Shown here one piece after another: positions 1 to 64,000 of a stretch of DNA of 64,000 nucleotides. The stretch is from Nitrososphaerota archaeon (GTDB lineage: Archaea > Thermoproteota > Nitrososphaeria > Nitrososphaerales > Gagatemarchaeaceae): contig JAFLYY010000001.1 in assembly GCA_029785825.1 (NCBI GenBank), positions 1,395,374 to 1,459,373 on the forward strand, written 5' to 3'. Position 1 is the first letter of the stretch. Each line of letters opens with the position of its first letter. The position numbers were made by a program, and so were the translations under genes. The notes below the pieces were generated by a model that saw nothing but the letters and a program-made list of their open reading frames with translations, was not told the origin of the DNA and did no database searches.

Positions 1-438
1 GGTGACGCCATAGATGGTGGTGGGGTTCAACGGGGCGTTCTGGGGGGCATCTTTGCGGGGAGCATCCGGGCCGAAGGCACCTATGGAACTCGGCCAGAAC
101 ACCCTTGAGACTCCGCCCTTCCTGGAAGCTTCGAGGACGTTCCTGAGCCCGTCCATGTTCACCTTCCAGGCCAGCTGCGGTTCCTTCTCTCCGGTAGCCG
201 AGAGGAGGGCGGCCAGGTGGTAGACCGTGTCCGCGCCGGTGTCCCTCACGGCCGAGGCTACGGCGTCGGAGTCGTCAGTGTCCAGGGTTATCACTGGGCC
301 ATCGTTTAACGAAGGAGGGCCGGCGGACCTGTGGACCGCCGCCACCACGTTGGCATCACCGTAAAGAGACCGGAGGTGAGGTACGAGCTCAGCCCCTATC
401 TGCCCAGCTGATCCCGTGACGAGGACCTTGGGTGGCAA
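1..438 (-). CDS. L-threonine 3-dehydrogenase-like SDR epimerase (3' part cut off by window edge)
   Basis: The visible 146 codons read as an NAD-dependent epimerase-type short-chain dehydrogenase. The Rossmann glycine motif TGSAGQIG lies at about residues 8-15, HLAALLSATGE near the middle, and PSSIGAFGP followed by IYGVT at the window edge, where the Tyr of the YxxxK active site should be. This pattern is closest to the archaeal SDR-type threonine dehydrogenase, which oxidises L-threonine to 2-amino-3-ketobutyrate; a UDP-sugar epimerase is the alternative. The best start is a TTG at 438, since no ATG fits the frame upstream. It lies 35 bases behind a stand-alone Lrp ligand domain on the same strand, so an amino-acid-related operon is plausible. 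Confidence 0.72.
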   Translation of the reverse strand, partial: MPPKVLVTGSAGQIGAELVPHLRSLYGDANVVAAVHRSAGPPSLNDGPVITLDTDDSDAVASAVRDTGADTVYHLAALLSATGEKEPQLAWKVNMDGLRNVLEASRKGGVSRVFWPSSIGAFGPDAPRKDAPQNAPLNPTTIYGVT

Positions 439-473
439 CCCTTGCGGCCTGCATGCCGAAGCTGTTTAAGGGT

Positions 474-704
474 TCAGGCCAGTATCTTCATCGTGATGGT
501 GGAGACGACTCCGGGCTTCGACCTCAGGTTCTCTGCGATAATCGACTTCACTGCCTGGTCGTCGGCCCCCTCGACCATCACCAGTAGGTCGTACAGGCCG
601 TACAGTTGGTAGACTGCCTTTATCCCCGAAGTCTCCTTCAGCGCCGAGATACTCTGCTCTTCGGCACCTGGGCTGAGGTTGACGAGGACTATCGCCCGCT
701 CCAT
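474..704 (-). CDS. Stand-alone Lrp/AsnC ligand-binding (RAM) domain protein
   Basis: A 76-residue protein consisting only of the ACT-like RAM domain of Lrp/AsnC regulators, with no helix-turn-helix. The beta-alpha-beta pattern is visible from the first residues (AIVLVNL) through YQLYGLYDLLVMVEG in the middle and the closing TITMKIL. Such small proteins oligomerise and bind amino acids, and can modulate full-length Lrp partners. It sits between hisS and a threonine dehydrogenase-like gene on the same strand, 30 bases after hisS, which fits a co-transcribed amino-acid-sensing role. Which ligand it binds cannot be told from the sequence. Confidence 0.85.
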   Translation of the reverse strand: MERAIVLVNLSPGAEEQSISALKETSGIKAVYQLYGLYDLLVMVEGADDQAVKSIIAENLRSKPGVVSTITMKILA

Positions 705-734
705 TTCAGTGCTTGTTACGGTGGGGGCCTTCGA

Positions 735-2024
735 TTAAAGATTGCGCCGGCCCGGACCGGCGGTCATGCGTCGTAGGGCCTCTTCGAGGGGGATCAGCTC
801 TTCCTTACGGCTGTTCATATCCCGTATCGTAACCGAACCCGCTTTTACCTCTCTCTCCCCGAGGATGATCACCCATGAGGCGCCTAGGCGGCTCGCATCC
901 TCCATCTGCTTGGACAGGGGCTTCCGTTGTAGCGATATCTCGCATGGGACTCCGCCGTCGATCGCTGCCCTTCTCACCTTCAGGGCCTCGCCAATGAGGC
1001 CTTCTCCTGCTATCGCGACGTAAGCGAGGAGCCCCGGAGGCCTGCCCTGGGCAGACATGGAGATGGCCATGCGTTCCACTCCTCCCGCAGCGCCGGTCGC
1101 GGACAAGTCGGGGCGCCCGAACAGCCTAGGGAGGGCGTCGTACCTACCGCCGCCGAAAAGGGACCCGAGCCTGGGGTTCCTGCTGTCGACTGCTTCGAAC
1201 ACGATCCCGGTGTAGTAGTCAATCCCCCTCACTACGCTCATGTTGTACTCGACGTTTTTGACCCCCCTCGAGTCGAGCGTGTCCGCGAGGGTGACAAGAT
1301 CCCCCGCCGACTCCAGCTTGAGCTCTTGCGCCCTGGCGAGGACGTCGTCGGGTCTGCCGCGCAGCCTGCCGAACTCGAGGAGCTTCTCCACCTGCTCTGT
1401 TCCGAATCCTCGTTGGACGTACTCGTCCGTAAGCTCCTCAGGCGGCTTCTTCTCCACCTTGTCCAGGGCGCGCATCAGGTCGAGGACGCGCTCGTCTTCC
1501 GCAATCCCTATCTTCTTCCGGATGAAATCTTCCACCACGCGCCTGTCCCCCACCTTCACAGTCGTCTCTGCAAGGCCCGCCAGCCTGAGTATGGCCGACG
1601 CTGCGTCGATTACTTCAGCGTCAGCTTCGACAGACGGGGGCCCGAACATCTCCAAGTCCCACTGGTGGGCCCACCTGTACCTGCCATACTGGGGCTCGTC
1701 GTACCTCCAGATTCCGCCGAAGGCCGAAAGCTTCACTGGGAGTCGTACCCCCTTTCGGGAGCAGACGTACCTCGTGATCCCTACGGTCAGGTCGAAGCGG
1801 AGCCCGATATCTCGCCCTCCCTTGTCTTTGAAAGAGTAGATCTCCTTGTCTATGGCCTCCCCGCTCTTCACCCTGAGGACTGCCAGATGCTCCAGCGATG
1901 CGGGCTCCATCACTTGGAAGTTGTAGAGCCGCGATGCTTCGTCGAAGGCGTCCCTGATTCTCGCATGGACCGCGTATGTGGAGGGCTCGATGTCGTCGAC
2001 TCCCCTTGGAAGGGCGAGGTCCAA
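735..2024 (-). CDS. hisS: Histidyl-tRNA synthetase
   Basis: A 429-residue class II aminoacyl-tRNA synthetase of normal HisRS length that charges tRNA-His with histidine. Seen in order: LPRGVDDIEP at the N-terminus, RFDLTVGITRYV (motif 1 region), IWRYDEPQYGRYRWAHQWDLEMFG with the motif 2 loop, the histidine-specific VVRGIDYYTG and a glycine-rich GRYDALPRLF stretch, then motif 3 around GGVERMAIS. The C-terminal domain (about residues 325-415) is the anticodon-binding fold. The start is TTG at 2024, one base from the stop of rfcS, so the two are almost certainly co-transcribed and perhaps translationally coupled. Confidence 0.95.
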   Translation of the reverse strand: MDLALPRGVDDIEPSTYAVHARIRDAFDEASRLYNFQVMEPASLEHLAVLRVKSGEAIDKEIYSFKDKGGRDIGLRFDLTVGITRYVCSRKGVRLPVKLSAFGGIWRYDEPQYGRYRWAHQWDLEMFGPPSVEADAEVIDAASAILRLAGLAETTVKVGDRRVVEDFIRKKIGIAEDERVLDLMRALDKVEKKPPEELTDEYVQRGFGTEQVEKLLEFGRLRGRPDDVLARAQELKLESAGDLVTLADTLDSRGVKNVEYNMSVVRGIDYYTGIVFEAVDSRNPRLGSLFGGGRYDALPRLFGRPDLSATGAAGGVERMAISMSAQGRPPGLLAYVAIAGEGLIGEALKVRRAAIDGGVPCEISLQRKPLSKQMEDASRLGASWVIILGEREVKAGSVTIRDMNSRKEELIPLEEALRRMTAGPGRRNL

Positions 2025-2025
2025 G

Positions 2026-2973
2026 CTAGCCTTCCTTTTTCAGGCCGGCGAGCTGGGCGAGCATTGCGGTCAGCTGGAGCTCGGGCTGTGAACCCTGGAC
2101 GAGGCGGAAGTCATACTCCGCGAATATGGATACCGCCCTGGCCCGGTCGAACCCCTTCATCGAGCCGAGGGCTTCATAGGCGTACTTCAAGAAGTCCCTT
2201 TCAGGGACGCCGTAGACCCTTGTGAGCTCCACCATCTTTGTCCTAGCAGCTTCGAAGTCCCCTCCGAGGGCGGCCTCGATCACCGCCGCCACGCGGCCCT
2301 TTACGGCCGCTCCGGTCACAGACTTTACGGAGTCGACGGTCAGCTCCCCCGAGGCTGAAGCCGCCTGGAGCACGTTGATGGCCTGCCTCAGGTCACCCTG
2401 AGTCGCCTCGTATATCGCGGCAAACACCGAGTCTCCCGGATGCCTGAGCTTCTCCTTCCTGGATATCGACTTCAGATGGTCCGTCACAGAAGCCTCGTCG
2501 TAGCGCTGGAACCTGAATATGGCGCACCTGCTCTGGAGGGGCTCGATGATCCCCGAAGAATAGTTGCAGATGAGGATGAATCGGGTGTGCTCGGAGTTCT
2601 CCTCCATTATCCTGCGCAATGCTGTTTGCCCGTCTGACGTCATCTCGTCCGACTCGTCCAGTATGACCAGACGGTAGGGGACCCCTTCCCTCCGGTCCGC
2701 GAATCTTGCGAACGTCTTGATCCTCTCCCTCACGACGTCAATCCCCCTCTCGTCGGACGCGTTCAGAACGAGGGTGTAATCGCGCCAGTGCTCGCCGAGG
2801 ATCTGCTTCGCGATGATGACAGCAGTGGTAGTCTTACCAGACCCCGGCGGACCTGCGAAGAGCAGGTGTGGGAGCTGCCCCTTCTTCATGAGGAGGGCCG
2901 TCAGCCTCTGCTTTACTGCGGCCTGGTCGACAAGGTCCTCCAGGGATGACGGGCGGTACTTCTCAACCCACAT
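2026..2973 (-). CDS. rfcS: Replication factor C small subunit
   Basis: Encodes a 315-residue AAA+ clamp-loader small subunit, which with RfcL opens the PCNA ring at primer-template junctions. The N-terminus WVEKYRPSSLEDLV is the RFC signature; Walker A is GPPGSGKTTT, the sensor region LNASDERGIDVVRERIK follows, Walker B reads LDESDEMT (more often DEAD in this family), and the arginine-finger SRC box is present. The ATG at 2973 directly precedes WVEKYRP; an in-frame TTG at 2991 would add six residues. A TATA-like GATAAATACG lies upstream near 3041-3050, so it may have its own promoter. The large subunit is encoded separately at 21074-22246. Confidence 0.95.
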   Translation of the reverse strand: MWVEKYRPSSLEDLVDQAAVKQRLTALLMKKGQLPHLLFAGPPGSGKTTTAVIIAKQILGEHWRDYTLVLNASDERGIDVVRERIKTFARFADRREGVPYRLVILDESDEMTSDGQTALRRIMEENSEHTRFILICNYSSGIIEPLQSRCAIFRFQRYDEASVTDHLKSISRKEKLRHPGDSVFAAIYEATQGDLRQAINVLQAASASGELTVDSVKSVTGAAVKGRVAAVIEAALGGDFEAARTKMVELTRVYGVPERDFLKYAYEALGSMKGFDRARAVSIFAEYDFRLVQGSQPELQLTAMLAQLAGLKKEG

Positions 2974-3050
2974 TAGGTCTTCTAGTGGCAAGGGTGGTGG
3001 CTCCGAGGCTCGAGAGACGATCTCTGAGAGAACTTGGCAGCCGTTCGTAT

Positions 3051-4337
3051 TTATCCGTTCCAAGCCAGCGCGGCCAGAGAATACGCCTTGCAAGCCCGGA
3101 CGACGTCCTTGACCTCTATGCATTCGTCCCTGAAGTGAGCAGTCGAGTCGTCTCCAGGGCCGAAGATGATTGCAGGTTTCCCGGCTATCCCAGTGAAGAG
3201 GCGCATGTCCGTCCCCCCGGTGATCCCCGACACGTTGGGGGCGAAGCCGAGCGAGTCCTCCACGGCCCGGGACATCAGCCTGGTCAGCCAGTGGCGGCGT
3301 CCTATCTCCGCAGACTCCCACTGCGGACCAAACCAGGACACCGAGGGAGGGTTGGCCCTCAGCCATGGGTCCGCGGCGGTCGCTTCCTGCACTGCCGCTT
3401 CGAAGGCCCTCTTCGCGTTGTCCAGGGACTCGTGGGGCCAGACCCCGTACCTCCCCTCGGCGGTCAGTTCCTCCGGTACGGTCGAGTCCCAGACGCCTGC
3501 CCTCACCGTCCCGATGCTGAGAGTCACCGGGTTCCGGACGCCCCTGAAGGCGCTAAGGCGCTTCATCGACTTCCGGCGGTTCTCGAGTTTCTGGAGCGCC
3601 GCCATGACAGGCACGAACTTCTCCACCGCGCTTACACCCATGTACCTGGCGGCCCCGTGGGCGGCCTTGCCCCTGACTCCTAGCCTGAACATGAGGCACC
3701 CTGCCTGGACGACGTTGAGGGCGAGGCCCGTGGGTTCCGCGATGACGGCGGCGTCGGGCACGTATCCCCTCTGTATCGCCGCCAGCGTCCCCATCCCCCC
3801 GCTCTCTTCACCTATGACGCTCTCGACGATGATCTCGTTCTGGAGGGTGACCCCCGCGCCCAGGAGAGCCTCCACAGCGAAGATCGTCCCGGCCAGGCCG
3901 CCTTTCATGTCGCAAGCGCCTCGCCCGTAGAGCTTCCCGTCTACCACCCGGGCCGCGTATGGAGGGTGCTTCCACGACGACGGGTCCCCTTCAGGGACCA
4001 CGTCGATGTGTCCGTTGAAGGCGAGGGTCCGGGCCGCGTCGCCGCGCCCCCGGAAGCGCCCGACGACGTTGGGCCGCTTTCCGACGTTGCTCTCTTCTGA
4101 GACAAAGGCCTCGTACCCCCGGAAGTCGCCGCGCTTCGGCTTCCAAAAGTCGACTTTAGCCCCTAACGACCTGAGCTTTTCTCTCACCAGGAGCTGGGCG
4201 GGTTCCTCCTCTCCGGTGACGCTCTTCGCCCTCACCAGGTCCTTTGTAAAACGCAGGAGGTCCGGGGCCAGCCTTTCCGCCTGTCTGAGGACCCTCTGTC
4301 GGCGCTGGGCTGCGGAGTCAGAGCGGGCAGAGGTCAT
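3051..4337 (-). CDS. M20 family metallopeptidase/deacylase (ArgE/DapE-like)
   Basis: A 428-residue zinc amidohydrolase of the M20 family. Metal ligands and catalytic residues are visible: NGHIDVVPEGD (first His and Asp), GRGACDMKGG (bridging Asp), IGEESGGMGT (catalytic Glu pair), and GGTDMRLF near the C-terminus with a late His in DDSTAHFRDE. The family removes acyl groups from amino acids, for example N-acetylornithine or N-succinyl-diaminopimelate, or acts as a carboxypeptidase; the substrate cannot be chosen here because no arginine or lysine genes lie nearby. The start is ATG at 4337. It is the first gene of a run continuing to rfcS and hisS. Confidence 0.85.
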   Translation of the reverse strand: MTSARSDSAAQRRQRVLRQAERLAPDLLRFTKDLVRAKSVTGEEEPAQLLVREKLRSLGAKVDFWKPKRGDFRGYEAFVSEESNVGKRPNVVGRFRGRGDAARTLAFNGHIDVVPEGDPSSWKHPPYAARVVDGKLYGRGACDMKGGLAGTIFAVEALLGAGVTLQNEIIVESVIGEESGGMGTLAAIQRGYVPDAAVIAEPTGLALNVVQAGCLMFRLGVRGKAAHGAARYMGVSAVEKFVPVMAALQKLENRRKSMKRLSAFRGVRNPVTLSIGTVRAGVWDSTVPEELTAEGRYGVWPHESLDNAKRAFEAAVQEATAADPWLRANPPSVSWFGPQWESAEIGRRHWLTRLMSRAVEDSLGFAPNVSGITGGTDMRLFTGIAGKPAIIFGPGDDSTAHFRDECIEVKDVVRACKAYSLAALAWNG

Positions 4338-4517
4338 GGAACACCCTGTCGAGCCCGCCGCGGTTGAACTTCGTGCGGTCCATGCTCGTCAGAGGCATCC
4401 CCGGAGGATGCTCGCTCTTAAACGACAGAGACGACATTTCGCATGCGAGATAGCGCATCAGGGCCGGGCTATCGGCAGGACTGGGGCAGGTTGAAACATG
4501 TTGTAGAGCGCTGAACG

Positions 4518-4525
4518 TTTATTAT
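4518..4525 (+). promoter_or_regulatory. TATA-like box for gins-mcm
   Basis: TTTATTAT lies about 30 bases before the TTG at 4551, the spacing expected for an archaeal TATA box when transcription begins at or next to the start codon. This supports the TTG as the true start and a leaderless transcript for the gins-mcm operon. Confidence 0.5.
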
Positions 4526-4550
4526 CGAGACGCGGACTTCTGAGCTTGGT

Positions 4551-5114
4551 TTGTCGGAGGAGCAGATCGCCCTGAGGCAGATGCTCGAACGAAGGGAACG
4601 AGAATACATGCTGGCGACCGCGAGGACGAGGATGAAGTCCTCGATAGAGAGCCTTGACGTGGGAGATTTCCATGTCGAGAAGCTCGGGCAGGGAGACTCC
4701 TTCGACCTCCCCAGGTGGGTCGTGGACGAGCTGGTGGAACAGGGGCTCGCCGAGCCCGCGGAAGCGCCGTTCGAGAGCGAGATATTCGGCGCGCTGAGCA
4801 GGGAGAAGATGATGGGGCCCCTCCAACTGTCGAAACTCCCCCAGGACTTCTACGTAAGGATGAGAAGGAGGCTCGCGGCGCTGGGAGGCGCGTCAGGGGA
4901 GGGGAAGATGAGGAGGGAAGATTTCGAGAGGCTGAGGGCAGTCTGCTATGACCTGGTCGGGATAAGGCTGAGCAAGCTTTTGTCGCTCTCTAGTTCCTCG
5001 GTCCCCGCGTCCACCCTGTCGGACAAGCTCACCCCCGAGGAGAGTTCCTTCTTCGCCCTCTCCCAGTCCCTTTCAAAGGAGTGGAAGGCGGGACTCCTAG
5101 GAGGGGTGGCGTAA
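4551..5114 (+). CDS. GINS complex protein (archaeal Gins51-like)
   Basis: A 187-residue protein directly upstream of mcm, the classical position of an archaeal GINS gene. GINS joins MCM and RecJ/Cdc45 in the CMG replicative helicase. The sequence starts with a helical, charged A domain (about residues 1-60), continues through FESEIFGALSREKMMGPLQLSKLPQDFYVRMRRRLAAL, and has a small C-terminal part. Identification rests on length, helical character, the QLSKLPQDFY type motif and neighbour more than on a strong signature. The stop TAA overlaps the ATG of mcm (TAATG), implying translational coupling. Start TTG at 4551 is chosen from the TATA-like box 30 bases upstream. Confidence 0.75.
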   Translation: MSEEQIALRQMLERREREYMLATARTRMKSSIESLDVGDFHVEKLGQGDSFDLPRWVVDELVEQGLAEPAEAPFESEIFGALSREKMMGPLQLSKLPQDFYVRMRRRLAALGGASGEGKMRREDFERLRAVCYDLVGIRLSKLLSLSSSSVPASTLSDKLTPEESSFFALSQSLSKEWKAGLLGGVA

Positions 5115-8100
5115 TGGCGACCCTGGCAAGCGGAAAGCTGTCTGAGCAGTTCGAGGACTTCCTGAAATCGGTTACCGATAGGGGAGGTAACCCTGTGTAC
5201 CGGGCGAAGATCTCCCAGCTCATCTCGTCTGAGGGGAAGTCACTCGTGGTCGAGTTCGGGGACCTGCTGAGGTACAACAACGACCTTGCGAACAGGATCC
5301 TGCTGGAACCGGATTCTTCGCTCGCGTCGTTCAAGATTGCCGCCTTCGAGACCATGAGAAGCGAAAATGCCCTCTATGCTGACAGGGTGAAACGGGAGCT
5401 GTCGGTAAGGCTCCGGGGGCTCTCCGACCTGGTCGCTCTGAGGAAGGTGGACACCTCCTACATCGATCACATGCTTGCGATCTCCGGGATGGTCGTGAGG
5501 ACTTCTGAGCTGAGGCCGATGATGACAGACGCCGCATGGGTTTGCCCGAGCGGCCACCTCACTTACCAGGAGCAGGATGACCTGATGCTAAAGAGGCCGC
5601 CGAAGTGCGAGCTCTGCGGAGAAGTGAGGAACTTCGAGCTGGACAGGAGGCACAGCAGGTTCATCGATTTCCAAGTCATCCGCATCCAAGAGCTCCCCGA
5701 AGAACTCCCGCCGGGGCAGCTTCCGCAGTTCTTCGATGTAAACGTGGAGGGGGACATCGTGAACATGGCCAGGCCCGGGGACAGGGTGGTCCTCACCGGC
5801 GTGGTCAGGGCGGTCCCAGACTATACCGTCGGGCAGGTCAGGACGAGGCTGTTCAGGTCTCAGATCGACTGCAACCACGTTGAGGTGAAGGGGAAGGAGC
5901 CGGAAACGATCCTTGTCACCAAGGAAGACGAGGAGCTGATCAGGAAGATTGCTGACGCCCCTGACGCCTACGACAGGCTGGTGAACTCAATAGCCCCGGT
6001 CATTCTCGGGCACCTCCCCGAAAAGGAGGCGATACTCCTGCTCCTCGCGGGAGGAAGCGCGACGCAGCTTCCAGACGGGACGAAACTCAGAGGGGACATC
6101 AACACGCTTTTCGTAGGAGACCCTGGTTGTCTGGTTGCCGACGAGAGGATTGCCCTCGGGAACGGCGCAATCGCGAAGATTGGGGAAATCGGCTCGTCCC
6201 ACCTACAGCCACTCGACCTACAGGTCCTCACGGGAGAAGGAGGTGGTAGACGGGCTTGGGCGAAGAGATTCCACCTCTATCGGAATCAGCCTACCATTGA
6301 GATCGTGACGGAGAGCGGCAAGAGCGTCAGGGGGACTCCGAATCATCCACTCTTGGTGGTGGGAAATGCTGAAGGCGTTCCCTTCAGGCGGTGGACGCGT
6401 CTGGACCGACTGAAGGTCGGGGAGAGAGTGGCCGCAGCGACATATATTCCTTGCACAATCACCGGCTATAGGCCAACTGGGTTCAGAGTCTACCAGCCTA
6501 CACGCGGGCCCAGGTTCAGGGGAAGGCTGCCCCACGTAGTGGACGAGGGCCTGGCAAGTTACCTGGGCTACCTCCTGGGAGACGGATACGTGGACAAGTA
6601 CAGCGCGGTGGCTACGATTGCTGAAGCTGAGATTGATCTGCTTCCCCAGTTGGAGGGGATGATAACTCGCCTGTTCGGGGTGACACCGAGACTAACCCGT
6701 CGCCTCAGAGCCGACAGAAATGTCGCGATGACTGACCTGTACCTGAATAGCGAGTGCGTCGCATCGAACCTTGCGTTCCTGCGAGTCAAGCGCGTTCCAG
6801 ACATCATTTTGACTTCAAGCAACAGGGTGGTCTCCTCTTTCCTCAGGTGGCTCTTCGAAGCTGATGGTACTGTGTTCTCGAAGGGGAGGGGTCGGAGGGC
6901 AATTGGCCTGAAAGCCAAGAATCTCGAGCTACTACGCGATGTCCAAGTTCTGCTCCTCAGGTGGGGGATTCACTCCCGAATAGTCGGGAATGCGCTTCTG
7001 ATAAGGAGAGGGGAAGACATCGTCAGATACGCGGAACATATCGGATTCGCGTCTAAGAAGAAGGCGTCGAAACTCGAAGGACTTGCCCGGGACGCCAAGA
7101 CCTTCGGCCGAGTTCACAAGCAGCTGAGCGAGCGGATTGTGGCCGTCTACTCCCGCCCCGCCACCGATGTTTACGATATCGAAGTTCCTGACGGCCACCG
7201 GTTCATAGCGAACGGACTGATTTCACACAACACAGGGAAGAGCGAGATGCTGAAGTTCGCCGCTCAGGTCGCTCCCCGCGGGCTCTACGCCTCAGGCCGG
7301 GGCACCACGGCGGCCGGCCTTACGGCCGCCGTAATCAGAGAGAAGAACGTCCTGATGCTCGAGGCGGGGGTGGTGGTCCTGGCTGACCTGGGCATCGCAT
7401 CCATCGACGAGTTCGAGAAAATGAAGCCCGAGGACAGGACGTCACTTCACGAAGCGATGGAACAGCAGTCGGTGACCATAGCCAAGGGAGGGATCTACGC
7501 GACGCTCAATGCTAGGACGGCTATCCTCGCGGCCAGCAACCCGGTCCTAGGGAGGTACAACCCCTACCAGAATCTGATCGAGAACATAGGGACCCTCCCC
7601 CTTCCGCTCCTCAGCCGCTTCGACCTCATTTTCGTCTTCAGGGACCAGCCGACGCCGTCTGAGGACGAGATGCTCGCCAGCCATATCCTGGCCGTCCACG
7701 CCAGGAAGTCCTATGCCACGGCGCCCCCCATCGAATTCACCCTCCTCAAGAAGTACCTGACCTACGTCAAGAAGGTGTCACCGGCCCTAACCCCGAAGGC
7801 CATGGACAGGCTGAAGGACTACTATCTCCAGTTGAGGAGGGCCGGGGGAGCTGAGGACTCTATACCTCCGACCCCCAGGACCCTAGAGGCGCTGATCAGG
7901 CTGTCGACCGCCCGCGCCAGGGTGCTGCTGAAGGAAGAAGTGTCCGAAGAAGACGCCCTTGGCGCCATAGCGCTGATGAACAGGATGGTACAAGACGTGC
8001 TGACTGACACAGCAACCAAGAAGACCGACTTCGGCATCCAGCTCGGGAAGCCGGTCGGAGAGACAAAGAACCTGAGGTCTGCGCTCGACGTACTCAAGAA

Positions 8101-8266
8101 CCTGGAGGGAGCGGACAAGAAGGCCGTGGAGAGGAGGGTGTTCAAGGAGGAGCTGATGAAGGCGAAGTTCTCCGACGAGGACGCCGAGAAGATGATCAGG
8201 ACGATGTTCAGAGAAGGAATGGTCTACGAATTCAAGCCCGGGTTCTTAAGACGGCTGGGCAGTTAA
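5114..8266 (+). CDS. mcm: MCM replicative helicase precursor, interrupted by an intein
   Basis: The 1050-residue precursor gives a mature MCM of about 682 residues after removal of a 368-residue intein (residues 339-706). The N-terminal domain holds a zinc site (CPSGH... CELC). The AAA+ domain has Walker A GDPGTGKS rebuilt after splicing, Walker B IASIDEFEKM, sensor AASNP and arginine finger LLSRFDLIF; a winged-helix region closes the protein. MCM hexamers unwind DNA at the fork. The start is ATG at 5114, overlapping the stop of gins; a longer reading from 5081 would lie inside gins. Because the intein sits in the P-loop, the helicase cannot hydrolyse ATP until splicing occurs. Confidence 0.97.
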   Translation: MATLASGKLSEQFEDFLKSVTDRGGNPVYRAKISQLISSEGKSLVVEFGDLLRYNNDLANRILLEPDSSLASFKIAAFETMRSENALYADRVKRELSVRLRGLSDLVALRKVDTSYIDHMLAISGMVVRTSELRPMMTDAAWVCPSGHLTYQEQDDLMLKRPPKCELCGEVRNFELDRRHSRFIDFQVIRIQELPEELPPGQLPQFFDVNVEGDIVNMARPGDRVVLTGVVRAVPDYTVGQVRTRLFRSQIDCNHVEVKGKEPETILVTKEDEELIRKIADAPDAYDRLVNSIAPVILGHLPEKEAILLLLAGGSATQLPDGTKLRGDINTLFVGDPGCLVADERIALGNGAIAKIGEIGSSHLQPLDLQVLTGEGGGRRAWAKRFHLYRNQPTIEIVTESGKSVRGTPNHPLLVVGNAEGVPFRRWTRLDRLKVGERVAAATYIPCTITGYRPTGFRVYQPTRGPRFRGRLPHVVDEGLASYLGYLLGDGYVDKYSAVATIAEAEIDLLPQLEGMITRLFGVTPRLTRRLRADRNVAMTDLYLNSECVASNLAFLRVKRVPDIILTSSNRVVSSFLRWLFEADGTVFSKGRGRRAIGLKAKNLELLRDVQVLLLRWGIHSRIVGNALLIRRGEDIVRYAEHIGFASKKKASKLEGLARDAKTFGRVHKQLSERIVAVYSRPATDVYDIEVPDGHRFIANGLISHNTGKSEMLKFAAQVAPRGLYASGRGTTAAGLTAAVIREKNVLMLEAGVVVLADLGIASIDEFEKMKPEDRTSLHEAMEQQSVTIAKGGIYATLNARTAILAASNPVLGRYNPYQNLIENIGTLPLPLLSRFDLIFVFRDQPTPSEDEMLASHILAVHARKSYATAPPIEFTLLKKYLTYVKKVSPALTPKAMDRLKDYYLQLRRAGGAEDSIPPTPRTLEALIRLSTARARVLLKEEVSEEDALGAIALMNRMVQDVLTDTATKKTDFGIQLGKPVGETKNLRSALDVLKNLEGADKKAVERRVFKEELMKAKFSDEDAEKMIRTMFREGMVYEFKPGFLRRLGS
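6128..7231 (+). mobile_element. Intein with LAGLIDADG homing endonuclease in MCM Walker A
   Basis: The insert begins with Cys (CLVADERI) immediately after GDPG and ends with His-Asn (NGLISHN) before Thr of TGKS, the exact residues needed for protein splicing. Block B is seen as GTPNHPLL and block F as VYDIEVPDGHRF. Two LAGLIDADG motifs, YLGYLLGDGY and FLRWLFEADGTV, both keep their acidic residue, so the homing endonuclease may be active. Length is 368 residues. MCM inteins at P-loop sites are known in archaea. Confidence 0.95.
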
Positions 8267-8284
8267 CCTGCAGGTGGCGGCCGT

Positions 8285-10429
8285 TTGAGGCTAGAAGAGG
8301 TGAACGTTCCCGACGAGCTCCTCCAGTACATCCGGGGAAAGGGGATTATCGAGCTCTACCCCCCTCAGGAGCAGGCGATTCTCGCAGGGCTCCTCGAAGG
8401 CAAGAGTTTGGTGGTATCATCCCCCACGGCCTCCGGGAAGACATTGCTCGCCCTGATGGCCGCGTATCTGAAGGCAAAGGTGCAGCGGAAGAAAGTGGTG
8501 TATCTCGCCCCGCTGAGAGCGCTGGCGTCAGAAAAGTATGCGGAGTTCTCCGAATTCTCGGCGTTCGGCCTCAGGACCACGATTTCGACGGGAGACTACG
8601 ACTCGTCGGGAGAGTCGCTGGGAAAGGCAGACATCATCGTCTTGACGAACGAGCGCTTTGACTCGGTGATGCGGCATCGGGTCGGTTGGATTAACAGTGT
8701 CGGACTCTTCATAGCGGACGAGGTTCACCTCGCGGGGAGCGACCACCGGGGGCCAACCCTGGAAATGATTCTGACAAAGGTGCTCCACTTGGGGCTCGAC
8801 GCGCAGGTGCTCGCCCTCTCAGCTACCATCAGCAACGCGGGGACCGTCGCGTCGTGGCTCAGGGCTGCCTCCGTGGAGCTGAACTGGAGGCCTGTCCCTC
8901 TCAGGGAGGGCGTGTACGACTATGGGAGGGTGGTCTTCGCTGACGGTGAAGAGGCCCCCATCCCCCGGTCCACCTACGGCCCGCCCATCGACGTGGCGAT
9001 GGACACCCTCAGAGGAGGAGGCCAGGCGCTCATCTTCGCCAGCACTAGGAGGAGGGCAGTCAGCCTGGCTACAAGGGCGGCGGAGCTGACGCAGAGGAGC
9101 CTTACCCAGGAGGAAAGGAAGGCAGCGTCCGAGGCATCTAGGAAGATCCTAGCTTCGGGGGAGGAGACGAGCCTCAGCAGACTGCTTGCGGAGGTGGTGG
9201 CGAAGGGTTCCGCCTTCCATCACGCCGGGCTAGAGGCCGAGCACAGAAGGATTGTGGAAGAATACTACCGCGCCAGGGCGATAAAGGTCCTCGCGGCCAC
9301 TCCGACGCTCGCTGCCGGAGTCAACCTCCCGGCGAGGCGGGTTGTGATAGCAGACATGACGCGCTACGATGCGGAACACGGAGGGAACGCGGAGATCTCC
9401 ATCCTGGACTACAGGCAGATGGCCGGGAGGGCGGGGCGCCCCCAGTACGACGACCACGGCGAAACCGTGATGGTACCTCCTCCCTCCCAGCCGGCCGCTG
9501 ACTTCCTGGAGCACTACACCAGGGGACCTCCGGAACCCATCAGATCGAAGCTTGCGGGCGAGCCCGCGATGCGCTCACATAGTCTGGCGACAATCGCCAC
9601 GTGGAGGGGGGTCTCCAAGGCGGACCTCGACAGCCTGTTCCGTAAGACTCTGCTCGCCATCCAGATAGAGGAAGGCGACCTGACGAAGCTTACAGAAAGG
9701 GCACTCGGGTACCTCCTGTCAGAGCGTCTGGTGGAGTCTCGCGGGGGGCTCTTCTACGCGACGGATTTCGGTATGTTGGTCTCTGTGCTCTATGTCGACC
9801 CGGCCACAGCCGTCCTGTTCAGGGACTCGGTGAAGCGGGCGGAGCCTGGGAAGGACCACACAGCAGGGCTGCTCGACCTCGTTGCCTCGACCCCCGACTT
9901 CGAGCCTAAGTTCCCCCTCAGGACTAAGGACTACGACCTCGCCATCGCATTCATGGAAGAGCACGGTCCCGAGATGCTGAAGAGGCACACCGCCAGGGAG
10001 TTCGCCGACTACGACCGGGCTCTGCAGGACATGAGGAGCGTGATGGCCCTCCACGGGTGGATCGACGAATGGCGCGAAGAACAGCTGCTCGACAGGCTCG
10101 GGATAGAGCCTGGAGACATGCACAGGGCCGTCGACAACGCCGAGTGGCTGCTCCATGCCCTGGGCGAGCTGTCCAAGCTCTTCAAGCTCCCTGACATGGT
10201 GAGGCAAGCAGACCTGCTCAGGAAGAGGGTCGCGAGCGGGGTGTCAGAGGAGCTGGTAGAGCTGACGGCCCTGAGCGGGATCGGGAGAGTCAGGGCGCGG
10301 GCCCTTTTCACGGCCGGGTTCAGGACGCTGGAAGACCTCAAGGAGGCCCCCGCGGAGAAGCTGGCGGCCGTGGACAAGGTCGGCGCCTCCATGGCCAGGA
10401 AGATCAAGGAGCGGGTGTCGAGACGGTGA
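8285..10429 (+). CDS. hel308: Hel308-type ATP-dependent DNA helicase
   Basis: A 714-residue superfamily 2 (Ski2-like) helicase of typical Hel308 length, which unwinds lagging strands at stalled forks. Seen in order: a Q-motif region (LYPPQEQAIL), motif I SPTASGKT (about residues 41-48), motif Ia PLRALASEK, motif II ADEVH, motif III LSATI, motif IV region FASTRRRA, motif V ATPTLAAGVNLPAR, motif VI QMAGRAGRP, the winged-helix and ratchet domains, and a C-terminal helix-hairpin-helix domain LSGIGRVRARALFTAGF. The start is TTG at 8285, 18 bases after mcm. Its stop overlaps the GTG of the next gene, so gins, mcm, hel308 and the next gene probably form one operon. Confidence 0.93.
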   Translation: MRLEEVNVPDELLQYIRGKGIIELYPPQEQAILAGLLEGKSLVVSSPTASGKTLLALMAAYLKAKVQRKKVVYLAPLRALASEKYAEFSEFSAFGLRTTISTGDYDSSGESLGKADIIVLTNERFDSVMRHRVGWINSVGLFIADEVHLAGSDHRGPTLEMILTKVLHLGLDAQVLALSATISNAGTVASWLRAASVELNWRPVPLREGVYDYGRVVFADGEEAPIPRSTYGPPIDVAMDTLRGGGQALIFASTRRRAVSLATRAAELTQRSLTQEERKAASEASRKILASGEETSLSRLLAEVVAKGSAFHHAGLEAEHRRIVEEYYRARAIKVLAATPTLAAGVNLPARRVVIADMTRYDAEHGGNAEISILDYRQMAGRAGRPQYDDHGETVMVPPPSQPAADFLEHYTRGPPEPIRSKLAGEPAMRSHSLATIATWRGVSKADLDSLFRKTLLAIQIEEGDLTKLTERALGYLLSERLVESRGGLFYATDFGMLVSVLYVDPATAVLFRDSVKRAEPGKDHTAGLLDLVASTPDFEPKFPLRTKDYDLAIAFMEEHGPEMLKRHTAREFADYDRALQDMRSVMALHGWIDEWREEQLLDRLGIEPGDMHRAVDNAEWLLHALGELSKLFKLPDMVRQADLLRKRVASGVSEELVELTALSGIGRVRARALFTAGFRTLEDLKEAPAEKLAAVDKVGASMARKIKERVSRR

Positions 10430-11202
10430 AAGCCTTTCCTGGGGAGTTCGAGGGCCGCGCCCAAGTCCTTGCTGGGAAGATCAGAGGAGCCGTATCAGAG
10501 GCAGTGCGGGGGGAGAGCAGAGTAGCCGTGGCCTTTTCCGGGGGGGTGGACAGCGCGGTCCTGGCTAGGTGCGCTGCCGCCGATGCCGCGGTCACTGCAG
10601 TGGCCGGGTTCGCCGTAGGCTCTAGAGATGCAGGGACTGCGAGGAGGGCTGCGGCTGCACTGGGGGTCGAGCTCGCGACCGTGGAGCTCACCCCTCAGAA
10701 CGTATCGAGGGAACTCGAAGCGGTCGACCTGCCGTTCCCACCGACCCTCATGGACCGGAGCCTGTGGTGCCTCTATGCACTCGTATCGCGGAAAGCCCGG
10801 GACGAAGGGGCCAAGGTGATCCTACTCGGGCAGATGGCCGACGAACTCTTCGGAGGGTATGCGAAATACTCTGAGGCGATGGAGAAGGCAGGGGACGCAG
10901 CTGCCGAGTCCCTCATGTCTTCCGACGCAAGGGAATACTCTGGAAGGGGGAAGGAGAGGGACGTCAGGGCGTGCAGCCGCTGGGCTGAACCGAGGTTCCC
11001 ATATGAGAGACTGGCGTCAATCGCCGGTGAGATTCCGCTTGCCTACAAGATCTCAGGCGGGGTAAGGAAAGCGGTTCTCAGGAGGGCCGCGGTCATCCTT
11101 GGTGTCCCCGAAGAGGTGGCCGAAGCCCCCAAGAAGGCTGCCCAGTACAGTTCCGGGGTCCAGAAACTTGTGGCCAGAGCACCTTTTAACGCCCCCGCCT
11201 GA
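10426..11202 (+). CDS. Stand-alone asparagine-synthase-like PP-loop ATPase
   Basis: A 258-residue protein matching only the synthetase (C-terminal) domain of asparagine synthase B, without a glutaminase domain. The PP-loop motif FSGGVDSAVLARC (about residues 38-50) binds ATP for adenylation; DELFGGYAKY is the family's second signature; EAPKKAAQYSSG near the end is the typical terminal motif. It could amidate a small molecule or protein carboxylate with free ammonia, but the substrate is unknown. The GTG start overlaps the hel308 stop (GTGA), so translation is probably coupled to the helicase, an unexplained but tight linkage. Confidence 0.75.
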   Translation: MKAFPGEFEGRAQVLAGKIRGAVSEAVRGESRVAVAFSGGVDSAVLARCAAADAAVTAVAGFAVGSRDAGTARRAAAALGVELATVELTPQNVSRELEAVDLPFPPTLMDRSLWCLYALVSRKARDEGAKVILLGQMADELFGGYAKYSEAMEKAGDAAAESLMSSDAREYSGRGKERDVRACSRWAEPRFPYERLASIAGEIPLAYKISGGVRKAVLRRAAVILGVPEEVAEAPKKAAQYSSGVQKLVARAPFNAPA

Positions 11203-11211
11203 AGGCGCCCC

Positions 11212-11475
11212 ATGATTCCTTCGCCGCAACCCAAGGGAAAACTGGTAGGCTTCAAGCCGCTGCAGGAGAGGTTCAGTTACTACTCGCTCGATGACGGGAC
11301 CGTACTGGGGATAAAGCCGGCAATGGTGAAGGTCTACAGGCTCCAAAACCCTGACAACAGCCTGGCGTTCTCTCCCGATGGGACACCTGCCTATTTCTAC
11401 ACTACCCAGAACATAACGCAAATCCTCGCCCCAGAAGAGTACAAGTCCCTTAAGGGCGACGGCATCACCGAATGA
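11212..11475 (+). CDS. Small conserved-looking protein of unknown function
   Basis: An 87-residue soluble protein without a recognised motif. The sequence is a plausible beta-rich fold (KLVGFKPLQERFSYYSLDDG, then GIKPAMVKVYRL and a final helix PEEYKSLKG). It starts with ATG at 11212, nine bases after the preceding gene, and its TGA overlaps the ATG of the methyltransferase gene (ATGA at 11472-11475), so it belongs to the same transcription unit. The YFYTTQNITQIL segment hints at a small single-domain protein; no function can be assigned. Confidence 0.7.
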   Translation: MIPSPQPKGKLVGFKPLQERFSYYSLDDGTVLGIKPAMVKVYRLQNPDNSLAFSPDGTPAYFYTTQNITQILAPEEYKSLKGDGITE

Positions 11476-12014
11476 GCGCGGAACCGTACATTTCTTCGCA
11501 GGACTCGGCGTTGTTCAGGGAGGCCCTGAGCCGGTACGCCGGAGACGCTTGTATCGAGATAGGCGCGGGAAACGGGGGCGGCCTCTCGGTGCTTTCAAAG
11601 AGATTCAAGACCGTGGTAGGGACGGACATTGTAAGGCCATCGATGGACGACTGGCGGGCTGGAGCCAGCTTCCTCCTCGCTGACGGAGCTTCCTGCATTC
11701 GCAGCTCGAGCTTCAATCTGGTGGCGTTCAACCCTCCGTATCTGGAGGAGGAAGAGACAGGCGACGCCGCGGTGGAAGGAGGGCATGGGCTTGAGGTCCC
11801 AAAGAGGTTCCTGCGCGAGGCGCTCAGGACCGTGAAGAAGGATGGTACGGTCGTGTTCCTTCTCAACGACCAGGCCGACCTTGCCGAGATGGAGGCCGCC
11901 TGTGCAGAAGGCGGTTTCAGGCTCCGGCGACTGTCCTCGTTGAGGCTCTTCTACGAAGAGCTGTCGGTGTATGAGGCGGCAGGGACCGAGCCGAAGGCGA
12001 CGAGGCCCATTTAG
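11472..12014 (+). CDS. HemK/Mtq2-like protein methyltransferase
   Basis: A 180-residue class I SAM-dependent methyltransferase. The SAM-binding glycine motif is CIEIGAGNGGG (about residues 28-38), the acidic residue closing strand 2 is in VGTDIV, and the NPPY tetrapeptide (FNPPYLEEEE) marks N5-glutamine methyltransferases. Archaeal members of this length methylate the GGQ loop of release factor aRF1, usually with a Trm112 partner; this is the likeliest role, though a different substrate is possible. The ATG at 11472 overlaps the previous stop. Length agrees with the HemK2 branch, which lacks the extra N-terminal domain of bacterial PrmC. Confidence 0.8.
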   Translation: MSAEPYISSQDSALFREALSRYAGDACIEIGAGNGGGLSVLSKRFKTVVGTDIVRPSMDDWRAGASFLLADGASCIRSSSFNLVAFNPPYLEEEETGDAAVEGGHGLEVPKRFLREALRTVKKDGTVVFLLNDQADLAEMEAACAEGGFRLRRLSSLRLFYEELSVYEAAGTEPKATRPI

Positions 12015-12073
12015 CGCGTCACGAGGGCCCCCGCTGAGGGTGCGGTTTCCAGTTCTGAGAATCGCCGTTCCGC

Positions 12074-12080
12074 GTATATA
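12074..12080 (+). promoter_or_regulatory. TATA box for the HTH_10 regulator
   Basis: GTATATA centred 27 bases before the ATG at 12104 is a good archaeal TATA box, and its position predicts a leaderless transcript starting at the ATG. Confidence 0.6.
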
Positions 12081-12103
12081 CTACACCACCCTAATTTTTA
12101 CGG

Positions 12104-12775
12104 ATGCTCAGGCAGATTACGCTTCAGGTCAAGGCCGAAAACAGGCTACAGGATGTGGCGAAGGAGAACGGGGTGAAGCTTGAGGTCGTAGACTGCAAAC
12201 CGTTCAACGGGACGGGCATGTCTCTTCTCCTCGAGCTGCGCGGGGACGCCAGAAGGGTCAGGGCCGCCGTCGCGGGGATCCGCAAGACGGGAGGGGTCAG
12301 GCAGGCTGTGGAGGGGGAAGGACAGGGGAACGTGTACCCGCTCCTCGTGGTCCTAGACAAACCTGCGGTCTGTCGTGCGTCAAGCGACGCCGCAATAGTG
12401 TGCCTCGACTGCCCCCTGAACTTCGATGGGAGCCCGTCCTCGTGGAGGTTCATCGTCAGGAAGACGAGCGACTTCCGTCAGGTCATGTCGAGGCTGGACA
12501 AAGAAGGGGTCGATGCGAAGATAGAGGACGTGGCACCGCTCGAAAGGAAGGCCACGCTCACCCCGAGGCAGAAGGAGATCATGGCTGAAGCCGTGGCGCG
12601 AGGCTACTTCGAGTTTCCTAGGCGGATCAGTCTTACGGGACTGAGCGAGCTCGTGGGGGTGAGGCCTTCCACTCTGAGCGAGATACTCAGGAGCGCAGAG
12701 CGGAGGATTATGGCCACCGCCCTCGGAATCCCGTTCCAGGAAGACCAGGCATCCCTGAGGCAGCTGGCGCCCTGA
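12104..12775 (+). CDS. HTH_10 (bacterio-opsin activator-like) transcriptional regulator
   Basis: A 223-residue regulator. The C-terminal 60 residues show the HTH_10 signature: LTPRQKEIMAEAVARGYFEFPRR followed by LSELVGVRPSTLSEILRSAERR, the recognition helix. The N-terminal 150 residues are a mixed alpha/beta region with Cys-containing segments (VVDCKPF, VCRASSD, VCLDCPLNFD) that could sense a ligand, metal or redox state; this is inference. The ATG at 12104 follows a TATA box by 27 bases. It is the last gene of the plus-strand block and may be transcribed on its own, since 89 bases separate it from the methyltransferase. Confidence 0.88.
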   Translation: MLRQITLQVKAENRLQDVAKENGVKLEVVDCKPFNGTGMSLLLELRGDARRVRAAVAGIRKTGGVRQAVEGEGQGNVYPLLVVLDKPAVCRASSDAAIVCLDCPLNFDGSPSSWRFIVRKTSDFRQVMSRLDKEGVDAKIEDVAPLERKATLTPRQKEIMAEAVARGYFEFPRRISLTGLSELVGVRPSTLSEILRSAERRIMATALGIPFQEDQASLRQLAP

Positions 12776-12860
12776 CGCGAGCCTTGAGCTACTTCGAGCA
12801 CACCCGCTGCGCCATCTCTTGTGTCAGTCGAGCACGCCCGCGTCAGCGGACCAGTCCGGA

Positions 12861-13346
12861 CTAGCCGGCCACGAGGACGGCGCCGAGCACCGTGATAGCG
12901 ACGAGCAGTCCGAGGGTAACGTAGGATGCAATGTGGGTGAGCCTTCTCACCCTCTTCACGTCATCGAGCCGTCCCTCAGCGACAAGGCGCATTATCTTCC
13001 TGCCGTGGTAGATGTTGTTGGCGTACATCAGCGAGACGGCCAAGACCACCAAAACCATTTTCGCCAGCAACACATCCCCTGCGAACGTCGAGAGGAGGAG
13101 AGAAGGGGTCCCCAGGTAAGGCGCCGCCAGATACAGCCCGCTCAGGAGGAGTGCCACGACAGCGCCGTGGGTGAAGTAGGCGAACCGCTTGGCTATCCTC
13201 CCGACCATCCGCGTCCGCTCGGCCTCGTCCTTGGCTATCTTGTAAGACGCGGGCCAGACGACGAACCAGATGAAGAAAGAGCCGCCGACGAATATCATCG
13301 CCGCGAACAGGTGCACCCAGAGGACCAGGGCGAAGAGCAGGGACAT
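12861..13346 (-). CDS. Four-helix membrane protein, CopD-like
   Basis: A 161-residue integral membrane protein with four predicted helices. Helix 1 carries a His (LVLWVHLFAAMIFVGGSFF), a second conserved-looking His appears in helix 2 (FAYFTHGAVVALLLSG), and a third region includes ANNIYHGRKIMR, a layout like CopD and other small haem- or copper-handling membrane proteins. The ATG at 13346 starts the first helix; upstream in-frame sequence overlaps the preceding gene and is unlikely to be translated. It follows a radical SAM/SPASM gene by ten bases on the same strand, so the two are probably one operon and may share a haem or copper cofactor pathway. Function is not proven. Confidence 0.72.
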   Translation of the reverse strand: MSLLFALVLWVHLFAAMIFVGGSFFIWFVVWPASYKIAKDEAERTRMVGRIAKRFAYFTHGAVVALLLSGLYLAAPYLGTPSLLLSTFAGDVLLAKMVLVVLAVSLMYANNIYHGRKIMRLVAEGRLDDVKRVRRLTHIASYVTLGLLVAITVLGAVLVAG

Positions 13347-13356
13347 GCCGACACCG

Positions 13357-14448
13357 TCAGAAGGAAGAGCCCGCGAGGAAGCATGCCGGGTCCGAGCCGA
13401 GGGGGTCTCCGCTCCAAGCGTAGGATCTGGCCCTGCTCCCGCCGCAGACATCGGAGAAGGCGCAGCGACCGCATGGGCCGCTGAACTCCCTTCCCCGTAT
13501 CTTCTGCAGGAGCGGGTCCGTCCTGTAGACGGCAGCTAGGTCGTCCTTCTTCACGTTACCGAGGGGCACCGGGAGCAGGCCCCCGGGGCTGATGGTCCCA
13601 TCGTGAGCGACGAAGATGATCCCGTCCCCGTCCAGCGTCCCCCTCGGACCGAGGGTCGAGGCCGCGAGCTCGCCTCCGGCGCCGTCGAGTCCCTCTTTCA
13701 TCTCCAGATAGGCCTCCTCGTGCCAATACTCGCCCTCCGCTCTCCTCCTGCTCGCAACCCTTCTGATGAAAGGCGCTTCGACGCATCTGACGACCATCCC
13801 CAGCCGCGAAGCGTCGTAGGCGAGATTGCAGGCGGTCTCGTACTCCGAAGGGGTCAGGTCAGCGACGCCGGATCCCCTCCCCACTTGAATCAGGAAGAAC
13901 AGCTCCCATATCTTCACCCCCAGTCCCTTGACCAGGTCGAGCATCTCGGGGAGCTCGCGGAGGTTCGCCTTCATGACTGCGGTGTTGACCTGGACGTTCA
14001 CCCCGAGCTTTATCGCTGCCTTAATCCTCTCGAGGGTCAACTCGAAGGTCCCGTCGACCCGCCTTATCGAGTCGTGGGTCGCGGGGCGCGCGCCGTCCAG
14101 GCTGATGGAGATGGACGACGCCCCCACGTCGCGAAGGCCGGTCAGGAAATCGTCGGTGAGGTTCCTGCTCACAGCCGGGGAGACCGCGAACGGCACCCCG
14201 GAGTCCCTGGCGTACGCCAACAGCCTGGGGAGGTCCCTCCGCATCAACGGGTCCCCCCCTGTGAAGACCAGGACAGGGGGCCGGCCGCCGAAGGACTTGA
14301 CCTGGTCGATCACGCGCGTCCCCTCCTCGGTGGTCAACTCTCCGGGGACCGGCCCGAGGATCGCCGACGCCCTGCAGTGAACGCATGAGAGGGGGCACGC
14401 CTTGGTTGTCTCCCAGAAGACCAACACCGGCCTCTCGGAAAATGGCAT
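13357..14448 (-). CDS. Radical SAM/SPASM enzyme (haem-pathway AhbC/AhbD-like)
   Basis: A 363-residue radical SAM protein. The N-terminal WETTKACPLSCVHCRA has the CxxxCxxC cluster motif, followed by the GGDPL loop that contacts SAM. The C-terminal SPASM part contains CGRCAFSDVCGG and DPAC, binding an auxiliary iron-sulfur cluster. The overall pattern resembles enzymes that decarboxylate or modify haem precursors in the archaeal siroheme-dependent route, but SPASM proteins also modify peptides; no peptide gene is seen nearby. ATG at 14448 follows a TATA-like GTTAAATACC by about 35 bases. It is paired with a CopD-like membrane protein downstream. Confidence 0.85.
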   Translation of the reverse strand: MPFSERPVLVFWETTKACPLSCVHCRASAILGPVPGELTTEEGTRVIDQVKSFGGRPPVLVFTGGDPLMRRDLPRLLAYARDSGVPFAVSPAVSRNLTDDFLTGLRDVGASSISISLDGARPATHDSIRRVDGTFELTLERIKAAIKLGVNVQVNTAVMKANLRELPEMLDLVKGLGVKIWELFFLIQVGRGSGVADLTPSEYETACNLAYDASRLGMVVRCVEAPFIRRVASRRRAEGEYWHEEAYLEMKEGLDGAGGELAASTLGPRGTLDGDGIIFVAHDGTISPGGLLPVPLGNVKKDDLAAVYRTDPLLQKIRGREFSGPCGRCAFSDVCGGSRARSYAWSGDPLGSDPACFLAGSSF

Positions 14449-14677
14449 TACAGGTTCGCGACTTTCCGTCTGGGGGCCAGGTATTTAACGGGTGTTAGGG
14501 TTTTTGGACGCTCGAGCTCCGCCGAGGGACATGGTCCGAGGCGCATCGCCAGCGATTTCTGCAGCCTCCTGCGTCCAGCGGTCGTGCGACTGTCAGTCTC
14601 GACCCTCCTTGTCCTCAGCATCGTGGTAGACCCGCACCGGAGCGACAGGCTCCGAACCTTTTTCAGGGCTCGGACGC

Positions 14678-16516
14678 ATGGTTCACCTCTCTGCGCCATT
14701 GAGCGGTTCCCCCATCGGTACGAGAATCAACCGGGTACTCCAACAGGGCTACCTTGCGAAATGGGTGGTAGTCGGCCTCCTGATCGGGAGCATCGCAGGA
14801 GTGGGGGCCGTCGGGTTCTACATCGCCATAGAACTCGTGAACAACCTGATGCTGGGAGGGATTACGGGGTTCTTTCCGCCAAACCCCGCCGGTGAGGCGG
14901 CTGCCCCGCTCACGGTACACCCCAACTTCCTCCTCATCCCGATTTCTACGATCATAGGGGGGGCGATTGCGGGATTCATAGTCTACCGCTTCGCCCCCGA
15001 GGCAGAAGGCCACGGGACTGACGAAGCGATCGCCGCATTTCACAGGCGGGACGGGAAGATCAGGAGAAGGATTCCGCTGGTGAAGGCGGCTGCCTCGGCG
15101 TTCACCATCGGGTCCGGAGGGAGCGGCGGAAGGGAAGGGCCGACCGCACAGATCGCCGCCGGTTTCGGGTCATTCATCGGTGACCTGCTCAAGCTCCCGG
15201 TCAAGGACAAACGGATAGCAGTAGCTGTGGGAATCGGGGCAGGGATAGGGTCGATCTTCAAGTCCCCCTTCGGCGGCGCCATCCTTTCAGGAGAGATACT
15301 GTACAGCGGAGGGGACTTCGAAGTGGAGGCCCTGATTCCGTCGTTCATCGCTTCCCCCGTCGGATACATAATATTCGCGTCCTACACAGGGTTCACTCCC
15401 ATATTCGGCTCCGGACTGACCTACTCGTTCAGCGACCCTAGGAGCCTCCTGATCTATGCCGCACTCGGGATCGTCTGTGGGCTCGTGGGACGGCTCCACA
15501 CGTACACGTTCTACTCGGTCAAGGACCTCTTCGCCCGGTTCCCCGTCACCAGGTATGCTAGACCCATGATAGGGGCGGCAGTCACTGGCATTATCGCGGT
15601 TTTCTTCCCCCAGGTGGTCGGCCTCGGCTACGGCTTCCTCCAGATCATGATCGACGGCAACCTTTCGCAGATAAGCGCCAACTACCTCGCCCTCCCCCTC
15701 CTGGCCGTCCTGGTCGCGGTAATCCTTCTGAAGATAACGGCCACGGCGTTCACCGTGGGTTCCGGAGGGAGCGCGGGCGTGTTCGCACCTTCGCTCGTGA
15801 TAGGGGGGTTCGTCGGTGCCGCTTTCTGGATCGTCATGAATGGGCTCCTCCCCGGATGGATACCTACCCCTGCACCGCTGGTCGTGGTCGGGATGATAGC
15901 CCTCTTCGGGGGGGTGGGCCGCGTCCCCATTGCCGTGATGCTGATGGTCAGCGAGATGACTGGGACCCTGAACTTGCTCCCGCCAGCGATGGTCGCCGTA
16001 GTCGCCGCCTACTTCATCACGACGCCGAAGTTCACCATCTACAGGAGCCAGGTCCTCAGAAGGTCGGACTCCCCGGCGCACAGAGGGGAGTACAACGTCC
16101 CACTCCTGACCAAGATCTTCGTATCAGACGCCATGAACCACTCGGTCTTCACCCTCTCCCCGACCGACACGGTGGCCTCCGCCTACCAGGTGGTGGTGGA
16201 AAAGGGATACCGGGGGATTCCGATAGTCGAAGCCGACAAGGTGATCGGAATCGTGACCGTTAGCGACCTTCAGAGGATACCTCGGGAGCAGATGGGGGGC
16301 ACACCGGTGAAGGATGTGATGACCCAGAACGTCATGGTCGCCCATTCTGACGACTCTCTGCTCACCGTACTGGAGATGATGACAAACCATGGGGTGGGCC
16401 GGCTCCCAGTCGTATCAGGGGAATCAGAGAGGCTTGTGGGCATCATAACTAGGACCGACGTGATACGGGCATATGAAAGGGCGGTGATGCTGATGTCGAA
16501 GTCGGAGCCCACATGA
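14678..16516 (+). CDS. ClC family chloride channel/antiporter with CBS domains
   Basis: A 612-residue ClC protein. About 440 residues form the membrane core: helix-rich N-terminus, EGHGTDEAI in the place of the GSGIP-type loop, the anion filter GREGPTAQI with the gating glutamate, and the second repeat with GGSAGVFAPSLVIGG. The C-terminal 140 residues are two CBS domains (VSDAMNHSVFTLSP and VKDVMTQNVMVAHS), which usually bind adenine nucleotides to control gating. The gating Glu suggests either a gated channel or a Cl/H exchanger. The ATG at 14678 is well placed. It stands alone, divergent from the radical SAM gene and convergent with the DUF47 gene. Confidence 0.93.
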   Translation: MVHLSAPLSGSPIGTRINRVLQQGYLAKWVVVGLLIGSIAGVGAVGFYIAIELVNNLMLGGITGFFPPNPAGEAAAPLTVHPNFLLIPISTIIGGAIAGFIVYRFAPEAEGHGTDEAIAAFHRRDGKIRRRIPLVKAAASAFTIGSGGSGGREGPTAQIAAGFGSFIGDLLKLPVKDKRIAVAVGIGAGIGSIFKSPFGGAILSGEILYSGGDFEVEALIPSFIASPVGYIIFASYTGFTPIFGSGLTYSFSDPRSLLIYAALGIVCGLVGRLHTYTFYSVKDLFARFPVTRYARPMIGAAVTGIIAVFFPQVVGLGYGFLQIMIDGNLSQISANYLALPLLAVLVAVILLKITATAFTVGSGGSAGVFAPSLVIGGFVGAAFWIVMNGLLPGWIPTPAPLVVVGMIALFGGVGRVPIAVMLMVSEMTGTLNLLPPAMVAVVAAYFITTPKFTIYRSQVLRRSDSPAHRGEYNVPLLTKIFVSDAMNHSVFTLSPTDTVASAYQVVVEKGYRGIPIVEADKVIGIVTVSDLQRIPREQMGGTPVKDVMTQNVMVAHSDDSLLTVLEMMTNHGVGRLPVVSGESERLVGIITRTDVIRAYERAVMLMSKSEPT

Positions 16517-16820
16517 GGCGCTGCTCGCGACCTGCCAGGGCCGCACCGAGGCGGGCCAGCGGGGCCCATTATGGGTTTGGATCCCTCGTTGGCCCTCTGC
16601 TCTGGAGTGTGCACAAAGTATCAAGCGGCGTTCGTCAGAAAACGCGTCCTGGCGAGCGCCGTTTTCAACTAGCCTTGGTCGTCTGGAGTTCATCCTCAAG
16701 TGATCGGAGGCGACTTGAAACCCGTCTGAGGCTCGAGGGCCTGCAGGACTCGACCACCCAACCGCCTTACTCGCCGTGTGTATGTGGTCATACCACGCCC
16801 GCACAGTTCTGGGTACCCGG
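16517..16820 (+). other. Intergenic region between two convergent genes
   Basis: These 304 bases separate the stop codons of the ClC and DUF47 genes. I see no convincing gene, tRNA or strong hairpin; readable frames here have no family likeness. It presumably contains transcription ends for both neighbours. Confidence 0.5.
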
Positions 16821-17447
16821 TTACCTCAGTACTCCTCTCTTTATGTCCAATCTGTTCTGCTTGTCCAGCTTACTCGTTACAACGCGAAACGTAATCGTGA
16901 GGTCGCGGGCTCCATCAGCTACGGTGTCCAAGTTCCCCAAAACCCCGGTCAGCCAAAGGCGTTTCTCTATCTCGTAGCCCTTTCGAGAGGAGACCCTCGT
17001 GTAGTGACCCATGATCCGGTCCACCTCCTTCTCGCGCTCTACAATCACGGCGCAAGTCCTGTCCACCAAGGCCTTGTCCTTTCCAAGGTTCCGTACGCAG
17101 GTCGAGGTATCCTCCGCGAGATGCCGTATCTGCGATGCAGCGCTCTCAAGCAACTCAGACTCCTCCTCATCCAAGCTACGTCTCCACTCCAGAAGTAAGC
17201 ACGTCCGCTCAATGAGGTCCGACATCCTGTCCAACTCCCTCGCCATCTGAATAAAATGACCGGGGTCGATTGGGAAGACTTCTAGGTCCATGATGAGGCT
17301 CGCGGACTGGTCGAAGGCTGAATCCACGTCCTCTTCAATCCCTTTAACCTCACTCAGTTTCTTCTGCAAATCATGCTCAGTTGTCTTGGGGAGCGAGCGG
17401 ATCAGTTCAAGCATCCCTTCCGTCAGCTTGATGATTCCATCTGTCAT
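16821..17447 (-). CDS. DUF47/PhoU-like helical protein
   Basis: A 208-residue all-helical protein of the DUF47 (PhoU-like) family. The heptad-like acidic pattern, for example LSEVKGIEEDVDSAFDQ and ARELDRMSDLIERT, is typical of the metal-binding four-helix bundles of PhoU relatives. Many DUF47 proteins accompany a low-affinity phosphate transporter, but here it is the third gene behind crcB and DUF190 with a 35-base gap, suggesting it works with fluoride or anion stress instead, or is simply co-transcribed. Start is ATG at 17447. Its role in the cell is not clear from sequence. Confidence 0.75.
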   Translation of the reverse strand: MTDGIIKLTEGMLELIRSLPKTTEHDLQKKLSEVKGIEEDVDSAFDQSASLIMDLEVFPIDPGHFIQMARELDRMSDLIERTCLLLEWRRSLDEEESELLESAASQIRHLAEDTSTCVRNLGKDKALVDRTCAVIVEREKEVDRIMGHYTRVSSRKGYEIEKRLWLTGVLGNLDTVADGARDLTITFRVVTSKLDKQNRLDIKRGVLR

Positions 17448-17482
17448 CAGCAGAAGACCGTCTGATACTCTGTCGATTTCGC

Positions 17483-17812
17483 TCAGAAGGCGTTGACCTC
17501 CTCAAGGGTGATCAGGCCGTTGGTTCCAACCATCTTCTTGACCGGCGCGAGCACTTCTTGGACTTTTTCGTATTCGCCAACAGTCTCAATGATGATCGGG
17601 AGATTGACTGACAGTCCGAGCACGTCAAACCTAGCCGCGCCGCGGACACCGTAACCTTTGACTCCCTGGACCACGGTAGCACCACCTATGCCGTGCTCCA
17701 CGTAAAGCGCGAGGAGTGAGTCGGCCAAGCCTTTCCCTCTGAACTGGTCATGTGATCGGGCTCTCACGGTGAGTTTCAACATCCGCTTCATCGGGGGCCT
17801 TGGTTCGGCCAC
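17483..17812 (-). CDS. DUF190 protein (PII-like) linked to CrcB
   Basis: A 109-residue protein of the DUF190 family, whose fold resembles the PII signalling proteins. Visible signature: DQFRGKGLADSLLALYVEHGIGGATVVQGVKGYG, then LPIIIETVGEYEKVQEVLAPVKKMV. DUF190 genes very often sit next to crcB and are thought to modulate the fluoride channel. The GTG at 17812 lies three bases past the crcB stop, so translation is likely coupled. It is transcribed behind a fluoride riboswitch, giving independent support for a fluoride-related role. Confidence 0.9.
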   Translation of the reverse strand: MAEPRPPMKRMLKLTVRARSHDQFRGKGLADSLLALYVEHGIGGATVVQGVKGYGVRGAARFDVLGLSVNLPIIIETVGEYEKVQEVLAPVKKMVGTNGLITLEEVNAF

Positions 17813-17815
17813 CTG

Positions 17816-18202
17816 CTAGCCGCCTCCCGCGATCAGCAGAACCACTGCCCTCCCAAGGAATATCGACAAGACCGAAAGTCCCAGGTTCAACCCCATGTCG
17901 GCGGCTGCCGTGATGAGCATCCCCGTGTCCATAAGGTTTGCAGACTCGAAGGCCAGCGAGGACATGGTGGTGAAAGAGCCGCAGAACCCTATGCCAAGCA
18001 AGAGCACGAAACCGCCGCCCAGGCCAAGCTTCTGGACCGCAGCCATGACGACGCCCAGTGCAAGGCTTCCGATGACGTTCACGGTTAGCACGGATAGTGG
18101 TAGGTTTCCCCAGAACATACTTCTGCTCGTGATGGCATAGCGTAGCGTAGCGCCGACCACAGCTCCCACCGCCACGTAAAGCAAATCGTATCTCAGATTC
18201 AA
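17816..18202 (-). CDS. crcB: CrcB/Fluc fluoride exporter
   Basis: A 128-residue protein with four membrane helices that forms a dimeric fluoride channel. The family motif GFCGSFTTMSSLAFE (usual GxxGxxTTFSTF) contains the fluoride-lining Phe/Ser/Thr track, and GATLRYAI is the N-terminal signature with the conserved Arg; VNVIGSLALG holds the pore Asn. The start is TTG at 18202, preceded by a GTGA Shine-Dalgarno-like sequence at 18207-18210. A fluoride riboswitch of the crcB type lies just upstream and can pair with the start region, so expression should rise when fluoride is present. Confidence 0.96.
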   Translation of the reverse strand: MNLRYDLLYVAVGAVVGATLRYAITSRSMFWGNLPLSVLTVNVIGSLALGVVMAAVQKLGLGGGFVLLLGIGFCGSFTTMSSLAFESANLMDTGMLITAAADMGLNLGLSVLSIFLGRAVVLLIAGGG

Positions 18203-18220
18203 CCGCTCACTTGTTTTTGT

Positions 18221-18276
18221 ATAGTAGAAGCTATTGGCCCGTTACGCACGAGCGGTTACGGCGAGCTTCACCGCCA
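18221..18276 (-). ncRNA. Fluoride riboswitch (crcB motif) with start-codon-sequestering platform
   Basis: Reading the minus strand: P1 is GGCG (18275-18272) with CGCC (18263-18260); the P1 loop holds GAAGCT (18269-18264), which pairs perfectly with AGCTTC (18232-18227) as the known pseudoknot; P2 is GCTC (18253-18250) with GGGC (18240-18237), preceded by AAC and followed by CAAT, then TAC after the pseudoknot. This matches the aptamer layout of the known bacterial crcB structure nearly element for element. The segment AACCGCTC (18257-18250), part of P2, is also complementary to GAGCGGTT (18208-18201), which covers most of the Shine-Dalgarno region and the first two bases of the crcB start TTG. 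Hence ligand binding should free the start: an ON switch for fluoride. Confidence 0.88.
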
Positions 18277-18298
18277 GAACAAGGGTTCTTGCGTTGGC

Positions 18299-18307
18299 AC
18301 TTAAACT
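18299..18307 (-). promoter_or_regulatory. TATA-like box for the fluoride operon
   Basis: AGTTTAAGT on the minus strand lies about 25 bases before the first base of the riboswitch P1 helix, predicting a transcript that begins with the aptamer. Confidence 0.45.
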
Positions 18308-18432
18308 GCTCGCCTGCGGGGGTCATAGCTCAATATACTGTCCAAGAAGTCAAACTGCCTTGGGCGGCCGCTTCGAATAGCCGGAGTCGACTTCTTTCTA
18401 TCACACGGAATCGATTATGAGCTATTTGATAA

Positions 18433-18523
18433 CGGGCCCGGTGGGATTCGAACCCATGGTCTCTGAGGCGCATGTCTTCAGCTCCGAAGGCTGACGCCTT
18501 AATCCGTGCTAGGCTACGGGCCC
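18433..18523 (-). tRNA. tRNA-Arg (TCG) with a 15-16 nt insertion in the variable loop
   Basis: The acceptor arm GGGCCCG/CGGGCCC with discriminator G, D-arm GCC...GGC, anticodon arm TCAGC-CTTCGGA-GCTGA (anticodon TCG) and T-loop TTCGAAT are all clear. The variable region between anticodon and T stems is 20 nt instead of about 5. An AGAC repeat (or CATG repeat) brackets a 15-16 nt extra stretch, as expected for a small non-canonical intron. Removing it leaves about 76 nt. The first T-stem pair is A-C. A long-arm Leu or Ser identity was considered, but the anticodon and D-arm fit arginine. Confidence 0.82.
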
Positions 18524-18548
18524 GGTTAGGCGCGCCGGCCTCGTCTAA

Positions 18549-19586
18549 TTAAGCCATGGCAGCGATGCTGTTCGCGAAGGGAGGCTCGAGGATTCCCCTC
18601 TCTGTTATCATGGAAGTGACCAGGTCGGGAGGTGTCATGTCGAAGGCGGGGTTGGCCACCGGGATTCCTTTGGGAGCTATGCGCCGCCCCCTTATTCGGA
18701 CGACCTCGTCAGCCGCCCTCTCTTCGATGGTGACTTGGTCGTGCGCCCGGACCAGGTCGAATGTGGACGCGGGCGCGGCAGGATGGAAGGGGACGCCGTG
18801 TCTCTTCGCCAGCACGGCCTCCTGGTAGGTCCCGATCTTGTTGAAGACGTATCCGTCCCTGGTAATCCTGTCTGCTCCGACCACGACCCTATCCACGCGC
18901 CCTAGGCTGAGCATATGGCCGACGGCGGTGTCTGAAATCAGCGTGCAGGGTATCCCGTCGTGTGTGAGCTCGAATGCGGTGAGCCTCGCCCCCTGCAGCG
19001 CGGGGCGGGTCTCCGGGACTATGACCTTGACGAGCTTCCCCTGCTCCACCGCTGCCCTGACCACCCCCAGCGCGGTGCCGTACCCGACTGTTGCGAGCGC
19101 GCCTGCATTGCACTGGGTGAGTATTGTGTCCCCGTCATGTATTAGCTCCGCTCCCCGCCGGCCCATCTCCCTGTTGACCCTGACGTCTTCATCCTCCATC
19201 TTCATCACCTCGGAGGACACGTCCTCCCTTGCGCGTCCCACAGTAGGCGCGGCCCTGGCCTTCTCCATGACCCGGTCGACCCCCCAGAACAGGTTCACGG
19301 CGGTGGGCCTCGTAGACTTCAGCAGGGACGCGCTGGACTCCATGTCCCGCAGGAGGTCCGGGAGGCGGGAGGCCTTCGAGCGGCGGGCGGCAAGGGCCAC
19401 CCCCATGGCCGCGGCCACTCCAATAGCCGGTGCGCCTCTGACCACCATCGTCCTTATCGCCGAAGCGACCTGCTCCGGGGTGGAGTATCGTACATAGGTC
19501 AACTTGGATGGAAGGGCCGTCTGGTCGACCATCTTGATGCGGTCCCCCTCCCAGGTCACCGTCCTGAGGGTGAAGAAGTCAGCCAT
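18549..19586 (-). CDS. mtnA: MtnA/eIF2B-like sugar-phosphate isomerase
   Basis: A 345-residue protein of the methylthioribose-1-phosphate isomerase family. Diagnostic stretches are VRGAPAIGVAAA, TQCNAGALATVGYG with the catalytic Cys, ETRPALQGARLTAFEL, and VGADRITRDGYVFNKIGTY with the catalytic Asp. Known activities are MTR-1-P to MTRu-1-P in methionine salvage, or ribose-1,5-bisphosphate isomerisation in the archaeal AMP pathway; without a nearby RuBisCO or AMP phosphorylase gene, methionine salvage is favoured but not certain. The ATG at 19586 (MADFFTLRTV) is chosen over upstream in-frame starts because the family begins there. It is divergent from endA and precedes tRNA-Arg. Confidence 0.9.
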   Translation of the reverse strand: MADFFTLRTVTWEGDRIKMVDQTALPSKLTYVRYSTPEQVASAIRTMVVRGAPAIGVAAAMGVALAARRSKASRLPDLLRDMESSASLLKSTRPTAVNLFWGVDRVMEKARAAPTVGRAREDVSSEVMKMEDEDVRVNREMGRRGAELIHDGDTILTQCNAGALATVGYGTALGVVRAAVEQGKLVKVIVPETRPALQGARLTAFELTHDGIPCTLISDTAVGHMLSLGRVDRVVVGADRITRDGYVFNKIGTYQEAVLAKRHGVPFHPAAPASTFDLVRAHDQVTIEERAADEVVRIRGRRIAPKGIPVANPAFDMTPPDLVTSMITERGILEPPFANSIAAMA

Positions 19587-19674
19587 GACCTCCGAACGGA
19601 GCGGAGTGCACAAAAGGGTTTCCGGTTTCTCCCCCAATCACCTTCAAATAGAGTCAGGGCGTGTCCGGGTTCCG

Positions 19675-20220
19675 TTGCAGGAGGAGCACACAGGAGGAGC
19701 CGAAGTCCGACCCTTCGAGGGAGTCATCAGGGACAGAGGGGTGAAGATAATAGACAAGGAGAGGTTTGGAGAGCTGGAAGAGTCGGGATACGGCACTCGG
19801 GAAGGGGATGTGCTCGCCCTGAGAGATTACGAAGCGTTGTATCTCCTCTATTCGAAGAAGCTGCTCCTGCAGGGGGAGCGGGGCGACGTGAGCTTCGAAG
19901 AGCTCGCGGAGCTCTCACAGAAGAAGGAGCGAGACTCGTGGACGAAGTTCGTGATATACAGGGACCTCAGGAGCCGTGGGTACACCGTGAGGGAAGGGTT
20001 CGGGTTCGGGACTGATCTCAGGGTGTACGAGCGCGGAGACTACCCCAAGAAGCCGGCGAAGTACGTCGTCTTCGCTCTGGACGAAGGGATAGAGAAGGGG
20101 ATGTATGACCTCCAGAAGTCGGTCAGGGAGATGGCCAAGATGGGGAAGGAGGCCATCATCGCCGTGATTGAAAGGAGAGGGGAGGTCATCTACTACAAGG
20201 TGAGCAGGGCAAGGTTCTGA
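19675..20220 (+). CDS. endA: tRNA-splicing endonuclease subunit (EndA), unusual active site
   Basis: A 181-residue EndA of usual monomer length, which cuts introns at bulge-helix-bulge motifs. The catalytic domain shows Tyr in TDLRVYERGD and Lys in VIYYKVSRA, but where family members have His (pattern HxxY) this protein reads KKPAKYVVFAL, so the expected His is Pro. Either it is a partner (structural) subunit of an alpha-beta enzyme, or another residue replaces His. The start is TTG at 19675, 28 bases after a CAAATA-type TATA element near 19645. All tRNA genes in this window carry intron-like insertions, so splicing capacity matters here. It may be co-transcribed with ubiA. Confidence 0.88.
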   Translation: MQEEHTGGAEVRPFEGVIRDRGVKIIDKERFGELEESGYGTREGDVLALRDYEALYLLYSKKLLLQGERGDVSFEELAELSQKKERDSWTKFVIYRDLRSRGYTVREGFGFGTDLRVYERGDYPKKPAKYVVFALDEGIEKGMYDLQKSVREMAKMGKEAIIAVIERRGEVIYYKVSRARF

Positions 20221-20225
20221 CCCAG

Positions 20226-21071
20226 ATGAACGCCAGAGGGGCGCTTGACCTGGTCAGGCCGGTCAACTGCGCCATGATCGGGTTCGCGGTGATCATCGGG
20301 GCGTTCGTGTCCAAGCCGCCGACCATCCTGGTCGCACAGCTGGCGCTGGGGTTCCTGACCGGGTTTTTCATCTGCGCCTATTCGATGGTGGTCAACGACG
20401 TATATGACGTGGAGGTCGACAGGATTAACAGGCCCGAGAGGCCGATTCCCAGCGGAAGGGTCACCGTCCAAGAGGCAGACAGGCTCTCCGTCGCCGCCCT
20501 TGCGGCGGGTATGGCGTGCTCCATACTTTCGCTCAACCCGCTAGCAGTAGCGGTTGCAGCAGTCTACGCCGCGCTGTCGTGGGTTTACAACAGCCGGGCC
20601 AAAAAGTCGGGGCTTCCGGGGAACATCATAGTGGCTTCGTCCCTCGCAATCCCATTCATCTACGGAGGGGCCGTCGCGGGAGGCGCCGTCGCCGGCTCCC
20701 TACTCCTACTCATGGCTCTCACCGCCTTCTTCTCCGGGGTAGGGAGGGAGGTCGTCAAGGCCATGGCGGATGTCGAGGGGGATGCCCGCAGGGACGTCGA
20801 CTCCGTCGCCAGGAGGAGGGGGCTCGGCTTCGCTTCGCGCGTCGGGGCGGGGTTCTTCTCCCTAGCCGTGCTTACGAGCTGGGTCCCGCTCCTGACCGGG
20901 CTCGCCAACGAGGTCTACACCCTGGGCGTGGTCGCACCAGACGTGATTTTCGTCTATCTCGCGGCTGCCATCCTAGTGCGCGGAGACCCGGCTAACGCGT
21001 ACAGGGTCAAGAACATAGCCCTGGCCGGAATGACGGTCGGGCTGCTTGTCTTCATCGGAGGGGCGCTCTAG
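20226..21071 (+). CDS. UbiA prenyltransferase, probable digeranylgeranylglyceryl phosphate synthase
   Basis: A 281-residue membrane protein with about eight or nine helices. The first aspartate-rich motif NDVYDVEVDRINRPERPIPSGRV and the second DVEGDARRDVDSVARRRG bind magnesium-diphosphate of the prenyl donor. In archaea without quinone clusters nearby, this subfamily and length usually add the second geranylgeranyl chain to geranylgeranylglyceryl phosphate, an ether-lipid step at the membrane. A quinone or haem O prenyltransferase is less likely given the motif spacing. ATG at 20226 lies six bases after endA; the next gene starts three bases after its stop, so endA, ubiA and rfcL are likely one transcript. 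Confidence 0.85.
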   Translation: MNARGALDLVRPVNCAMIGFAVIIGAFVSKPPTILVAQLALGFLTGFFICAYSMVVNDVYDVEVDRINRPERPIPSGRVTVQEADRLSVAALAAGMACSILSLNPLAVAVAAVYAALSWVYNSRAKKSGLPGNIIVASSLAIPFIYGGAVAGGAVAGSLLLLMALTAFFSGVGREVVKAMADVEGDARRDVDSVARRRGLGFASRVGAGFFSLAVLTSWVPLLTGLANEVYTLGVVAPDVIFVYLAAAILVRGDPANAYRVKNIALAGMTVGLLVFIGGAL

Positions 21072-21073
21072 CC

Positions 21074-22246
21074 TTGTGGACGGAGAAGCACCGGCCAAGG
21101 AAGCTCGAAGAGATGGTGGGGAACGAGGAAGGGAAAGCGAAGCTCGCTCTCTGGCTGAAGAAATGGAAGCCTGGCGGGAGGGCGGCGCTGCTGGTCGGCC
21201 CCCCCGGGACGGGCAAGACCACCACGGTCCATCTGGTAGCCGACGACATGGGGCTGCAGCTGGTGGAGCTGAACGCCAGCGACGCGAGGACCAAGGATAG
21301 GCTCGACAAGAAGCTGGGAGAGGCCATCTCCAGCACCAGCCTTCTGGGAAGGACCATGGTGTTCCTGGACGAGGTCGACGGCCTCGCCGGGAGGGCGGAC
21401 TACGGCGCCATCGATTTCATCAAAGATGCCGTGAAGAAGAGCGAGAACCCAGTGGTCATGGCGGCCAACGACCCCGACTCTGACCAGGTGAAGAAGCTGG
21501 GGAGCGCCGTGACCAAGATCGAATTCAGGAGGGCCGATCTCCAGGTGGTCCGCCAGAGGCTGGAGGCGATAGCCCGTCTGGAGGGGGTCGACTTCGGTCC
21601 GGGCGAGATCGAGGAGCTGGCCAGGGTAGCGAACGGAGACCTGAGGGCCGCTATCAACTCCCTGCAGGTGGGGGTCCCGGCGCGGAGGGACGAGGAGCTC
21701 ACGGCGTCTGAGTCGATTAACGCGTTCTTCGACGCGACCGACGAGGGGGCGGCCCTGGCCGCACTCAGGGCCTTTCCAGGTCAGCCGAGGGAGAAGGTCA
21801 GGGACCTGTTCACCTCGGTGGTCAGGTCAGGAATCCACGAGGAGAGGAAATCAGAGGCCCTCGACGTCTTATCTCGTGCAGACATTCTCCTGGGGAGGAT
21901 GATGCGCGGGAAGGACTGGAGGCTTTTGCGATATCTGGACCCTACGCTCGCGTCAGAGCTCTGGAGGTCTCTCGGGGACGGGGGGCCCAAGTACACCATG
22001 GACGCCGTCCCCTGGCCTCTGCAGCTGAGAATCTGGAACGACTTCAGGAGGCTAAAAGAAATCGCGTCAGCCGCCGGCCGGAGGCTCGCGATCAGCCAGA
22101 AGGGGTTCCTGGTGGAGGACATGCCGTTCGTCATCATCCTCTGCTCCGATGAGGGTTTCCGTGATTCTCTTGTTAAGAGCCTGAACCTGGACGAGGGCTA
22201 CGGCACGTTTCTGGCGAAGGAAGCGGCGAGGAGGACCGGGCGCTAG
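21074..22246 (+). CDS. rfcL: Replication factor C large subunit
   Basis: A 390-residue AAA+ protein with the RFC start WTEKHRPRKLEEMVG, Walker A VGPPGTGKTTT, LNASDARTKDRLDKK, Walker B FLDEVDGLAGR and sensor AANDPDSD. It lacks the SRC arginine-finger box, as expected for the single large subunit of the clamp loader, and extends beyond the collar domain into a C-terminal region. It loads PCNA together with the small subunit (2026-2973). The start is TTG at 21074, two bases after the ubiA stop. It converges with the wHTH gene, overlapping it by four bases at the 3' ends. The length is at the short side for RfcL. Confidence 0.94.
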   Translation: MWTEKHRPRKLEEMVGNEEGKAKLALWLKKWKPGGRAALLVGPPGTGKTTTVHLVADDMGLQLVELNASDARTKDRLDKKLGEAISSTSLLGRTMVFLDEVDGLAGRADYGAIDFIKDAVKKSENPVVMAANDPDSDQVKKLGSAVTKIEFRRADLQVVRQRLEAIARLEGVDFGPGEIEELARVANGDLRAAINSLQVGVPARRDEELTASESINAFFDATDEGAALAALRAFPGQPREKVRDLFTSVVRSGIHEERKSEALDVLSRADILLGRMMRGKDWRLLRYLDPTLASELWRSLGDGGPKYTMDAVPWPLQLRIWNDFRRLKEIASAAGRRLAISQKGFLVEDMPFVIILCSDEGFRDSLVKSLNLDEGYGTFLAKEAARRTGR

Positions 22247-22539
22247 CTGGGGAGCGCGGCAGCGGCCGTCCCTCCCGACTCCTTCCAGTCTGCGTAGAAC
22301 CTCGAAAGGGCGCCCGTCAGTGGGTTCTCGGGGTCCACCCGGAATATCCTTATCCTGTTGAAGCGCTTCTCCGTGATGAGCCCCGACTTGGTTAGGAACT
22401 CCAAGTGCCGCACGGCGGCGCCGTGAGACAGGCCCGACCTCCGCGTGATTTCGGAGACGTTGAGTTCCCCGGTCTCCAGCATCACGGTGAGTACCTTCGC
22501 CCTCCCGTAGGAGGACATCAGCTCCTCAAGCTCTAACAT
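22243..22539 (-). CDS. ArsR-like winged-helix protein
   Basis: A 98-residue winged helix-turn-helix protein. The HTH reads LNVSEITRRSGLSHGAAVRHLEFLTKSGLITEKR, followed by a wing (FNRIRIFRVDPENP). It probably binds DNA as a dimer. It overlaps the orc1/cdc6 3' end by 14 bases on the same strand, so it is co-transcribed with, and possibly coupled to, the replication initiator. No metal-binding cysteines are present, so it is not a classic metal sensor. The target is unknown; the linkage to cdc6 makes a role in its expression possible. Confidence 0.8.
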   Translation of the reverse strand: MLELEELMSSYGRAKVLTVMLETGELNVSEITRRSGLSHGAAVRHLEFLTKSGLITEKRFNRIRIFRVDPENPLTGALSRFYADWKESGGTAAAALPS

Positions 22540-24763
22540 CTGCGACCATCCCCTTTTCGAGCTCGGCCATCAGCTCCTTCGCCGAGACGAGGGAGAGCCC
22601 TATCATCGTAGTCCTCCCCCGGACTCCCTTACCAGAGAGCTGGGTCTCGATGATCCCTTTCCTTGAGAGCTCGCTGATGTCGCTCCACACCTGGGTGTGG
22701 TGGTATGCGGCAAGCTTCATGTCCTCGCAGAGGGCGGAGTAGCTCTTCTCCACTTCCCCGATGGTAACGTAGGCCGAGCCTCCCTTTTTCAGGAGGGCGG
22801 ATGCCGCCAGCAGTAGCAGCTTCTGGTGCATGGTCAGGTAGGCCAGCTCCTCCTTCCTGAGCTGAGGTGGGAGCGAGGCTTTGGCAGATCTTATGTGCTC
22901 TGGGAGGACCCGCGGCGACCCCGAATCGTCCGCCAGTTTCCCCGCCCTCCAGATCAGATCCAGGGCGTAGCGAGCGTCGCCGTACGTCCCCGCAATATCG
23001 GCGGCCAGCTGAATCATGTCGTCGTCAAAGCAGCCGTCGTTGAACGCTTCGACCCGGGAGGCGAGGATGTCTGCGAGCTGCTCCGACGGGTAGCCGTCAA
23101 GTACGATCTCGTTCCACTGGAGCGAGCTGAGCGTGCTCAGGTCCACCTTCTTGAGGTAGTCGGTCGTCTTGGATATCAGGACAGACGACAGCACCTGACT
23201 CCCGGGCGCCATCTCTCTTAGGCGGGTGATGATATACAAGGAAGACGGGTCGGAGAGGACCAGGGAGTCGACCTCGTCGAAGGCGATGACGAGGTGCATC
23301 CGGTTCGTCCTGAGCTCCTCGACCAAAGCGGTCAACAGTTCCTCGAAGCTGTACCCTCGGGTCGGGTAGTTCTGGCCGAGCGACTTTAAGGCCTTCACCA
23401 TTATGGCCTGGATGGTCCTATCTATCCTGCAGTTGACGTGCACGACCTTTACGAGATTTCCGTAGAGAGAGGCCTTCCTCGGCAGCGACTCGAGGAGGAG
23501 CTTCTTCGCCAGCATGGTCTTTCCCGAGTTATGCGTCACGGTGAAGTCGTCCAAGAGATATCGCCTGTCTCCGTCGACCCGGAAGCCGAAATACTCCTCT
23601 TCCCCTAGAGGTTTCAGCGCGAAACCGGTCCTTAGGACGCTCATCTTCTGCTTCCGCAGTGGCGCCTGTTTTCGCTTGACCCTAGTGGGAATCTTGGAGA
23701 TGTCCCCCGAGATCCCGACCCTGTACTGCGGCCCTTTACGACCAGACTGGTCGTGAGAAGACTTCGCCCTGACGAAGGCGTAGAACCCTAGGCTCCGGGC
23801 TACAAATGCCGCGTCCTCAGCCAGCTGTCTCGATTCTGTGATGTAATCGAAGGACCCTGTCTCCAGGCTGCCGTCTGCGTCGAGCAATCCAGCCAGAACT
23901 TCGGAGCGTGTCTTTCTCGAGCCGAACTTGTACTGGAATGGGATGAACTTCGATTCAGCTGTCATCTTGTAGAGGCCCAGCGCCATCAGGTCCTTGGCCA
24001 GATCGTTCAGTAGCGTTTGGCCGCCTGTCCTCCCCACCATTAGCGTGCGTTGTTGAGCTTGACCTGCCGGGTACTGGCGTGTTTTCGGCGCGTATTTTTC
24101 AGACTGCTCCTTTACGATTGTTGCAATTTCCGCGTCCGCCGAAGTGATGCCTGTGCTGCCATGAGTACCCCCACCACCCCCTAGACATATGCCAAGGAAA
24201 TGCGGGTCGATGGGTCCTTCCGGTATCTTCGGGAAGTCGGCTCCGGTCCTGACTAACTTGTACAACGCCTTAGGACCAACGTGCAGCCTTTGGAGCTTCA
24301 GTAGCTCGCTTACCCGGACATCCTTGACAACCCCGTCCGTGCCGTCCGATGGCTTTCGTGGGCATTCCCTCGGTCGGGCCTGTATGACAGTGAGGATGTG
24401 GTCTTCGGAGACGACGAACGGTTTCCCCTTGAAGGGTTGGACTTCGACCATTTTTCCAAAGCCATGCACCGTCTCAAGCACTCGTCTCGGTGTGCTATCT
24501 GGACCCATCAACAAATCTCCTTGAACCACATCTTCGACGCGTTTCATTGGGCCGTTGAACGTCAGAACGAGTTGTCCCTTTCTGTGGCATCCCACCGGAC
24601 CCGTTATCATCACCGTCTGGCTCGCCTTCGAGGCGTTCTGCGCCACGCCCTGGAAGTAGAGCTCTAGCTTCTTGAGCTGCGCTTCGCGGTGGGGAATCTG
24701 GTGAGGGAGGTACTCCTGAAGGAGTACCGATTCGTCCCTGAAGACCGAGCGTGGTGGTGTCAT
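22526..24763 (-). CDS. orc1/cdc6: Orc1/Cdc6 replication initiator precursor, interrupted by an intein
   Basis: The 745-residue precursor splices to about 391 residues, the normal length of archaeal Orc1/Cdc6. After removal of residues 59-412 the Walker A motif reads GPVGSGKTMLAKK. Walker B is IAFDEVDSL, sensor 1 lies in SSVLISKTT (a variant position), followed by sensor 2 SRVEAFNDG... region and a C-terminal winged-helix (about the last 90 residues) that recognises origin DNA. It binds origins and loads MCM. ATG at 24763 lies about 30 bases after GTTATAAAAG, a strong TATA box. The intein makes ATP binding, hence initiation, depend on splicing. Confidence 0.95.
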   Translation of the reverse strand: MTPPRSVFRDESVLLQEYLPHQIPHREAQLKKLELYFQGVAQNASKASQTVMITGPVGCHRKGQLVLTFNGPMKRVEDVVQGDLLMGPDSTPRRVLETVHGFGKMVEVQPFKGKPFVVSEDHILTVIQARPRECPRKPSDGTDGVVKDVRVSELLKLQRLHVGPKALYKLVRTGADFPKIPEGPIDPHFLGICLGGGGGTHGSTGITSADAEIATIVKEQSEKYAPKTRQYPAGQAQQRTLMVGRTGGQTLLNDLAKDLMALGLYKMTAESKFIPFQYKFGSRKTRSEVLAGLLDADGSLETGSFDYITESRQLAEDAAFVARSLGFYAFVRAKSSHDQSGRKGPQYRVGISGDISKIPTRVKRKQAPLRKQKMSVLRTGFALKPLGEEEYFGFRVDGDRRYLLDDFTVTHNSGKTMLAKKLLLESLPRKASLYGNLVKVVHVNCRIDRTIQAIMVKALKSLGQNYPTRGYSFEELLTALVEELRTNRMHLVIAFDEVDSLVLSDPSSLYIITRLREMAPGSQVLSSVLISKTTDYLKKVDLSTLSSLQWNEIVLDGYPSEQLADILASRVEAFNDGCFDDDMIQLAADIAGTYGDARYALDLIWRAGKLADDSGSPRVLPEHIRSAKASLPPQLRKEELAYLTMHQKLLLLAASALLKKGGSAYVTIGEVEKSYSALCEDMKLAAYHHTQVWSDISELSRKGIIETQLSGKGVRGRTTMIGLSLVSAKELMAELEKGMVADVRA
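23528..24589 (-). mobile_element. Intein in Orc1/Cdc6 Walker A, probably with a decayed homing endonuclease
   Basis: The insert starts with Cys (CHRKGQ) after GPVG and ends VTHN before Ser of SGKT. Block B-like FVVSEDHILTV and the terminal FGFRVDGDRRYLLDDF are present. It is 354 residues. The second LAGLIDADG motif LAGLLDADGSLE is intact, but the first reads FLGICLGGGGG, with Gly where a catalytic Asp is normally found (LGDG), so DNA cutting is probably lost while splicing should remain. It is of a different type from the MCM intein. Confidence 0.93.
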
Positions 24764-24787
24764 AAGGGTTGAATCATCTTTCCAGTT

Positions 24788-24798
24788 TCTTTTATAAC
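24788..24798 (-). promoter_or_regulatory. TATA box of orc1/cdc6
   Basis: GGTTATAAAAG on the minus strand is centred about 30 bases upstream of the ATG at 24763, a strong archaeal TATA element. Confidence 0.65.
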
Positions 24799-24889
24799 CT
24801 TAGGCATGCACTTGATAGAACCAAGGGTAGAGGGTTCGCCGAAAGTATTCTGACAAAGTGGAAATAGCCTGACCCAGCGAGGAGGGGCC

Positions 24890-25918
24890 GTGAAGGCCGT
24901 CAGATTCCACAGGCATGGGGGGACTGAAGTGCTACAGTACGAGGAAGCCCCTGATCCAACGCCGACCGCAGACGAAGTCTTGGTGAGTGTGAAGGCGTGT
25001 GCCCTCAACCACCTCGATATCTGGGCGCGGAACGGCCTCCCCAACGTAAAGATTCCCCTTCCCCACATCTCGGGGAGCGACATCGCCGGGGAGGTAGAGT
25101 GGGTCCCCCCGGAGGAGAAGGAGTTCCAGAAGGGGGACGCCGTCATAGTCAACCCCGGGCTCGGGTGCGGGCGGTGCGACAGATGCCTCTCCGGGAGAGA
25201 CAACCAGTGCAGGGAGTACACCATAACCGGATACGGTGTGGACGGGGGCTATGCTCAGCTCGTCAAGGCGAGGAGGACGCACCTCGTCAGGAAGCCAGAT
25301 GGGATGACATTCGAAGAGGCGGCGTCCTTCCCTCTCGTCTCAGAAACAGCATATCATATGCTCGTGACGAAGGCCAGGGTGTCCCCCGGGGACACCGTCC
25401 TGGTCCTAGGGGGGAACTCCGGAGTGGGCTCCGCTGCCATCCAGCTGGCTAAGGTGTTCGGCGCCAGAGTGATTGCGACTGCGGGAGGGTCCGAGAAGCT
25501 GGAGAAGGCGAAGGCGCTCGGAGCCGACGAAGTAATCGACCACTACTCACAGGACGTGCTCGAGGAGGTGAAGAAGTTCACTGGGAGGAGAGGGGTGGAC
25601 GTCGTCGTCGAGCACGTGGGGAAATCAACGTGGGATCGGAGCGTGAAGGCGTTGGCCAAGGGAGGGAGGCTGGTCACTTGCGGGGCGACGACAGGGGCAG
25701 ACGTCGCAACCGACCTCAGGTACGTCTACAACCGGGAGCTGACCATCTACGGGAGCTTCATGGCAGGGATGGGGGAGCTCCTTGAAGTGGTGAAGCTCTA
25801 CGAAAAGGGGAGGCTCAGGACCGTCGTCGATTCCGTGTACCCGCTTGAGCGCGCCGCCGACGCCCAGGCGAGAATGGAGGAGAGCAAGCACTTCGGGAAG
25901 ATAGTCCTGAAGGTCTAG
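24890..25918 (+). CDS. Zinc-dependent MDR alcohol dehydrogenase/quinone oxidoreductase-like
   Basis: A 342-residue medium-chain dehydrogenase/reductase. The N-terminal GroES-like part contains NHLDIWARNGLP and the structural zinc motif CGRCDRCLSGRDNQC (about residues 94-108). The nucleotide-binding motif is VLVLGGNSGVGSAAIQLAK. Some archaeal members of this subgroup reduce acryloyl-CoA or crotonyl-CoA in carbon fixation, but sequence alone cannot separate this from an alcohol or quinone reductase. The GTG at 24890 follows the divergent promoter shared with orc1/cdc6. It converges with osmC, overlapping by four bases. Confidence 0.82.
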   Translation: MKAVRFHRHGGTEVLQYEEAPDPTPTADEVLVSVKACALNHLDIWARNGLPNVKIPLPHISGSDIAGEVEWVPPEEKEFQKGDAVIVNPGLGCGRCDRCLSGRDNQCREYTITGYGVDGGYAQLVKARRTHLVRKPDGMTFEEAASFPLVSETAYHMLVTKARVSPGDTVLVLGGNSGVGSAAIQLAKVFGARVIATAGGSEKLEKAKALGADEVIDHYSQDVLEEVKKFTGRRGVDVVVEHVGKSTWDRSVKALAKGGRLVTCGATTGADVATDLRYVYNRELTIYGSFMAGMGELLEVVKLYEKGRLRTVVDSVYPLERAADAQARMEESKHFGKIVLKV

Positions 25919-26337
25919 GGGACTATCTCGTAGGAGTGCGAGATCCTAGCGGTGGGCTGCAATGTAGCCCCGACGCTGCAGAACTTCTCCGTGCTGTCCC
26001 TGATCGCTTCTTCCACATACCCCTTGTCAAGGGCGACACCGGAGAGGACGTACTTCACGTGTATGGAAGTCCAGGGCTTCGGGAGCCCGTGCTCCGGCCT
26101 ATCGCCCGAGAGGAAGATTTTCAGCGACGTCAAGTTCTGCTTGCGCTTCTTTAGTATGGCGACGACGTCCATCCCGGTGCAGGCGCCGAGCGAGGTGAGG
26201 ACCGCCCTCATCGGACTGATGCCCTTCTGGACCCCCTCTGCCGAGTCGTAAACGACGGTGTGCCCTGAGGTGTCGGAACCGAGGAAGACGTTCCCCTCGT
26301 CCCACTTCACCTCAGCGAGCCAGCGCTCTTCACTCAA
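25915..26337 (-). CDS. OsmC/Ohr family peroxidase-like protein
   Basis: A 140-residue OsmC family protein. The two redox cysteines are visible in LGACTGMDVVAIL and EKFCSVGATLQP, with a Glu between as in organic-hydroperoxide reductases of the family. It forms a two-subunit active site that reduces hydroperoxides with thiols. The TTG start at 26337 overlaps the end of the upstream gene by eight bases, so the two are translationally linked. It has the standard length. Confidence 0.88.
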   Translation of the reverse strand: MSEERWLAEVKWDEGNVFLGSDTSGHTVVYDSAEGVQKGISPMRAVLTSLGACTGMDVVAILKKRKQNLTSLKIFLSGDRPEHGLPKPWTSIHVKYVLSGVALDKGYVEEAIRDSTEKFCSVGATLQPTARISHSYEIVP

Positions 26338-26893
26338 CCTTGACCACCACGGGCTTCGACTTCAACGACGCCTCCCCTTTCTCGATGAAGCTCCTCCGCC
26401 CCCACTTTCCGGCAGCTTCCGCGATCAGTTTGTGGGTTCCCAGGCCGAGCTCAGACGCCGGGAAGGTGAACTCCTTCTCCACGTCGAGCATCTCCGACTT
26501 CGCGTCTTCGACACTTCGGGGTATCTTCGGCGCGCCGCCGTCTTCGGGGACTATCATCACCCATATCCTGTAAGGGAGGTCTGGGTCCCTGCTCCAGTAA
26601 AAGCTCGCCACCCTCACCTCTTTCTTGATTTCGCTCACCTTCCGCGGACGCAGCGCGCCCTGCACGCTCAGCTTCATCCTGGTCGTGAGCCGGAGCTTCT
26701 TGTCGAAGTCCTCCCAAGCCACCGTCCATACGTCCGGATGGAACGCCTCACGCAACCCGCCGACGATCCTGAAGGCCACGCTAGCCCTGATAGAGTCACC
26801 CAGCCCGTAGGTCTTCTTGTCGGTCACCGCCTGGACCCTGTCTATCCGCGTCTCTGGCCATGAATATTCTCCTCGCCTGTCCTTGAGAGACAA
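26330..26893 (-). CDS. Conserved-looking beta-rich protein of unknown function
   Basis: A 187-residue soluble protein rich in predicted strands; recognisable stretches include VTDKKTYGLGDSIRASVAFRI and TFPASELGLGTHKLIAEAAGKWG, which look like two immunoglobulin-like or arrestin-like sandwich segments. No enzyme motif. TTG at 26893 lies about 28 bases after CTTTTAACG, so leaderless initiation there is preferred; the longer open frame upstream overlaps the ACT-V4R gene and does not look coding. The last bases overlap the OsmC gene, suggesting a shared job in stress response, which is inference. Confidence 0.6.
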   Translation of the reverse strand: MSLKDRRGEYSWPETRIDRVQAVTDKKTYGLGDSIRASVAFRIVGGLREAFHPDVWTVAWEDFDKKLRLTTRMKLSVQGALRPRKVSEIKKEVRVASFYWSRDPDLPYRIWVMIVPEDGGAPKIPRSVEDAKSEMLDVEKEFTFPASELGLGTHKLIAEAAGKWGRRSFIEKGEASLKSKPVVVKVE

Positions 26894-26931
26894 TTGAATC
26901 CGGTGCGGACGGTTGGCGTTAAAAGGGTTGG

Positions 26932-27771
26932 TTAGGCCTGAGCGCCGCGCTCCGCCAATCTGCTCGCGACGCTGGGGACGACCGCCTCGGAGATGGCGAC
27001 CCTGAACGAGCAGACCTCGTCTCCTTCCGTAAGGCACTGGACCTCGCTGACCTCGAGCGGCTTTCCGAAGACTCCGGACATGAAACCTCTGAGGTGAGCC
27101 CTGAAGAAGCCGCTCCGTCTGCGGAGTTTCAGCTTCGCGTTCGCTTCGCACTCGAATAGTTCCTTCGCGTTCACCACGACGGGGAAGTCAGAGGACCTGC
27201 TCTTCTCAATCGAAACGTCCGCGTAGCCGAGAGCCGAATAGGTCCCTATGAGCTCGTCGATCTGATCTACTGCGAACTTCTTGCCGAAGTCTTCGACGAC
27301 CTCCCTGGCCGAGTGCCTCCCCATCGCCTCCGCCATCTGGTCGATGATCGTGGCTGCTCCGGTTCCGAAGACGACCCAGAGCCTGTTGAGCATCTCGTTG
27401 AGGGCCTCGGTCCGCATCACGACCGCCTTCCGCCCTGCCCACTGGACTGGGAAGTGCTGCCTGTCCACCATGAAACCGTCTTCAGCGGCTACTCCGTCGA
27501 CCGACTCTATGACGTCGAGCCCCAGAAGGGTCTTCTTGAGCTCTGCGAGCCCCCCTTCCGAGTCCGTCACGTCCGCGAAGAAGCTCAGAAACGCTCCCCT
27601 CGAAGAGGAGGGCGCCGTGAAGAACCCCGTCAGGATGTTGATGTTCGAATCGTTCAAGATCTGGCTGCATTTCGCGAGCGCGCCCTTCTCGTTCCGGATT
27701 TTGACGACCACCTCTACGAGCCTTTTCCCTGGCGCATGCTCCCAGACCTCTATCTCTTTCGGATAACGCAT
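26932..27771 (-). CDS. ACT-V4R two-domain sensor protein
   Basis: A 279-residue protein with an N-terminal ACT-like domain (VEVVVKIRNEKGALAKCSQILNDSNINIL, residues 20-50) and a C-terminal V4R domain (about 120-270) ending CLTEGDEVCSFRVAI, the paired-Cys signature of V4R (4-vinyl reductase) proteins. V4R domains bind small hydrophobic ligands or haem-like cofactors; ACT domains bind amino acids. The fusion has no DNA-binding part, so it probably regulates an enzyme or partner. ATG at 27771 follows an intergenic space with TATA-like sequences. It is upstream of the beta-rich protein and OsmC on the same strand. Confidence 0.75.
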   Translation of the reverse strand: MRYPKEIEVWEHAPGKRLVEVVVKIRNEKGALAKCSQILNDSNINILTGFFTAPSSSRGAFLSFFADVTDSEGGLAELKKTLLGLDVIESVDGVAAEDGFMVDRQHFPVQWAGRKAVVMRTEALNEMLNRLWVVFGTGAATIIDQMAEAMGRHSAREVVEDFGKKFAVDQIDELIGTYSALGYADVSIEKSRSSDFPVVVNAKELFECEANAKLKLRRRSGFFRAHLRGFMSGVFGKPLEVSEVQCLTEGDEVCSFRVAISEAVVPSVASRLAERGAQA

Positions 27772-27896
27772 GATTAATCTGCCTCTCCCCTAGTGTGTAT
27801 TCCTAATAAATGCTCCCATTTTCAAGGGCAGAAAATCCGACCCGGAGACGCCCTCAGCCGTCTCCTCTTGCCTCGGTCAACTTCTAAATACGAACC

Positions 27897-28625
27897 GTGC
27901 CGTATTCCGCCCGACTAGGTCTGTCGGCCGAACAGAGAGAGAAGCATCCGCACATTCCTGCCCGCCAGGTCTTGGACAGGGTCGTCCTCGGAGGGAGCGA
28001 CGGCGCCATCGAAGGCTTGGCCATGACCGCCGCCCTTAACGGGGCGGGGGTGCCCTTCGGGACTATAGCCCTAGCCGGCCTGGCATTCGCCCTGGCGGGC
28101 GCCATCTCCATGTTCTTCAGCAGTTATCTTTCCCGGAGGTCCGAGCTGGACTCTCTGAAGATAGACATGAGCAGGGAGATGATGGAGATCGAAACGGAGC
28201 CCGACGAAGAGAGAAGAGAGATGGTAGACCTCCTGAAGAAGGACGGGTACGGCGACGCCGAGGTAGAAGTGATAATGGGGAGGCTGGTCAAGAACAAGGA
28301 GCTCTGGCTGAAGGAGATGCTCCGGAGGGAGTTGCGGGTGAATGTGGAGGACGCCCGCATGGGCGTTTTCTCCAGGCCAGCGGCGGCTGGAACGGCTTTT
28401 CTCCTGCTTGCGCTCCTGACCGTTGTCCCGTACACCTTCCAGGTCCCCCGGATTGACGCCCTTCTGGGTTCGGTGGCTGCTTCGCTCTTCGCATTGTTCG
28501 TGCTCGGTTCGAAGGTCTTCGTGCCGAGGAGCTTCCGCCCCGCCTCCGGTCTCGAGTCCGCGCTGATCGGAGCCGTAGCCGGGATTCTCCTCTATCTGAT
28601 AGGGCTGCTCGTGTCGGCTATCTGA
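27897..28625 (+). CDS. VIT1/CCC1 family iron/manganese transporter
   Basis: A 242-residue membrane protein of the VIT family. The first helix region has VVLGGSDGAIEGLAMTAALNG, the family's signature; a long cytosolic stretch rich in Glu (about residues 75-140) corresponds to the metal-binding domain; helices 3-5 follow to the C-terminus. It exports ferrous iron or manganese, or moves them into a store, using a proton gradient. The GTG at 27897 sits only about 12 bases after a CTAAATAC TATA-like element, so the true start may be a later in-frame codon. The 3' end overlaps the thrC-like gene on the other strand by eight bases. Confidence 0.85.
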   Translation: MPYSARLGLSAEQREKHPHIPARQVLDRVVLGGSDGAIEGLAMTAALNGAGVPFGTIALAGLAFALAGAISMFFSSYLSRRSELDSLKIDMSREMMEIETEPDEERREMVDLLKKDGYGDAEVEVIMGRLVKNKELWLKEMLRRELRVNVEDARMGVFSRPAAAGTAFLLLALLTVVPYTFQVPRIDALLGSVAASLFALFVLGSKVFVPRSFRPASGLESALIGAVAGILLYLIGLLVSAI

Positions 28626-30093
28626 ACGCGCCTCTGATGGGACGCCCATTCGGTGGGTTCGCGCCGCGAGCCGCCAGCTCCTCGAGCCGCCCGGCCAGTG
28701 CGAGCAGGGTCGTCCCTCGCCCCGTGATTTCGTAAAAGACCCTCTCCCTTCCCTTCGCTGCAACGGTCCCCCTCCTGCGGACCATCCCGGCGGCTTCTAG
28801 CTCCGTTAGGTGCTGGTAGACGCTTGCCGTGGACATCACCCGGTCCGCGCTGAGCTTCGCACGGAGGTCGTAGCCGTAGCCAGGGCCGTCCTGCAACAGG
28901 CGGAGGAGCTCGACCTTGGTCCTTCCCATAGCAGGCCCGGCCCCCCCGAAGGGGATGGCGGGCTCGGGTTTCCTTGCCTCCCTCGCAAGCTTCGTCACCG
29001 ATCTCGTGTCCTTGAGCCCGGCGCCGGTGATTACGCAGACAACCATCTCAGTGGCGCCGATATACCCTTCTTCGACGGCCCCTTCTATGGCAGCTACCAC
29101 CGAGGAAGCGGAGGGCTCGGCGAATATGCCCTCGGTCCGCGCCAGTAACCCCGTGGCTTCGATCATCTCCCTTGGGGAAACCTCCATTGTCCTCCCGCCC
29201 GACTCGGACACCGAAGCAGCCGCCTCCGCCCCGAAGAGGGGCTCTGACTCCAGCTCGGCTGGGGAGGGTTCGCCTTCCCCGTCCCCAGACCTTGATCCTC
29301 TTCCCCTCCGGCCGACGAAAGGGGTGCCAAGCCTGACACCCAGCAGCCTGCAGCTACCTTCGGCCAGCCCTGCCGCGCGGAGCTCCCGGATCGCCCTCCA
29401 TACCATGGTCAGGTGGCCCCCTGTCCCTACCGGAACCACGATGACGTCTGGGAGATTCCAGCCCAATTCTTGGGCCAGCTCGAATCCTGTCGTCTTTTCG
29501 CCCTCAAGGATGAACGGGTTGCTCGCTGAGACGCTCAGAGCGTCCCCGTGGTGGCCGGCAGCCCTTCTCCCGGGAGTCGAGTCCAGTTCGGCCCCGTAGG
29601 CGAGCATCTGATAGAGCTTCCCGCGGTCAACGTTCGGGGGGACCTTGATTACCGCTCTCACGCCGGCCTTGGCACAGTACGCCGCGAGCGAAGCGCCGAG
29701 GTTCCCTGTGGTCACGCAGTCGCACTCCCTGACTCCCCTCCCCTTCGCGAGGCTGAGAAGGACCGTAGAGCCCCTGTCCATGAAAGAGCCGGTCGGGTTC
29801 CGGCTCTCGTCCTTGATCAGGAGGTTACCAAGCCCCAGCTCCTTGCCCAGCCTCTGGGACCGGAGGAGCGGGGTCCCCCCTTCACCCAGGCTGACCACCT
29901 GCTCAAGGCTAACCGGAGGGAGGAAGGCGCGGTATCTCCAGACGCCGGCTGGAGACCCGTCCAGCTCCGCTCTCGTCGGGAACGAAACAGGCTGGCCGGA
30001 GAAGAGGACTGCACCTCCACACCTTTCGCAGGAAGGATCCAGCCGCTCCGACTCCGTCAGCTTCGAGCAACGCACGCACTTCAGCGACTGCAC
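28618..30093 (-). CDS. Threonine-synthase-like protein fused to a winged-helix domain; PLP lysine replaced
   Basis: Residues 1-380 match threonine synthase: N-terminal zinc ribbon CVRC...CERC, the phosphate-binding loop VPVGTGGH and VKDES-type strand. In the motif NPTGSFKDRG, where Lys holds PLP, this protein reads NPTGSFMDRG (ATG codon, one base from AAG). Residues 275-320 contain a Gly/Glu/Ser-rich acidic insert. The last 110 residues form a PadR/MarR-like winged helix (MGRTKVELLRLLQDG, ASVYQHLTELEAAGMVRR). The Lys loss and the DNA-binding domain suggest a regulator evolved from an enzyme, but another lysine might act. GTG at 30093 is preferred because TATATAT lies 25 bases upstream; ATG at 30141 is the alternative. 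Confidence 0.85.
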   Translation of the reverse strand: MQSLKCVRCSKLTESERLDPSCERCGGAVLFSGQPVSFPTRAELDGSPAGVWRYRAFLPPVSLEQVVSLGEGGTPLLRSQRLGKELGLGNLLIKDESRNPTGSFMDRGSTVLLSLAKGRGVRECDCVTTGNLGASLAAYCAKAGVRAVIKVPPNVDRGKLYQMLAYGAELDSTPGRRAAGHHGDALSVSASNPFILEGEKTTGFELAQELGWNLPDVIVVPVGTGGHLTMVWRAIRELRAAGLAEGSCRLLGVRLGTPFVGRRGRGSRSGDGEGEPSPAELESEPLFGAEAAASVSESGGRTMEVSPREMIEATGLLARTEGIFAEPSASSVVAAIEGAVEEGYIGATEMVVCVITGAGLKDTRSVTKLAREARKPEPAIPFGGAGPAMGRTKVELLRLLQDGPGYGYDLRAKLSADRVMSTASVYQHLTELEAAGMVRRRGTVAAKGRERVFYEITGRGTTLLALAGRLEELAARGANPPNGRPIRGAFR

Positions 30094-30112
30094 GACGAAT
30101 CGGCCGCCGGGC

Positions 30113-30137
30113 TGATATATAGGTTGCAGCTTATATG
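30113..30137. promoter_or_regulatory. Divergent promoter between the thrC-like and APC permease genes
   Basis: Two TATA-like stretches, ATATATAG (about 30115-30122) and TTATATG (about 30131-30137), lie head to head. One suits the minus-strand GTG at 30093, the other the plus-strand TTG at 30167. The two genes could thus be controlled together. Confidence 0.45.
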
Positions 30138-30166
30138 TCATCGGACGGCGGACGTCCACAAGCGCT

Positions 30167-31711
30167 TTGCCCGAGACATTCGTGAGGGAGGCCACAGGCA
30201 TAGTGAAGGAGCTCTCTGCATGGGACGTCTTCGCCTGGACGGTCGTCTTCTTTCCGTGGCTCACCAGCTGGGCGGGGATTTTCTGGGTCACCCCCGATTA
30301 TTACCAGAACGTGAACTACTACGCCGGCCTCGCGGTCTGGGGAGTCATCGCCTTGGTGATAGTGGTCTTGTACTGGCAGCTGACTTCCATCATGCCGAAG
30401 ACGGGAGGTGACTACGTGTTCATCTCGAGGATACTCTCTAGTCCGGTGGGGTTCGTAGCGAGTTTCCTCTTCTTCGTGGCGCTTTTGATATCCGCAGGAT
30501 CCGGTTCCTACTGGGCGTTCACCGAAGCGGGTACGCAGCTCTCCTTCTCGGGACAGGCCCTCGGGAACCAGTGGATGGCTTCACTCGGGACGGCGATGAA
30601 CCCCGGGACTTCGAGCTCACCTGAGCTGCTGATGGTGGGAGGGCTCCTGATTCTCCTAGTGGGGACGGTCGTCGTGGCCTTTGGAGGTAGAGTGCTGAAG
30701 TACGCCGTCTACACATTCTTCGGGATGGGAGCCGTGGCTATGGTCATGGTTCTCGTGATTTTCACGACGAGCAGCAGCTCTCAGTTCGCGAGCGCCTACG
30801 CCAGTCACTTCAGCGGAGGGATTAGCGCGGTGATGGCCCAAGCCGAGGCGAAGGGATATACCCCTGGAGCCAGCCTCGCCAACCTCAGCGCCGTCGTCCC
30901 GCTCCTCTTCGTGAGCATCGGACCGTACCCGGTCATGCAACTGGTAGGAGGGGAACTGAAGAAACCCAGGAGGTCCCTCCTCTATGGGCTTGTCCTCGCC
31001 GAAGTCGTATCGATCGCCGTCTGGTTCGCTCTGACCTACCTCGTCGACTCGAGGGTAGGCATATCTTTCATTGAGGCATGGACGGTGTCGAATGGGGGAG
31101 TGGCCACCGTCCCCACGGCCTTCGCGACCGTCCTAAACGGAAACCCCTACCTGCTCTGGTTCCTGGTGGCAGCCCTCTTCGTCGGGAACATAGGGTGGTC
31201 GTGGCTGGCAATCGCATTCATCAGCAGGCTCTTCCTTGCTTGGTCGTTCGACAGGGTGATACCGGCAAGGTTCGCAAGCGTCAGCGACAGGTTCCACACA
31301 CCCACGGTGGCCATAGGCTTCGCTGCTATCCTGGCGGTGGTCCCGATGTACCTTCAGTATTTCACTTCCTTCATAGCCACCCAGGTCAACTCCATCTTCT
31401 TCTATAGCGTCGTCTGGTTCCTCGCCGCCCTCTGTGCGATCCTTCTCCCTCTGACCAGGAGGGACATCTACGGGCAGAGGAAGGGGGTCCCGCTGCTGTC
31501 CGTCCTCGGCGTGGCAGCCGCAGCGCTGTTCGCGTATCTAGGGTACAACAGCATAGCGAACCCCGCGGTGGGGCCGTTCTCGGTCCCTGCCGAGGTCTTC
31601 ACCGCCGTCGTTGTGGCCGTCCCGGCGGTGATCTACGCGACCTCGCGCTGGTACAACAAGAAGAGGGGCATAGATCTATCCACGCTCCACTCTAGGCTCC
31701 CGCCGGACTGA
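30167..31711 (+). CDS. APC superfamily amino acid permease
   Basis: A 514-residue polytopic membrane protein with about twelve helices. The first helix has the broken APC pattern, SAWDVFAWTVVFFPWLTSW, and later segments (FVSIGPYPVMQLVGGELKKPRRSL) contain the loop seen in amino-acid-polyamine transporters. It likely takes up an amino acid or amine by proton or sodium symport; the substrate is unknown. The start TTG at 30167 is not strongly fixed: GTG at 30182 would remove five residues. It shares a promoter region with the thrC-like regulator, suggesting that the regulator controls it. Confidence 0.88.
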   Translation: MPETFVREATGIVKELSAWDVFAWTVVFFPWLTSWAGIFWVTPDYYQNVNYYAGLAVWGVIALVIVVLYWQLTSIMPKTGGDYVFISRILSSPVGFVASFLFFVALLISAGSGSYWAFTEAGTQLSFSGQALGNQWMASLGTAMNPGTSSSPELLMVGGLLILLVGTVVVAFGGRVLKYAVYTFFGMGAVAMVMVLVIFTTSSSSQFASAYASHFSGGISAVMAQAEAKGYTPGASLANLSAVVPLLFVSIGPYPVMQLVGGELKKPRRSLLYGLVLAEVVSIAVWFALTYLVDSRVGISFIEAWTVSNGGVATVPTAFATVLNGNPYLLWFLVAALFVGNIGWSWLAIAFISRLFLAWSFDRVIPARFASVSDRFHTPTVAIGFAAILAVVPMYLQYFTSFIATQVNSIFFYSVVWFLAALCAILLPLTRRDIYGQRKGVPLLSVLGVAAAALFAYLGYNSIANPAVGPFSVPAEVFTAVVVAVPAVIYATSRWYNKKRGIDLSTLHSRLPPD

Positions 31712-31717
31712 TGCTCA

Positions 31718-32431
31718 GTGGCAGTGATAGACGCACACGCTCACATTGGAGTGTTCGGGAGTTGGGCAGGGGTCTCGGCCACAGCAGGCCAACTGGTCGA
31801 ACAGATGGACAGGTTCGAAGTTGAGAAGGCAGCCGTCTTCGGCCTCGACAACGAAGTCGTCAAACGGGCCGTCGACTCCCACCCGGGAAGGCTGGTCGGG
31901 TACGTCTGGCCCAACCCTCACGACCCAAGGGCGTTGGACCTCGTCCGGAAGGCTGTTGACGAGTGGGGGTTCAGAGGGGTGAAACTCCACCCGCTCTTGC
32001 ATGCGTTCCTCCCTACCGACGACGAGGTCAGGCCCATCGTGGAGTTCATGGCATCCAGGCGCCTCCCGGTCGCCATCCACTCAGGTCATCCCCCGTTCTC
32101 GCTCCCGTGGAGCATAGGGGAGCTAGCTGAGAAGTACCCAGAAGCCAAGATAGTCATGCTCCACATGGGGCACGCCCATGGGGTCTACATCAAGGCGGCC
32201 ATAGATACGGCGAGGAAGTTCGACAACATAACATTGGAGACATCCGGCGTGTCGATGCACTCCAAGATCAGGGAAGCGGTCGAGCGCGTGGGGGAGGAGA
32301 GAGTCGTCTTCGGCTCGGACTATCCTTTCCACGACTACTCCGTGGAGCTCCAAAAGGTCCGTGTCTCGGGGCTCAACGACCGCCTCCAGCGCAAGGTCCT
32401 TCACGATAACGCGGAGCGTCTGCTGTCGTGA
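31718..32431 (+). CDS. Amidohydrolase-2 family TIM-barrel hydrolase
   Basis: A 237-residue amidohydrolase family 2 protein. The metal motif HAHIG sits at residues 6-10, a further His in GVKLHPLLHAF, another in IHSGHPP, a fourth in MLHMGHAHG, and the Asp in GSDYPFHD near the C-terminus; these are the five ligand positions of the family. Activity is hydrolysis or decarboxylation of a small substrate. GTG at 31718 is six bases after the APC permease, so the two are probably co-transcribed, suggesting that it degrades an imported compound. Confidence 0.85.
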   Translation: MAVIDAHAHIGVFGSWAGVSATAGQLVEQMDRFEVEKAAVFGLDNEVVKRAVDSHPGRLVGYVWPNPHDPRALDLVRKAVDEWGFRGVKLHPLLHAFLPTDDEVRPIVEFMASRRLPVAIHSGHPPFSLPWSIGELAEKYPEAKIVMLHMGHAHGVYIKAAIDTARKFDNITLETSGVSMHSKIREAVERVGEERVVFGSDYPFHDYSVELQKVRVSGLNDRLQRKVLHDNAERLLS

Positions 32432-32445
32432 GGCACCCGGTACCT

Positions 32446-32451
32446 GGTGAT
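32446..32451 (+). promoter_or_regulatory. Shine-Dalgarno sequence GGTGAT before a CTG start
   Basis: GGTGAT matches the complement of the archaeal 16S 3' end and lies five bases before CTG at 32457. It decides the start of the next gene, where no ATG, GTG or TTG exists upstream in frame. Confidence 0.65.
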
Positions 32452-32456
32452 GGGAA

Positions 32457-33464
32457 CTGAAGCGGCTCCAGCTGGGCAAGCTTCCAATCGATCTCCTGCG
32501 GCGGACGATGCTGACCAGTACAGGCGCGCCCTCAGACCTGGTCGTCGAAGGTCCGAAGCCCGGCCTTGACTTCGCCACCGTCAGGCTGGACGGTGGATTC
32601 CTCCTCGTGTCAGCCGACCCCATAACCGGCGCCACCGAAGACATCGGGCGTTACGCCATCCATGTGAGCGCTAACGACGTGGCCACCAGTGGTACCAGGC
32701 CGATGTTCGCCGAGACGGTCGTCCTTCTCGCAGAGGGCTCTTCAGCCGAGGATGCCGCCGTAATCGGGGAACAGATGCACGAAACTGCAGCGTCGCTGGG
32801 GATGGCGATCGTGGGGGGGCATACGGAAGTCACCCCCGGACTGAAGAGGACGATAGTGGTGGTCACAGCCTTCGGCTACGCCAAGAAGTATGTTTCGTCG
32901 AGTGGGGCCGAGGCAGGTGACACGATGATGATGACGAAGTTCGCGGGGCTGGAAGGGACGTCAGAGATAGCAGCCGAGCGCCCCGACCTGCTACGAGGCG
33001 TCCCGCGGGCCGCCTTGAGGAGGGCTGAAGGCCTTATCTCGCAGGTCAGCGTAGTCGAAGAGGCCGTCGCTGCGTTCGGGACAGGGAGCATTCACGCCAT
33101 GCACGACTGCACCGAAGGAGGCGTCCTCGGGGCCGCCTATGAGATGTCACTAGCCTCTGGCCTCGGATTCGTGCTCGAAGAGGAGCTGGTCCCGGTGCTC
33201 CCGGAAACGGCGAAGATTTGTGAAGCACTGTCGATTGACCCGCTGAAACTCATAGGTTCGGGAGCCCTCATTCTGGCCGTGAGGAAGGGAGAGGAGATTG
33301 GGGTGGAGAGGGCACTCGGCGGGGTGTGCAAGGTCACGCGCATAGGGGACTTTGCGAGGGGGGGCAGGTCGGTCGTCGGCAGGGCCGGCTCAAGACGAGT
33401 GATGACCGAAGCCCCGCAGGACGAGCTATGGCGTGTGCTTCGTAGACCGCCTCGTAGAGCCTAG
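32457..33464 (+). CDS. HypE/AIR-synthase-like protein, probable CTG start
   Basis: Including the 17 N-terminal codons, this 335-residue protein matches the AIR synthase/HypE fold: LQLGKLPIDLLRRT at the start, then DPITGATEDIGRYAIHVSANDVATSGTRP, GGHTEVTPGLKRTIVVVTAFG and the C-terminal half with HDCTEGGVLGAAYE. HypE helps build the cyanide ligand of hydrogenase, but this protein ends without the PRxC motif that HypE uses, and no hydrogenase gene is near, so it is a HypE-like ATP-binding enzyme of unknown substrate. An ATG at 32508 would omit the family N-terminus. An SD at 32446-32451 supports CTG. It follows the amidohydrolase by 25 bases. Confidence 0.85.
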   Translation: MKRLQLGKLPIDLLRRTMLTSTGAPSDLVVEGPKPGLDFATVRLDGGFLLVSADPITGATEDIGRYAIHVSANDVATSGTRPMFAETVVLLAEGSSAEDAAVIGEQMHETAASLGMAIVGGHTEVTPGLKRTIVVVTAFGYAKKYVSSSGAEAGDTMMMTKFAGLEGTSEIAAERPDLLRGVPRAALRRAEGLISQVSVVEEAVAAFGTGSIHAMHDCTEGGVLGAAYEMSLASGLGFVLEEELVPVLPETAKICEALSIDPLKLIGSGALILAVRKGEEIGVERALGGVCKVTRIGDFARGGRSVVGRAGSRRVMTEAPQDELWRVLRRPPRRA

Positions 33465-35005
33465 GGCCCTGACTCTCCAAGGCGGGAACCCTCCCACTTC
33501 GCCGAGGACTTCGCGGCCCAGGCGAATTTCTTCTGCAAGGACTTGCTGTACACCTTGGCCCACTCGAGCCCCACGTAGTCGCACCACGCCTTGTACACCC
33601 TTGGGTCGATGTAGTTCTTCAGCGAGGTGTTCAGGTTGTAGTTCTTGGTCCTCTCGTAGAATTCAAGCTCGCGCCTGAGCTTCGGGATCCTCTTCGAGTC
33701 GTTCTTGGAGACCGCTTCTTTGAGCTTTTGTTCCTTCTTCAAGCGAGATTCCTCCCAGTTCTTCGGAGGGGTCCTCTGGTGGTTGCAGAACACTGCAGCC
33801 TGCAGGTTGGCCTCCTTGGCATGGTAGAGCTTGTCTAGGTCGTCAGCCGCCCTCATGTCCTTCGCGCCTAGGATCTCCTGCGCCTTCGCTGTGGCGTGGA
33901 ACGTCCTGAACACCTTTGCGGTGGCTCCGGGGACTATGGACGAGAGGAACTGGTTGACCATTCCAGAGCTGACGTTCTGGAACACTTCTTCCCCGGGGCC
34001 CTTCCCTGACATGAACTCCCTGAGGTTCCGCGCCACAGAAGCAGGCACCTTCTCAGACTTGTGCCAGAGGACCGAGTCCTTCCCGAGGAAGTTGAACTCT
34101 GCGAGGTCGCCGCCAAGCGTGACGTGCTCGACTCTGAGGGTGCTCGCCCCGACCGTGTCCGCCTCGTCTTCGTCCTTCTCGTCTCCGACCCTCATTCCTA
34201 AGGTGTCAATCAGATAGCACACCGTTGCGACCTGCCTCAGCCTTTCGTCCTTTGAATCGAGCTCTTTGCTCATCTTCCCTCGGATTTTGTTGAGGTGGGT
34301 CCCGACCTTCTTCGCGTTGTCGTACTTCGCCTTGCTCCGGGACTGCTGAAGTGGCGAACTCTCATGGAGCCAGACGTACTTTTCCTTGTCCGTGAGCTTG
34401 TCGACCCATTTGGCCATCCACATCGAGTTGTGGTCGTGGACCACTTCCTTCCAGTCGCCCGGCGGGACCTGGGCCGACTCTCCGAGGTTCAGGACGACAT
34501 CCGAGGCGCCCACCCTCGGCTTCCACCTGCCCCTGAGAGGGTGCTGGCCCCGGCCCATGAACAGCCCCGGAGGCTCCACCATCCAGTTGGCAATGTCCAC
34601 TTCCTTCCCGTCGAGGACCGCCTTGCCGTACCTGGCCTTCAGGGACTCCCGTCTTTCCTTCCTCGAAGCGGCCAGGGATTTCTTCTCCTCCTTGGGCATG
34701 GTTTCCTTCACAGCCTTCTCGCGGTCCACCTTCCGGTTCAGCGCGGTGAAGTCGAAATCACTGAACCTCGCCCCCCTGCACCACTCTGGAAGCTCCGTGA
34801 CGAAGTCCGATGTGAAGTTGGACTGGAAGACCGGGTCCTGGACGTAGGGCGTGTCCTTTTTCTTGGCGAAGTTGTATGCCATTTCTTCGGCCGAGGCCGA
34901 TAGAGGAACGACCTTCCCTCTCACCGAGATCGATAGGCCGTCGGGCTGGTAGGGGTCGGGAAAGTTGACTCCGTTGTGAGAAAGCGTCGTCCAGTAGGCG
35001 CTCAT
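33461..35005 (-). CDS. DNA topoisomerase IB (eukaryote-like)
   Basis: A 514-residue type IB topoisomerase. The core domain includes KWVDKLTDKEKYVWLH, the active-site Arg/Lys region (TLGMRVGDEKDEDEADTVG), FRTFHATAKAQEIL, and the C-terminal NTSLKNYIDPRV in which Tyr is the nucleophile that attaches to DNA (eukaryote: NYLDPR). It relaxes positive and negative supercoils without ATP. Among archaea this enzyme is a hallmark of Thaumarchaeota and close relatives. ATG at 35005 is about 35 bases after TTTTAAATAG. It overlaps the HypE-like gene by four bases at the 3' ends. Confidence 0.96.
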   Translation of the reverse strand: MSAYWTTLSHNGVNFPDPYQPDGLSISVRGKVVPLSASAEEMAYNFAKKKDTPYVQDPVFQSNFTSDFVTELPEWCRGARFSDFDFTALNRKVDREKAVKETMPKEEKKSLAASRKERRESLKARYGKAVLDGKEVDIANWMVEPPGLFMGRGQHPLRGRWKPRVGASDVVLNLGESAQVPPGDWKEVVHDHNSMWMAKWVDKLTDKEKYVWLHESSPLQQSRSKAKYDNAKKVGTHLNKIRGKMSKELDSKDERLRQVATVCYLIDTLGMRVGDEKDEDEADTVGASTLRVEHVTLGGDLAEFNFLGKDSVLWHKSEKVPASVARNLREFMSGKGPGEEVFQNVSSGMVNQFLSSIVPGATAKVFRTFHATAKAQEILGAKDMRAADDLDKLYHAKEANLQAAVFCNHQRTPPKNWEESRLKKEQKLKEAVSKNDSKRIPKLRRELEFYERTKNYNLNTSLKNYIDPRVYKAWCDYVGLEWAKVYSKSLQKKFAWAAKSSAKWEGSRLGESGP

Positions 35006-35113
35006 GAACGGGCTAACGAAGTTTCTCTTCTGCGTCTATTTAAAATCGTCATGCCCGTCTCTTCTTTCCTTGGGATGGTTAAATAAGCAGGGGGAGACGT
35101 GGCGCCCCATCTC

Positions 35114-35839
35114 ATGTGGCTAGATTATCAGGGAGCCGTCGGCCACCCACTCAAAGACCCAGTCATGGTCGTCGCGGTCTCCACTGCCATGCCGCAGTAT
35201 CGCGCGCTCTACTCGCAGGCGCGAGAGCTCGGGCAGTATATGCTCAAGAAGATGGAATTCAAGAGGATAGGGACCGTCAGGGCTTCGGCCTTCCCCCCTG
35301 AAATCATGGTCAGGGAAGAAGGGCTGGCTTCTCTACAGGAGTGCGGGTTCTACCTCTGCAGGGGGAAACACGACGTTGTCCTGTTCGCCGGAGACGCGAG
35401 TCCCATGGACGAGCAGTACGAATTCGCCCGGTTCATCCTGTCGAAGGCTGAGGAGATGGGAGTGAAGGAGCTCTATTCAATCGGAGCCAGGTGGGCGGAG
35501 AACCCGCTCCCGCCCGAGGCCGACCCGGAGGCGTCGGGGTTCGCTACGGACGCAGTCGGGGTCTCCAAGCTCAAAAAGAACGGTGTGAAGGTTCTGGGAG
35601 ACGAGCCTGCCCCCTTCTTCGCATCCATGGTGGTCGCCATGGCCAAGGAACATGGAATCAGGGGGTACAAGCTCTCCGTGGATCACGGAGAACCCAGCCC
35701 GCACGTCCGTTCCGTCGTCAGGCTCCTCAGCGTCCTCGGGGCATTGGCCGGGTTCGACCTAGACCTAGAAGAGTTGCGCTCCAAGGCCCTGCCCGTAACC
35801 CCGACGAGGACGGCTCCCAAAGAGAGCATCTACCACTAG
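35114..35839 (+). CDS. PAC2 family protein (proteasome assembly chaperone-like)
   Basis: A 241-residue PAC2 domain protein. Characteristic parts are PVMVVAVSTAMPQYRA, GDASPMDEQYEFARFILSKAEEMGVKELYSIGA, and the late VRSVVRLLSVLGALAGFDLDLEEL helix. Archaeal PAC2 proteins are thought to help assemble the 20S proteasome or bind a small molecule, although evidence is limited. An ATG at 35114 is about 30 bases after GTTAAATAAG, so it is preferred; GTG at 35099 would add five residues. It stands alone between topoisomerase IB and a small membrane gene. Confidence 0.85.
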   Translation: MWLDYQGAVGHPLKDPVMVVAVSTAMPQYRALYSQARELGQYMLKKMEFKRIGTVRASAFPPEIMVREEGLASLQECGFYLCRGKHDVVLFAGDASPMDEQYEFARFILSKAEEMGVKELYSIGARWAENPLPPEADPEASGFATDAVGVSKLKKNGVKVLGDEPAPFFASMVVAMAKEHGIRGYKLSVDHGEPSPHVRSVVRLLSVLGALAGFDLDLEELRSKALPVTPTRTAPKESIYH

Positions 35840-35928
35840 CAGACAACCTCCTCTTTCCCGTCGAAACGCCCGGCCACTATCCTACGCCTGCCTCGCGGAG
35901 ACGCGTCCCTTCGGGGCTTTCAGCGGGT

Positions 35929-36300
35929 TCATGTCCCCTTCGCGAGCCTCGTCCCGACAATCGCCATCAACAAGCCTACCCAGTACGGGAGGTACCCCAG
36001 AGCTGAATCCACACCGCCTAGTCTGTATGCGGAGTATCCGAACCCCACCAACAGGCCCAGGAAGCCCGCACCTCCGCCGAGCCATATCAGGGTCCTTCCG
36101 ACAGTCGCGTGCTTCGTTATGATCGTGAGCCCTCCCGCAGCCACCGTAGCGCCTCCAAGGGCGATGACCGCCTGGACGAGAGTGATTGCGAGCGCCGCCG
36201 CGCCCGCGTATTCTCCGCTCAGGAAGGTCGAGATGTGAGGCTCCGTGTACCCGAGGGCGGTGTAAAGAAACCCCCGCGAGACATAGCCGCTCCCGAACAT
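35929..36300 (-). CDS. Small membrane protein of unknown function, apparently frameshifted at its N-terminus
   Basis: A 123-residue membrane protein with three or four hydrophobic helices (AALAITLVQAVIALGGATVAAG; LGLLVGFGYSAYRLGG; GYLPYWVGLLMAIVGTRL). Upstream, ATG at 36353 starts the reading MNSRRLAAGGLAILGG in another frame; with one extra G in the G-run on the minus strand (36306-36311) it would continue ALMFGSGYVSRG into this frame. The joined N-terminus is a natural signal-like helix and a TATA-like element lies 27 bases before 36353. The gene may be intact in the cell and the base missing, or a real frameshift. Function unknown. Confidence 0.5.
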   Translation of the reverse strand: MFGSGYVSRGFLYTALGYTEPHISTFLSGEYAGAAALAITLVQAVIALGGATVAAGGLTIITKHATVGRTLIWLGGGAGFLGLLVGFGYSAYRLGGVDSALGYLPYWVGLLMAIVGTRLAKGT

Positions 36301-36459
36301 AAGCGCCCCCCGAGGATAGCCAGCCCTCCTGCGGCGAGTCGTCTGGAATTCATCTGTCCCAACCCCGACGCTCCGATAGAATAGGGTTGCTGCCGCGTTG
36401 CCTGGGTTTCGATTCAGACCGAGATGTTTATCCGTCTGAAGCGTAGCGCGCGGCCAACA

Positions 36460-37212
36460 ATGCGCGCCATGAGCACCGATAGGTCTCTCCAGAACACCCT
36501 CGACTGGGCCCTGGAGCGCATGAAGCAGAAGGGGTATGTGGTCAAGTCCAAAGTGGCACTAAACGTCGAGCCCAGCCTGGCCATAATGGGATACGCGCGG
36601 AAGGAAGGCGATACCCATAGGATCCTGATTTCTGAGTGGGCCCTCGACTCGGAGATGCTTGGAGGGCTCGTCCTCCATGAGCTTGCACATGTGTACTTCA
36701 CAGAGCAGGGAGCGAGCTCGCACGACGGCGGCGTCTTGGAGGAGGTCCTGGAAGAGCTCAAGGAGAGGGACGGGCTGAGGGCAAAGGAGACGGAGCTCCT
36801 CGTCGACGCCTTCAACCACCTCCAGAACGTGCTCGTAGATGACGTCGTCTTCGAAGTGATGGGCGAGAAGGAGAAAGGGATGGCCAAGAAATTCTTCGCA
36901 GAATGGGTCTCCGACAGGCCCTCTGGGGACCCGGTCACAGACGCCGGGCTCCTCTGCAGGAACGCCTTCGCGGTAGCTTCGCTGAAGAGGAGGGGGGAAT
37001 TCGAGAACGAGAGCGACATGTACTACAAGAACAAGTCGTTCGTTTCGTCCATGGGGGGGATGTCTGAGCAGGAGTTCGAGTGGCTTGAGAGGTTCCTCGA
37101 AGGGGCAGAGCCGGGCTGGAAGGCGGAGAAGTTCAGGGCAGCGCTCGAGTCCTACTTCGACAGAATCCTGGGCCTGATGCGTTCGTCCTCGAGGCTAGAT
37201 GATCTCAGGTAG
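36460..37212 (+). CDS. Zinc-metallopeptidase-like protein with HELAH motif
   Basis: A 250-residue protein. The metallopeptidase motif LVLHELAHVYFTE (about residues 74-85) holds HExxH; a Glu- and Asp-rich helix after it (LVDAFNHLQNVLVDDVVFEV) may supply the third ligand. The rest is soluble and alpha-helical. It is similar to predicted minigluzincin-type archaeal proteins whose substrates are unknown. ATG at 36460 is chosen since a TTTATC element lies about 30 bases upstream; an ATG at 36469 is close. It overlaps the following membrane-anchored gene by 14 bases, linking the two. Confidence 0.72.
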   Translation: MRAMSTDRSLQNTLDWALERMKQKGYVVKSKVALNVEPSLAIMGYARKEGDTHRILISEWALDSEMLGGLVLHELAHVYFTEQGASSHDGGVLEEVLEELKERDGLRAKETELLVDAFNHLQNVLVDDVVFEVMGEKEKGMAKKFFAEWVSDRPSGDPVTDAGLLCRNAFAVASLKRRGEFENESDMYYKNKSFVSSMGGMSEQEFEWLERFLEGAEPGWKAEKFRAALESYFDRILGLMRSSSRLDDLR

Positions 37213-37723
37213 CGGCTCCAGGGACAAGGCCCGCACCCGACTGTCATTACCAAAGGCCCTAGTGGTGGTGGCGATCGTAGGAGCGGTAGTCTTCGGGCTG
37301 TACATCGGATACCTGGCATATGCCAACGACAGCTTCCCGACCCGGACCGAGCCCTTCGCCAACTACGCGACCGTCTCCTCGTCTTCTTTCAACGGGACCG
37401 AGTTCGCCTTCACCCTGACCTGGCAGAACGCGAGCGCGCTCCCGCTCTATGCGCAGCTCACGTCCCCGGCCACCGATGCGGCCAACACCCCGGTGTGTGG
37501 CATGGGCCTGTCGAACGTGACTGAAGGGCAGAGCATATTCATGCCCTTCACCATCAGCCCCGAGTCGCCGGCGCTTTCCAACGTCGACCTGTCCATCGCC
37601 GTCAAGCCCCTGGCCGGGGGGAGCCAGTTCACCATAGTATACAACGTCCCGTCTGTCACGGCGGGGAACCTACCGATATCCCCTTCCAACATCAGTTGCC
37701 AGGAGTCTCCTGGAATCGAGTGA
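37199..37723 (+). CDS. Membrane-anchored extracytoplasmic protein of unknown function
   Basis: A 174-residue protein with one N-terminal helix (KALVVVAIVGAVVFGLYIGYLAY) followed by an exported domain rich in Ser, Thr and Asn that looks beta-sandwich-like (FAFTLTWQNASALPLYAQLTS). Several Asn-x-Ser/Thr sites suggest glycosylation. Two cysteines (PVCGMG and ISCQES) could form a disulfide, and the neighbouring VKOR and DUF929 genes could catalyse that. ATG at 37199 overlaps the HELAH gene. Not recognised further. Confidence 0.6.
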   Translation: MISGSGSRDKARTRLSLPKALVVVAIVGAVVFGLYIGYLAYANDSFPTRTEPFANYATVSSSSFNGTEFAFTLTWQNASALPLYAQLTSPATDAANTPVCGMGLSNVTEGQSIFMPFTISPESPALSNVDLSIAVKPLAGGSQFTIVYNVPSVTAGNLPISPSNISCQESPGIE

Positions 37724-37730
37724 GCCGGGC

Positions 37731-38183
37731 CTAGGAGGCGCTCGCCAGGGCCTTGAAGGCGAGCCCTGACATGGCGTAGTTCAGGATGTACATGGAGACG
37801 CAGACGGGGCAGAGGGCCTGGATGACGACTAGCTCGATGTACCAGAGATAGACCGTGAAGAGGTTCCCCACCATCAGCACCGGGACCATGACCTCTCCGT
37901 TGAGGGATCCCCTGCGCCCGAAATAGAGAGCGAGGGCGGTCATCAGGGGGAACCAGACGAGGCCATAGACGTAGAGGGGGATCCCATAGGGTCCGGGAGG
38001 GAAGGTGTCGTGGCCCCCTGCGAACACGGTGGTGCATGATAGGAACGGATTGAAACCTGTGAAGACGCTGCAGCCGTTTGAGAGTGGGCCTGAGTACGCC
38101 GTGATTTCGTCATAGCCGTGGTAAATGGCTATGACAGTGCCTACGACAGAGAGGGCGACAAACGCCTTCGTGAGGCGATCCAA
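37731..38183 (-). CDS. VKOR family disulfide-generating membrane protein
   Basis: A 150-residue four-helix membrane protein of the vitamin K epoxide reductase family. The loop cysteines lie in NGCSVFTGFNPFLSCTT and the active pair is LCPVCVSMYIL in the last helix. It passes electrons from a periplasmic thioredoxin-like protein to a quinone, so that disulfides can form outside the cell. The start is TTG at 38183, two bases after the DUF929 stop; longer in-frame readings would overlap that gene. The partner is the DUF929 protein just upstream. Confidence 0.86.
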   Translation of the reverse strand: MDRLTKAFVALSVVGTVIAIYHGYDEITAYSGPLSNGCSVFTGFNPFLSCTTVFAGGHDTFPPGPYGIPLYVYGLVWFPLMTALALYFGRRGSLNGEVMVPVLMVGNLFTVYLWYIELVVIQALCPVCVSMYILNYAMSGLAFKALASAS

Positions 38184-38185
38184 CG

Positions 38186-39100
38186 CTACTCCAGTGGCCG
38201 TGTGGGAACTGCCATGAGCGTCGGCTGGAAGGAGGCAGCCTGGGGCGAGTAGGACAGGTTCTGCTGGGCGTAGGTCTGACTGCAGACTGAGCTTGGCTTC
38301 CCGCCGGTCACCTGGCAGATGGCTGAGACGAGGTAGTTGGCCGCCCCGACTATGGCCTGGGTCTTGGGGTTCGTCGGGTCGTTCAGCTGAGAGGTGATCT
38401 GGGTCCAATTGTCTCCGGATATGCAGAGCGAGGTCAGGGGTTGGCAGGACGGGTTGAACTGGGCCCCGCAGTTGAGCGCGTACTGGTTAGCTATGTCCAC
38501 GAATGGGATGGAGCCGCTTGATGGCGGGGAAGCGGAAGCACAGGTGTCGTACTGCGCCATCAGGCTTGACTGTTCCGTCGTGGGCGTCTGTATCACGTTC
38601 CCGGTCCTTCCCCATTCTTCAACTGCGACGAATGTGACGTAATTGCTCGTGTAGTTCGCGTGGGTAAAGGTGAAAGTCGGGGAATTCCTGTTTACGTCCG
38701 TGCTCGAGGAGAGCATGTACTGAAGGCCACTGAAGTTCCCGAAGCGCGAGAGTGCTATTATCAGACTCCAGCGCTCGACGGCACAGTACGGGCAGTAATC
38801 CCCCCCTATGTAGAGCACTTCAGGCTTCCCGCCCGACGTCAAGAGGGACCCCGTGATGTTGACCGGGGGATGGACGCCACTAGGCGCTCCCACGGCGTTG
38901 AAGGTCGACGTGCTCACCCCGGTGAGCGCGTTCATCGTCGCGGAGTCGACGGGGAGGCCGATGTACTTGGTATAGGGGTCATTCAGCGAAGCGGCGACGA
39001 AGTATGAGACGACGATGAGGGCGGCCACGGCCGCCAGTATCGAAATCCACATGACCCGCCTCCTCCTCTGGCGGGCCCTCAGGTTGGCCTTTATCGACAA
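38186..39100 (-). CDS. DUF929 membrane-anchored thioredoxin-like protein
   Basis: A 304-residue protein with one N-terminal helix ([22 protein letters not shown]) after an Arg-rich patch RARQRRRR, then an exported domain with a thioredoxin-type motif [16 protein letters not shown] (CPYC, about residues 105). The later cysteines (DTCAS, NCGAQ, SLCISG, AICQ) are many. DUF929 is known chiefly from Crenarchaeota and thaumarchaea and is linked with extracytoplasmic redox. TTG at 39100 is about 30 bases after a TATTTAGATAA-like box; GTG at 39121 is the alternative. VKOR follows directly. Confidence 0.82.
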
Positions 39101-39242
39101 TCGGGGAGCGACCTCTAACACCAGTAGATAAATCGAATGAGGAGAACACCAACTGGCTCCGCGCCCTTGCTGAAGCGCTCGCCGGTTCGGGGACCCAAGC
39201 GAAGGCGTCGGGGTTTGAAGCGGTCTGCCTGGAGGTCTGCGA

Positions 39243-40961
39243 TTAGGTCCCGGTTATGGGCTGGATGGGAAGCGGTTCCCCATGCTCGCCTGCAGCACAT
39301 CCGCACCCTTGCACGTGCCCGCCGCGTCTCAGAGTCCCTCTGTAGAGCCCCGCCTCTAGCTTCTTCCCGGTCTTGGCCTCCCACTCCTCTATGGGCATTC
39401 CGTACTTTTGCTGTATCCTGTCTCTATACCATTCCGGTATGACGTTGAAACTGCAGAATGGAATGACCCTCAGGTCTGGGGTGAGGTAGTGGATGTCGCA
39501 GCGTTGGAGCCTTTCCTCGTCCTGGTTGTATTTGTCCTGGAAGTGCATCATCCCCAGGAACATGCTCTTCAGGTGGAACTGCCCAATGGAAGAATAGTCG
39601 TGCTTGACAAGGGCATCGGTCAGCAGCTTGGCGAAGCTCAGGCTCTTCGGCTGCTTCTCCTTGTTGACGAAGGCCGAAATCCTAGTGAGGACCTTCGCCG
39701 CGACCACATAGCGGTTGGTCCCTGAGTAGATCTCTTCCTGCTTCTCGTCGAGGAACTCGATGAGGCCTGGGATATCGACGAACTCCGGCAACGGGACGAG
39801 TCTCTTCTTGTCTGGGTCGTTGAACACGTATGTCCCGGCCCCGCAGGCGAAGTGTATGGAGAGCTCGTACTGCTCCTTCTTCGTGAAGGCCTCGATGAAG
39901 CCGGTCACCGGCGAGCAGGACGGGACTGGGAACCAGCCGTCCTTCGTGATCATGCCGTTGGTCTGCTCCTCGATTCTCTCGATGCAGTCTGGGATGGTGA
40001 TCCTGTACTTCGCCCTCTCGGTCTTGGTAAGGCGGCCCGTGAGTGAGACAGGCTGGAAGTTGACGGCATGTACCGTGTCGATGTTCTTCTGTCCGAACCT
40101 GATGATGTCGCCGAGCTCGTGGTCGTTGACCGACTTTATGACCGTTGGGACCAGCACCACCCCCACCCCGACCTTGCGGCAGGCGTCGATGGCATAGGGC
40201 GCTTCCCAGTGGTTCTTCGGGTTCGTCTTCGGGCTCACACCGTCGAAGCTCATATAGAGGTTCGATACGCCAGCTTCTTTGAGCCTCTTCGCCAGCCCGG
40301 GGTTCAGTGCGAGATTGATACCGTTGGTGTTGAGCTGGATGTGGTCCACCCCCTCTTCCTTCAGTATCTTGATTATGGTGGGGAGGTCTTCCCTTATGGT
40401 CGGCTCTCCGCCCGTAATCTGGACGGAGTTCCCAGCGACCGGCCTCTCAGCCTTCAGGGAGCGGCCCATCTCTCTGACCTGGTCTAGGGTGGGTTCGTAG
40501 ACGTAGGCCCCCTCCAGTCCCTTCTTGACGTAGAAGAAGCAGTACCAGCAGGTCAGGTCGCATCTGTTGGTTACTATGATGTTGGACAGCCCAGTGTGGG
40601 ACAGATGGTTGGAGCAAAGGCCGCAGTTTGCTGGGCAGGAGCAGACATCCATAGGGACGTTGGCGGCGTGGGTCCCCTTGCCGTCCTTCCAATAGCGCGA
40701 AAACTTGCTGTACATCTCATAGGAGCCGAAGTAGAGCTCCTCGGTCTCGCCATGCTCCGGGCAGGTCTTGGTCATCCAGACCTTACTGCCACGCTCGAAC
40801 ACAATCGCGGGCAGGATTCTGTTGCAGTCAGGACAGATCGACTGCGTCTGTCGGATGAAGTTCCCCTTTGAAACCTCTTTCTTCAGCTCCAGGCTGACAT
40901 CTGCGATTTGGGCCAAGGTAGATTCGCTGAGGTCTCCCTGACCCGTAGCGCATATAAGCAT
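39243..40961 (-). CDS. Tetraether lipid synthase-like radical SAM protein (Tes/MJ0619 family)
   Basis: A 572-residue radical SAM protein of the family of MJ0619, shown to join two archaeol molecules into tetraether (GDGT) lipid. N-terminal [14 protein letters not shown] and KTCPEHG form a zinc-type site; a Cys cluster [15 protein letters not shown] precedes the radical SAM motif [19 protein letters not shown] and the SPASM-like tail SICCFSNV-type region with C-terminal Cys (RCDIHYL, VQGCGC) complete it. ATG at 40961 is about 24 bases after TTTTAACTTTTTA. It points away from a TrmB regulator, which could control it. Role in membrane lipid formation is inferred from the family. Confidence 0.85.
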
Positions 40962-40978
40962 TTTAACTTTGCCGAGGG

Positions 40979-40992
40979 TAAAAAGTTAAAAC
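40979..40992 (-). promoter_or_regulatory. TATA-like AT-rich element of the tetraether synthase gene
   Basis: TTTTAACTTTTTA on the minus strand lies about 25 bases before the ATG at 40961, predicting a leaderless transcript. It is in the divergent region opposite the TrmB gene. Confidence 0.5.
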
Positions 40993-41028
40993 TCAGCCTG
41001 CCGGGGACAGGACCAGAGGCTGGAAAGT

Positions 41029-41793
41029 GTGAGTCTGAGTGAAAGGGCGTCAGGATCTCTGGAGGAGCTCGGTCTGACCGGGAGCGAAATCAAGGCGTAC
41101 GTCGCCCTCCTGAAGGGAGGGACAATGACCGCCAGCGACGTGAGCAGGGAGGCAAGGATACCTTACTCCAAGGTGTATGACGCCCTAGAGTCGCTTCACA
41201 GGCGCGGGTGGGTGGAGGAGCAGAAGAGCAGACCAATCGTCTACACCGCGAAGCCTCCTGACACCGCCCTGGAAGAGCTGAGGGCCAGACAAGAGACCGA
41301 GAGAAAGGAGAAGGAGCAGACAGCCCTTGAGGAGCTGATGGGGATCTACGTCAGCAGGGGGGAACAGGAGAAGCCGGACATATGGATTATGAGGGGGACT
41401 AACGAGATCCTTTCGCGGGTGAAGAACCTGCTGCTGAACTGCAGGGCGGAATTACTCATAGCGTTGCCTTCGCAGCTGGCTCCGTTCACTGACAGAATCG
41501 AACCCCTTCTTGCCACCCTGAAGGAGAAGGGGGTCAAATGCCTCATACTGACCTCTCCTGATCTTCCTCAGGGGGCTGCCGACCAGCTGGCGAAGCACGC
41601 AGAGGTCAGGTCGAGGAAGACGATGTACGGAGGAGGCCTTGTATCGGACTCCAGAGAGGTGGTCCTCCTGCTTGGGAGCGGGGAGCAGGGGGGGCTCCCG
41701 CTTGCAATCTGGGCCTCTCACCACGGGCTGGCGAGCTTCGCGAAGGACTACTTCGAGTTCCTCTGGAGCTCGCCGGGAACGTCAAAGCATTGA
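41029..41793 (+). CDS. TrmB family transcriptional regulator
   Basis: A 254-residue TrmB-type regulator. The winged HTH (GLTGSEIKAYVALLKGGTMTASDVSREARIPYSKVYDALESLHRRGWVEEQ, residues 15-65) is followed by a coiled linker and a PLD-like effector-binding C-terminal half. TrmB proteins switch sugar or other metabolic genes. It begins with GTG at 41029, divergent from the tetraether synthase. It overlaps the next gene (TTGA), starting a five-gene plus-strand run. Confidence 0.88.
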   Translation: MSLSERASGSLEELGLTGSEIKAYVALLKGGTMTASDVSREARIPYSKVYDALESLHRRGWVEEQKSRPIVYTAKPPDTALEELRARQETERKEKEQTALEELMGIYVSRGEQEKPDIWIMRGTNEILSRVKNLLLNCRAELLIALPSQLAPFTDRIEPLLATLKEKGVKCLILTSPDLPQGAADQLAKHAEVRSRKTMYGGGLVSDSREVVLLLGSGEQGGLPLAIWASHHGLASFAKDYFEFLWSSPGTSKH

Positions 41794-42155
41794 GCAGAAG
41801 TCAGCCACCGAGGGATGAGGAAAAGGTCGTCAGGGAGCTGATGGCAGAGGCGGCGCTGTCAAAAGAGGAAGCCATCCTCTACCTGAGGCTCCTGCGCGAG
41901 GGCCGGATTCCATCCTCACAGAAAGAGTCAGCCAAAGGGCTCCTAGAGAAGGGGATGGCCATCATCTCAGGCGACGGGAAGAGCATCATCCCAGTGCACC
42001 CCAGGCTGGGGGTAGCCAACGGCTACAGGACCTGGAGAGAGGCGATGGTGAGGGAGATCAACGAAAGGAGAATGCGGGTAGACAGGCTGATATTGGAGCT
42101 CATCCCCCTCTACGAGGCCGCAACGGAGAAAAACAGGGGGGGCGGAGGCGGCTGA
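41790..42155 (+). CDS. Small TrmB-like winged-helix protein
   Basis: A 121-residue protein related to the regulator before it. It contains a helix pair LSKEEAILYLRLLREG like the HTH region of TrmB, followed by PVHPRLGVANGYRTWREAMVREI, a motif commonly seen after TrmB HTH domains, and a Gly-rich tail. It lacks an effector domain, so it could be a partner or anti-regulator of the full TrmB. The TTG at 41790 overlaps the preceding TGA, implying coupling. Confidence 0.6.
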   Translation: MSRSQPPRDEEKVVRELMAEAALSKEEAILYLRLLREGRIPSSQKESAKGLLEKGMAIISGDGKSIIPVHPRLGVANGYRTWREAMVREINERRMRVDRLILELIPLYEAATEKNRGGGGG

Positions 42156-42158
42156 ACA

Positions 42159-42584
42159 ATGGCTGAACCTCACCAGCATGAAATCGTATTCATCGGCATG
42201 GTCAACGTGAACCGCGACAACTACCTTCAGGGGGTCGTAGACGTCTGGAGGTGCAGGAGCTGCAAGAAGCTGTTCTGTGACGACAAGAGGTATGGAGAGC
42301 CGCTCAAGCCGAGCGTCGGGTTCGAGTCGATACCGGAAGACGAAGAGTGGGCGGTCCTCACCTGCACGACCGCCAAGGACGTCATGATGAACAGTCTCGG
42401 AGCGAAACCAGGGAAGAAGCTGGCGCACGCCTGCAGAGACGGTCAGGTGTATGAGCTCGTCGTTGGTAAGGACTTCTCGCTGTCGCCTGCGACCGCCAAC
42501 CCTATCCACAGGCTCTTCCTCGTGAAGGACAACGTCAACAAGAACGTCGAAGCCGGATACTACAGGCTTACGATGCAGAAGTGA
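42159..42584 (+). CDS. Zinc-ribbon-containing protein of unknown function
   Basis: A 141-residue soluble protein with a CxxC...C pattern CRSCKKLFCDD (about residues 32-42) and Cys in LTCTTAKDV and HACRDGQ that may complete a metal site. The rest is mixed alpha/beta. It begins with ATG three bases after the TrmB-like protein and overlaps the following membrane gene, so it is part of the same operon. No family is recognised. Confidence 0.6.
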   Translation: MAEPHQHEIVFIGMVNVNRDNYLQGVVDVWRCRSCKKLFCDDKRYGEPLKPSVGFESIPEDEEWAVLTCTTAKDVMMNSLGAKPGKKLAHACRDGQVYELVVGKDFSLSPATANPIHRLFLVKDNVNKNVEAGYYRLTMQK

Positions 42585-43015
42585 CGTCGTCAATCAAGAA
42601 GGTGGCTGGCGGGACCACCATATTGGAGTCGGCCTTCGCCATCTACACCATGTGGACGTGGAACGCCCTAGAGGGGTGCCCTTCTGGGGGTTGCGTCGCG
42701 CCCCAACTGGGCTGGGCTGTGCCTGACCTGTTCGTCGTGCTCGCATTCGCCTTGCTGGCCGTGGGCGCCCTCGGATTCTGGGGGGCGTCAGTCGCGTACC
42801 CTGCAGGCGCCGGTCTCTCCGCGGTCTTCCTCGCACTGCTAGGGTACCTCGTCTACCTTTACGCTGGGTATCCCTCCCTTGGGGGCGCATTCTACCAGTA
42901 CACGTTCGGCGCCGTCCTGGCGGCCCTGGGCGTCGGGCTGAACCTGCTGGGGCTGAAGGACAGAAGCACCATCTCCGAACAGGCGAACCCGATGAACCTC
43001 CCCGTGTTCGGCTAG
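42581..43015 (+). CDS. Four-helix membrane protein of unknown function
   Basis: A 144-residue hydrophobic protein with four predicted helices (IKKVAGGTTILESAFAIYTMW; LFVVLAFALLAVGALGFW; LSAVFLALLGYLVYLYAGY; AVLAALGVGLNLLGL). Two Cys in the first loop (GCPSGGCV) could bind metal or form a disulfide. The start is GTG at 42581 overlapping the previous stop. Its 3' end overlaps the DUF309 gene of the other strand by four bases. Confidence 0.55.
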   Translation: MTSSIKKVAGGTTILESAFAIYTMWTWNALEGCPSGGCVAPQLGWAVPDLFVVLAFALLAVGALGFWGASVAYPAGAGLSAVFLALLGYLVYLYAGYPSLGGAFYQYTFGAVLAALGVGLNLLGLKDRSTISEQANPMNLPVFG

Positions 43016-43572
43016 ACCCGGAAGCTTGAGAAGCGGCCAGTCTGGAGGACCGTCTCGACGTTCGCCCTGAGTGCCTCCAAGTCGAATCCGCCATACCTCG
43101 GAAAGGGATAGACGACCTGAGGCTTGGCGCGCCTCAGGATGCCAGCGGCTACTTCCGCCTCTCCCTTCTGATGGTGTACGAACGCGGCGCAGACCAAGAT
43201 AATCCCTTGGAGGAGCCGCTTCTCGTCCCCCTGCTTCGACCTCCAGATCCCCTCGAGGACTTCGTGACACTCCCAGTAACGTTCCGCGTTGAAGAGGGAC
43301 CTCGCTTCGGAGAGGAGCTCGGGCTCGGGTTTGTGCTCTGGGGGCGCGCTCAGATCACGAGTGAACTCGAAGTCTGCCAAGGGGCGGACTGCTTCAATGA
43401 AGAGGTCGAAGTCTTCTCGAGTCGGAGAGAACACGTCGAGCTCGAGGCTCCCGAAGGAGGTCCACTTCGGGTTCCTGCACTGGACGCCGAGCCCCCTGGT
43501 GGCCGCCCTGGCCGAGTCCAGGAGGCTCCCTCGGGGGACCCCCTTCGCCTTCAACCCGATGAGGAACCGCAT
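43012..43572 (-). CDS. DUF309 protein
   Basis: A 186-residue protein whose last 130 residues contain the DUF309 signature: RSLFNAERYWECHEVLEGIWR with the His and Glu of a probable metal site, then LLQGIILVCAAFVHHQKGE. The family is an all-helical bundle of unknown enzymatic function. The start is ATG at 43572, leaderless after CATTAAAGCG about 29 bases before it. The N-terminal 50 residues are not recognised. Confidence 0.8.
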   Translation of the reverse strand: MRFLIGLKAKGVPRGSLLDSARAATRGLGVQCRNPKWTSFGSLELDVFSPTREDFDLFIEAVRPLADFEFTRDLSAPPEHKPEPELLSEARSLFNAERYWECHEVLEGIWRSKQGDEKRLLQGIILVCAAFVHHQKGEAEVAAGILRRAKPQVVYPFPRYGGFDLEALRANVETVLQTGRFSSFRV

Positions 43573-43767
43573 CAAGGCTGTGCTGCGCCTCTGGAACGCT
43601 TTAATGTTGAGAAACCTGTGTTTTGTCGTGGGTGATGACCAGATTAGCCGCCTGAACTTTGTGTGGAAGATCTTGAGTAGTGGAACCCACCCTTCCCCGA
43701 AGAGTCGTTTCTGTGCGGGAATCATTTTATAACCTCTGAGGGGGCGCGGCGAGTCAGGCGACGGGAT

Positions 43768-44223
43768 TTGGTCGAGCTCGACGTCACTTGCAATCTCGAG
43801 GGGTTCCGCAGGTTCCTGATCAGTAGCACCTGCAGGAGCTTCATCCCCGAGTCATACCTCCGCGACCCCGAAGTGTTCCCCGAAAAGCAAGGTGACCAGG
43901 GATCCATCTATGTTGAGGCGGTCGACAAGGTAGACCTCAAGAAGATCAGGGACATCACGTTCATCAACGCCAGAGACGTTCTCGGGATCATTTACACGTC
44001 CAAGAGCGGGAACACGAAGCTGAAGTGGCGCCAGCTCAGAGGGAGGATAGGAAGGATGTCTGGAGACGCGTCAGCCAACTCGATGGTCAACCTTTCAATG
44101 GCAAGGATACTTTCCCCAGAGGAGGTGGAGGCGATCATGGCGAATCAGCCCGGGGAGGGTGAACCTGAGCAGCCCGGGGAAGGGTCCGCGGGAGCCCAAC
44201 CCCAGCCCGACGTGTCTCAGTAA
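43768..44223 (+). CDS. Conserved-looking protein of unknown function with Pro/Gln/Glu-rich tail
   Basis: A 151-residue protein. The first 120 residues are alpha/beta and look folded (VTCNLEGFRRFLISSTCRSFIPESY, DITFINARDVLGIIY). The tail is rich in Gly, Gln, Pro and Glu and is probably flexible. TTG at 43768 follows TTTTATAAC by about 42 bases. It precedes the arcadin-1-like gene on the same strand and may belong with it. Confidence 0.6.
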   Translation: MVELDVTCNLEGFRRFLISSTCRSFIPESYLRDPEVFPEKQGDQGSIYVEAVDKVDLKKIRDITFINARDVLGIIYTSKSGNTKLKWRQLRGRIGRMSGDASANSMVNLSMARILSPEEVEAIMANQPGEGEPEQPGEGSAGAQPQPDVSQ

Positions 44224-44301
44224 CGCGACGTTTGCGCTAGTAAACTGGCTGCAAACGGTCGACGCTGCGTTTATACCTGTGGAAATCCGCTGTTTGCTGG
44301 A

Positions 44302-44637
44302 ATGGGGAAAGTAAAGGTCAGCAGGATAAGCGGGGTGACCGATCCACTTACCGGGTTCCCCGCCAAGCAGATTGAGCTAGTGGAGGTCAGGGACGCCCGC
44401 AGACCGGAGATGTTCCCGGCGAGCGACGAAGCGAGGGTCGTGCAAGGGATGGTCTCTCAGCTCCAGTCCATGGGGCTGATGCCACAGATGAGAGAAATAG
44501 GCTACTCGAAAGTTATCATGACCCTGACCGAGTCCGAATATGACATGCTTGGAATCAGGCTGGACGTCAACGAAGTTTACGAACTGGAGATACGAAATGG
44601 GTCGCTCACGCTACGGAAGGTAACGGAAGGGACCTAG
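44302..44637 (+). CDS. Arcadin-1-like protein
   Basis: A 111-residue protein with the pattern KVSRISGVTDPLTGFPAKQIELVEVRDARRP, EARVVQGMVSQLQSMGLMP and MTLTESEYDMLGIRLDVNEVYELE. This resembles arcadin-1, a small protein encoded with the archaeal actin crenactin in Thermoproteales. The likeness is recalled from memory and no crenactin gene is visible in this window, so a shared fold is likely but an actin-related function is not proven. ATG at 44302 lies 27 bases after TTTATACC. Confidence 0.55.
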   Translation: MGKVKVSRISGVTDPLTGFPAKQIELVEVRDARRPEMFPASDEARVVQGMVSQLQSMGLMPQMREIGYSKVIMTLTESEYDMLGIRLDVNEVYELEIRNGSLTLRKVTEGT

Positions 44638-44656
44638 AGGCCTTCGGAGACGAGCC

Positions 44657-45115
44657 ATGTCAGGACCCAAGTTAGGGGACAGAGCTCCCGACTTCAGCCT
44701 CAAGGCGCAGGACGGGAGGACGGTCTCGCTGCACGACTTCGCAGGGTCGAAGAACGTCGTCATCTACTTCTATCCGAAGGACTTCACAGCGGGGTGCACC
44801 GCTGAGACAAAGGCGTTCAGCGAGAACTACGATGACATCCTGAAACTGGGCGCCGAGGTCATCGGCATCAGCTCAGACTCGGTCGAGAGCCATGGCGGGT
44901 TCGCCAGCGAGTGCGGCGCCAAGTTCCTCCTGCTCTCTGACCCTGGGGGGAAAGTGAGAGAGACGTATGGGGCGAAGTCATCCCTCGGTCTAATCCCAGG
45001 GAGGGTGACGTTCGTCGTGGACAAGGAAGGGATGGTGAGGCACTCCTTCTCGTCTCAACTCAGGCCGAAGCAGCACATAGAAGAAGCAGTCACAGCGCTG
45101 AAGGCGCTTTCGTAG
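44657..45115 (+). CDS. Peroxiredoxin of the Bcp/PrxQ type
   Basis: A 152-residue AhpC/TSA family peroxiredoxin. YPKDFTAGCTAETKAF holds the peroxidatic Cys (about residue 47) with Thr three residues before it; the resolving Cys is in ASECGAKF. It reduces hydrogen peroxide and organic peroxides. ATG at 44657 lies about 20 bases after the arcadin-1-like stop. Length and motif spacing are typical of Bcp. Confidence 0.93.
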   Translation: MSGPKLGDRAPDFSLKAQDGRTVSLHDFAGSKNVVIYFYPKDFTAGCTAETKAFSENYDDILKLGAEVIGISSDSVESHGGFASECGAKFLLLSDPGGKVRETYGAKSSLGLIPGRVTFVVDKEGMVRHSFSSQLRPKQHIEEAVTALKALS

Positions 45116-45194
45116 CGGGAGTCCCACAGAACCGAAGGCGTTACGGGGTCCCTACCACTGGGGGAGCGCCGTGGCAGCCCTGCGTCTGAGATGG

Positions 45195-45284
45195 TGCGGC
45201 CTCCGGGATTCGAACCCGGGCGAATGGCTCTCTCCTCTCCGGGAATGGGAAGCCACTATCCTGACCAGGCTGGATCAAGGCCGC
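45195..45284 (-). tRNA. tRNA-Gly (CCC) with a 16 nt canonical intron
   Basis: Acceptor GCGGCCT/AGGCCGC with discriminator A, D-arm ATCC...GGAT, T-arm CCGGG-TTCGAAT-CCCGG are complete. The anticodon arm is GTGGC/GCCAT with loop TTCCCA...A interrupted between positions 37 and 38 by 16 bases (45230-45245); this is the canonical site and TTCC/GGAG pairing fits a small bulge-helix-bulge. Removal gives 74 nt. Confidence 0.9.
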
Positions 45285-45342
45285 GCCACAGGCCCCTCCG
45301 CCGGAAACAGTATAAACGAACCCGTCTCCGGCCACACCGAGG

Positions 45343-46203
45343 ATGAGCGAACAACTCCTGTCTAAGCTCGCCCCCCGGCTCAGGCGCCTTGACGAAGGTG
45401 GGTATGAGAGAGGGTACAGGACGTCGGGGGGCATGAAGAGAAGCGGAACTCACCAGTTGGTAGCGGGACTCCTCGACGGCCTGCGTATCGCCTACAGTGA
45501 GAACGTGAAAGTCCCCGGATCGGGATTAGTCGCAGACTTCGCGGTCAACGGCGTATGGCTCTTCGTCGAGCCTGTGTTTAGCGACTCGGAACTGAGAGGG
45601 CTAAGTCAGGTGAAGAAAGACTGCGTGATCGTCAGGAGGGACGTGACTCGTAGCGATCGCATGGATCACGGCATCAGGGTTCTCGGTCTTGGCGAAGAGG
45701 GAGGGGTTCAGACGATTTTCCTCGACGACCCTTCTTTCAGCTTCGACTACGCCCACATCCTCCCTAAGACGGAGAAGTGTTCGGTCATGCACGGGCACAC
45801 TTCCAGCGTCCTGGTGGAAGTCGTCGGCCGCCCCATCGAGGGGATGGTGGTCGACTTTGGTGTGGCGAAGCCTGTAGTCAGGGAGGCAGTGCGGGGGCTG
45901 GACCACAAGCTGTTCATCAACAAGAAGTATGTAACCGCCATGGACGCCAAGAGCGTCTCACTCATGTTCAACACTGTACACGGACAGTTTGCCATAAAGG
46001 CCCCCAGAGACACGACGGTCCTGTTGGATGGCGAAGCGACGGTAGAAAACCTGGCGAGGGAAGTCCTCGGGCGCGTTGCCCCTAAGATGCCCAGGAACGT
46101 GACTGCAGTCGGAGTCTACGTCTACGAAGGCCTCAACAAAGGGAGTCATGTATTGGCGAAACTACATCAGGACGGTGCGTCAGCAGGACGAAAGAAGCGG
46201 TAG
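45343..46203 (+). CDS. QueD-like 6-pyruvoyl-tetrahydropterin synthase with an extra N-terminal domain
   Basis: A 286-residue protein. Residues 125-240 form a QueD/PTPS domain: FSFDYAHILPKTEKCSVMHGHTSSVLVEVVG with three His of the zinc site, then GMVVDFGVAKPVV and GLDHKLF. It converts dihydroneopterin triphosphate to 6-carboxy-tetrahydropterin in preQ0 synthesis, or a related pterin step. The first 120 residues (HQLVAGLLDGLRIAYSENVKV, ADFAVNGVWLFVEP) are unexpected; they vaguely resemble restriction-like nuclease cores. A TATA box is 30 bases before the ATG. Next gene is queC. Confidence 0.85.
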   Translation: MSEQLLSKLAPRLRRLDEGGYERGYRTSGGMKRSGTHQLVAGLLDGLRIAYSENVKVPGSGLVADFAVNGVWLFVEPVFSDSELRGLSQVKKDCVIVRRDVTRSDRMDHGIRVLGLGEEGGVQTIFLDDPSFSFDYAHILPKTEKCSVMHGHTSSVLVEVVGRPIEGMVVDFGVAKPVVREAVRGLDHKLFINKKYVTAMDAKSVSLMFNTVHGQFAIKAPRDTTVLLDGEATVENLAREVLGRVAPKMPRNVTAVGVYVYEGLNKGSHVLAKLHQDGASAGRKKR

Positions 46204-46835
46204 TGCTTCTTTCGGGCGGGATCGACTCTGCGACCGCGCTCTATATGGTCAGGCGGCGATACTCTGTCAGGGCGCTGACCTTCAAGTACCATGGCATCGC
46301 CCGGCAGGAGCTTCGGGCGTCGGAGTCGATCGCCTCCCGGGCAGGGGTCTCGGAGCATCGGCTGGTAAGTGTCCCAGATCTGAGAGAGGCAGAAGACATC
46401 CCTGGAGCTCACTTCGACGGCCTCCCCCTCACCTACATCCCTCTCAGGAACAGCGTGTTTTACTCGTTCGCAGCCTCATATGGCGAAGAGGTGGGCGCTT
46501 CCGTCCTGGTGGGAGGTCACAATAGGGACGACCTAGAGGTCTTCCGGGATGTCACCCCCCGCTTCTTCGGCTCGCTTGAGAGGGCGTTCAGGGCAGCGTC
46601 CCCTATCTTGGACAAGAACGACCTCCGCATCCTCAGACCCCTTCGCCGGATGACGAAACCGAAGGTCATCTCACTTGCCTCCTCGCTGGGGGTGCCTCTG
46701 GAAAAGACCTGGAGCTGCCACAGAAATGGGAAGGCGCACTGCTGGAGGTGCGACGGATGCCTCGCCCGGAAGCGTTCCTTCGCCGAGGCCGGGGTACCGG
46801 ACCCTCTTTCCCCCAGCCTGGGGAAAGTTACTTAA
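46203..46835 (+). CDS. queC: QueC, 7-cyano-7-deazaguanine synthase
   Basis: A 210-residue PP-loop ATPase that turns 7-carboxy-7-deazaguanine and ammonia into preQ0, the precursor of archaeosine in tRNA. SGGIDSATALYM near the N-terminus binds ATP; the C-terminal Cys4 zinc site is CHRNGKAHCWRCDGC. GTG at 46203 overlaps the stop of the QueD-like gene, so the two are translationally linked. Length is typical. Confidence 0.93.
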   Translation: MLLSGGIDSATALYMVRRRYSVRALTFKYHGIARQELRASESIASRAGVSEHRLVSVPDLREAEDIPGAHFDGLPLTYIPLRNSVFYSFAASYGEEVGASVLVGGHNRDDLEVFRDVTPRFFGSLERAFRAASPILDKNDLRILRPLRRMTKPKVISLASSLGVPLEKTWSCHRNGKAHCWRCDGCLARKRSFAEAGVPDPLSPSLGKVT

Positions 46836-46861
46836 GGGAAGGGCGGCCAGTTCAGGGCTCC

Positions 46862-47608
46862 TTGAAGAGGCAGGAGAGGGCATCGGACGCTCTCGACTTC
46901 ATAGACGCCACCGCCGACGTGCAGTCTGAGACGTCGAAGGTTCCGATAGACGCGGGGATTGCAAACTTCAAGGTGCTGGGGACGACTGGCAGCCTAACGC
47001 TCCCCGTCGAACTTTCGATTCAGACGTCGACCGGGCTGCACAGAGGGGTACACATGAGCCGGCTGGTGAAGGCGGCCAACGGCAGAAGGCCCAGAGGGGT
47101 CGAGCAGTGGCTAAGGTTCGTTTGCAGAGAGATCAACGAGACGCAACCTGGGTCAAGCGTCACTGCAAGCTTCGACCTTCCCTTCGACGACCAGTTCGCA
47201 AAGGTCACCATGCGGGCCACCCAGCGGGGAGCAGTCACCTACCGTTATGTCGTCGACGGGATGACGGCGTGTCCCTGCTCGAAGAAGATGATAGGGATTG
47301 GGCACATGCAGCGAGCCCAGATGACCCTTGTCCTCAAGAGCGAGAGGGCGCTGGACTCGGTAGGAGTCATCCGGAGGATCAACGAGTGCTTCTCTGCCTC
47401 ACCGCGCGAGCACATGAAGAGACTAGAGGAAGCGAAGAAGATCCTGGAGGCGCAGGCCAACCCCAGGTTCGCTGAGGACCTCGTGCGTGAATGCGTGAAT
47501 CGGTTCCCCAACGCGCTCTTCGTGAGCGGGCGGTGCTTCGAGTCTATCCACGCCCACGACGCTATAGCAACATGGTCGGCACGTCCTGGGTGGATGCCCA
47601 TCCTCTAG
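46862..47608 (+). CDS. mptA: GTP cyclohydrolase IB/MptA (FolE2 family)
   Basis: A 248-residue GTP cyclohydrolase of the FolE2 type, the first enzyme of archaeal pterin and preQ0 routes. Signatures are IQTSTGLHRGVHMSRLVKA, VVDGMTACPCSKKM with the metal-binding Cys and AHDAIATW near the end; the middle SASPREHMKRLEEAK is also usual. TTG at 46862 is the preferred start because a TTACTTAAGG box is about 30 bases upstream; longer readings overlap queC. With QueD-like and QueC genes it forms a local set for 7-deazaguanine synthesis. Confidence 0.88.
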   Translation: MKRQERASDALDFIDATADVQSETSKVPIDAGIANFKVLGTTGSLTLPVELSIQTSTGLHRGVHMSRLVKAANGRRPRGVEQWLRFVCREINETQPGSSVTASFDLPFDDQFAKVTMRATQRGAVTYRYVVDGMTACPCSKKMIGIGHMQRAQMTLVLKSERALDSVGVIRRINECFSASPREHMKRLEEAKKILEAQANPRFAEDLVRECVNRFPNALFVSGRCFESIHAHDAIATWSARPGWMPIL

Positions 47609-47656
47609 AGGCCGTAGCCGAGGTTTAAATCGCAAACCCTCAGCGACCCAACCGGC

Positions 47657-48514
47657 TTGTCCGATCTCCTCGTAGGGACGTCGGGGTGGTCCTACAACGA
47701 GTGGGCGGGTGCATTCTATCCCAGCTCGACGACGAACAAGCTCGCTTACTACTCCAAGTATTACCAGACCGTCGAGGTAGACTCTTCATTCTACGCGTTC
47801 CCCTCGAAAGGGATGGTCGAGGGGTGGGCCAGATACACCCCTGAAAAGTTCGTCTTTTCAATCAAGCTCCCAAGGCAGCTCACGCATGACAAGCGGCTTG
47901 ACGCGGACAAGGGGGTCGAGGCAGACCTGGTCAGGTTCCTGGGGCTTCTCAAGCCGCTCATCGCAACCGGCAAACTGGGACCCGTCCTGGTCCAGCTCCC
48001 TCCGAGCTATGCATATCAGTCCGACTTCGCCAGGCTGAAGGGGTTCTTCGAGAGGGCTCCGGAAGACATCAGGTTCGCAGTCGAGTTTAGGCATCCGTCG
48101 TGGCTCAGAGAGGAAGTGTGGTCCTACCTGAGGGGGAGGAACGTCGCCAACGTGATAGTGGACGAGCCCCTTCTCCCTCCTGACACGGTTGTCACGGCAG
48201 ACTTCGCGTTCATCAGGTGGCATGGCAGGGGGAGCAGGCCCTGGTACAACTACAGGTATGGCGACAAGGAATTAGACAATTGGGCGCCCAAGGTGGAGGA
48301 GGTGGCCGCCAGGGTCAAGGAGACGTACGGCTACTTCAATAACCATTTCAAAGGGTTCGCCGTTGAGAACTCGTTGAAGATGCTGGAGAAGCTCGGCAGG
48401 GCCAGCTCCCAGCAACAGGACGCGAGAGAGAGAGCTACGAAGTTCATAGAGACAGGGCGGAGAGAGGAGGGGGAAGGCAGCCTGATGGAGTTCGTGGAGA
48501 AAAGAGGAAAGTGA
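47657..48514 (+). CDS. DUF72 TIM-barrel protein
   Basis: A 285-residue DUF72 protein with GTSGWSYNEWAGAFYP at the start, then YYQTVEVDSSFYAFPS, FSIKLPRQLTH, LVQLPPSY, AVEFRHPSW and the end FVEKRGK. The fold resembles a TIM barrel, but the reaction is unknown, although a link to nucleic acid modification has been proposed. TTG at 47657 follows GGTTTAAATC by 31 bases. It is followed within four bases by the NAD kinase gene. Confidence 0.9.
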   Translation: MSDLLVGTSGWSYNEWAGAFYPSSTTNKLAYYSKYYQTVEVDSSFYAFPSKGMVEGWARYTPEKFVFSIKLPRQLTHDKRLDADKGVEADLVRFLGLLKPLIATGKLGPVLVQLPPSYAYQSDFARLKGFFERAPEDIRFAVEFRHPSWLREEVWSYLRGRNVANVIVDEPLLPPDTVVTADFAFIRWHGRGSRPWYNYRYGDKELDNWAPKVEEVAARVKETYGYFNNHFKGFAVENSLKMLEKLGRASSQQQDARERATKFIETGRREEGEGSLMEFVEKRGK

Positions 48515-48518
48515 CTGC

Positions 48519-49310
48519 ATGAAGGTCAAGTTGCTCCTGGACGGCGTCAGGCCGAAGGTCGACCAGGTCCAGCTTAGAAGGACGCTGGAAGAAGCTGGGT
48601 TCACCGTGGTGAAGGGGCGAGCTGACATGGGCCTTGTGGTGGGCGGGGACGGCAGATTTGGTGATTATGGGCGGACAGAAGAAATCCCCTTGCTCTTCGT
48701 AGGTGTCAGGTCGAAGAACCCGACGGGGTCCAAGGCTTACCTGGCGGAAGCGTATTTCGACGAGCTCCCAGAGGCACTCCGCCTGGTCGCAGCCGGGGCC
48801 TACAAGATAGAAAAGCATCGTCGGCTCGAGGTCCTCAAGGACGGAAGATCGCTGGGTGAAGTTTTCACCGACGTCTACCTTCAGAGGGGGGGTGACAGCA
48901 ACTGCATACGGTACAATGTGAAGATAGACAGCACGAGTCTCAGCACTGAAGACGTAGCGATAGGCGACGGCGTGGTGGTATGCACCTCGGCCGGTTCAAC
49001 AGGCTATTACTCCTATCCAGACAAGCTTGTGGGAAACAGGATGAACCCTGGAGCGCACAGCTTTATCGGAAGGGGCGACATCGGGATATGCCACATCGCT
49101 CCATCGTTTACCGAGCGCAAAGGGAGCAATGAGCATCCCCTGAGATACACCGTCCCCTGGGGGGCCAAAGTCAGGCTCTCCTTGTTCAGGCCTGCAGATG
49201 CCAGGTTGTACGGCACCACGGGGAGTCGGGGCGGGATCAGGGTAGCAGTCGGTGAGGTGATCACGATCAGGCCGGGAAAGAAGGTCACTAGGCTGGTCTC
49301 ATTCCGGTAG
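48519..49310 (+). CDS. NAD kinase-like protein
   Basis: A 263-residue protein of the NAD(+) kinase family, which makes NADP. The family motifs are VVGGDGRFGDYG (GGDG near residue 42) and CTSAGSTGYYSYP (residues 154-166). The N-terminal part is shorter than in bacterial NAD kinases, as is common in archaea. ATG at 48519 is four bases after the DUF72 gene, so both are co-transcribed. Confidence 0.88.
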   Translation: MKVKLLLDGVRPKVDQVQLRRTLEEAGFTVVKGRADMGLVVGGDGRFGDYGRTEEIPLLFVGVRSKNPTGSKAYLAEAYFDELPEALRLVAAGAYKIEKHRRLEVLKDGRSLGEVFTDVYLQRGGDSNCIRYNVKIDSTSLSTEDVAIGDGVVVCTSAGSTGYYSYPDKLVGNRMNPGAHSFIGRGDIGICHIAPSFTERKGSNEHPLRYTVPWGAKVRLSLFRPADARLYGTTGSRGGIRVAVGEVITIRPGKKVTRLVSFR

Positions 49311-49321
49311 ACCGTAATCCG

Positions 49322-49945
49322 CTACTTCGACGGCTCTATGCCAGTCGTGATGTACTCCACCGTCTCTCCGATGTAGGTCGCATGGTCGGCGATGCGCTCT
49401 AGGTACCTCAGTATCAGCATGGAAGAAAGCGCGCACCTTATGTCCCCTTTGCCTCGGAGCGTCCCCTTGACGTTCTCTCTGTAGCTCAAGTCGATAGCGT
49501 CATCCAGAGAAGGTATCCTCCTTGCGAGCTCGACATCTCTTCGAGCGAAGGCGTCTACGCTCATCCTGATCATTTCCTGCGTCTTCTGCGCTGTCGCCGC
49601 CACCGAGCCGTGGTCGCACTTGCTCAGGTCCCCGAACACCTCGAGGACATCCGTGATGTCAAGAGCGTATCGGCCATATCTGAAGAACCCATACGATATC
49701 TCGAAGCACGCCTTGAGGAACCTGAGGTCTGACGCCACCGGCTGGTACCTCGCGATGATCTCCACGGAAAGGTCGCTCACCTGGCGGTGCAGCACCCTGA
49801 GTCGTTCCGACATCTGCTTCACCTCTTTCCCCTTCCCACCCCGCTCGTACGCTTCGATGGAGGCTGAGACCGCGGCTTGCGACAACTGCGCCATTTCGAC
49901 TAGCAGCGAATTCAGTTGGTCCAGCCCCAAGTCCATGAGCCTCAT
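49322..49945 (-). CDS. phoU: PhoU phosphate-signalling regulator
   Basis: A 207-residue helical PhoU protein: two copies of a three-helix bundle with ExxxD-type acidic patches (AFARRDVELARRIPSLDDAIDLSYREN, YLERIADHATYIGETVEYI). PhoU restrains the Pst transporter when phosphate is abundant. The ATG at 49945 is 23 bases after pstB, as the last gene of the pstSCAB-phoU operon. The order of genes is the classical one. Confidence 0.95.
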   Translation of the reverse strand: MRLMDLGLDQLNSLLVEMAQLSQAAVSASIEAYERGGKGKEVKQMSERLRVLHRQVSDLSVEIIARYQPVASDLRFLKACFEISYGFFRYGRYALDITDVLEVFGDLSKCDHGSVAATAQKTQEMIRMSVDAFARRDVELARRIPSLDDAIDLSYRENVKGTLRGKGDIRCALSSMLILRYLERIADHATYIGETVEYITTGIEPSK

Positions 49946-49968
49946 GCCCCGTCTCCTCCAGGGGACAC

Positions 49969-50832
49969 CTACAAGGCGCCTCGGATGTACTTCTCAGTCA
50001 GTGGATTCTTGGGGTTCTGGAAGACGTCTTCGGCTTGACCGAACTCGACCAGGTCTCCCTTGTAGAGGAAGGCCACGTTCCCCCCCACCCTTGCCGCCTG
50101 CTGCATGTTGTGCGTGACCAGGACGACAGTGTAGTTTTCCTTCAGCTCGACCATTAGTTCCTCGATCTTCGAGGTCGAGCCGGGGTCGAGTGCTGACGCA
50201 GGTTCGTCCATGAGGATTACTTCAGGCTTCACGGCGAGCGCACGTGCTATGCAAAGGCGCTGCTGTTGGCCCCCGGAGAGGTCTAAGGCGCTGGCCTTCA
50301 GCCTGGTGCCCACTTCATCCCAAAGGGCTGCCTTCTCGAGGCTATCTCGGACCAGTTGGTCCAGCTCGGACTTCGTCTTTGTGAGCTTATGTATCCTTGG
50401 CCCGAAAGCCACGTTGTCATAGATGGAGATGGGGAAGGGGTTAGGTTTCTGGAATACCATCCCGACCCTGGTGCGGAGGAGTATCGGGTCCACCTCTGGT
50501 GAATAGACATCGGTGCCGTCGAGAAGCACCTGGCCGGTCACGCTGAACTTCGGGACCCCGTCGTTCATCCGGTTAATCGTCCTTAGGAGGGTCGTCTTGC
50601 CGCACCCAGACGGCCCCATGAATACGGTTACCTTGTTCGGTTCGATGGAAAGCGAGACCTCCCTGAGGACTCTCCGTTCCCCGTAGAACGCGCTCAGGGC
50701 GGCGAGCCTTATCAGGCCAGTCCCTTCTCGCGTCAGTTCCTCTGATTTTTCCATAGTCGTGTCTTTTCGCTCCCGTTCGCTGCTTTCCTCTCTGCTGGAG
50801 AGGCCCGGGATGACTTTCTCTTCTTCCATCAT
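49969..50832 (-). CDS. pstB: PstB phosphate ABC transporter ATPase
   Basis: A 287-residue ABC ATPase. Walker [13 protein letters not shown], the Q-loop [17 protein letters not shown] (a PstB trademark), signature [19 protein letters not shown], Walker [14 protein letters not shown] and the switch His (VTHNMQQA) are all present. Energises phosphate import with PstA and PstC. ATG at 50832; its first base adjoins the pstA stop. The first 30 residues are not part of the ATPase fold. Confidence 0.97.
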
Positions 50833-51786
50833 TTATACCTTCGAGAACCTCCTGACTACCACTCTAGCGACGACGTTTATGACAAGGATACTCGTAATGA
50901 GCAGGAAGGAAGAGAGGAAAGCCAGGTTGTGAGCGCTGTTCGAAGGGAGCTGTGAGTAGACATAGACGACGTAGGTGAGGAATCCTACAGGAGTGTGTAA
51001 TAGGTTACCGTTGAAGTTGTAGTTTGAGAAAGACGCGGTGAAGAGGAGCGGAGCAGTCTCGCTGAGACCGATGCTTATCGACAGGAGCACGCCCGTGATG
51101 ATTCCAGGCATAGCATATCTGAGCGTGAGACGGTTTATCATGGTGGTCTTGGTGCTACCGAGTGCCTTCGCCGCATCTCTGATGTCGTTAGAGACCTTCC
51201 TCAGGGCCAGTTCCGTAGTTCTGAAGACGTAGGGGAACATCAGGATAGACAGGGTTAAGGCCCCTGCGAGGGCGGAATACCCCCAGCCGAAGTACAGGAC
51301 GAAGACGAAGTAGCCTGCCAGCCCAACGACCATGGAGGAGTTGCCAGCCAATACATCGGCGACGAAACGCAGCGCCTCCGAGAACCTGTTGTTGTTCGAG
51401 AACTCTGCCATGTAGATTCCACCCAAGAGCCCCAGAGGGACCGTCATCGCTGTAGCCAGTAACATCAAGACGACCGTTCCGGAGATGGCGTTCGCGATGC
51501 CTCCTCCGACGAACTCCACCCCTGTCCCAACGGTTATCGTAGTCAGTGCCGCCCACGAAATGACTTCCAGGCCCCGTATCACGAAAAGATAGATTATGTC
51601 CGCGAGAGGTATCAAGACAATGAGGATGCTGAGTATAGTCAGCCCGGTCATTATCATGTTCCAGAGATGCCTCCTGCCATAGCCGGGAAGCCGGCGAACG
51701 CCCCACGGCGCGGCGGAGGCAGGTGTAGGGGAACGAGAACCCTGTGGCGAAGCCCGGATGATGGAGATAGATTGTCTCTTGCTCAT
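50833..51786 (-). CDS. pstA: PstA phosphate ABC transporter permease
   Basis: A 317-residue permease with six membrane helices. The EAA-type loop (SNDIRDAAKALGSTKTTMINRLTL) that contacts PstB is clear. The N-terminal 35 residues are soluble. ATG at 51786 lies three bases beyond the pstC stop. Confidence 0.95.
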   Translation of the reverse strand: MSKRQSISIIRASPQGSRSPTPASAAPWGVRRLPGYGRRHLWNMIMTGLTILSILIVLIPLADIIYLFVIRGLEVISWAALTTITVGTGVEFVGGGIANAISGTVVLMLLATAMTVPLGLLGGIYMAEFSNNNRFSEALRFVADVLAGNSSMVVGLAGYFVFVLYFGWGYSALAGALTLSILMFPYVFRTTELALRKVSNDIRDAAKALGSTKTTMINRLTLRYAMPGIITGVLLSISIGLSETAPLLFTASFSNYNFNGNLLHTPVGFLTYVVYVYSQLPSNSAHNLAFLSSFLLITSILVINVVARVVVRRFSKV

Positions 51787-51789
51787 CGA

Positions 51790-52791
51790 TCACACCTGGA
51801 CCAGGTGTTCGGCGCTTGAGATGAAACCACGCCTTACGAGGAGACGGGCGACTATGTTCGCCGTCGTGGTGATGAGGAGGAGGACCAGAGCTAGCTCCGC
51901 GATTGCGCTGACTTCCATCCCGGAAGGGTCGGTCAACGCGCTGTCGAACGTCACCGCCATGAATGCCGAAAGAGTGTTGATTGGATAGTACAGCGTCTTG
52001 GGAACTATGTTCAGGGCAGATTGCGATACCAGGACCACAGCCATGGTCTCTCCGAGCGCCCTTCCTAGGCCAAGGACCAGGGACCCGACTATCGCCGTCT
52101 TGGCGTAAGGCAGGACCACCTTTCGAGTGATCTCCCAATTTGTCATGCCAAGCGCCATCCCCGCCTCCTTCAACTCGACGGGGGTCTGAGCCATCGCGTC
52201 TCTGCTTATGGCTGAGACGATTGGGACTATCATCAGGGCGAGCACTATGCCAGAGGCCAAGAGACCATAACCGTAGACAGGTCCTCCGAAACCTGGGATG
52301 AAACCGAGATAGCTCGCCATCGCTGGCTCGACATAGTTGAAAAGCATAGGCGCCAGCACCAGAAACCCCCAGAAACCGAAAACGACGCTGGGAATCCCTG
52401 CCAGCAGTTCGACGAAGAATGACAGCGAATTTGAGACATGCTTCGGAGCTACGGTCGTAAGGAAGACTGCCACCCCGAGACTTAGTGGAGCCCCGATGAG
52501 GAGCGCGAGACCAGACGAGATGAGGGTCCCGGAAAAGAAGACCAGCATCCCATATGAAGCCCCCGACATAGCGGCGAACCCGCGGATTGTGGTCAGGGTG
52601 GTCGATATCCCCGGGTTCCAGATTATAGTCGTGAAGAAGTTCAGCCCGTTGACTGCTACAGAGGCGGTGCCGAAAGTCACCAGGACTGCGAGAATCATAA
52701 AAAGGAAAAGGAGCGCACTGCTTCCCAGCAGTGCGGAGACGAAGGCGTAGACCCTGTCTGCTGACCGCTTCCAGCCGCTTGCGGCTTTCAT
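51790..52791 (-). CDS. pstC: PstC phosphate ABC transporter permease
   Basis: A 333-residue permease with six helices. The contact loop QTPVELKEAGMALGMTNWEITRKVVLPYAK is clear and LLAGIPSVVFGFWGF is a PstC/PstA family stretch. ATG at 52791 follows pstS by 16 bases. Confidence 0.95.
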   Translation of the reverse strand: MKAASGWKRSADRVYAFVSALLGSSALLFLFMILAVLVTFGTASVAVNGLNFFTTIIWNPGISTTLTTIRGFAAMSGASYGMLVFFSGTLISSGLALLIGAPLSLGVAVFLTTVAPKHVSNSLSFFVELLAGIPSVVFGFWGFLVLAPMLFNYVEPAMASYLGFIPGFGGPVYGYGLLASGIVLALMIVPIVSAISRDAMAQTPVELKEAGMALGMTNWEITRKVVLPYAKTAIVGSLVLGLGRALGETMAVVLVSQSALNIVPKTLYYPINTLSAFMAVTFDSALTDPSGMEVSAIAELALVLLLITTTANIVARLLVRRGFISSAEHLVQV

Positions 52792-52807
52792 CCGCGTGAG
52801 ACCTGAT

Positions 52808-54034
52808 CTACGGGCCTATCTGCGCGATTTGGTCGTAGCTGAGAGTCGCGATGGGACCAGGCAAGGCAACGAACCCGACCTTGTTCAGGTAGGATTGCGC
52901 GTTGCCGTAGGCTGGGTCGATGCACCAGTCGAGGAATGTCCTGACTACCAGTGCAGTGTTGGCGTTGGCTTGGGTCTTGGAGACGATGGCATATTCGTAA
53001 TTGATGATTGGGTACGAGTTGGCACCTGGGGCGTAGACCAGAGAAAGTGCCTCATTGGGTGGAGTCGCTGCAACCATCTGAGCCGCCGCTGCTTGAATGT
53101 TCGCCTGTGTTATGTTGACGAAGTTGCCTGCCCTGTTCTGGAGGTAAGCGTACCCGAGCCCGGCAGCCTGAGTATTGGTCATGAAGCTGATGCCGATGTA
53201 CGCGATGCAGTATGGAGTCTGCTGGCACCCCTGGACCATACCACCGTTACCTATGTAGGCCGCTGCGGTGGGAAGGCCTGGGAACGAAACCGAGGTGGCG
53301 AAGCCGACGTGGCTGCTCCACCAGGAGTTGGTGTCAGACAGGTATGTCGTGAAGATGAAGGTGTCACCGCTCCCGTCAGACCTGTGGATCGGGTGGATTA
53401 TCTGGTGGGGCAAGGTCACGCCTGGGTTTATCGCGGTTATCTGCGAGTTATCCCAGTACGAGATTGTCCCGTTGTATATCTGTGCGAGTATGTTGCCAGT
53501 CATGTTGAGGTGTGTGGTGCCAGGTATCCCAGGGATGTTGTAGTTGATCATCTGCGCCGAGATTGCCAGAGGTATGTCGAGGAGGTTCGGATATTGGTTC
53601 ATCTGGGCTGGAAGCAGGTATGCGTCGGAAGCACCGATCTGAACGGTGCCCGCAGCAGCACTAGAGATTCCGATGCCGCTGCCAGTTCCTGCGGTGTTGA
53701 TGTGGACGTTGGTGTAGGTGGTGTTGAAACCAGGGACCCAGTAGTTGAAGAGAGGATAGAGCAGGGTTGAGCCTGTCTCCGAGATGGTGGTTGTAGGAAG
53801 AGAAGCGGGCAGTGTCGGCCCGCCTGAGGAGGTCGATGTCTGTGAACCCTGGACCGTCGAGTAGACCGTCGTAGTAAAGGTCGGCCCGGTCACGGTGGTG
53901 GTGACGGCTGAGGCTGAGCCCGAGTGGGCGAAATAGCCGATGCCGCCGCCCGCAATCAACAGCACCACGGCGATTACAACGAGGGCAGGGTTACCTATCG
54001 CTTGTCTCTTTTCCTTGTTCGCTAGAGACGTCAT
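52808..54034 (-). CDS. pstS: PstS phosphate-binding protein
   Basis: A 408-residue extracytoplasmic phosphate-binding protein. One N-terminal helix (NPALVVIAVVLLIAGGGIGYFA) anchors it, followed by a Thr/Ser-rich linker that is probably glycosylated (residues 43-75) and the binding domain: TISETGSTLLYPLFNYW, TGSGIGISSAAAGTVQIGASDA and HRSDGSGDTFIFTTYL hold the Ser/Gly phosphate ligands. ATG at 54034 lies about 31 bases after the TATA-like CGATAAATC, the start of the pst operon. Confidence 0.95.
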   Translation of the reverse strand: MTSLANKEKRQAIGNPALVVIAVVLLIAGGGIGYFAHSGSASAVTTTVTGPTFTTTVYSTVQGSQTSTSSGGPTLPASLPTTTISETGSTLLYPLFNYWVPGFNTTYTNVHINTAGTGSGIGISSAAAGTVQIGASDAYLLPAQMNQYPNLLDIPLAISAQMINYNIPGIPGTTHLNMTGNILAQIYNGTISYWDNSQITAINPGVTLPHQIIHPIHRSDGSGDTFIFTTYLSDTNSWWSSHVGFATSVSFPGLPTAAAYIGNGGMVQGCQQTPYCIAYIGISFMTNTQAAGLGYAYLQNRAGNFVNITQANIQAAAAQMVAATPPNEALSLVYAPGANSYPIINYEYAIVSKTQANANTALVVRTFLDWCIDPAYGNAQSYLNKVGFVALPGPIATLSYDQIAQIGP

Positions 54035-54060
54035 TTTCGTTAGTGCCGATAGTCAGCCAT

Positions 54061-54068
54061 GATTTATC
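54061..54068 (-). promoter_or_regulatory. TATA-like box of pstS
   Basis: GATAAATC on the minus strand is about 31 bases before the pstS ATG. Further AT-rich TATATTATATG lies at about 54100-54110 and could be an operator or a second promoter. Both lie in the 275-base divergent region. Confidence 0.45.
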
Positions 54069-54278
54069 GGTCGTCGAACTATTCTATGTAGCCAGTCATA
54101 TAATATATAGAGATGTACGCCGACCTGAGCTTCAGGGGCGAGTGACGCAGGTTCATTCGGGACGCTGTAGCGAAGAAGTGGAGCCACCAATGCCAAACGT
54201 GCCCAGAACCGCGCTGGCCGGGGCCGCTACCGAGCCCCAGCATTCTCCTAATGGGTCTAATGTCAGAGGCAGAAGAAG

Positions 54279-54285
54279 TATATAT
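54279..54285 (+). promoter_or_regulatory. TATA box for the AbrB-PhoU regulator
   Basis: TATATAT is centred 28 bases before the TTG at 54310. The position supports leaderless transcription and this start, rather than in-frame codons much further upstream. Confidence 0.6.
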
Positions 54286-54309
54286 CCGCTATTGAACTCC
54301 TACGGCGGC

Positions 54310-55347
54310 TTGAAGGCTGAATTTGGAAAGCAGGATTTCAGGAAGGTCCAGAAGACAGGGGGAGACAGTTTCGTCGTCTCCCTTCCAAAGAGCTGGGTGA
54401 CGGACGTCGGATTGAGGGCAAAGGACCCTGTGGCGGTGCTGGTCCAGCCTGACTCGTCGCTGCTCATCGTCCCCAGACGAGATATCAGGACGGCCCCCAA
54501 GTCTGAAGCAATCCTTGAGGCGCAGGGTCTGGACAAAGACTTCCTTCTTAGACACTTCATCTCGTACTACCTAGCAGGATACGACACAATCAGGATCGTC
54601 CTTGGAAGGGGAGACTCCTCTCTGAGGGCGTTCATCCGTGAGGGAATACGGAGAAAGCTGGTAGGGGTTGAGATAATAGAGGAGTCGTCCGGAGGGATAC
54701 TCACACAGTGCCTCTCTGGGTACGTGGACCTCCCCCTCAAGAAGGCGTTCGAGCGCATGGCCATAATCGCCGGAGGAATGCTCACCGATTCCGTTTTGGT
54801 CCTGCAGGGGGGAAATACGGCGATGGCCGAAGAGGTCATCGAGAGAGACGATGAGGTGGACAGGTTCTACCACTTCCTCCTAAGACAGTTAAACATCGCT
54901 GCGAGGGATAGGTCAGTGATTCAGGAGATAGGACTGACCTCAACCAGGGACTGTCTCGGCTACAGGCTCGCTGTCAAGAGCGCGGAGAGGGTGGCAGACC
55001 ACGCCGTGGGCATCGCCACCCAGGCTGAGAACCTCTTGACTCTCCCTGAGGGGGCAGTAAAGAAGATCCAGGAGATTACAGCCATTTCAAAGAAGGTCTT
55101 CGACAGCTCCGTCTCTTCGCTGGTAAGGCTGGACGCCAAGACAGCCGAAGAAGCCATAGCGAAGTCGAAAGAAGTCGCCGCGATGGAAGGCAAGATCAGC
55201 AGCGAGATTCTCGCGCCAAAAATGAGCGGGGCTCAGGTTGGATCCCTGAAGCTCATGCTTGAGAGCATACGGAGGACCGCGGAATATGGTTCCGACATTG
55301 CGGAGATTGCGATCGACTTGACTGTGACAGAGCCGAAGGCGATGTAG
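54310..55347 (+). CDS. PhoU-domain transcriptional regulator with AbrB-like N-terminus
   Basis: A 345-residue regulator. The N-terminal 50 residues are a SpoVT/AbrB-type DNA-binding hairpin (FRKVQKTGGDSFVVSLPKSWVTDVGLRAKDPVAVLV). Two PhoU helical bundles follow (RMAIIAGGMLTDSVLVL, ERDDEVDRFYHFLLRQL, SAERVADHAVGIA). In thaumarchaea such proteins are thought to repress the phosphate regulon. Lying opposite pstS it probably controls that operon. TTG at 54310 is 28 bases after TATATAT, so the upstream open frame from 54043 is not used. Confidence 0.9.
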   Translation: MKAEFGKQDFRKVQKTGGDSFVVSLPKSWVTDVGLRAKDPVAVLVQPDSSLLIVPRRDIRTAPKSEAILEAQGLDKDFLLRHFISYYLAGYDTIRIVLGRGDSSLRAFIREGIRRKLVGVEIIEESSGGILTQCLSGYVDLPLKKAFERMAIIAGGMLTDSVLVLQGGNTAMAEEVIERDDEVDRFYHFLLRQLNIAARDRSVIQEIGLTSTRDCLGYRLAVKSAERVADHAVGIATQAENLLTLPEGAVKKIQEITAISKKVFDSSVSSLVRLDAKTAEEAIAKSKEVAAMEGKISSEILAPKMSGAQVGSLKLMLESIRRTAEYGSDIAEIAIDLTVTEPKAM

Positions 55348-55655
55348 AAGATCTTGGGGTCTATAGGACCTTGCGGGCCCCTCTCGAGCATGGCGACTAC
55401 GAACCTTCGCCCTTCTGCTGAATTCCGCCATTCATATGCTCCTCAATCAAAGCCAGGAAGGCCACAAGGCTCTGGCCAGGAAGAGCTTAGCCGATGCAGG
55501 CTCGATGGGGACCCATTTTCCTTAAGGGAGGCAGGGACGGCACGCTCGTCGCGATAGGTGGCATCCAAGCGGAAGGCGTCCAGGTACACATCATGACGAG
55601 CCAGACGTAGGCAGAACGAGGTCCCCTCCCCATGCGAGGTCCCTCACTTCGTATC
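55348..55655 (+). other. Intergenic region without a recognised gene
   Basis: About 308 bases between the AbrB-PhoU regulator and the coiled-coil gene, where both genes end. One open frame of 67 codons has no family likeness. I see no tRNA. GCAGGCTCGATGGGG and similar GC-rich stretches might fold, but no clear RNA gene is visible. Confidence 0.4.
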
Positions 55656-56777
55656 TCAGACGGCCGGTATTGTGATTCCCAGCGCCCGCGAAACTGCGGC
55701 AGAGAGCTCGTCGCCCAGGATCTTCAACCTCGCCATCAGGAACTCGAGGGTGAGTTCGTCGTCCGCCCTCCCGGAGGGGGCCTCTGCTGTCATGGCCTTG
55801 ACAAGGTTCCTGTAGGTCGGCCCCATCACCTCGAGCACGTTGTCGAGCACCTTCCTGCTCCTGAGGCTGTCCACGGAGGCCTCGCCATCCACGGAGAGCC
55901 GGAGAAGAGACACCCTCTTCTTGGCGAGCTCAGATAGTTCTGACACCACGTCCGCCGCTGCCTTGCGCATGGCAGCTGTGTCCACGAAGGCCACCAAAGA
56001 CTGGTCGTTCATGACGTTCACCCCGAGCACCTTGTCGCTGTAGTCAATCCCGATAAAGCTGTCCGGCTGGTCTCCCGAGGTTACCAGCCTCATCTGTGCC
56101 TCGTTCTCTCCCTTCCCAAAGGCAGCCCTAAGCTTCCCTCCAGAGGACTCGGCCTCCTCGAGCACGTATTGGTCGAGTCTTTCGAATCCAGCCACCCTGG
56201 TCTTGCTCAGCAGGCCCCGGGAGAATCTCACCGGGACCTTCAACTCATAGCCGTAGTCAGACAGCCGACAGGGCTGATGGAAGAGGCGAGAGTTCTGAGC
56301 GGCCAACCCGAACTCGTATCTTATCCCTCCCTCGCATTCGCATCGTGACCTAGCTTCGTAGATGTCTTCCACCAGCTTCACCTGTGTTACCTCCTCGACC
56401 ACGGGGAGGGGGTCTGAAGCGAAGAATGCCTCCAGACTCTTCAGCGCCTTGTCCTTCTCTGCGAGGGCGTAATCACGATACTCGGCCAGCTCCTCCTTCG
56501 CCCTCTTCTGCAGCTTCACCTTTGCCTGGTCTTTTGCCGTTGAAAGGAAGTCCTGGACCTGCTGAGAGAGCCCTTTCAGGACCGGATCGTGGTCGGCTTT
56601 CAGGGACGTGAGGACGTTATAGAGGTCCTCGGAGAGCGCTTCCGTCTTGTTCAGGGCCGTTTCCAGGTCTCCTTCGACCTTTCTGGCTGCTTCTTCTAAC
56701 TCGTTCGCATGGTCGGCAAACCTCACGGCGTCGAAGAGGTGGGTGACCGTTTGCCTCAGTGAAGCGGTAGCGTCCAT
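55656..56777 (-). CDS. Coiled-coil protein of unknown function
   Basis: A 373-residue protein. Residues 10-125 form a long heptad coiled coil (ANELEEAARKVEGDLETALNKTEALSEDL... QAKVKLQKRAKEELAEYRD). The C-terminal 240 residues are alpha/beta with Cys in SRCECEGG and HQPCRLSD. It could be a structural or chromosome-related protein; no SMC-type ATPase motif is present. ATG at 56777. It sits between the AbrB-PhoU gene and a small membrane protein on the other strand. Confidence 0.6.
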   Translation of the reverse strand: MDATASLRQTVTHLFDAVRFADHANELEEAARKVEGDLETALNKTEALSEDLYNVLTSLKADHDPVLKGLSQQVQDFLSTAKDQAKVKLQKRAKEELAEYRDYALAEKDKALKSLEAFFASDPLPVVEEVTQVKLVEDIYEARSRCECEGGIRYEFGLAAQNSRLFHQPCRLSDYGYELKVPVRFSRGLLSKTRVAGFERLDQYVLEEAESSGGKLRAAFGKGENEAQMRLVTSGDQPDSFIGIDYSDKVLGVNVMNDQSLVAFVDTAAMRKAAADVVSELSELAKKRVSLLRLSVDGEASVDSLRSRKVLDNVLEVMGPTYRNLVKAMTAEAPSGRADDELTLEFLMARLKILGDELSAAVSRALGITIPAV

Positions 56778-56864
56778 CCGAGTCCGGACCCCCGCCTTTC
56801 GCCTTTAACCGTTTGGTGCGACACGAAAGGGGCTCCCCAAGGATGAAATACTCCTGAAGCGTCA

Positions 56865-57350
56865 GTGGAAAGGTTGAATTCGGATGAGGAGAGGGCCGAA
56901 GACCTCCTCGACAAGCTGATTCTTGACATAAAAGCCGTCACCCTTCTTCTGGGGTCCGAGGACGAGTTGAAGAGGACGCTGGACGGCAGGTTGACGAGCT
57001 CCCATGACGAGAGCCTGCAGAAATTCGTTAGGGTCCTCCAGATGCGAGAGGGCAAGAGGACGGGCAGGCTGGTCGCCATCGCCCTGGGGGAGCTGATGCT
57101 GGCGTCCATATTAGTCGCCGCTGGCGCGGTAATGCTCGTCCCGAACGTAGCAGGAATCGACACCGTTTCGGGCCTGCTTGGCTACCTGGCCGGAAGGGCT
57201 TCGGGCGCCCTCGTGGGGTCTCCGCTTTCACCCTACCTCTCGTTCATGGAGTTCGCGATAGGGCTCGTGCTACTCCTGTCTGCATTTTACTCACTCCGCG
57301 AGGCCGCCAACAACCTGAAAGGGGCAGGCTTCTCTGCGGAGCCAACGTAG
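56865..57350 (+). CDS. Two-helix membrane protein of unknown function
   Basis: A 161-residue protein with an acidic helical N-terminus (DEERAEDLLDKLILDIKAVTLLL), then two membrane helices (RLVAIALGELMLASILVAAGAVML; YLSFMEFAIGLVLLLSAFYSL). GTG at 56865 is used. Eleven bases before the APC permease, it probably is transcribed with it and may assist the transporter. Confidence 0.6.
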   Translation: MERLNSDEERAEDLLDKLILDIKAVTLLLGSEDELKRTLDGRLTSSHDESLQKFVRVLQMREGKRTGRLVAIALGELMLASILVAAGAVMLVPNVAGIDTVSGLLGYLAGRASGALVGSPLSPYLSFMEFAIGLVLLLSAFYSLREAANNLKGAGFSAEPT

Positions 57351-57360
57351 TCGTAGCACC

Positions 57361-59187
57361 ATGAAGCCAAAGGTAAGAACTGCCGCTCTTGCCCTGAAGG
57401 TTGGCGCGTCAGCCATGGGAGTGCTGATGGTGTGCGTCGCCATCGGGTACGTGTATGATGAGCTTACGTTCCTAACCGGGGTCGGGAGCACCAACATCGG
57501 GGACGTGGTGGCTGTCCTGGCGGCGGTAGCGTTGGCCTTGTGCGGATCTGCTCTAATAGCCCAGCTTCCCGAATCCTTTCGGGTGAAGTTCAGACGGCTC
57601 CCTGCTATGGCAGGGAGGAGGAGACCGGTCTATGGCTTCGGGACGATGCTCGCGATAGGGTTGGGGGCGACCCTGGGGTCTCCCCTTTTCATCCTGATTC
57701 CTGAGAACGTCATCCAGTACGAAGTCATCTCCATCGCCTCCCTGTTGCTCGCCACCCTGCTCTCCGTAGGGATGGCGAAGGTCTACGCGAACATGTACCG
57801 GACGTCGAAGGGCCTCGGAGTCGAAGGGGTAGGGGGCCCTTCTTTCACCAAAATCGCAGTAGGGACGAGGAGCGTGCGGTACTTCGTTTCACGCCTTTCC
57901 ATGTGGATCTCCAACACCGCGCTCGCCGCGTACACGAAGATTGTTTTCCTCATCTTCGTTCTCGACCCGCGTTACCTCCCTGCGATACTCGCCGCGTATG
58001 GCGTTGCCCCCTTCTACGCCTCGGTCACCGTCTACACGGTGGCTGGAGCCTTCGTCGGCTGGACGGTGCTGAATATAGTGTTCGAACAGAAGTACCTGAG
58101 GCTACTGGGGCTCTTTCAAGTGCTGATGACCGGGGCCCTCGTGCTAATCCTCATTTACCACAGCATTGTCCTGGGCTCGACAGGTTCCTGGAACATCTCG
58201 GGCCTGCTCAACAGAGGGCTCGGAATCGGGTGGATCCCGGCGCTGGCAGTCAATACAGGGTACCTTTACCTCCTCTTTTTCGGGTTCCAAGAGATTCAGG
58301 CCATGGAGAGGGACGCAGTGGAACGGTCGGGGGTCCCCATCCTGTCGTGGGTCAAGAAAGGGTTCACGCTCGACAAGACGACGTATTTCGAGGTTGCGAT
58401 GGTACTGAGCGTGGTCCTAGCTTCAGCGGTGAACATACTCTATGGGCTCGCCGTGTACGCATCCCACACGCCTCTTCAGGGGTCCGCCATCCCTGCCCTC
58501 TATCTGGCCGGAGTTCTGCTCGGTCCAGGCCAGGAGCTCCTCGTAGCGATCGCCTTTCTGATCGCCACGGTGACCACGTTTGTGCCTGCATTTCTGGCTG
58601 CGGCGAGACACCTGGAAGCCTTGGGTGAGGACGGCTACATGCCGAAGAGCCTGGCGAACCTGTCATGGATGTTCACTCTGGTCGCCATATTCCTCCTTGC
58701 CGCAGGAAACCAAGGCTTCCTTGTGGACATAACCGACTTCATGGTCCTCGTCAGCCTCGGTATAATCAGCCTGTCTGCATACTGGCTCAAGCCGAATCTC
58801 GTAACCGGGCTCAGAGTCGGGAAGGCCCTCCCGCTCGTGATCGGGGTCAGCTGCTTTGTCTTCGGGAGCGCCGTCTACGCGGTCAACCCGTCAGTGGTGG
58901 TCTTCGGTTCAATAGCGGTGATTTTCGCGTATCTCATCTTCGACATAATCGAGCTGGGGTCGCTTGGAGCCCAGATCTTCCTTTCCATCTTTGGATTCGT
59001 CTCGCTGACCTTGCTGACCGCATTCAAACACTCGATCTATCCGGGAGGCGTGCTCGGACTCGTATCACGTCCCCTCGGAGCTGACCCCAACTCCCTGCTC
59101 GTCTGGGGTCTCATCGTGTCCTCCCTCCTCCTTGCCGCCAACGTGCTGCTCGACGTCGGAGTCCTCAGGAGGACGGCCGTTAGATGA
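57361..59187 (+). CDS. APC superfamily permease, long form
   Basis: A 608-residue membrane protein with about fourteen helices. The APC pattern is in MLAIGLGATLGSPLFILIPENV, and LAATLLSVGMAKVYANMYRTSKGLG follows. It likely transports amino acids or amines. It is longer than usual owing to an N-terminal pair of helices (about residues 10-75) and a long C-terminal half. ATG at 57361, 11 bases after the small membrane protein. Confidence 0.82.
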   Translation: MKPKVRTAALALKVGASAMGVLMVCVAIGYVYDELTFLTGVGSTNIGDVVAVLAAVALALCGSALIAQLPESFRVKFRRLPAMAGRRRPVYGFGTMLAIGLGATLGSPLFILIPENVIQYEVISIASLLLATLLSVGMAKVYANMYRTSKGLGVEGVGGPSFTKIAVGTRSVRYFVSRLSMWISNTALAAYTKIVFLIFVLDPRYLPAILAAYGVAPFYASVTVYTVAGAFVGWTVLNIVFEQKYLRLLGLFQVLMTGALVLILIYHSIVLGSTGSWNISGLLNRGLGIGWIPALAVNTGYLYLLFFGFQEIQAMERDAVERSGVPILSWVKKGFTLDKTTYFEVAMVLSVVLASAVNILYGLAVYASHTPLQGSAIPALYLAGVLLGPGQELLVAIAFLIATVTTFVPAFLAAARHLEALGEDGYMPKSLANLSWMFTLVAIFLLAAGNQGFLVDITDFMVLVSLGIISLSAYWLKPNLVTGLRVGKALPLVIGVSCFVFGSAVYAVNPSVVVFGSIAVIFAYLIFDIIELGSLGAQIFLSIFGFVSLTLLTAFKHSIYPGGVLGLVSRPLGADPNSLLVWGLIVSSLLLAANVLLDVGVLRRTAVR

Positions 59188-59248
59188 CCGCTGACAAACC
59201 GTAGACGGCCGAAAGGTTGAAGGCGACCGAGGTAGGTCTGCGGCCGAA

Positions 59249-59491
59249 GTGCTGGACTGGGCCTATCAAAAATGCCCCAAATGCCATCAAAGGTCTCGGA
59301 AGAAGGTGGTAAGAAGCGTGCACAAGAGATCCGAACCCATAGACAGCTCCCGGACCAGATGGACCAGGAGCGGAGCGATGAGGATCGAGGAGCCTTTTCG
59401 GGTCTGGTTGCACAGCTTAGAGGTCGAGCACGAGTGCCGCCTTTGCGGGCACCGCTGGACCGAGTACGTCACCAAGCAGAGGCCCTGGTAA
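59249..59491 (+). CDS. Small zinc-ribbon protein
   Basis: An 80-residue basic protein with two CxxC knuckles, KCPKCHQRSRKK at the start and HECRLCGHRWTEY near the end, making a four-Cys zinc ribbon. It could bind nucleic acid or be a small subunit of something larger. GTG at 59249 is weakly supported since no clear promoter or SD is seen. Its base composition is less GC-rich downstream of this point. Confidence 0.5.
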   Translation: MLDWAYQKCPKCHQRSRKKVVRSVHKRSEPIDSSRTRWTRSGAMRIEEPFRVWLHSLEVEHECRLCGHRWTEYVTKQRPW

Positions 59492-59765
59492 CTTTGAAGA
59501 TCTAGTAAGGAACTCGTCTGTTCCCGTCAGGGATTTTCCCAGCCCAGACCCTTGGCCCCCTGACAAGGGTTCAAGTCTGATTTAATTCAAAGCATTGGCA
59601 CCGGGGACATGATTACACCAGCAACCTCTTCGTATTCCCCCTGTTCGGCATATACGCCCCAGTGCGCTCCGGTCAATTCATCAGTATGTGCAAAGTGTTT
59701 GATATCCTCAAGCCGGTCGGGATCGGATAATCCAAGCGCTACCAAAACTAGACCGAATTGATTAC
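59492..59765 (+). other. Intergenic region, AT-rich compared with the rest
   Basis: Contains stretches like CCTGACAAGGGTTCAAGTCTG (about 59561-59581) that resemble a T-arm of a tRNA, and no open reading frame of note. Borders a low-GC hypothetical gene, so it may be part of a small inserted segment. Confidence 0.35.
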
Positions 59766-60245
59766 TCAGATCGGAAGTTTGTGGGTCTTGAGGATTTCTT
59801 GCCCGAGAAGGGTTCCTGTCTTCTCGTCCCAGACCCGGTCCTCAGCGAAGGCTACCAGTGATGGAATCAGAGTTCTTAGTAGCCGAATCACACCTCCATT
59901 CTGCTTATTCGCAATCTTTACTTCAATCGCCTCGCTGACAGTCTGAAAGATGACGTGACCTCTGGAAAAGAGACCTGGTGCTCTGTACGACGCCTTCACG
60001 ATGGACTCTTTTGGGAATTCGAATTGTTTGTCAGCCATCAACTCAGACGCTGTCTTCAAGGCGTAATTGCGCTCGTCATCGGTAGCCTTCGAACCAGGCC
60101 CAAGATAAGCCAAGCAATAGTGAACCATTGGCAACTTCTTCGTCCCTACTACTCTTGTGTTGCTGAAGACCATCGCGTAGCCTGCCGGGAACCCACGTCC
60201 CCATTCAATGGCCCATACAACCCCCAGAATCTGTTCGCTTTGCAC
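59766..60245 (-). CDS. Hypothetical protein in a locally low-GC segment
   Basis: A 159-residue soluble protein. A central part (FEFPKESIVKASYRAPGLFSRGHVIFQT, then SEAIEVKIANKQNGGVIRLL) has the strand pattern of a PH/GRAM-like domain; this is an impression only. GTG at 60245 lies about 28 bases after GGTTTTATTC, a TATA-like box. Composition is less GC-rich than the neighbours, suggesting it may be recently acquired. The function is unknown. Confidence 0.6.
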   Translation of the reverse strand: MQSEQILGVVWAIEWGRGFPAGYAMVFSNTRVVGTKKLPMVHYCLAYLGPGSKATDDERNYALKTASELMADKQFEFPKESIVKASYRAPGLFSRGHVIFQTVSEAIEVKIANKQNGGVIRLLRTLIPSLVAFAEDRVWDEKTGTLLGQEILKTHKLPI

Positions 60246-60571
60246 GTGCCTTCTTACGACTGTTCAGAATAAAACCATATCGTGTTCTGCTGCAGGATGA
60301 GTTACTACAGGCAAAGAGGCACGGGAACCGCCTCGCATAGTCGACACTGATCGAGTCATCAATTCCGTTCGGCAACATGCTGATAGTGTCGAACGCTGAT
60401 TGCCGACAGATTTCCGAACACGTGACCCAGGAGTCAAGGCCAAAGGTTCGAATCTCCCAAGATCAACGGGAGGCCAAGGGTCCGGGTCTCCTGACTCTCT
60501 GACGACTCAGAGAGGGGGATGATTTGCATGTCAAATCGATAAGCGGAATTCGTTTCGAGCTATTTCTAAAG
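60246..60571. other. Intergenic region with inverted repeats and tRNA-like fragments
   Basis: Contains inverted repeats TCGACACT/AGTGTCGA (60341-60348 and 60385-60392) and CGGCAA/TTGCCG (60370-60375 and 60400-60405), and two related 20-base stretches beginning GGCCAA at 60438 and 60472 (16 of 20 identical) that resemble a tRNA T-arm. No open frame is convincing. A structured RNA or a decayed integration site are both possible. Confidence 0.35.
60438..60491 (+). repeat. Two near-identical 20-base stretches resembling a tRNA T-arm
   Basis: 60438-60457 and 60472-60491 share 16 of 20 bases (both start GGCCAA and end TCTCC), 34 bases apart. The first contains GGTTCGAATC, as in the T-loop of tRNA-Ile next door (opposite strand). 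They may be relics of tRNA sequence or of integration. Confidence 0.4.
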
Positions 60572-60664
60572 TGGGCCGGAAGGGATTCGAACCCTTGGCC
60601 TCCCGATTATCAGTCGGGTGCTCTAGCCAAGCTGCTCCCTCAGAGAGGTCTGAGCTACCAGCCC
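60572..60664 (-). tRNA. tRNA-Ile (GAT) with an 18 nt insertion in the D-loop
   Basis: Acceptor GGGCTGG/CCGGCCC plus A, D-stem GCTC/GAGC, anticodon arm CCCGA-CTGATAA-TCGGG (anticodon GAT) and T-arm AAGGG-TTCGAAT-CCCTT are complete. In the D-loop 18 extra bases (about 60632-60649), which contain CCTC-TCT-GAGG, interrupt AG...CTTGGCTA. Removing them leaves a normal 75 nt tRNA. This is a non-canonical intron position. Confidence 0.88.
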
Positions 60665-60809
60665 AACGACCGGGGCTAAGCCCATCCTCTATAAGCGTGC
60701 CAAATAGGAAACCCCAACATTACTCCGTCAGGCCAGACCGTCCACGGCTTTCTGCCTATGCCGCGAAACGTTTCATGTTTAAAACAAGCGCACCAGGCGT
60801 TAATCGTGT

Positions 60810-60899
60810 GGGCCGGTAGTTCAGCGGTACGAACGCCCGCCTTGCACGCGGGAGAACCCGAGGGTCCCAAGGTCGGGGGTTCAATTCCCCCCCGGTCCA
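60810..60899 (+). tRNA. tRNA-Ala (TGC) with a 17 nt insertion in the variable loop
   Basis: Acceptor GGGCCGG/CCGGTCC with the G3-U70 identity pair, anticodon arm CCCGC-CTTGCAC-GCGGG (anticodon TGC) and T-arm GGGGG-TTCAATT-CCCCC are complete, discriminator A. The variable loop has 22 bases instead of 5; 17 extra bases (60855-60871), ACCC-GA-GGGT forming a hairpin, look like an intron. Removal gives 73 nt. Confidence 0.88.
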
Positions 60900-60910
60900 C
60901 TTTTCCTAAA

Positions 60911-60918
60911 TCCTATAT
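60911..60918 (+). promoter_or_regulatory. TATA box of the CBS protein gene
   Basis: TCCTATAT-type box about 28 bases before ATG at 60943, supporting that start over the GTG at 60931. Confidence 0.55.
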
Positions 60919-60942
60919 CCATCCCGGGGCGTGCAAACCGGC

Positions 60943-61410
60943 ATGACGCAGGAAGATCCGGTGGTGCGGGACGTGATGTCAAAGACAGCGATAACCGTGG
61001 AGCTGAACGCCAGCGCGAAGGAGTGCGCCAGGGCGATGGCGAACAAAGGGGTGGGCTGTGCCGTCATCACGCAGGGCGGGTCAGCCATTGGGATAGTAAC
61101 AGAGAGGGACCTTGTGTCCAAGGTTATGGCCGAGTCCATCGAGGCGAAGAAAGTGCTAGTCCGTGACATAATGTCGACCCCCCTGATAACAATCGGGCCT
61201 GATGCGCCCCTGACAGGGGCGGCCGAGATGATGACAAGGTACAGGGTGAGGAGGCTCGTGGTGGTGGACGACGAAGGCGCTCTAGTGGGGGTGATTACGA
61301 CCGGCGACATCGCGAGATCGCTGGCGGAGAGGCAAGGTTACAGGGAAGCAACCCTGAACGCGATGGCTAGGTACAGCGAAGGGAAGTTGGAGAACGGGCC
61401 TTACCAGTAG
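60943..61410 (+). CDS. Tandem CBS-domain protein
   Basis: A 155-residue protein made of two CBS domains: VVRDVMSKTAITVELNASAKECARAM with GIVTERDLVSKV, and VRDIMSTPLITIGPDAPLTG with GVITTGDIARS. CBS pairs bind AMP, ATP or SAM and act as energy sensors; without an enzyme domain it probably controls another protein. ATG at 60943 follows a TATA box by 28 bases. It lies just behind tRNA-Ala and converges with the Hsp20 gene one base apart. Confidence 0.93.
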   Translation: MTQEDPVVRDVMSKTAITVELNASAKECARAMANKGVGCAVITQGGSAIGIVTERDLVSKVMAESIEAKKVLVRDIMSTPLITIGPDAPLTGAAEMMTRYRVRRLVVVDDEGALVGVITTGDIARSLAERQGYREATLNAMARYSEGKLENGPYQ

Positions 61411-61411
61411 G

Positions 61412-62002
61412 CTATTCGACCCTCAGCTTCACGCCGCCCTTCTCGGACTTGGGCACCGTGACCTCCAGAATTCCGTTGTTGTAGGTAGACCTCGCCCCCT
61501 TCGGGTCCACCATATCCGGTAACTCCAGCTCCTTGTAGTACCCCCTACCTTCTGTCTGGACTGAGATCACCATGGACTTCTCGCTCACGGTTAGGTCGAT
61601 GTCTTCCTTCCTCACCCCGGGCATCTCTGCTATGACCCGCACCTCTTTGCCTGAGCTGACTACGTCGACGAGGGGCTCCCTCCTGTCTTGGACCGCCTTC
61701 AAAGACTTCCCTGCGCCGCTCCTTACGTTGCCGAATTCCCTCACCACAGGTTTGCCGTCGGGTCCGATGGTGACCGAGTATCCATAGACTATGGGTCCGA
61801 TTTCCTTCTTCACCCCACCTTCAGGAGTCTTCGATTCTCTCACCAAGCTCTTCGGAAACTCCTTTTCGAGATCCTTGAACTGTTCTGAGAACGCCCTTTC
61901 CATCTCTTTCATCATCTCGTCGATGTCTGGGAAACCCCAGGGACCGAAGGGTGAACCCCTGCGCCTCCTGGCTGGCCACTCGTCCCTTCCATCGTCCTCC
62001 AT
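61412..62002 (-). CDS. Small heat shock protein Hsp20
   Basis: A 196-residue alpha-crystallin-type chaperone that keeps unfolding proteins soluble. The crystallin domain covers residues 108-190: REPLVDVVSSGKEVRVIAEMPGVRKEDIDLTV, KELELPDMVDPKGARSTYNNGILEVTVPK. The N-terminal 100 residues are helical and charged (MMKEMERAFSEQFKDLEKEFP). ATG at 62002. It faces away from htpX, another stress gene. Confidence 0.93.
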   Translation of the reverse strand: MEDDGRDEWPARRRRGSPFGPWGFPDIDEMMKEMERAFSEQFKDLEKEFPKSLVRESKTPEGGVKKEIGPIVYGYSVTIGPDGKPVVREFGNVRSGAGKSLKAVQDRREPLVDVVSSGKEVRVIAEMPGVRKEDIDLTVSEKSMVISVQTEGRGYYKELELPDMVDPKGARSTYNNGILEVTVPKSEKGGVKLRVE

Positions 62003-62122
62003 TTGAATCGCCTTAGAAGTACCGAAAGATGAATTTATCCTTTCAGTAGCCGGTCATAATGGGGCGATTCTCTTTCATCCTCGGGAAGGCTTTTACGGAA
62101 CCTAGAAGTCTACGGGGTTCTC

Positions 62123-63025
62123 ATGGGAGCGACGACGTATGCGAAGATTGCGGCCCTCTTTTTCATCCTCACCGGGTTACTGATGGCGATAGGGTACGTC
62201 GTCGGGTGGTATTTCTTTGGCGACCCGGTGTTGTTCGTTGGGCTCGCCCTGGCGCTGGCAGCGGTCATCAACTTCGTCTCCTACTACTATAGCGACTCGC
62301 TCGTCCTCAAGATGAGCAAGGCGAAGATAATACAGGAGCAAGAAAACCCGGCCCTTTTCAGGGCGGTCAGGAACGTTGCGCAGAAGGCGAACATCCCCAT
62401 GCCGAAGGTAGGGATAGTCGACTCCCCCCAGCCTAACGCCTTTGCCACCGGTAGAGGACCGAAGAAGGCGGTCGTATGCGCCACGTCGAGTATCCTTCAG
62501 ACCCTAAGCCCTGACGAGTTGGAGGCTGTGATAGGCCATGAGATTGGTCACGTGGTTCACAGGGACGTACTCATGTCGAGCGTCGCCGCGACTTTGGCTG
62601 GCGCCGTATCCTACATAGGTCAGATAGCGATGTTCTCGATGATCTTCGGCGGAGGGGGGAAGAACAGGAACGGAGGGTCTCCCCTCGCGTTCCTTGCAAT
62701 CATCCTTGTCCCGCTGGGGGCCACGTTCGTCCAGCTTGGCATAAGCCGGAACGACGAGTACAGCGCGGACGAATATGGGGCCAAGTTGACGAGGAACCCG
62801 GCAGGGCTGGTGAGCGCACTGGAGAAGATCAGCTCCAAGGCTCAGACAAAACCCATTGCCACGAGGCAGTCCCAGGCACCATCTCCGGCGACGGCTTCGC
62901 TCTGGATTGTGAACCCGTTCCGGGGGAGTTCCTTAGTGGAAATGTTCTCGACGCACCCTTCCCTCACTCACCGGGTGGAAAGGCTCAGGAAGATTGGGCA
63001 CGAAATGAACGTCTACGTCCCCTAG
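62123..63025 (+). CDS. htpX: HtpX family membrane metalloprotease
   Basis: A 300-residue zinc protease with four hydrophobic segments, two at the N-terminus and two after the active site. AVIGHEIGHVVHRDVL holds HExxH (about residues 139-143) and DEYSADEYGAKL the third ligand Glu. It degrades misfolded membrane proteins. ATG at 62123 lies about 30 bases after GGCTTTTACGG. Its last bases overlap the following minus-strand gene by four. Confidence 0.94.
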   Translation: MGATTYAKIAALFFILTGLLMAIGYVVGWYFFGDPVLFVGLALALAAVINFVSYYYSDSLVLKMSKAKIIQEQENPALFRAVRNVAQKANIPMPKVGIVDSPQPNAFATGRGPKKAVVCATSSILQTLSPDELEAVIGHEIGHVVHRDVLMSSVAATLAGAVSYIGQIAMFSMIFGGGGKNRNGGSPLAFLAIILVPLGATFVQLGISRNDEYSADEYGAKLTRNPAGLVSALEKISSKAQTKPIATRQSQAPSPATASLWIVNPFRGSSLVEMFSTHPSLTHRVERLRKIGHEMNVYVP

Positions 63026-63492
63026 CCGAGGAAGAGCTTCAAGAGCACAAATAGCGTCCCCGCTTCTACGAGATCGTCCCTTTCCGAAGCCTTCTTGGCT
63101 TCAGGGCCAGCAGGAGGCGTCGTCTGAACGCCGAGGTTGTAGACTGGAGGGAATATTGATCCTGGGAACAGGGCGGGGGAGTAGGTCTCCATCGGTGACG
63201 GTCCGGGTGTCGTAGTAACCACGGGTTCTGGCGGTTGGGAAGGTTGGAAGGCAGGCTGAGCGACCTGGGCGGTCGGAACGGGTCCCTGGTCGGCGGGCAT
63301 CCTCCTCGCTGCGTCCCAAGTAGGAGGCCGCTTGGTCTCCGTCTGTCGGGGGGGATTCCTCGAGCTTTGACGTGCAGACGGAAGAGTCGACGGTATCAGC
63401 AGGATTATCCCGAAGAGCGAGACCAGGTAGACGCCTGACACCACCCCAAAGATAATCAAGAAGAGAGAGAAAACGAGGAGGTTCCTGTTCAT
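63022..63492 (-). CDS. Membrane protein with Pro-rich tail, unknown function
   Basis: A 156-residue protein with one or two N-terminal helices (LLVFSLFLIIFGVVSGVYLVSLFGIILLIPST), then a Pro/Gln/Thr-rich flexible stretch of about 75 residues and a short hydrophobic C-terminus (AGTLFVLLKLFLG). ATG at 63492. It is convergent with htpX and may take part in membrane stress, which is a guess. Confidence 0.6.
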   Translation of the reverse strand: MNRNLLVFSLFLIIFGVVSGVYLVSLFGIILLIPSTLPSARQSSRNPPRQTETKRPPTWDAARRMPADQGPVPTAQVAQPAFQPSQPPEPVVTTTPGPSPMETYSPALFPGSIFPPVYNLGVQTTPPAGPEAKKASERDDLVEAGTLFVLLKLFLG

Positions 63493-63538
63493 TCCCGGCG
63501 AGAAAATGCGCAGTTCAGAGTATTAAGGGTTGAAGAAG

Positions 63539-63678
63539 TGGGCCGGCCCAGATTTGAACTGGGGACCTTCGCCGTGTCAGAGCCTGACGAGGCGAACCTT
63601 GACGTCCTAACCATGCTTGAGGGTTGAGCCCCACGAGGGTCCAACTTCCCCGCACTTGGCGGACTAGACGACCGGCCC
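63539..63678 (-). tRNA. tRNA-Val (GAC) with two insertions (about 48 nt in the D-loop and 17 nt in the anticodon stem)
   Basis: Acceptor GGGCCGG/CCGGCCC plus A, D-stem GTCT/GGAC, and T-arm CCCAG-TTCAAAT-CTGGG are clear over 140 bases. Removing a 17 nt stretch from within the 5' anticodon strand restores TCGCT-CTGACAC-GGCGA (anticodon GAC, one T-G pair); a D-loop excess of about 48 bases must also be removed to leave AG...TGGTTA. Total 75 nt after both. The 48 may be more than one intron. Confidence 0.75.
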
Positions 63679-63813
63679 GGCGAGTCAGCGCCTTTCATTC
63701 CCGGTTTTTATCCTTAGCAGGGGCCGTGGCACCGTCCCCGGTTCGCCGATTGACGAGACGGCAAGATGCGACTTTATCGATTATATAGCCAGGCACAAGG
63801 ACGCAGCGAGAAG

Positions 63814-64000
63814 ATGACCACGAGCTCCGAGCTCCAGGGGTTCTACAAGCTCTCCATGGAGGACAGAAGGAGGGTGTTGAAGGAGGAGACGTCGCTTTCA
63901 GACGAGGAAGTCAGGGCCATCGCTAACACCGGCGGGCTGTCAGCCGAGACGGCCGACCACATGATCGAGAACGTGGTGGGGGGATACACGTATCCCCTTG
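63814..64000 (+). CDS. HMG-CoA reductase, class II (N-terminal part, cut by window end)
   Basis: The visible 62 residues include FYKLSMEDRRRVLKEE, LSDEEVRAIANTGGLS and MIENVVGGYTYPL, the N-terminus of the class II (Pseudomonas mevalonii/Archaeoglobus type) HMG-CoA reductase, distinct from the class I pattern ENMIGYVQIP. It catalyses reduction of HMG-CoA to mevalonate (isoprenoid lipids) or the reverse. ATG at 63814 lies about 30 bases after GATTATATAG. The remainder continues past the window. Confidence 0.88.
   Translation, partial: MTTSSELQGFYKLSMEDRRRVLKEETSLSDEEVRAIANTGGLSAETADHMIENVVGGYTYPL

Follow-up and report, generated by a model that had tools for sequence, protein, structure and literature searches.

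A putative translational fluoride riboswitch with a G6-C38 aptamer variant ahead of crcB in an archaeon of the class Nitrososphaeria

Introduction

Does the leader of crcB in this archaeon encode a fluoride riboswitch, and on which step of gene expression would such a switch act? The crcB or fluoride riboswitch class (RF01734) has long been known in bacteria and archaea (Weinberg 2010, PMC2864571). Very few natural archaeal riboswitches have a worked-out mechanism. A 2021 article presents the fluoride riboswitch of Thermococcus kodakarensis as the one natural archaeal riboswitch determined by experiment at that time and as presumably translational (PMC8241225). We address the question in a window of 64,000 nucleotides (the whole stretch of DNA analysed), in which a preliminary description had reported a fluoride aptamer and a start-hiding switch ahead of a crcB-DUF190-DUF47 operon. 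We consider it likely that this leader is a fluoride riboswitch turning on the translation of the crcB-DUF190-DUF47 message.

A fluoride aptamer precedes the crcB operon

A permissive Rfam scan of positions 18100–18400 returned a single match among 4227 families: the minus strand at 18284–18218 aligned with the fluoride aptamer (RF01734) over the full model length (32.9 bits, E = 1.3e-7). The covariance search that the preliminary description had proposed as a check therefore found the expected family, but at a score 1.1 bits below the gathering cut-off of 34 bits, which is why scanning the window with default Rfam settings lists only tRNAs and no fluoride riboswitch. We retain the aptamer in the class because the cut-off is a threshold of curation rather than a structural feature; the low score reflects a penalty that includes a covarying site described below. 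Seven of the 15 matches from the window's family exceed the cut-off. The match at 18284–18218 is also the only one in the genome (E = 2e-7), and a search of viral contigs for the aptamer returned none.

Read on the minus strand, 18275–18224 has the order GGCG GUGAAGCU CGCC GUAACC GCUC GUGCGUAAC GGGC CAAU AGCUUC UAC. All of the aptamer elements named in the preliminary description are where it placed them on this strand, and P1, P2 and the pseudoknot can all form. The Rfam alignment and the sequence both identify the P1 hairpin (18260–18275; GGCG 18275–18272 with CGCC 18263–18260) and the pseudoknot between its loop (GAAGCT, 18269–18264, the 5' strand) and AGCTTC (18232–18227). Sequence reading adds P2 (GCTC 18253–18250 with its 3' strand GGGC 18240–18237), AAC (18257–18255) and, within 18224–18236, CAAU (18236–18233), AGCUUC and UAC (18226–18224). 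The core residues G8, A40 (18234), U41 (18233) and the linchpin U48 (18226) are also present (T. petrophila numbering). The window aptamer thus shares with the RF01734 class P1, P2, an H-type pseudoknot, this core and a position upstream of crcB, and differs from it in having G6-C38 instead of A6-U38 and in scoring just under the cut-off. The observation of a fluoride aptamer ahead of crcB is confirmed.

The operon proposed in the preliminary description was borne out by Pfam matches on the minus strand. The aptamer lies upstream of the predicted fluoride-resistance gene crcB (17816–18202; 128 amino acids when read from TTG 18202; PF02537, E = 6.4e-19), whose product, a Fluc fluoride channel, matches chains of Fluc crystal structures (best E = 7.3e-8) and has its named relatives in Thaumarchaeota, Nitrososphaeria and Bathyarchaeota MAGs. 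The genes that follow encode a DUF190 (PII-like) protein (17483–17812; PF02641, E = 2.8e-19) and a DUF47/PhoU-like protein (16821–17447; PF01865, E = 5.8e-6). DUF190 adjoins crcB across the window's family and beyond, and the full order, with DUF47 third, is shared by all five genus genomes that have crcB, the window's included. Of 31 genomes of the genus, only these five have crcB, and each has the aptamer; in a sixth genus genome (G330) the aptamer precedes a gene other than crcB.

A TATA-box-like TTTAA (18301–18305, minus strand) is located 30 nt 5' of P1 and is kept in relatives: of 13 listed family members, 12 have TTTAA or CTTAA at 29–32 nt ahead of P1. This spacing suggests that transcription starts a few nucleotides 5' of the aptamer, which would probably place it at the extreme 5' end of the message. 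Directly upstream of the predicted promoter is a tRNA gene (18433–18523, minus strand). In the Rfam alignment, this gene and another at 60810–60899 (plus strand) carry insertions of 16–18 nt 3' of the anticodon stem, which may be a long variable arm or an intron. On the other side, a gene for a CLC-type channel with two CBS domains (14678–16516) is convergent to the crcB operon.

A predicted switch helix excludes P2 and covers the start region

The strand that forms J1/2 and the 5' side of P2 in the aptamer (UAACCGCUCG, 18249–18258, minus strand) has a second potential partner, an anti-aptamer element (UGAGCGGUUG, 18200–18209, minus strand) predicted to sequester the start region. The perfect eight-base complementarity noted in the preliminary description is exact (AACCGCTC at 18257–18250 with GAGCGGTT at 18208–18201), and the helix AACCGCUC/GAGCGGUU extends to 10 pairs with G-U ends (18258–18249 with 18209–18200). 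This helix and P2 are mutually exclusive, and the helix covers the ribosome-binding and start region.

The same description had the sequestered segment span most of a Shine-Dalgarno region and the first two bases of a TTG start, and neither point is supported. The 3' end of the 16S rRNA (GATCACCTCCTTAG; anti-Shine-Dalgarno CACCUCC) has no complementarity to GAGCGG, which led us to reject GAGCGG as a Shine-Dalgarno sequence; the only match is a weak one (GUGA, 18210–18207), which is missing from relatives as well. A stretch of N lies near this 16S 3' end (L176:2893–2902), and the anti-Shine-Dalgarno itself is readable. The leader is therefore not of the Shine-Dalgarno-sequestering type, and a block of translation would be steric. 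The start codon is uncertain because the window sequence GAG CGG TTG AAT CTG AGA TAC GAT aligns with GAG CGG TTG AAA GTG AGA TAC GAC in G221, GAG CGG TTA GAA ATG CGA TAC in G331 and GAGCGGAAAAATGAGATAC in G198, an alignment that sets the start codon of the relatives against CTG at 18196–18194. Either TTG 18202 may have taken over as the start or CTG may be used; the predicted helix covers the ribosome landing region with both.

Fold energies are consistent with a switch between the two structures. For each family leader that carries GAGCGG, the lowest-energy local structure contains the OFF helix, and this fold lies 8.1–11.6 kcal/mol below the best aptamer secondary structure when the latter is counted without pseudoknot and ligand. 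When growth of the window transcript was simulated, the form with P1 and P2 remained the optimum to about 72 nt, and the OFF helix won from about 75 nt, when the aptamer is already complete. This is the order expected of a switch whose ligand has to bind in time, ahead of the synthesis of the anti-element. Transcripts of at least 111 nt give other long-range folds that involve the coding region, and at 120 nt the minimum-energy fold joins the pseudoknot strand to crcB codons. We set this last fold aside because the AGCT-containing coding stretch that it uses was not seen in relatives inspected by eye.

In the mechanism that we propose, the transcript would begin just 5' of P1, and the aptamer, comprising P1, P2 and the pseudoknot, would be the first structure to fold. 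If fluoride is absent, the newly made CGAGCGG-type element would pair with the P2 5' strand (AACCGCUCG), dissolving P2 and locking the ribosome landing site and start codon in a helix of 8–10 bp. With fluoride and Mg2+, the aptamer would be locked via A40-U48 and G6-C38 and AACCGCUC would stay in P2, leaving the start region free for synthesis of the fluoride channel. Very probably, the message adopts different folds in the presence and in the absence of fluoride, the start being hidden in the latter case.

A functional fluoride riboswitch could instead act on transcription, by termination or through RNA stability. The best characterised bacterial examples are indeed transcriptional (PMC13273304, PMC11077080), and an effect on mRNA decay would be compatible with the window sequence, but neither a poly-T run nor an intrinsic terminator is found between the aptamer and the start in the window. 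Furthermore, relatives carry the anti-element 4–13 nt ahead of their start codon, where a block of ribosome loading would be expected, and the archaeal example in the literature is presumed to act on translation (PMC8241225). We regard transcriptional control as unlikely and translational control as the better reading of the leader.

The predicted switch helix recurs and covaries among relatives

Taken alone, the window helix is borderline against chance. The best helix between aptamer and leader has −19.1 kcal/mol of stacking, a value matched in 5.5% of cases when the 60 nt downstream were dinucleotide-shuffled (p = 0.055), and we did not accept the 8-bp match of the window by itself as proof; the helix is significant only through its relatives. 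Of 12 distinct family leaders, 11 have an equivalent anti-helix of 8–11 bp, and in 10 of them it reaches p < 0.05 individually. G731 and G732, two leaders of the family that were read only once this rule had been formulated, both carry GCGAGCGG, GAGCGG and G6-C38, bringing the total to 13 of 14. An aptamer-only pattern identified three more aptamers in family f12, two of which have an equivalent element, as GAGCGG in G738 and in a shifted form (GGCGAGCG) that retains pairing with CGCUCGCC in G741 (L189). The element is absent from one leader of the window's family (G163) and one of f12 (G739), and both of these aptamers precede a cation/proton antiporter-like gene, not crcB.

The paired core is invariant inside the family because the aptamer fixes it, so the case for covariation rests on comparison with other families. 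The core reads CCGCUCG/CGAGCGG in the window's family (f1), CCGCCUC/GAGGCGG in f29, CCGCCCU/AGGGCGG in f25 and CCGCCUCC/GGAGGCGG in f21, and compensatory changes are seen across five further archaeal families. In well-represented families, each aptamer finds its best partner in the leader of its own family. For example, f1 aptamers average −18.4 with their own leaders, a value understated by one mis-anchored segment (G348; −6.6 instead of the correct −21.5), versus −8.9 to −14.5 with leaders of other families. The covariation gives strong but not conclusive support to the switch helix because the 3' register of the alignment was chosen by motif plus pairing and the null is not phylogenetic and ignores relatedness: the 22 aligned segment pairs have changes on both sides at four base pairs, with 33 double-change cells against 12.8 ± 3.5 after shuffling (0 of 500 shuffles), and sliding the partner by 1–3 columns reduces pairing from 89% to 32–57%. 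The element is ahead of the start codon in most members of the window's family and within the first codons in f29, f25 and two f42 leaders.

Such comparisons support the pairing of AACCGCUC with GAGCGGUU well, despite its modest significance in the window. The earlier proposal that the P2 5' strand and the region before the start form a helix exclusive of P2 is also supported, which favours a translational ON switch. Could GAGCGG be kept for another reason, such as a coding constraint or a protein site, and its pairing with a real aptamer be incidental? The invariant core and the borderline single-sequence statistic would fit this explanation, yet the element follows the P2 sequence of the aptamer from family to family through compensatory changes, and it still pairs where it is shifted, as in G741. 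A coding constraint is further at odds with most family members, in which the element is non-coding because it lies ahead of the start codon. Incidental pairing is quite improbable for these reasons, and we proceed with the switch helix as the preferred interpretation.

G6-C38 replaces a long-range pair of the aptamer

Positions 8, 40, 41 and 48 are G, A, U and U in all of 136 archaeal aptamers. Positions 6 and 38, which form a long-range reverse Watson-Crick A6-U38 pair in the structures (PMC8004769, PMC10687018), are A-U in 121 of them and G-C in the other 15, with no mixed case. In the window aptamer this pair is replaced, with full covariation, by G6 (18271) and C38 (18236) on the minus strand. 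Five further G-C aptamers raise the total to 141, still with no mixed case; the search pattern had fixed position 6 and left 38 free in three of the five, and G739 was read by eye. The window's family and the f12 members seen are fixed for G-C, and a single further case occurs in f20, which belongs to another order. The f20 aptamer has a different sequence context and precedes a different gene, suggesting that G6-C38 probably arose at least twice independently.

The exchange probably accounts for part of the sub-cut-off Rfam score in the window. We found no mention of it in the literature consulted, a set exclusive of the original structure papers and of the archaeal riboswitch papers, and it may already be known. 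Loss of fluoride binding in a decayed aptamer, through the replacement of A6-U38 by G6-C38, is very unlikely even with a score under the Rfam cut-off and an A6 that is near-universal in the consensus, since the residues at 8, 40, 41 and 48 are preserved, positions 6 and 38 never vary separately, every crcB-bearing genome of the genus retains the aptamer, and a reverse Watson-Crick pair can plausibly be G-C, as in the Levitt pair of tRNA. It is rather unlikely, too, that the G6-C38 aptamers are a functionally distinct subclass, altered in its affinity for fluoride or Mg2+ or in its thermal tuning, and that a branch with A at position 7 (L037, L036 and L035; ahead of uncharacterised genes) may respond to something other than, or besides, fluoride.

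An apparent second platform and other aptamers in related archaea

In families of the ammonia-oxidiser type (f2, f4, f11 and f14), GGUAGACA or GGUGGGCA is found right before the start and is complementary to the pseudoknot 3' strand (UGUCUAC or UGCCUAC). From their named relatives (Nitrosotalea, Nitrososphaeraceae), we infer that f2 and f4 are ammonia oxidisers. The letters of the two strands go together: 33 leaders combine UGU with GA, 24 combine UGC with GG (three of these within f2), and two have both UGU and GG, a combination that still allows G-U pairing; most of these helices are individually not significant. One aptamer class appears to be coupled to two different switch helices, one using the P2 5' strand and the other the pseudoknot 3' strand. 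Loci with GGUAGAC or GGUGGGC ahead of the start include L044, L045, L046, L050 and L051.

We also identified aptamers in other settings. Those with A rather than U at position 7 occur in G331 (two copies) and G330 ahead of genes other than crcB (L037:2183–2941; L036, about 2244–2311, minus strand; L035, about 1997–2065, minus strand). Two proteins encoded at L037 (92 and 159 amino acids) have no Pfam match, and on contig C55 of G331 a position-7-A aptamer is divergent to the crcB aptamer at a distance of about 100 nt. Two related genomes of the same order (G087 and G185; f2, g14) have six and eight fluoride aptamers, respectively, within about 20 kb (L098 and L099, G087:C37 54–73 kb; L100 and L101, G185:C57 26–48 kb). 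By eye, these aptamers precede genes resembling those for TFB, HyfC/NuoH, ferredoxin, cupredoxin, MFS and Lrp-type proteins, and the clusters resemble an island of fluoride-responsive genes that includes a transcription factor B of its own. In f25, f29 and f34, from other Thermoproteota (L146–L175), the aptamer is often ahead of a protein with repeated prenyltransferase/cyclase-like motifs (NDGGYTFC...SNAQDTYY), which is no obvious fluoride exporter.

Relationship to known fluoride riboswitches

The preliminary description had regarded a translational ON switch as noteworthy in such an archaeon. The case is less exceptional than that: RF01734 matches occur in 86 of 400 sampled genomes of the class Nitrososphaeria (and in 80 of 398 genomes of a phylum sample), and an archaeal translational example had already been reported. 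The T. kodakarensis riboswitch (Speed et al. 2018, as described in PMC8241225 and PMC11077080) is likewise archaeal, upstream of fluoride-export genes and presumed to be a translational ON switch; it belongs to another phylum. Translational fluoride riboswitches are also known in the bacteria Pseudomonas syringae and Burkholderia (PMC13273304, PMC8814607). They share with the window a non-terminating leader classed as translational; in the window, switching would use the P2 5' strand and no Shine-Dalgarno sequence. The crcB riboswitch of Bacillus cereus (PMC8752731, PMC11077080) has in common with the window the aptamer, the A40-U48 linchpin logic and a downstream strand that competes with the aptamer. 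Its transcription terminator displaces the pseudoknot strand, however, whereas in the window the P2 5' strand would be displaced and there is no terminator.

What is new here is a lineage-specific variant of the aptamer and a comparative case for its predicted switch helix; the sensor type is known, and the lineage carries a rare version of it. The exchange of A6-U38 for G6-C38 is a natural double mutant of a tertiary pair beside the fluoride site, and the compensatory changes make point-mutant tests straightforward. A single aptamer class would operate with at least two switch helices in these archaea, through the P2 5' strand in the window and five other families and through the pseudoknot 3' strand in the ammonia oxidisers.
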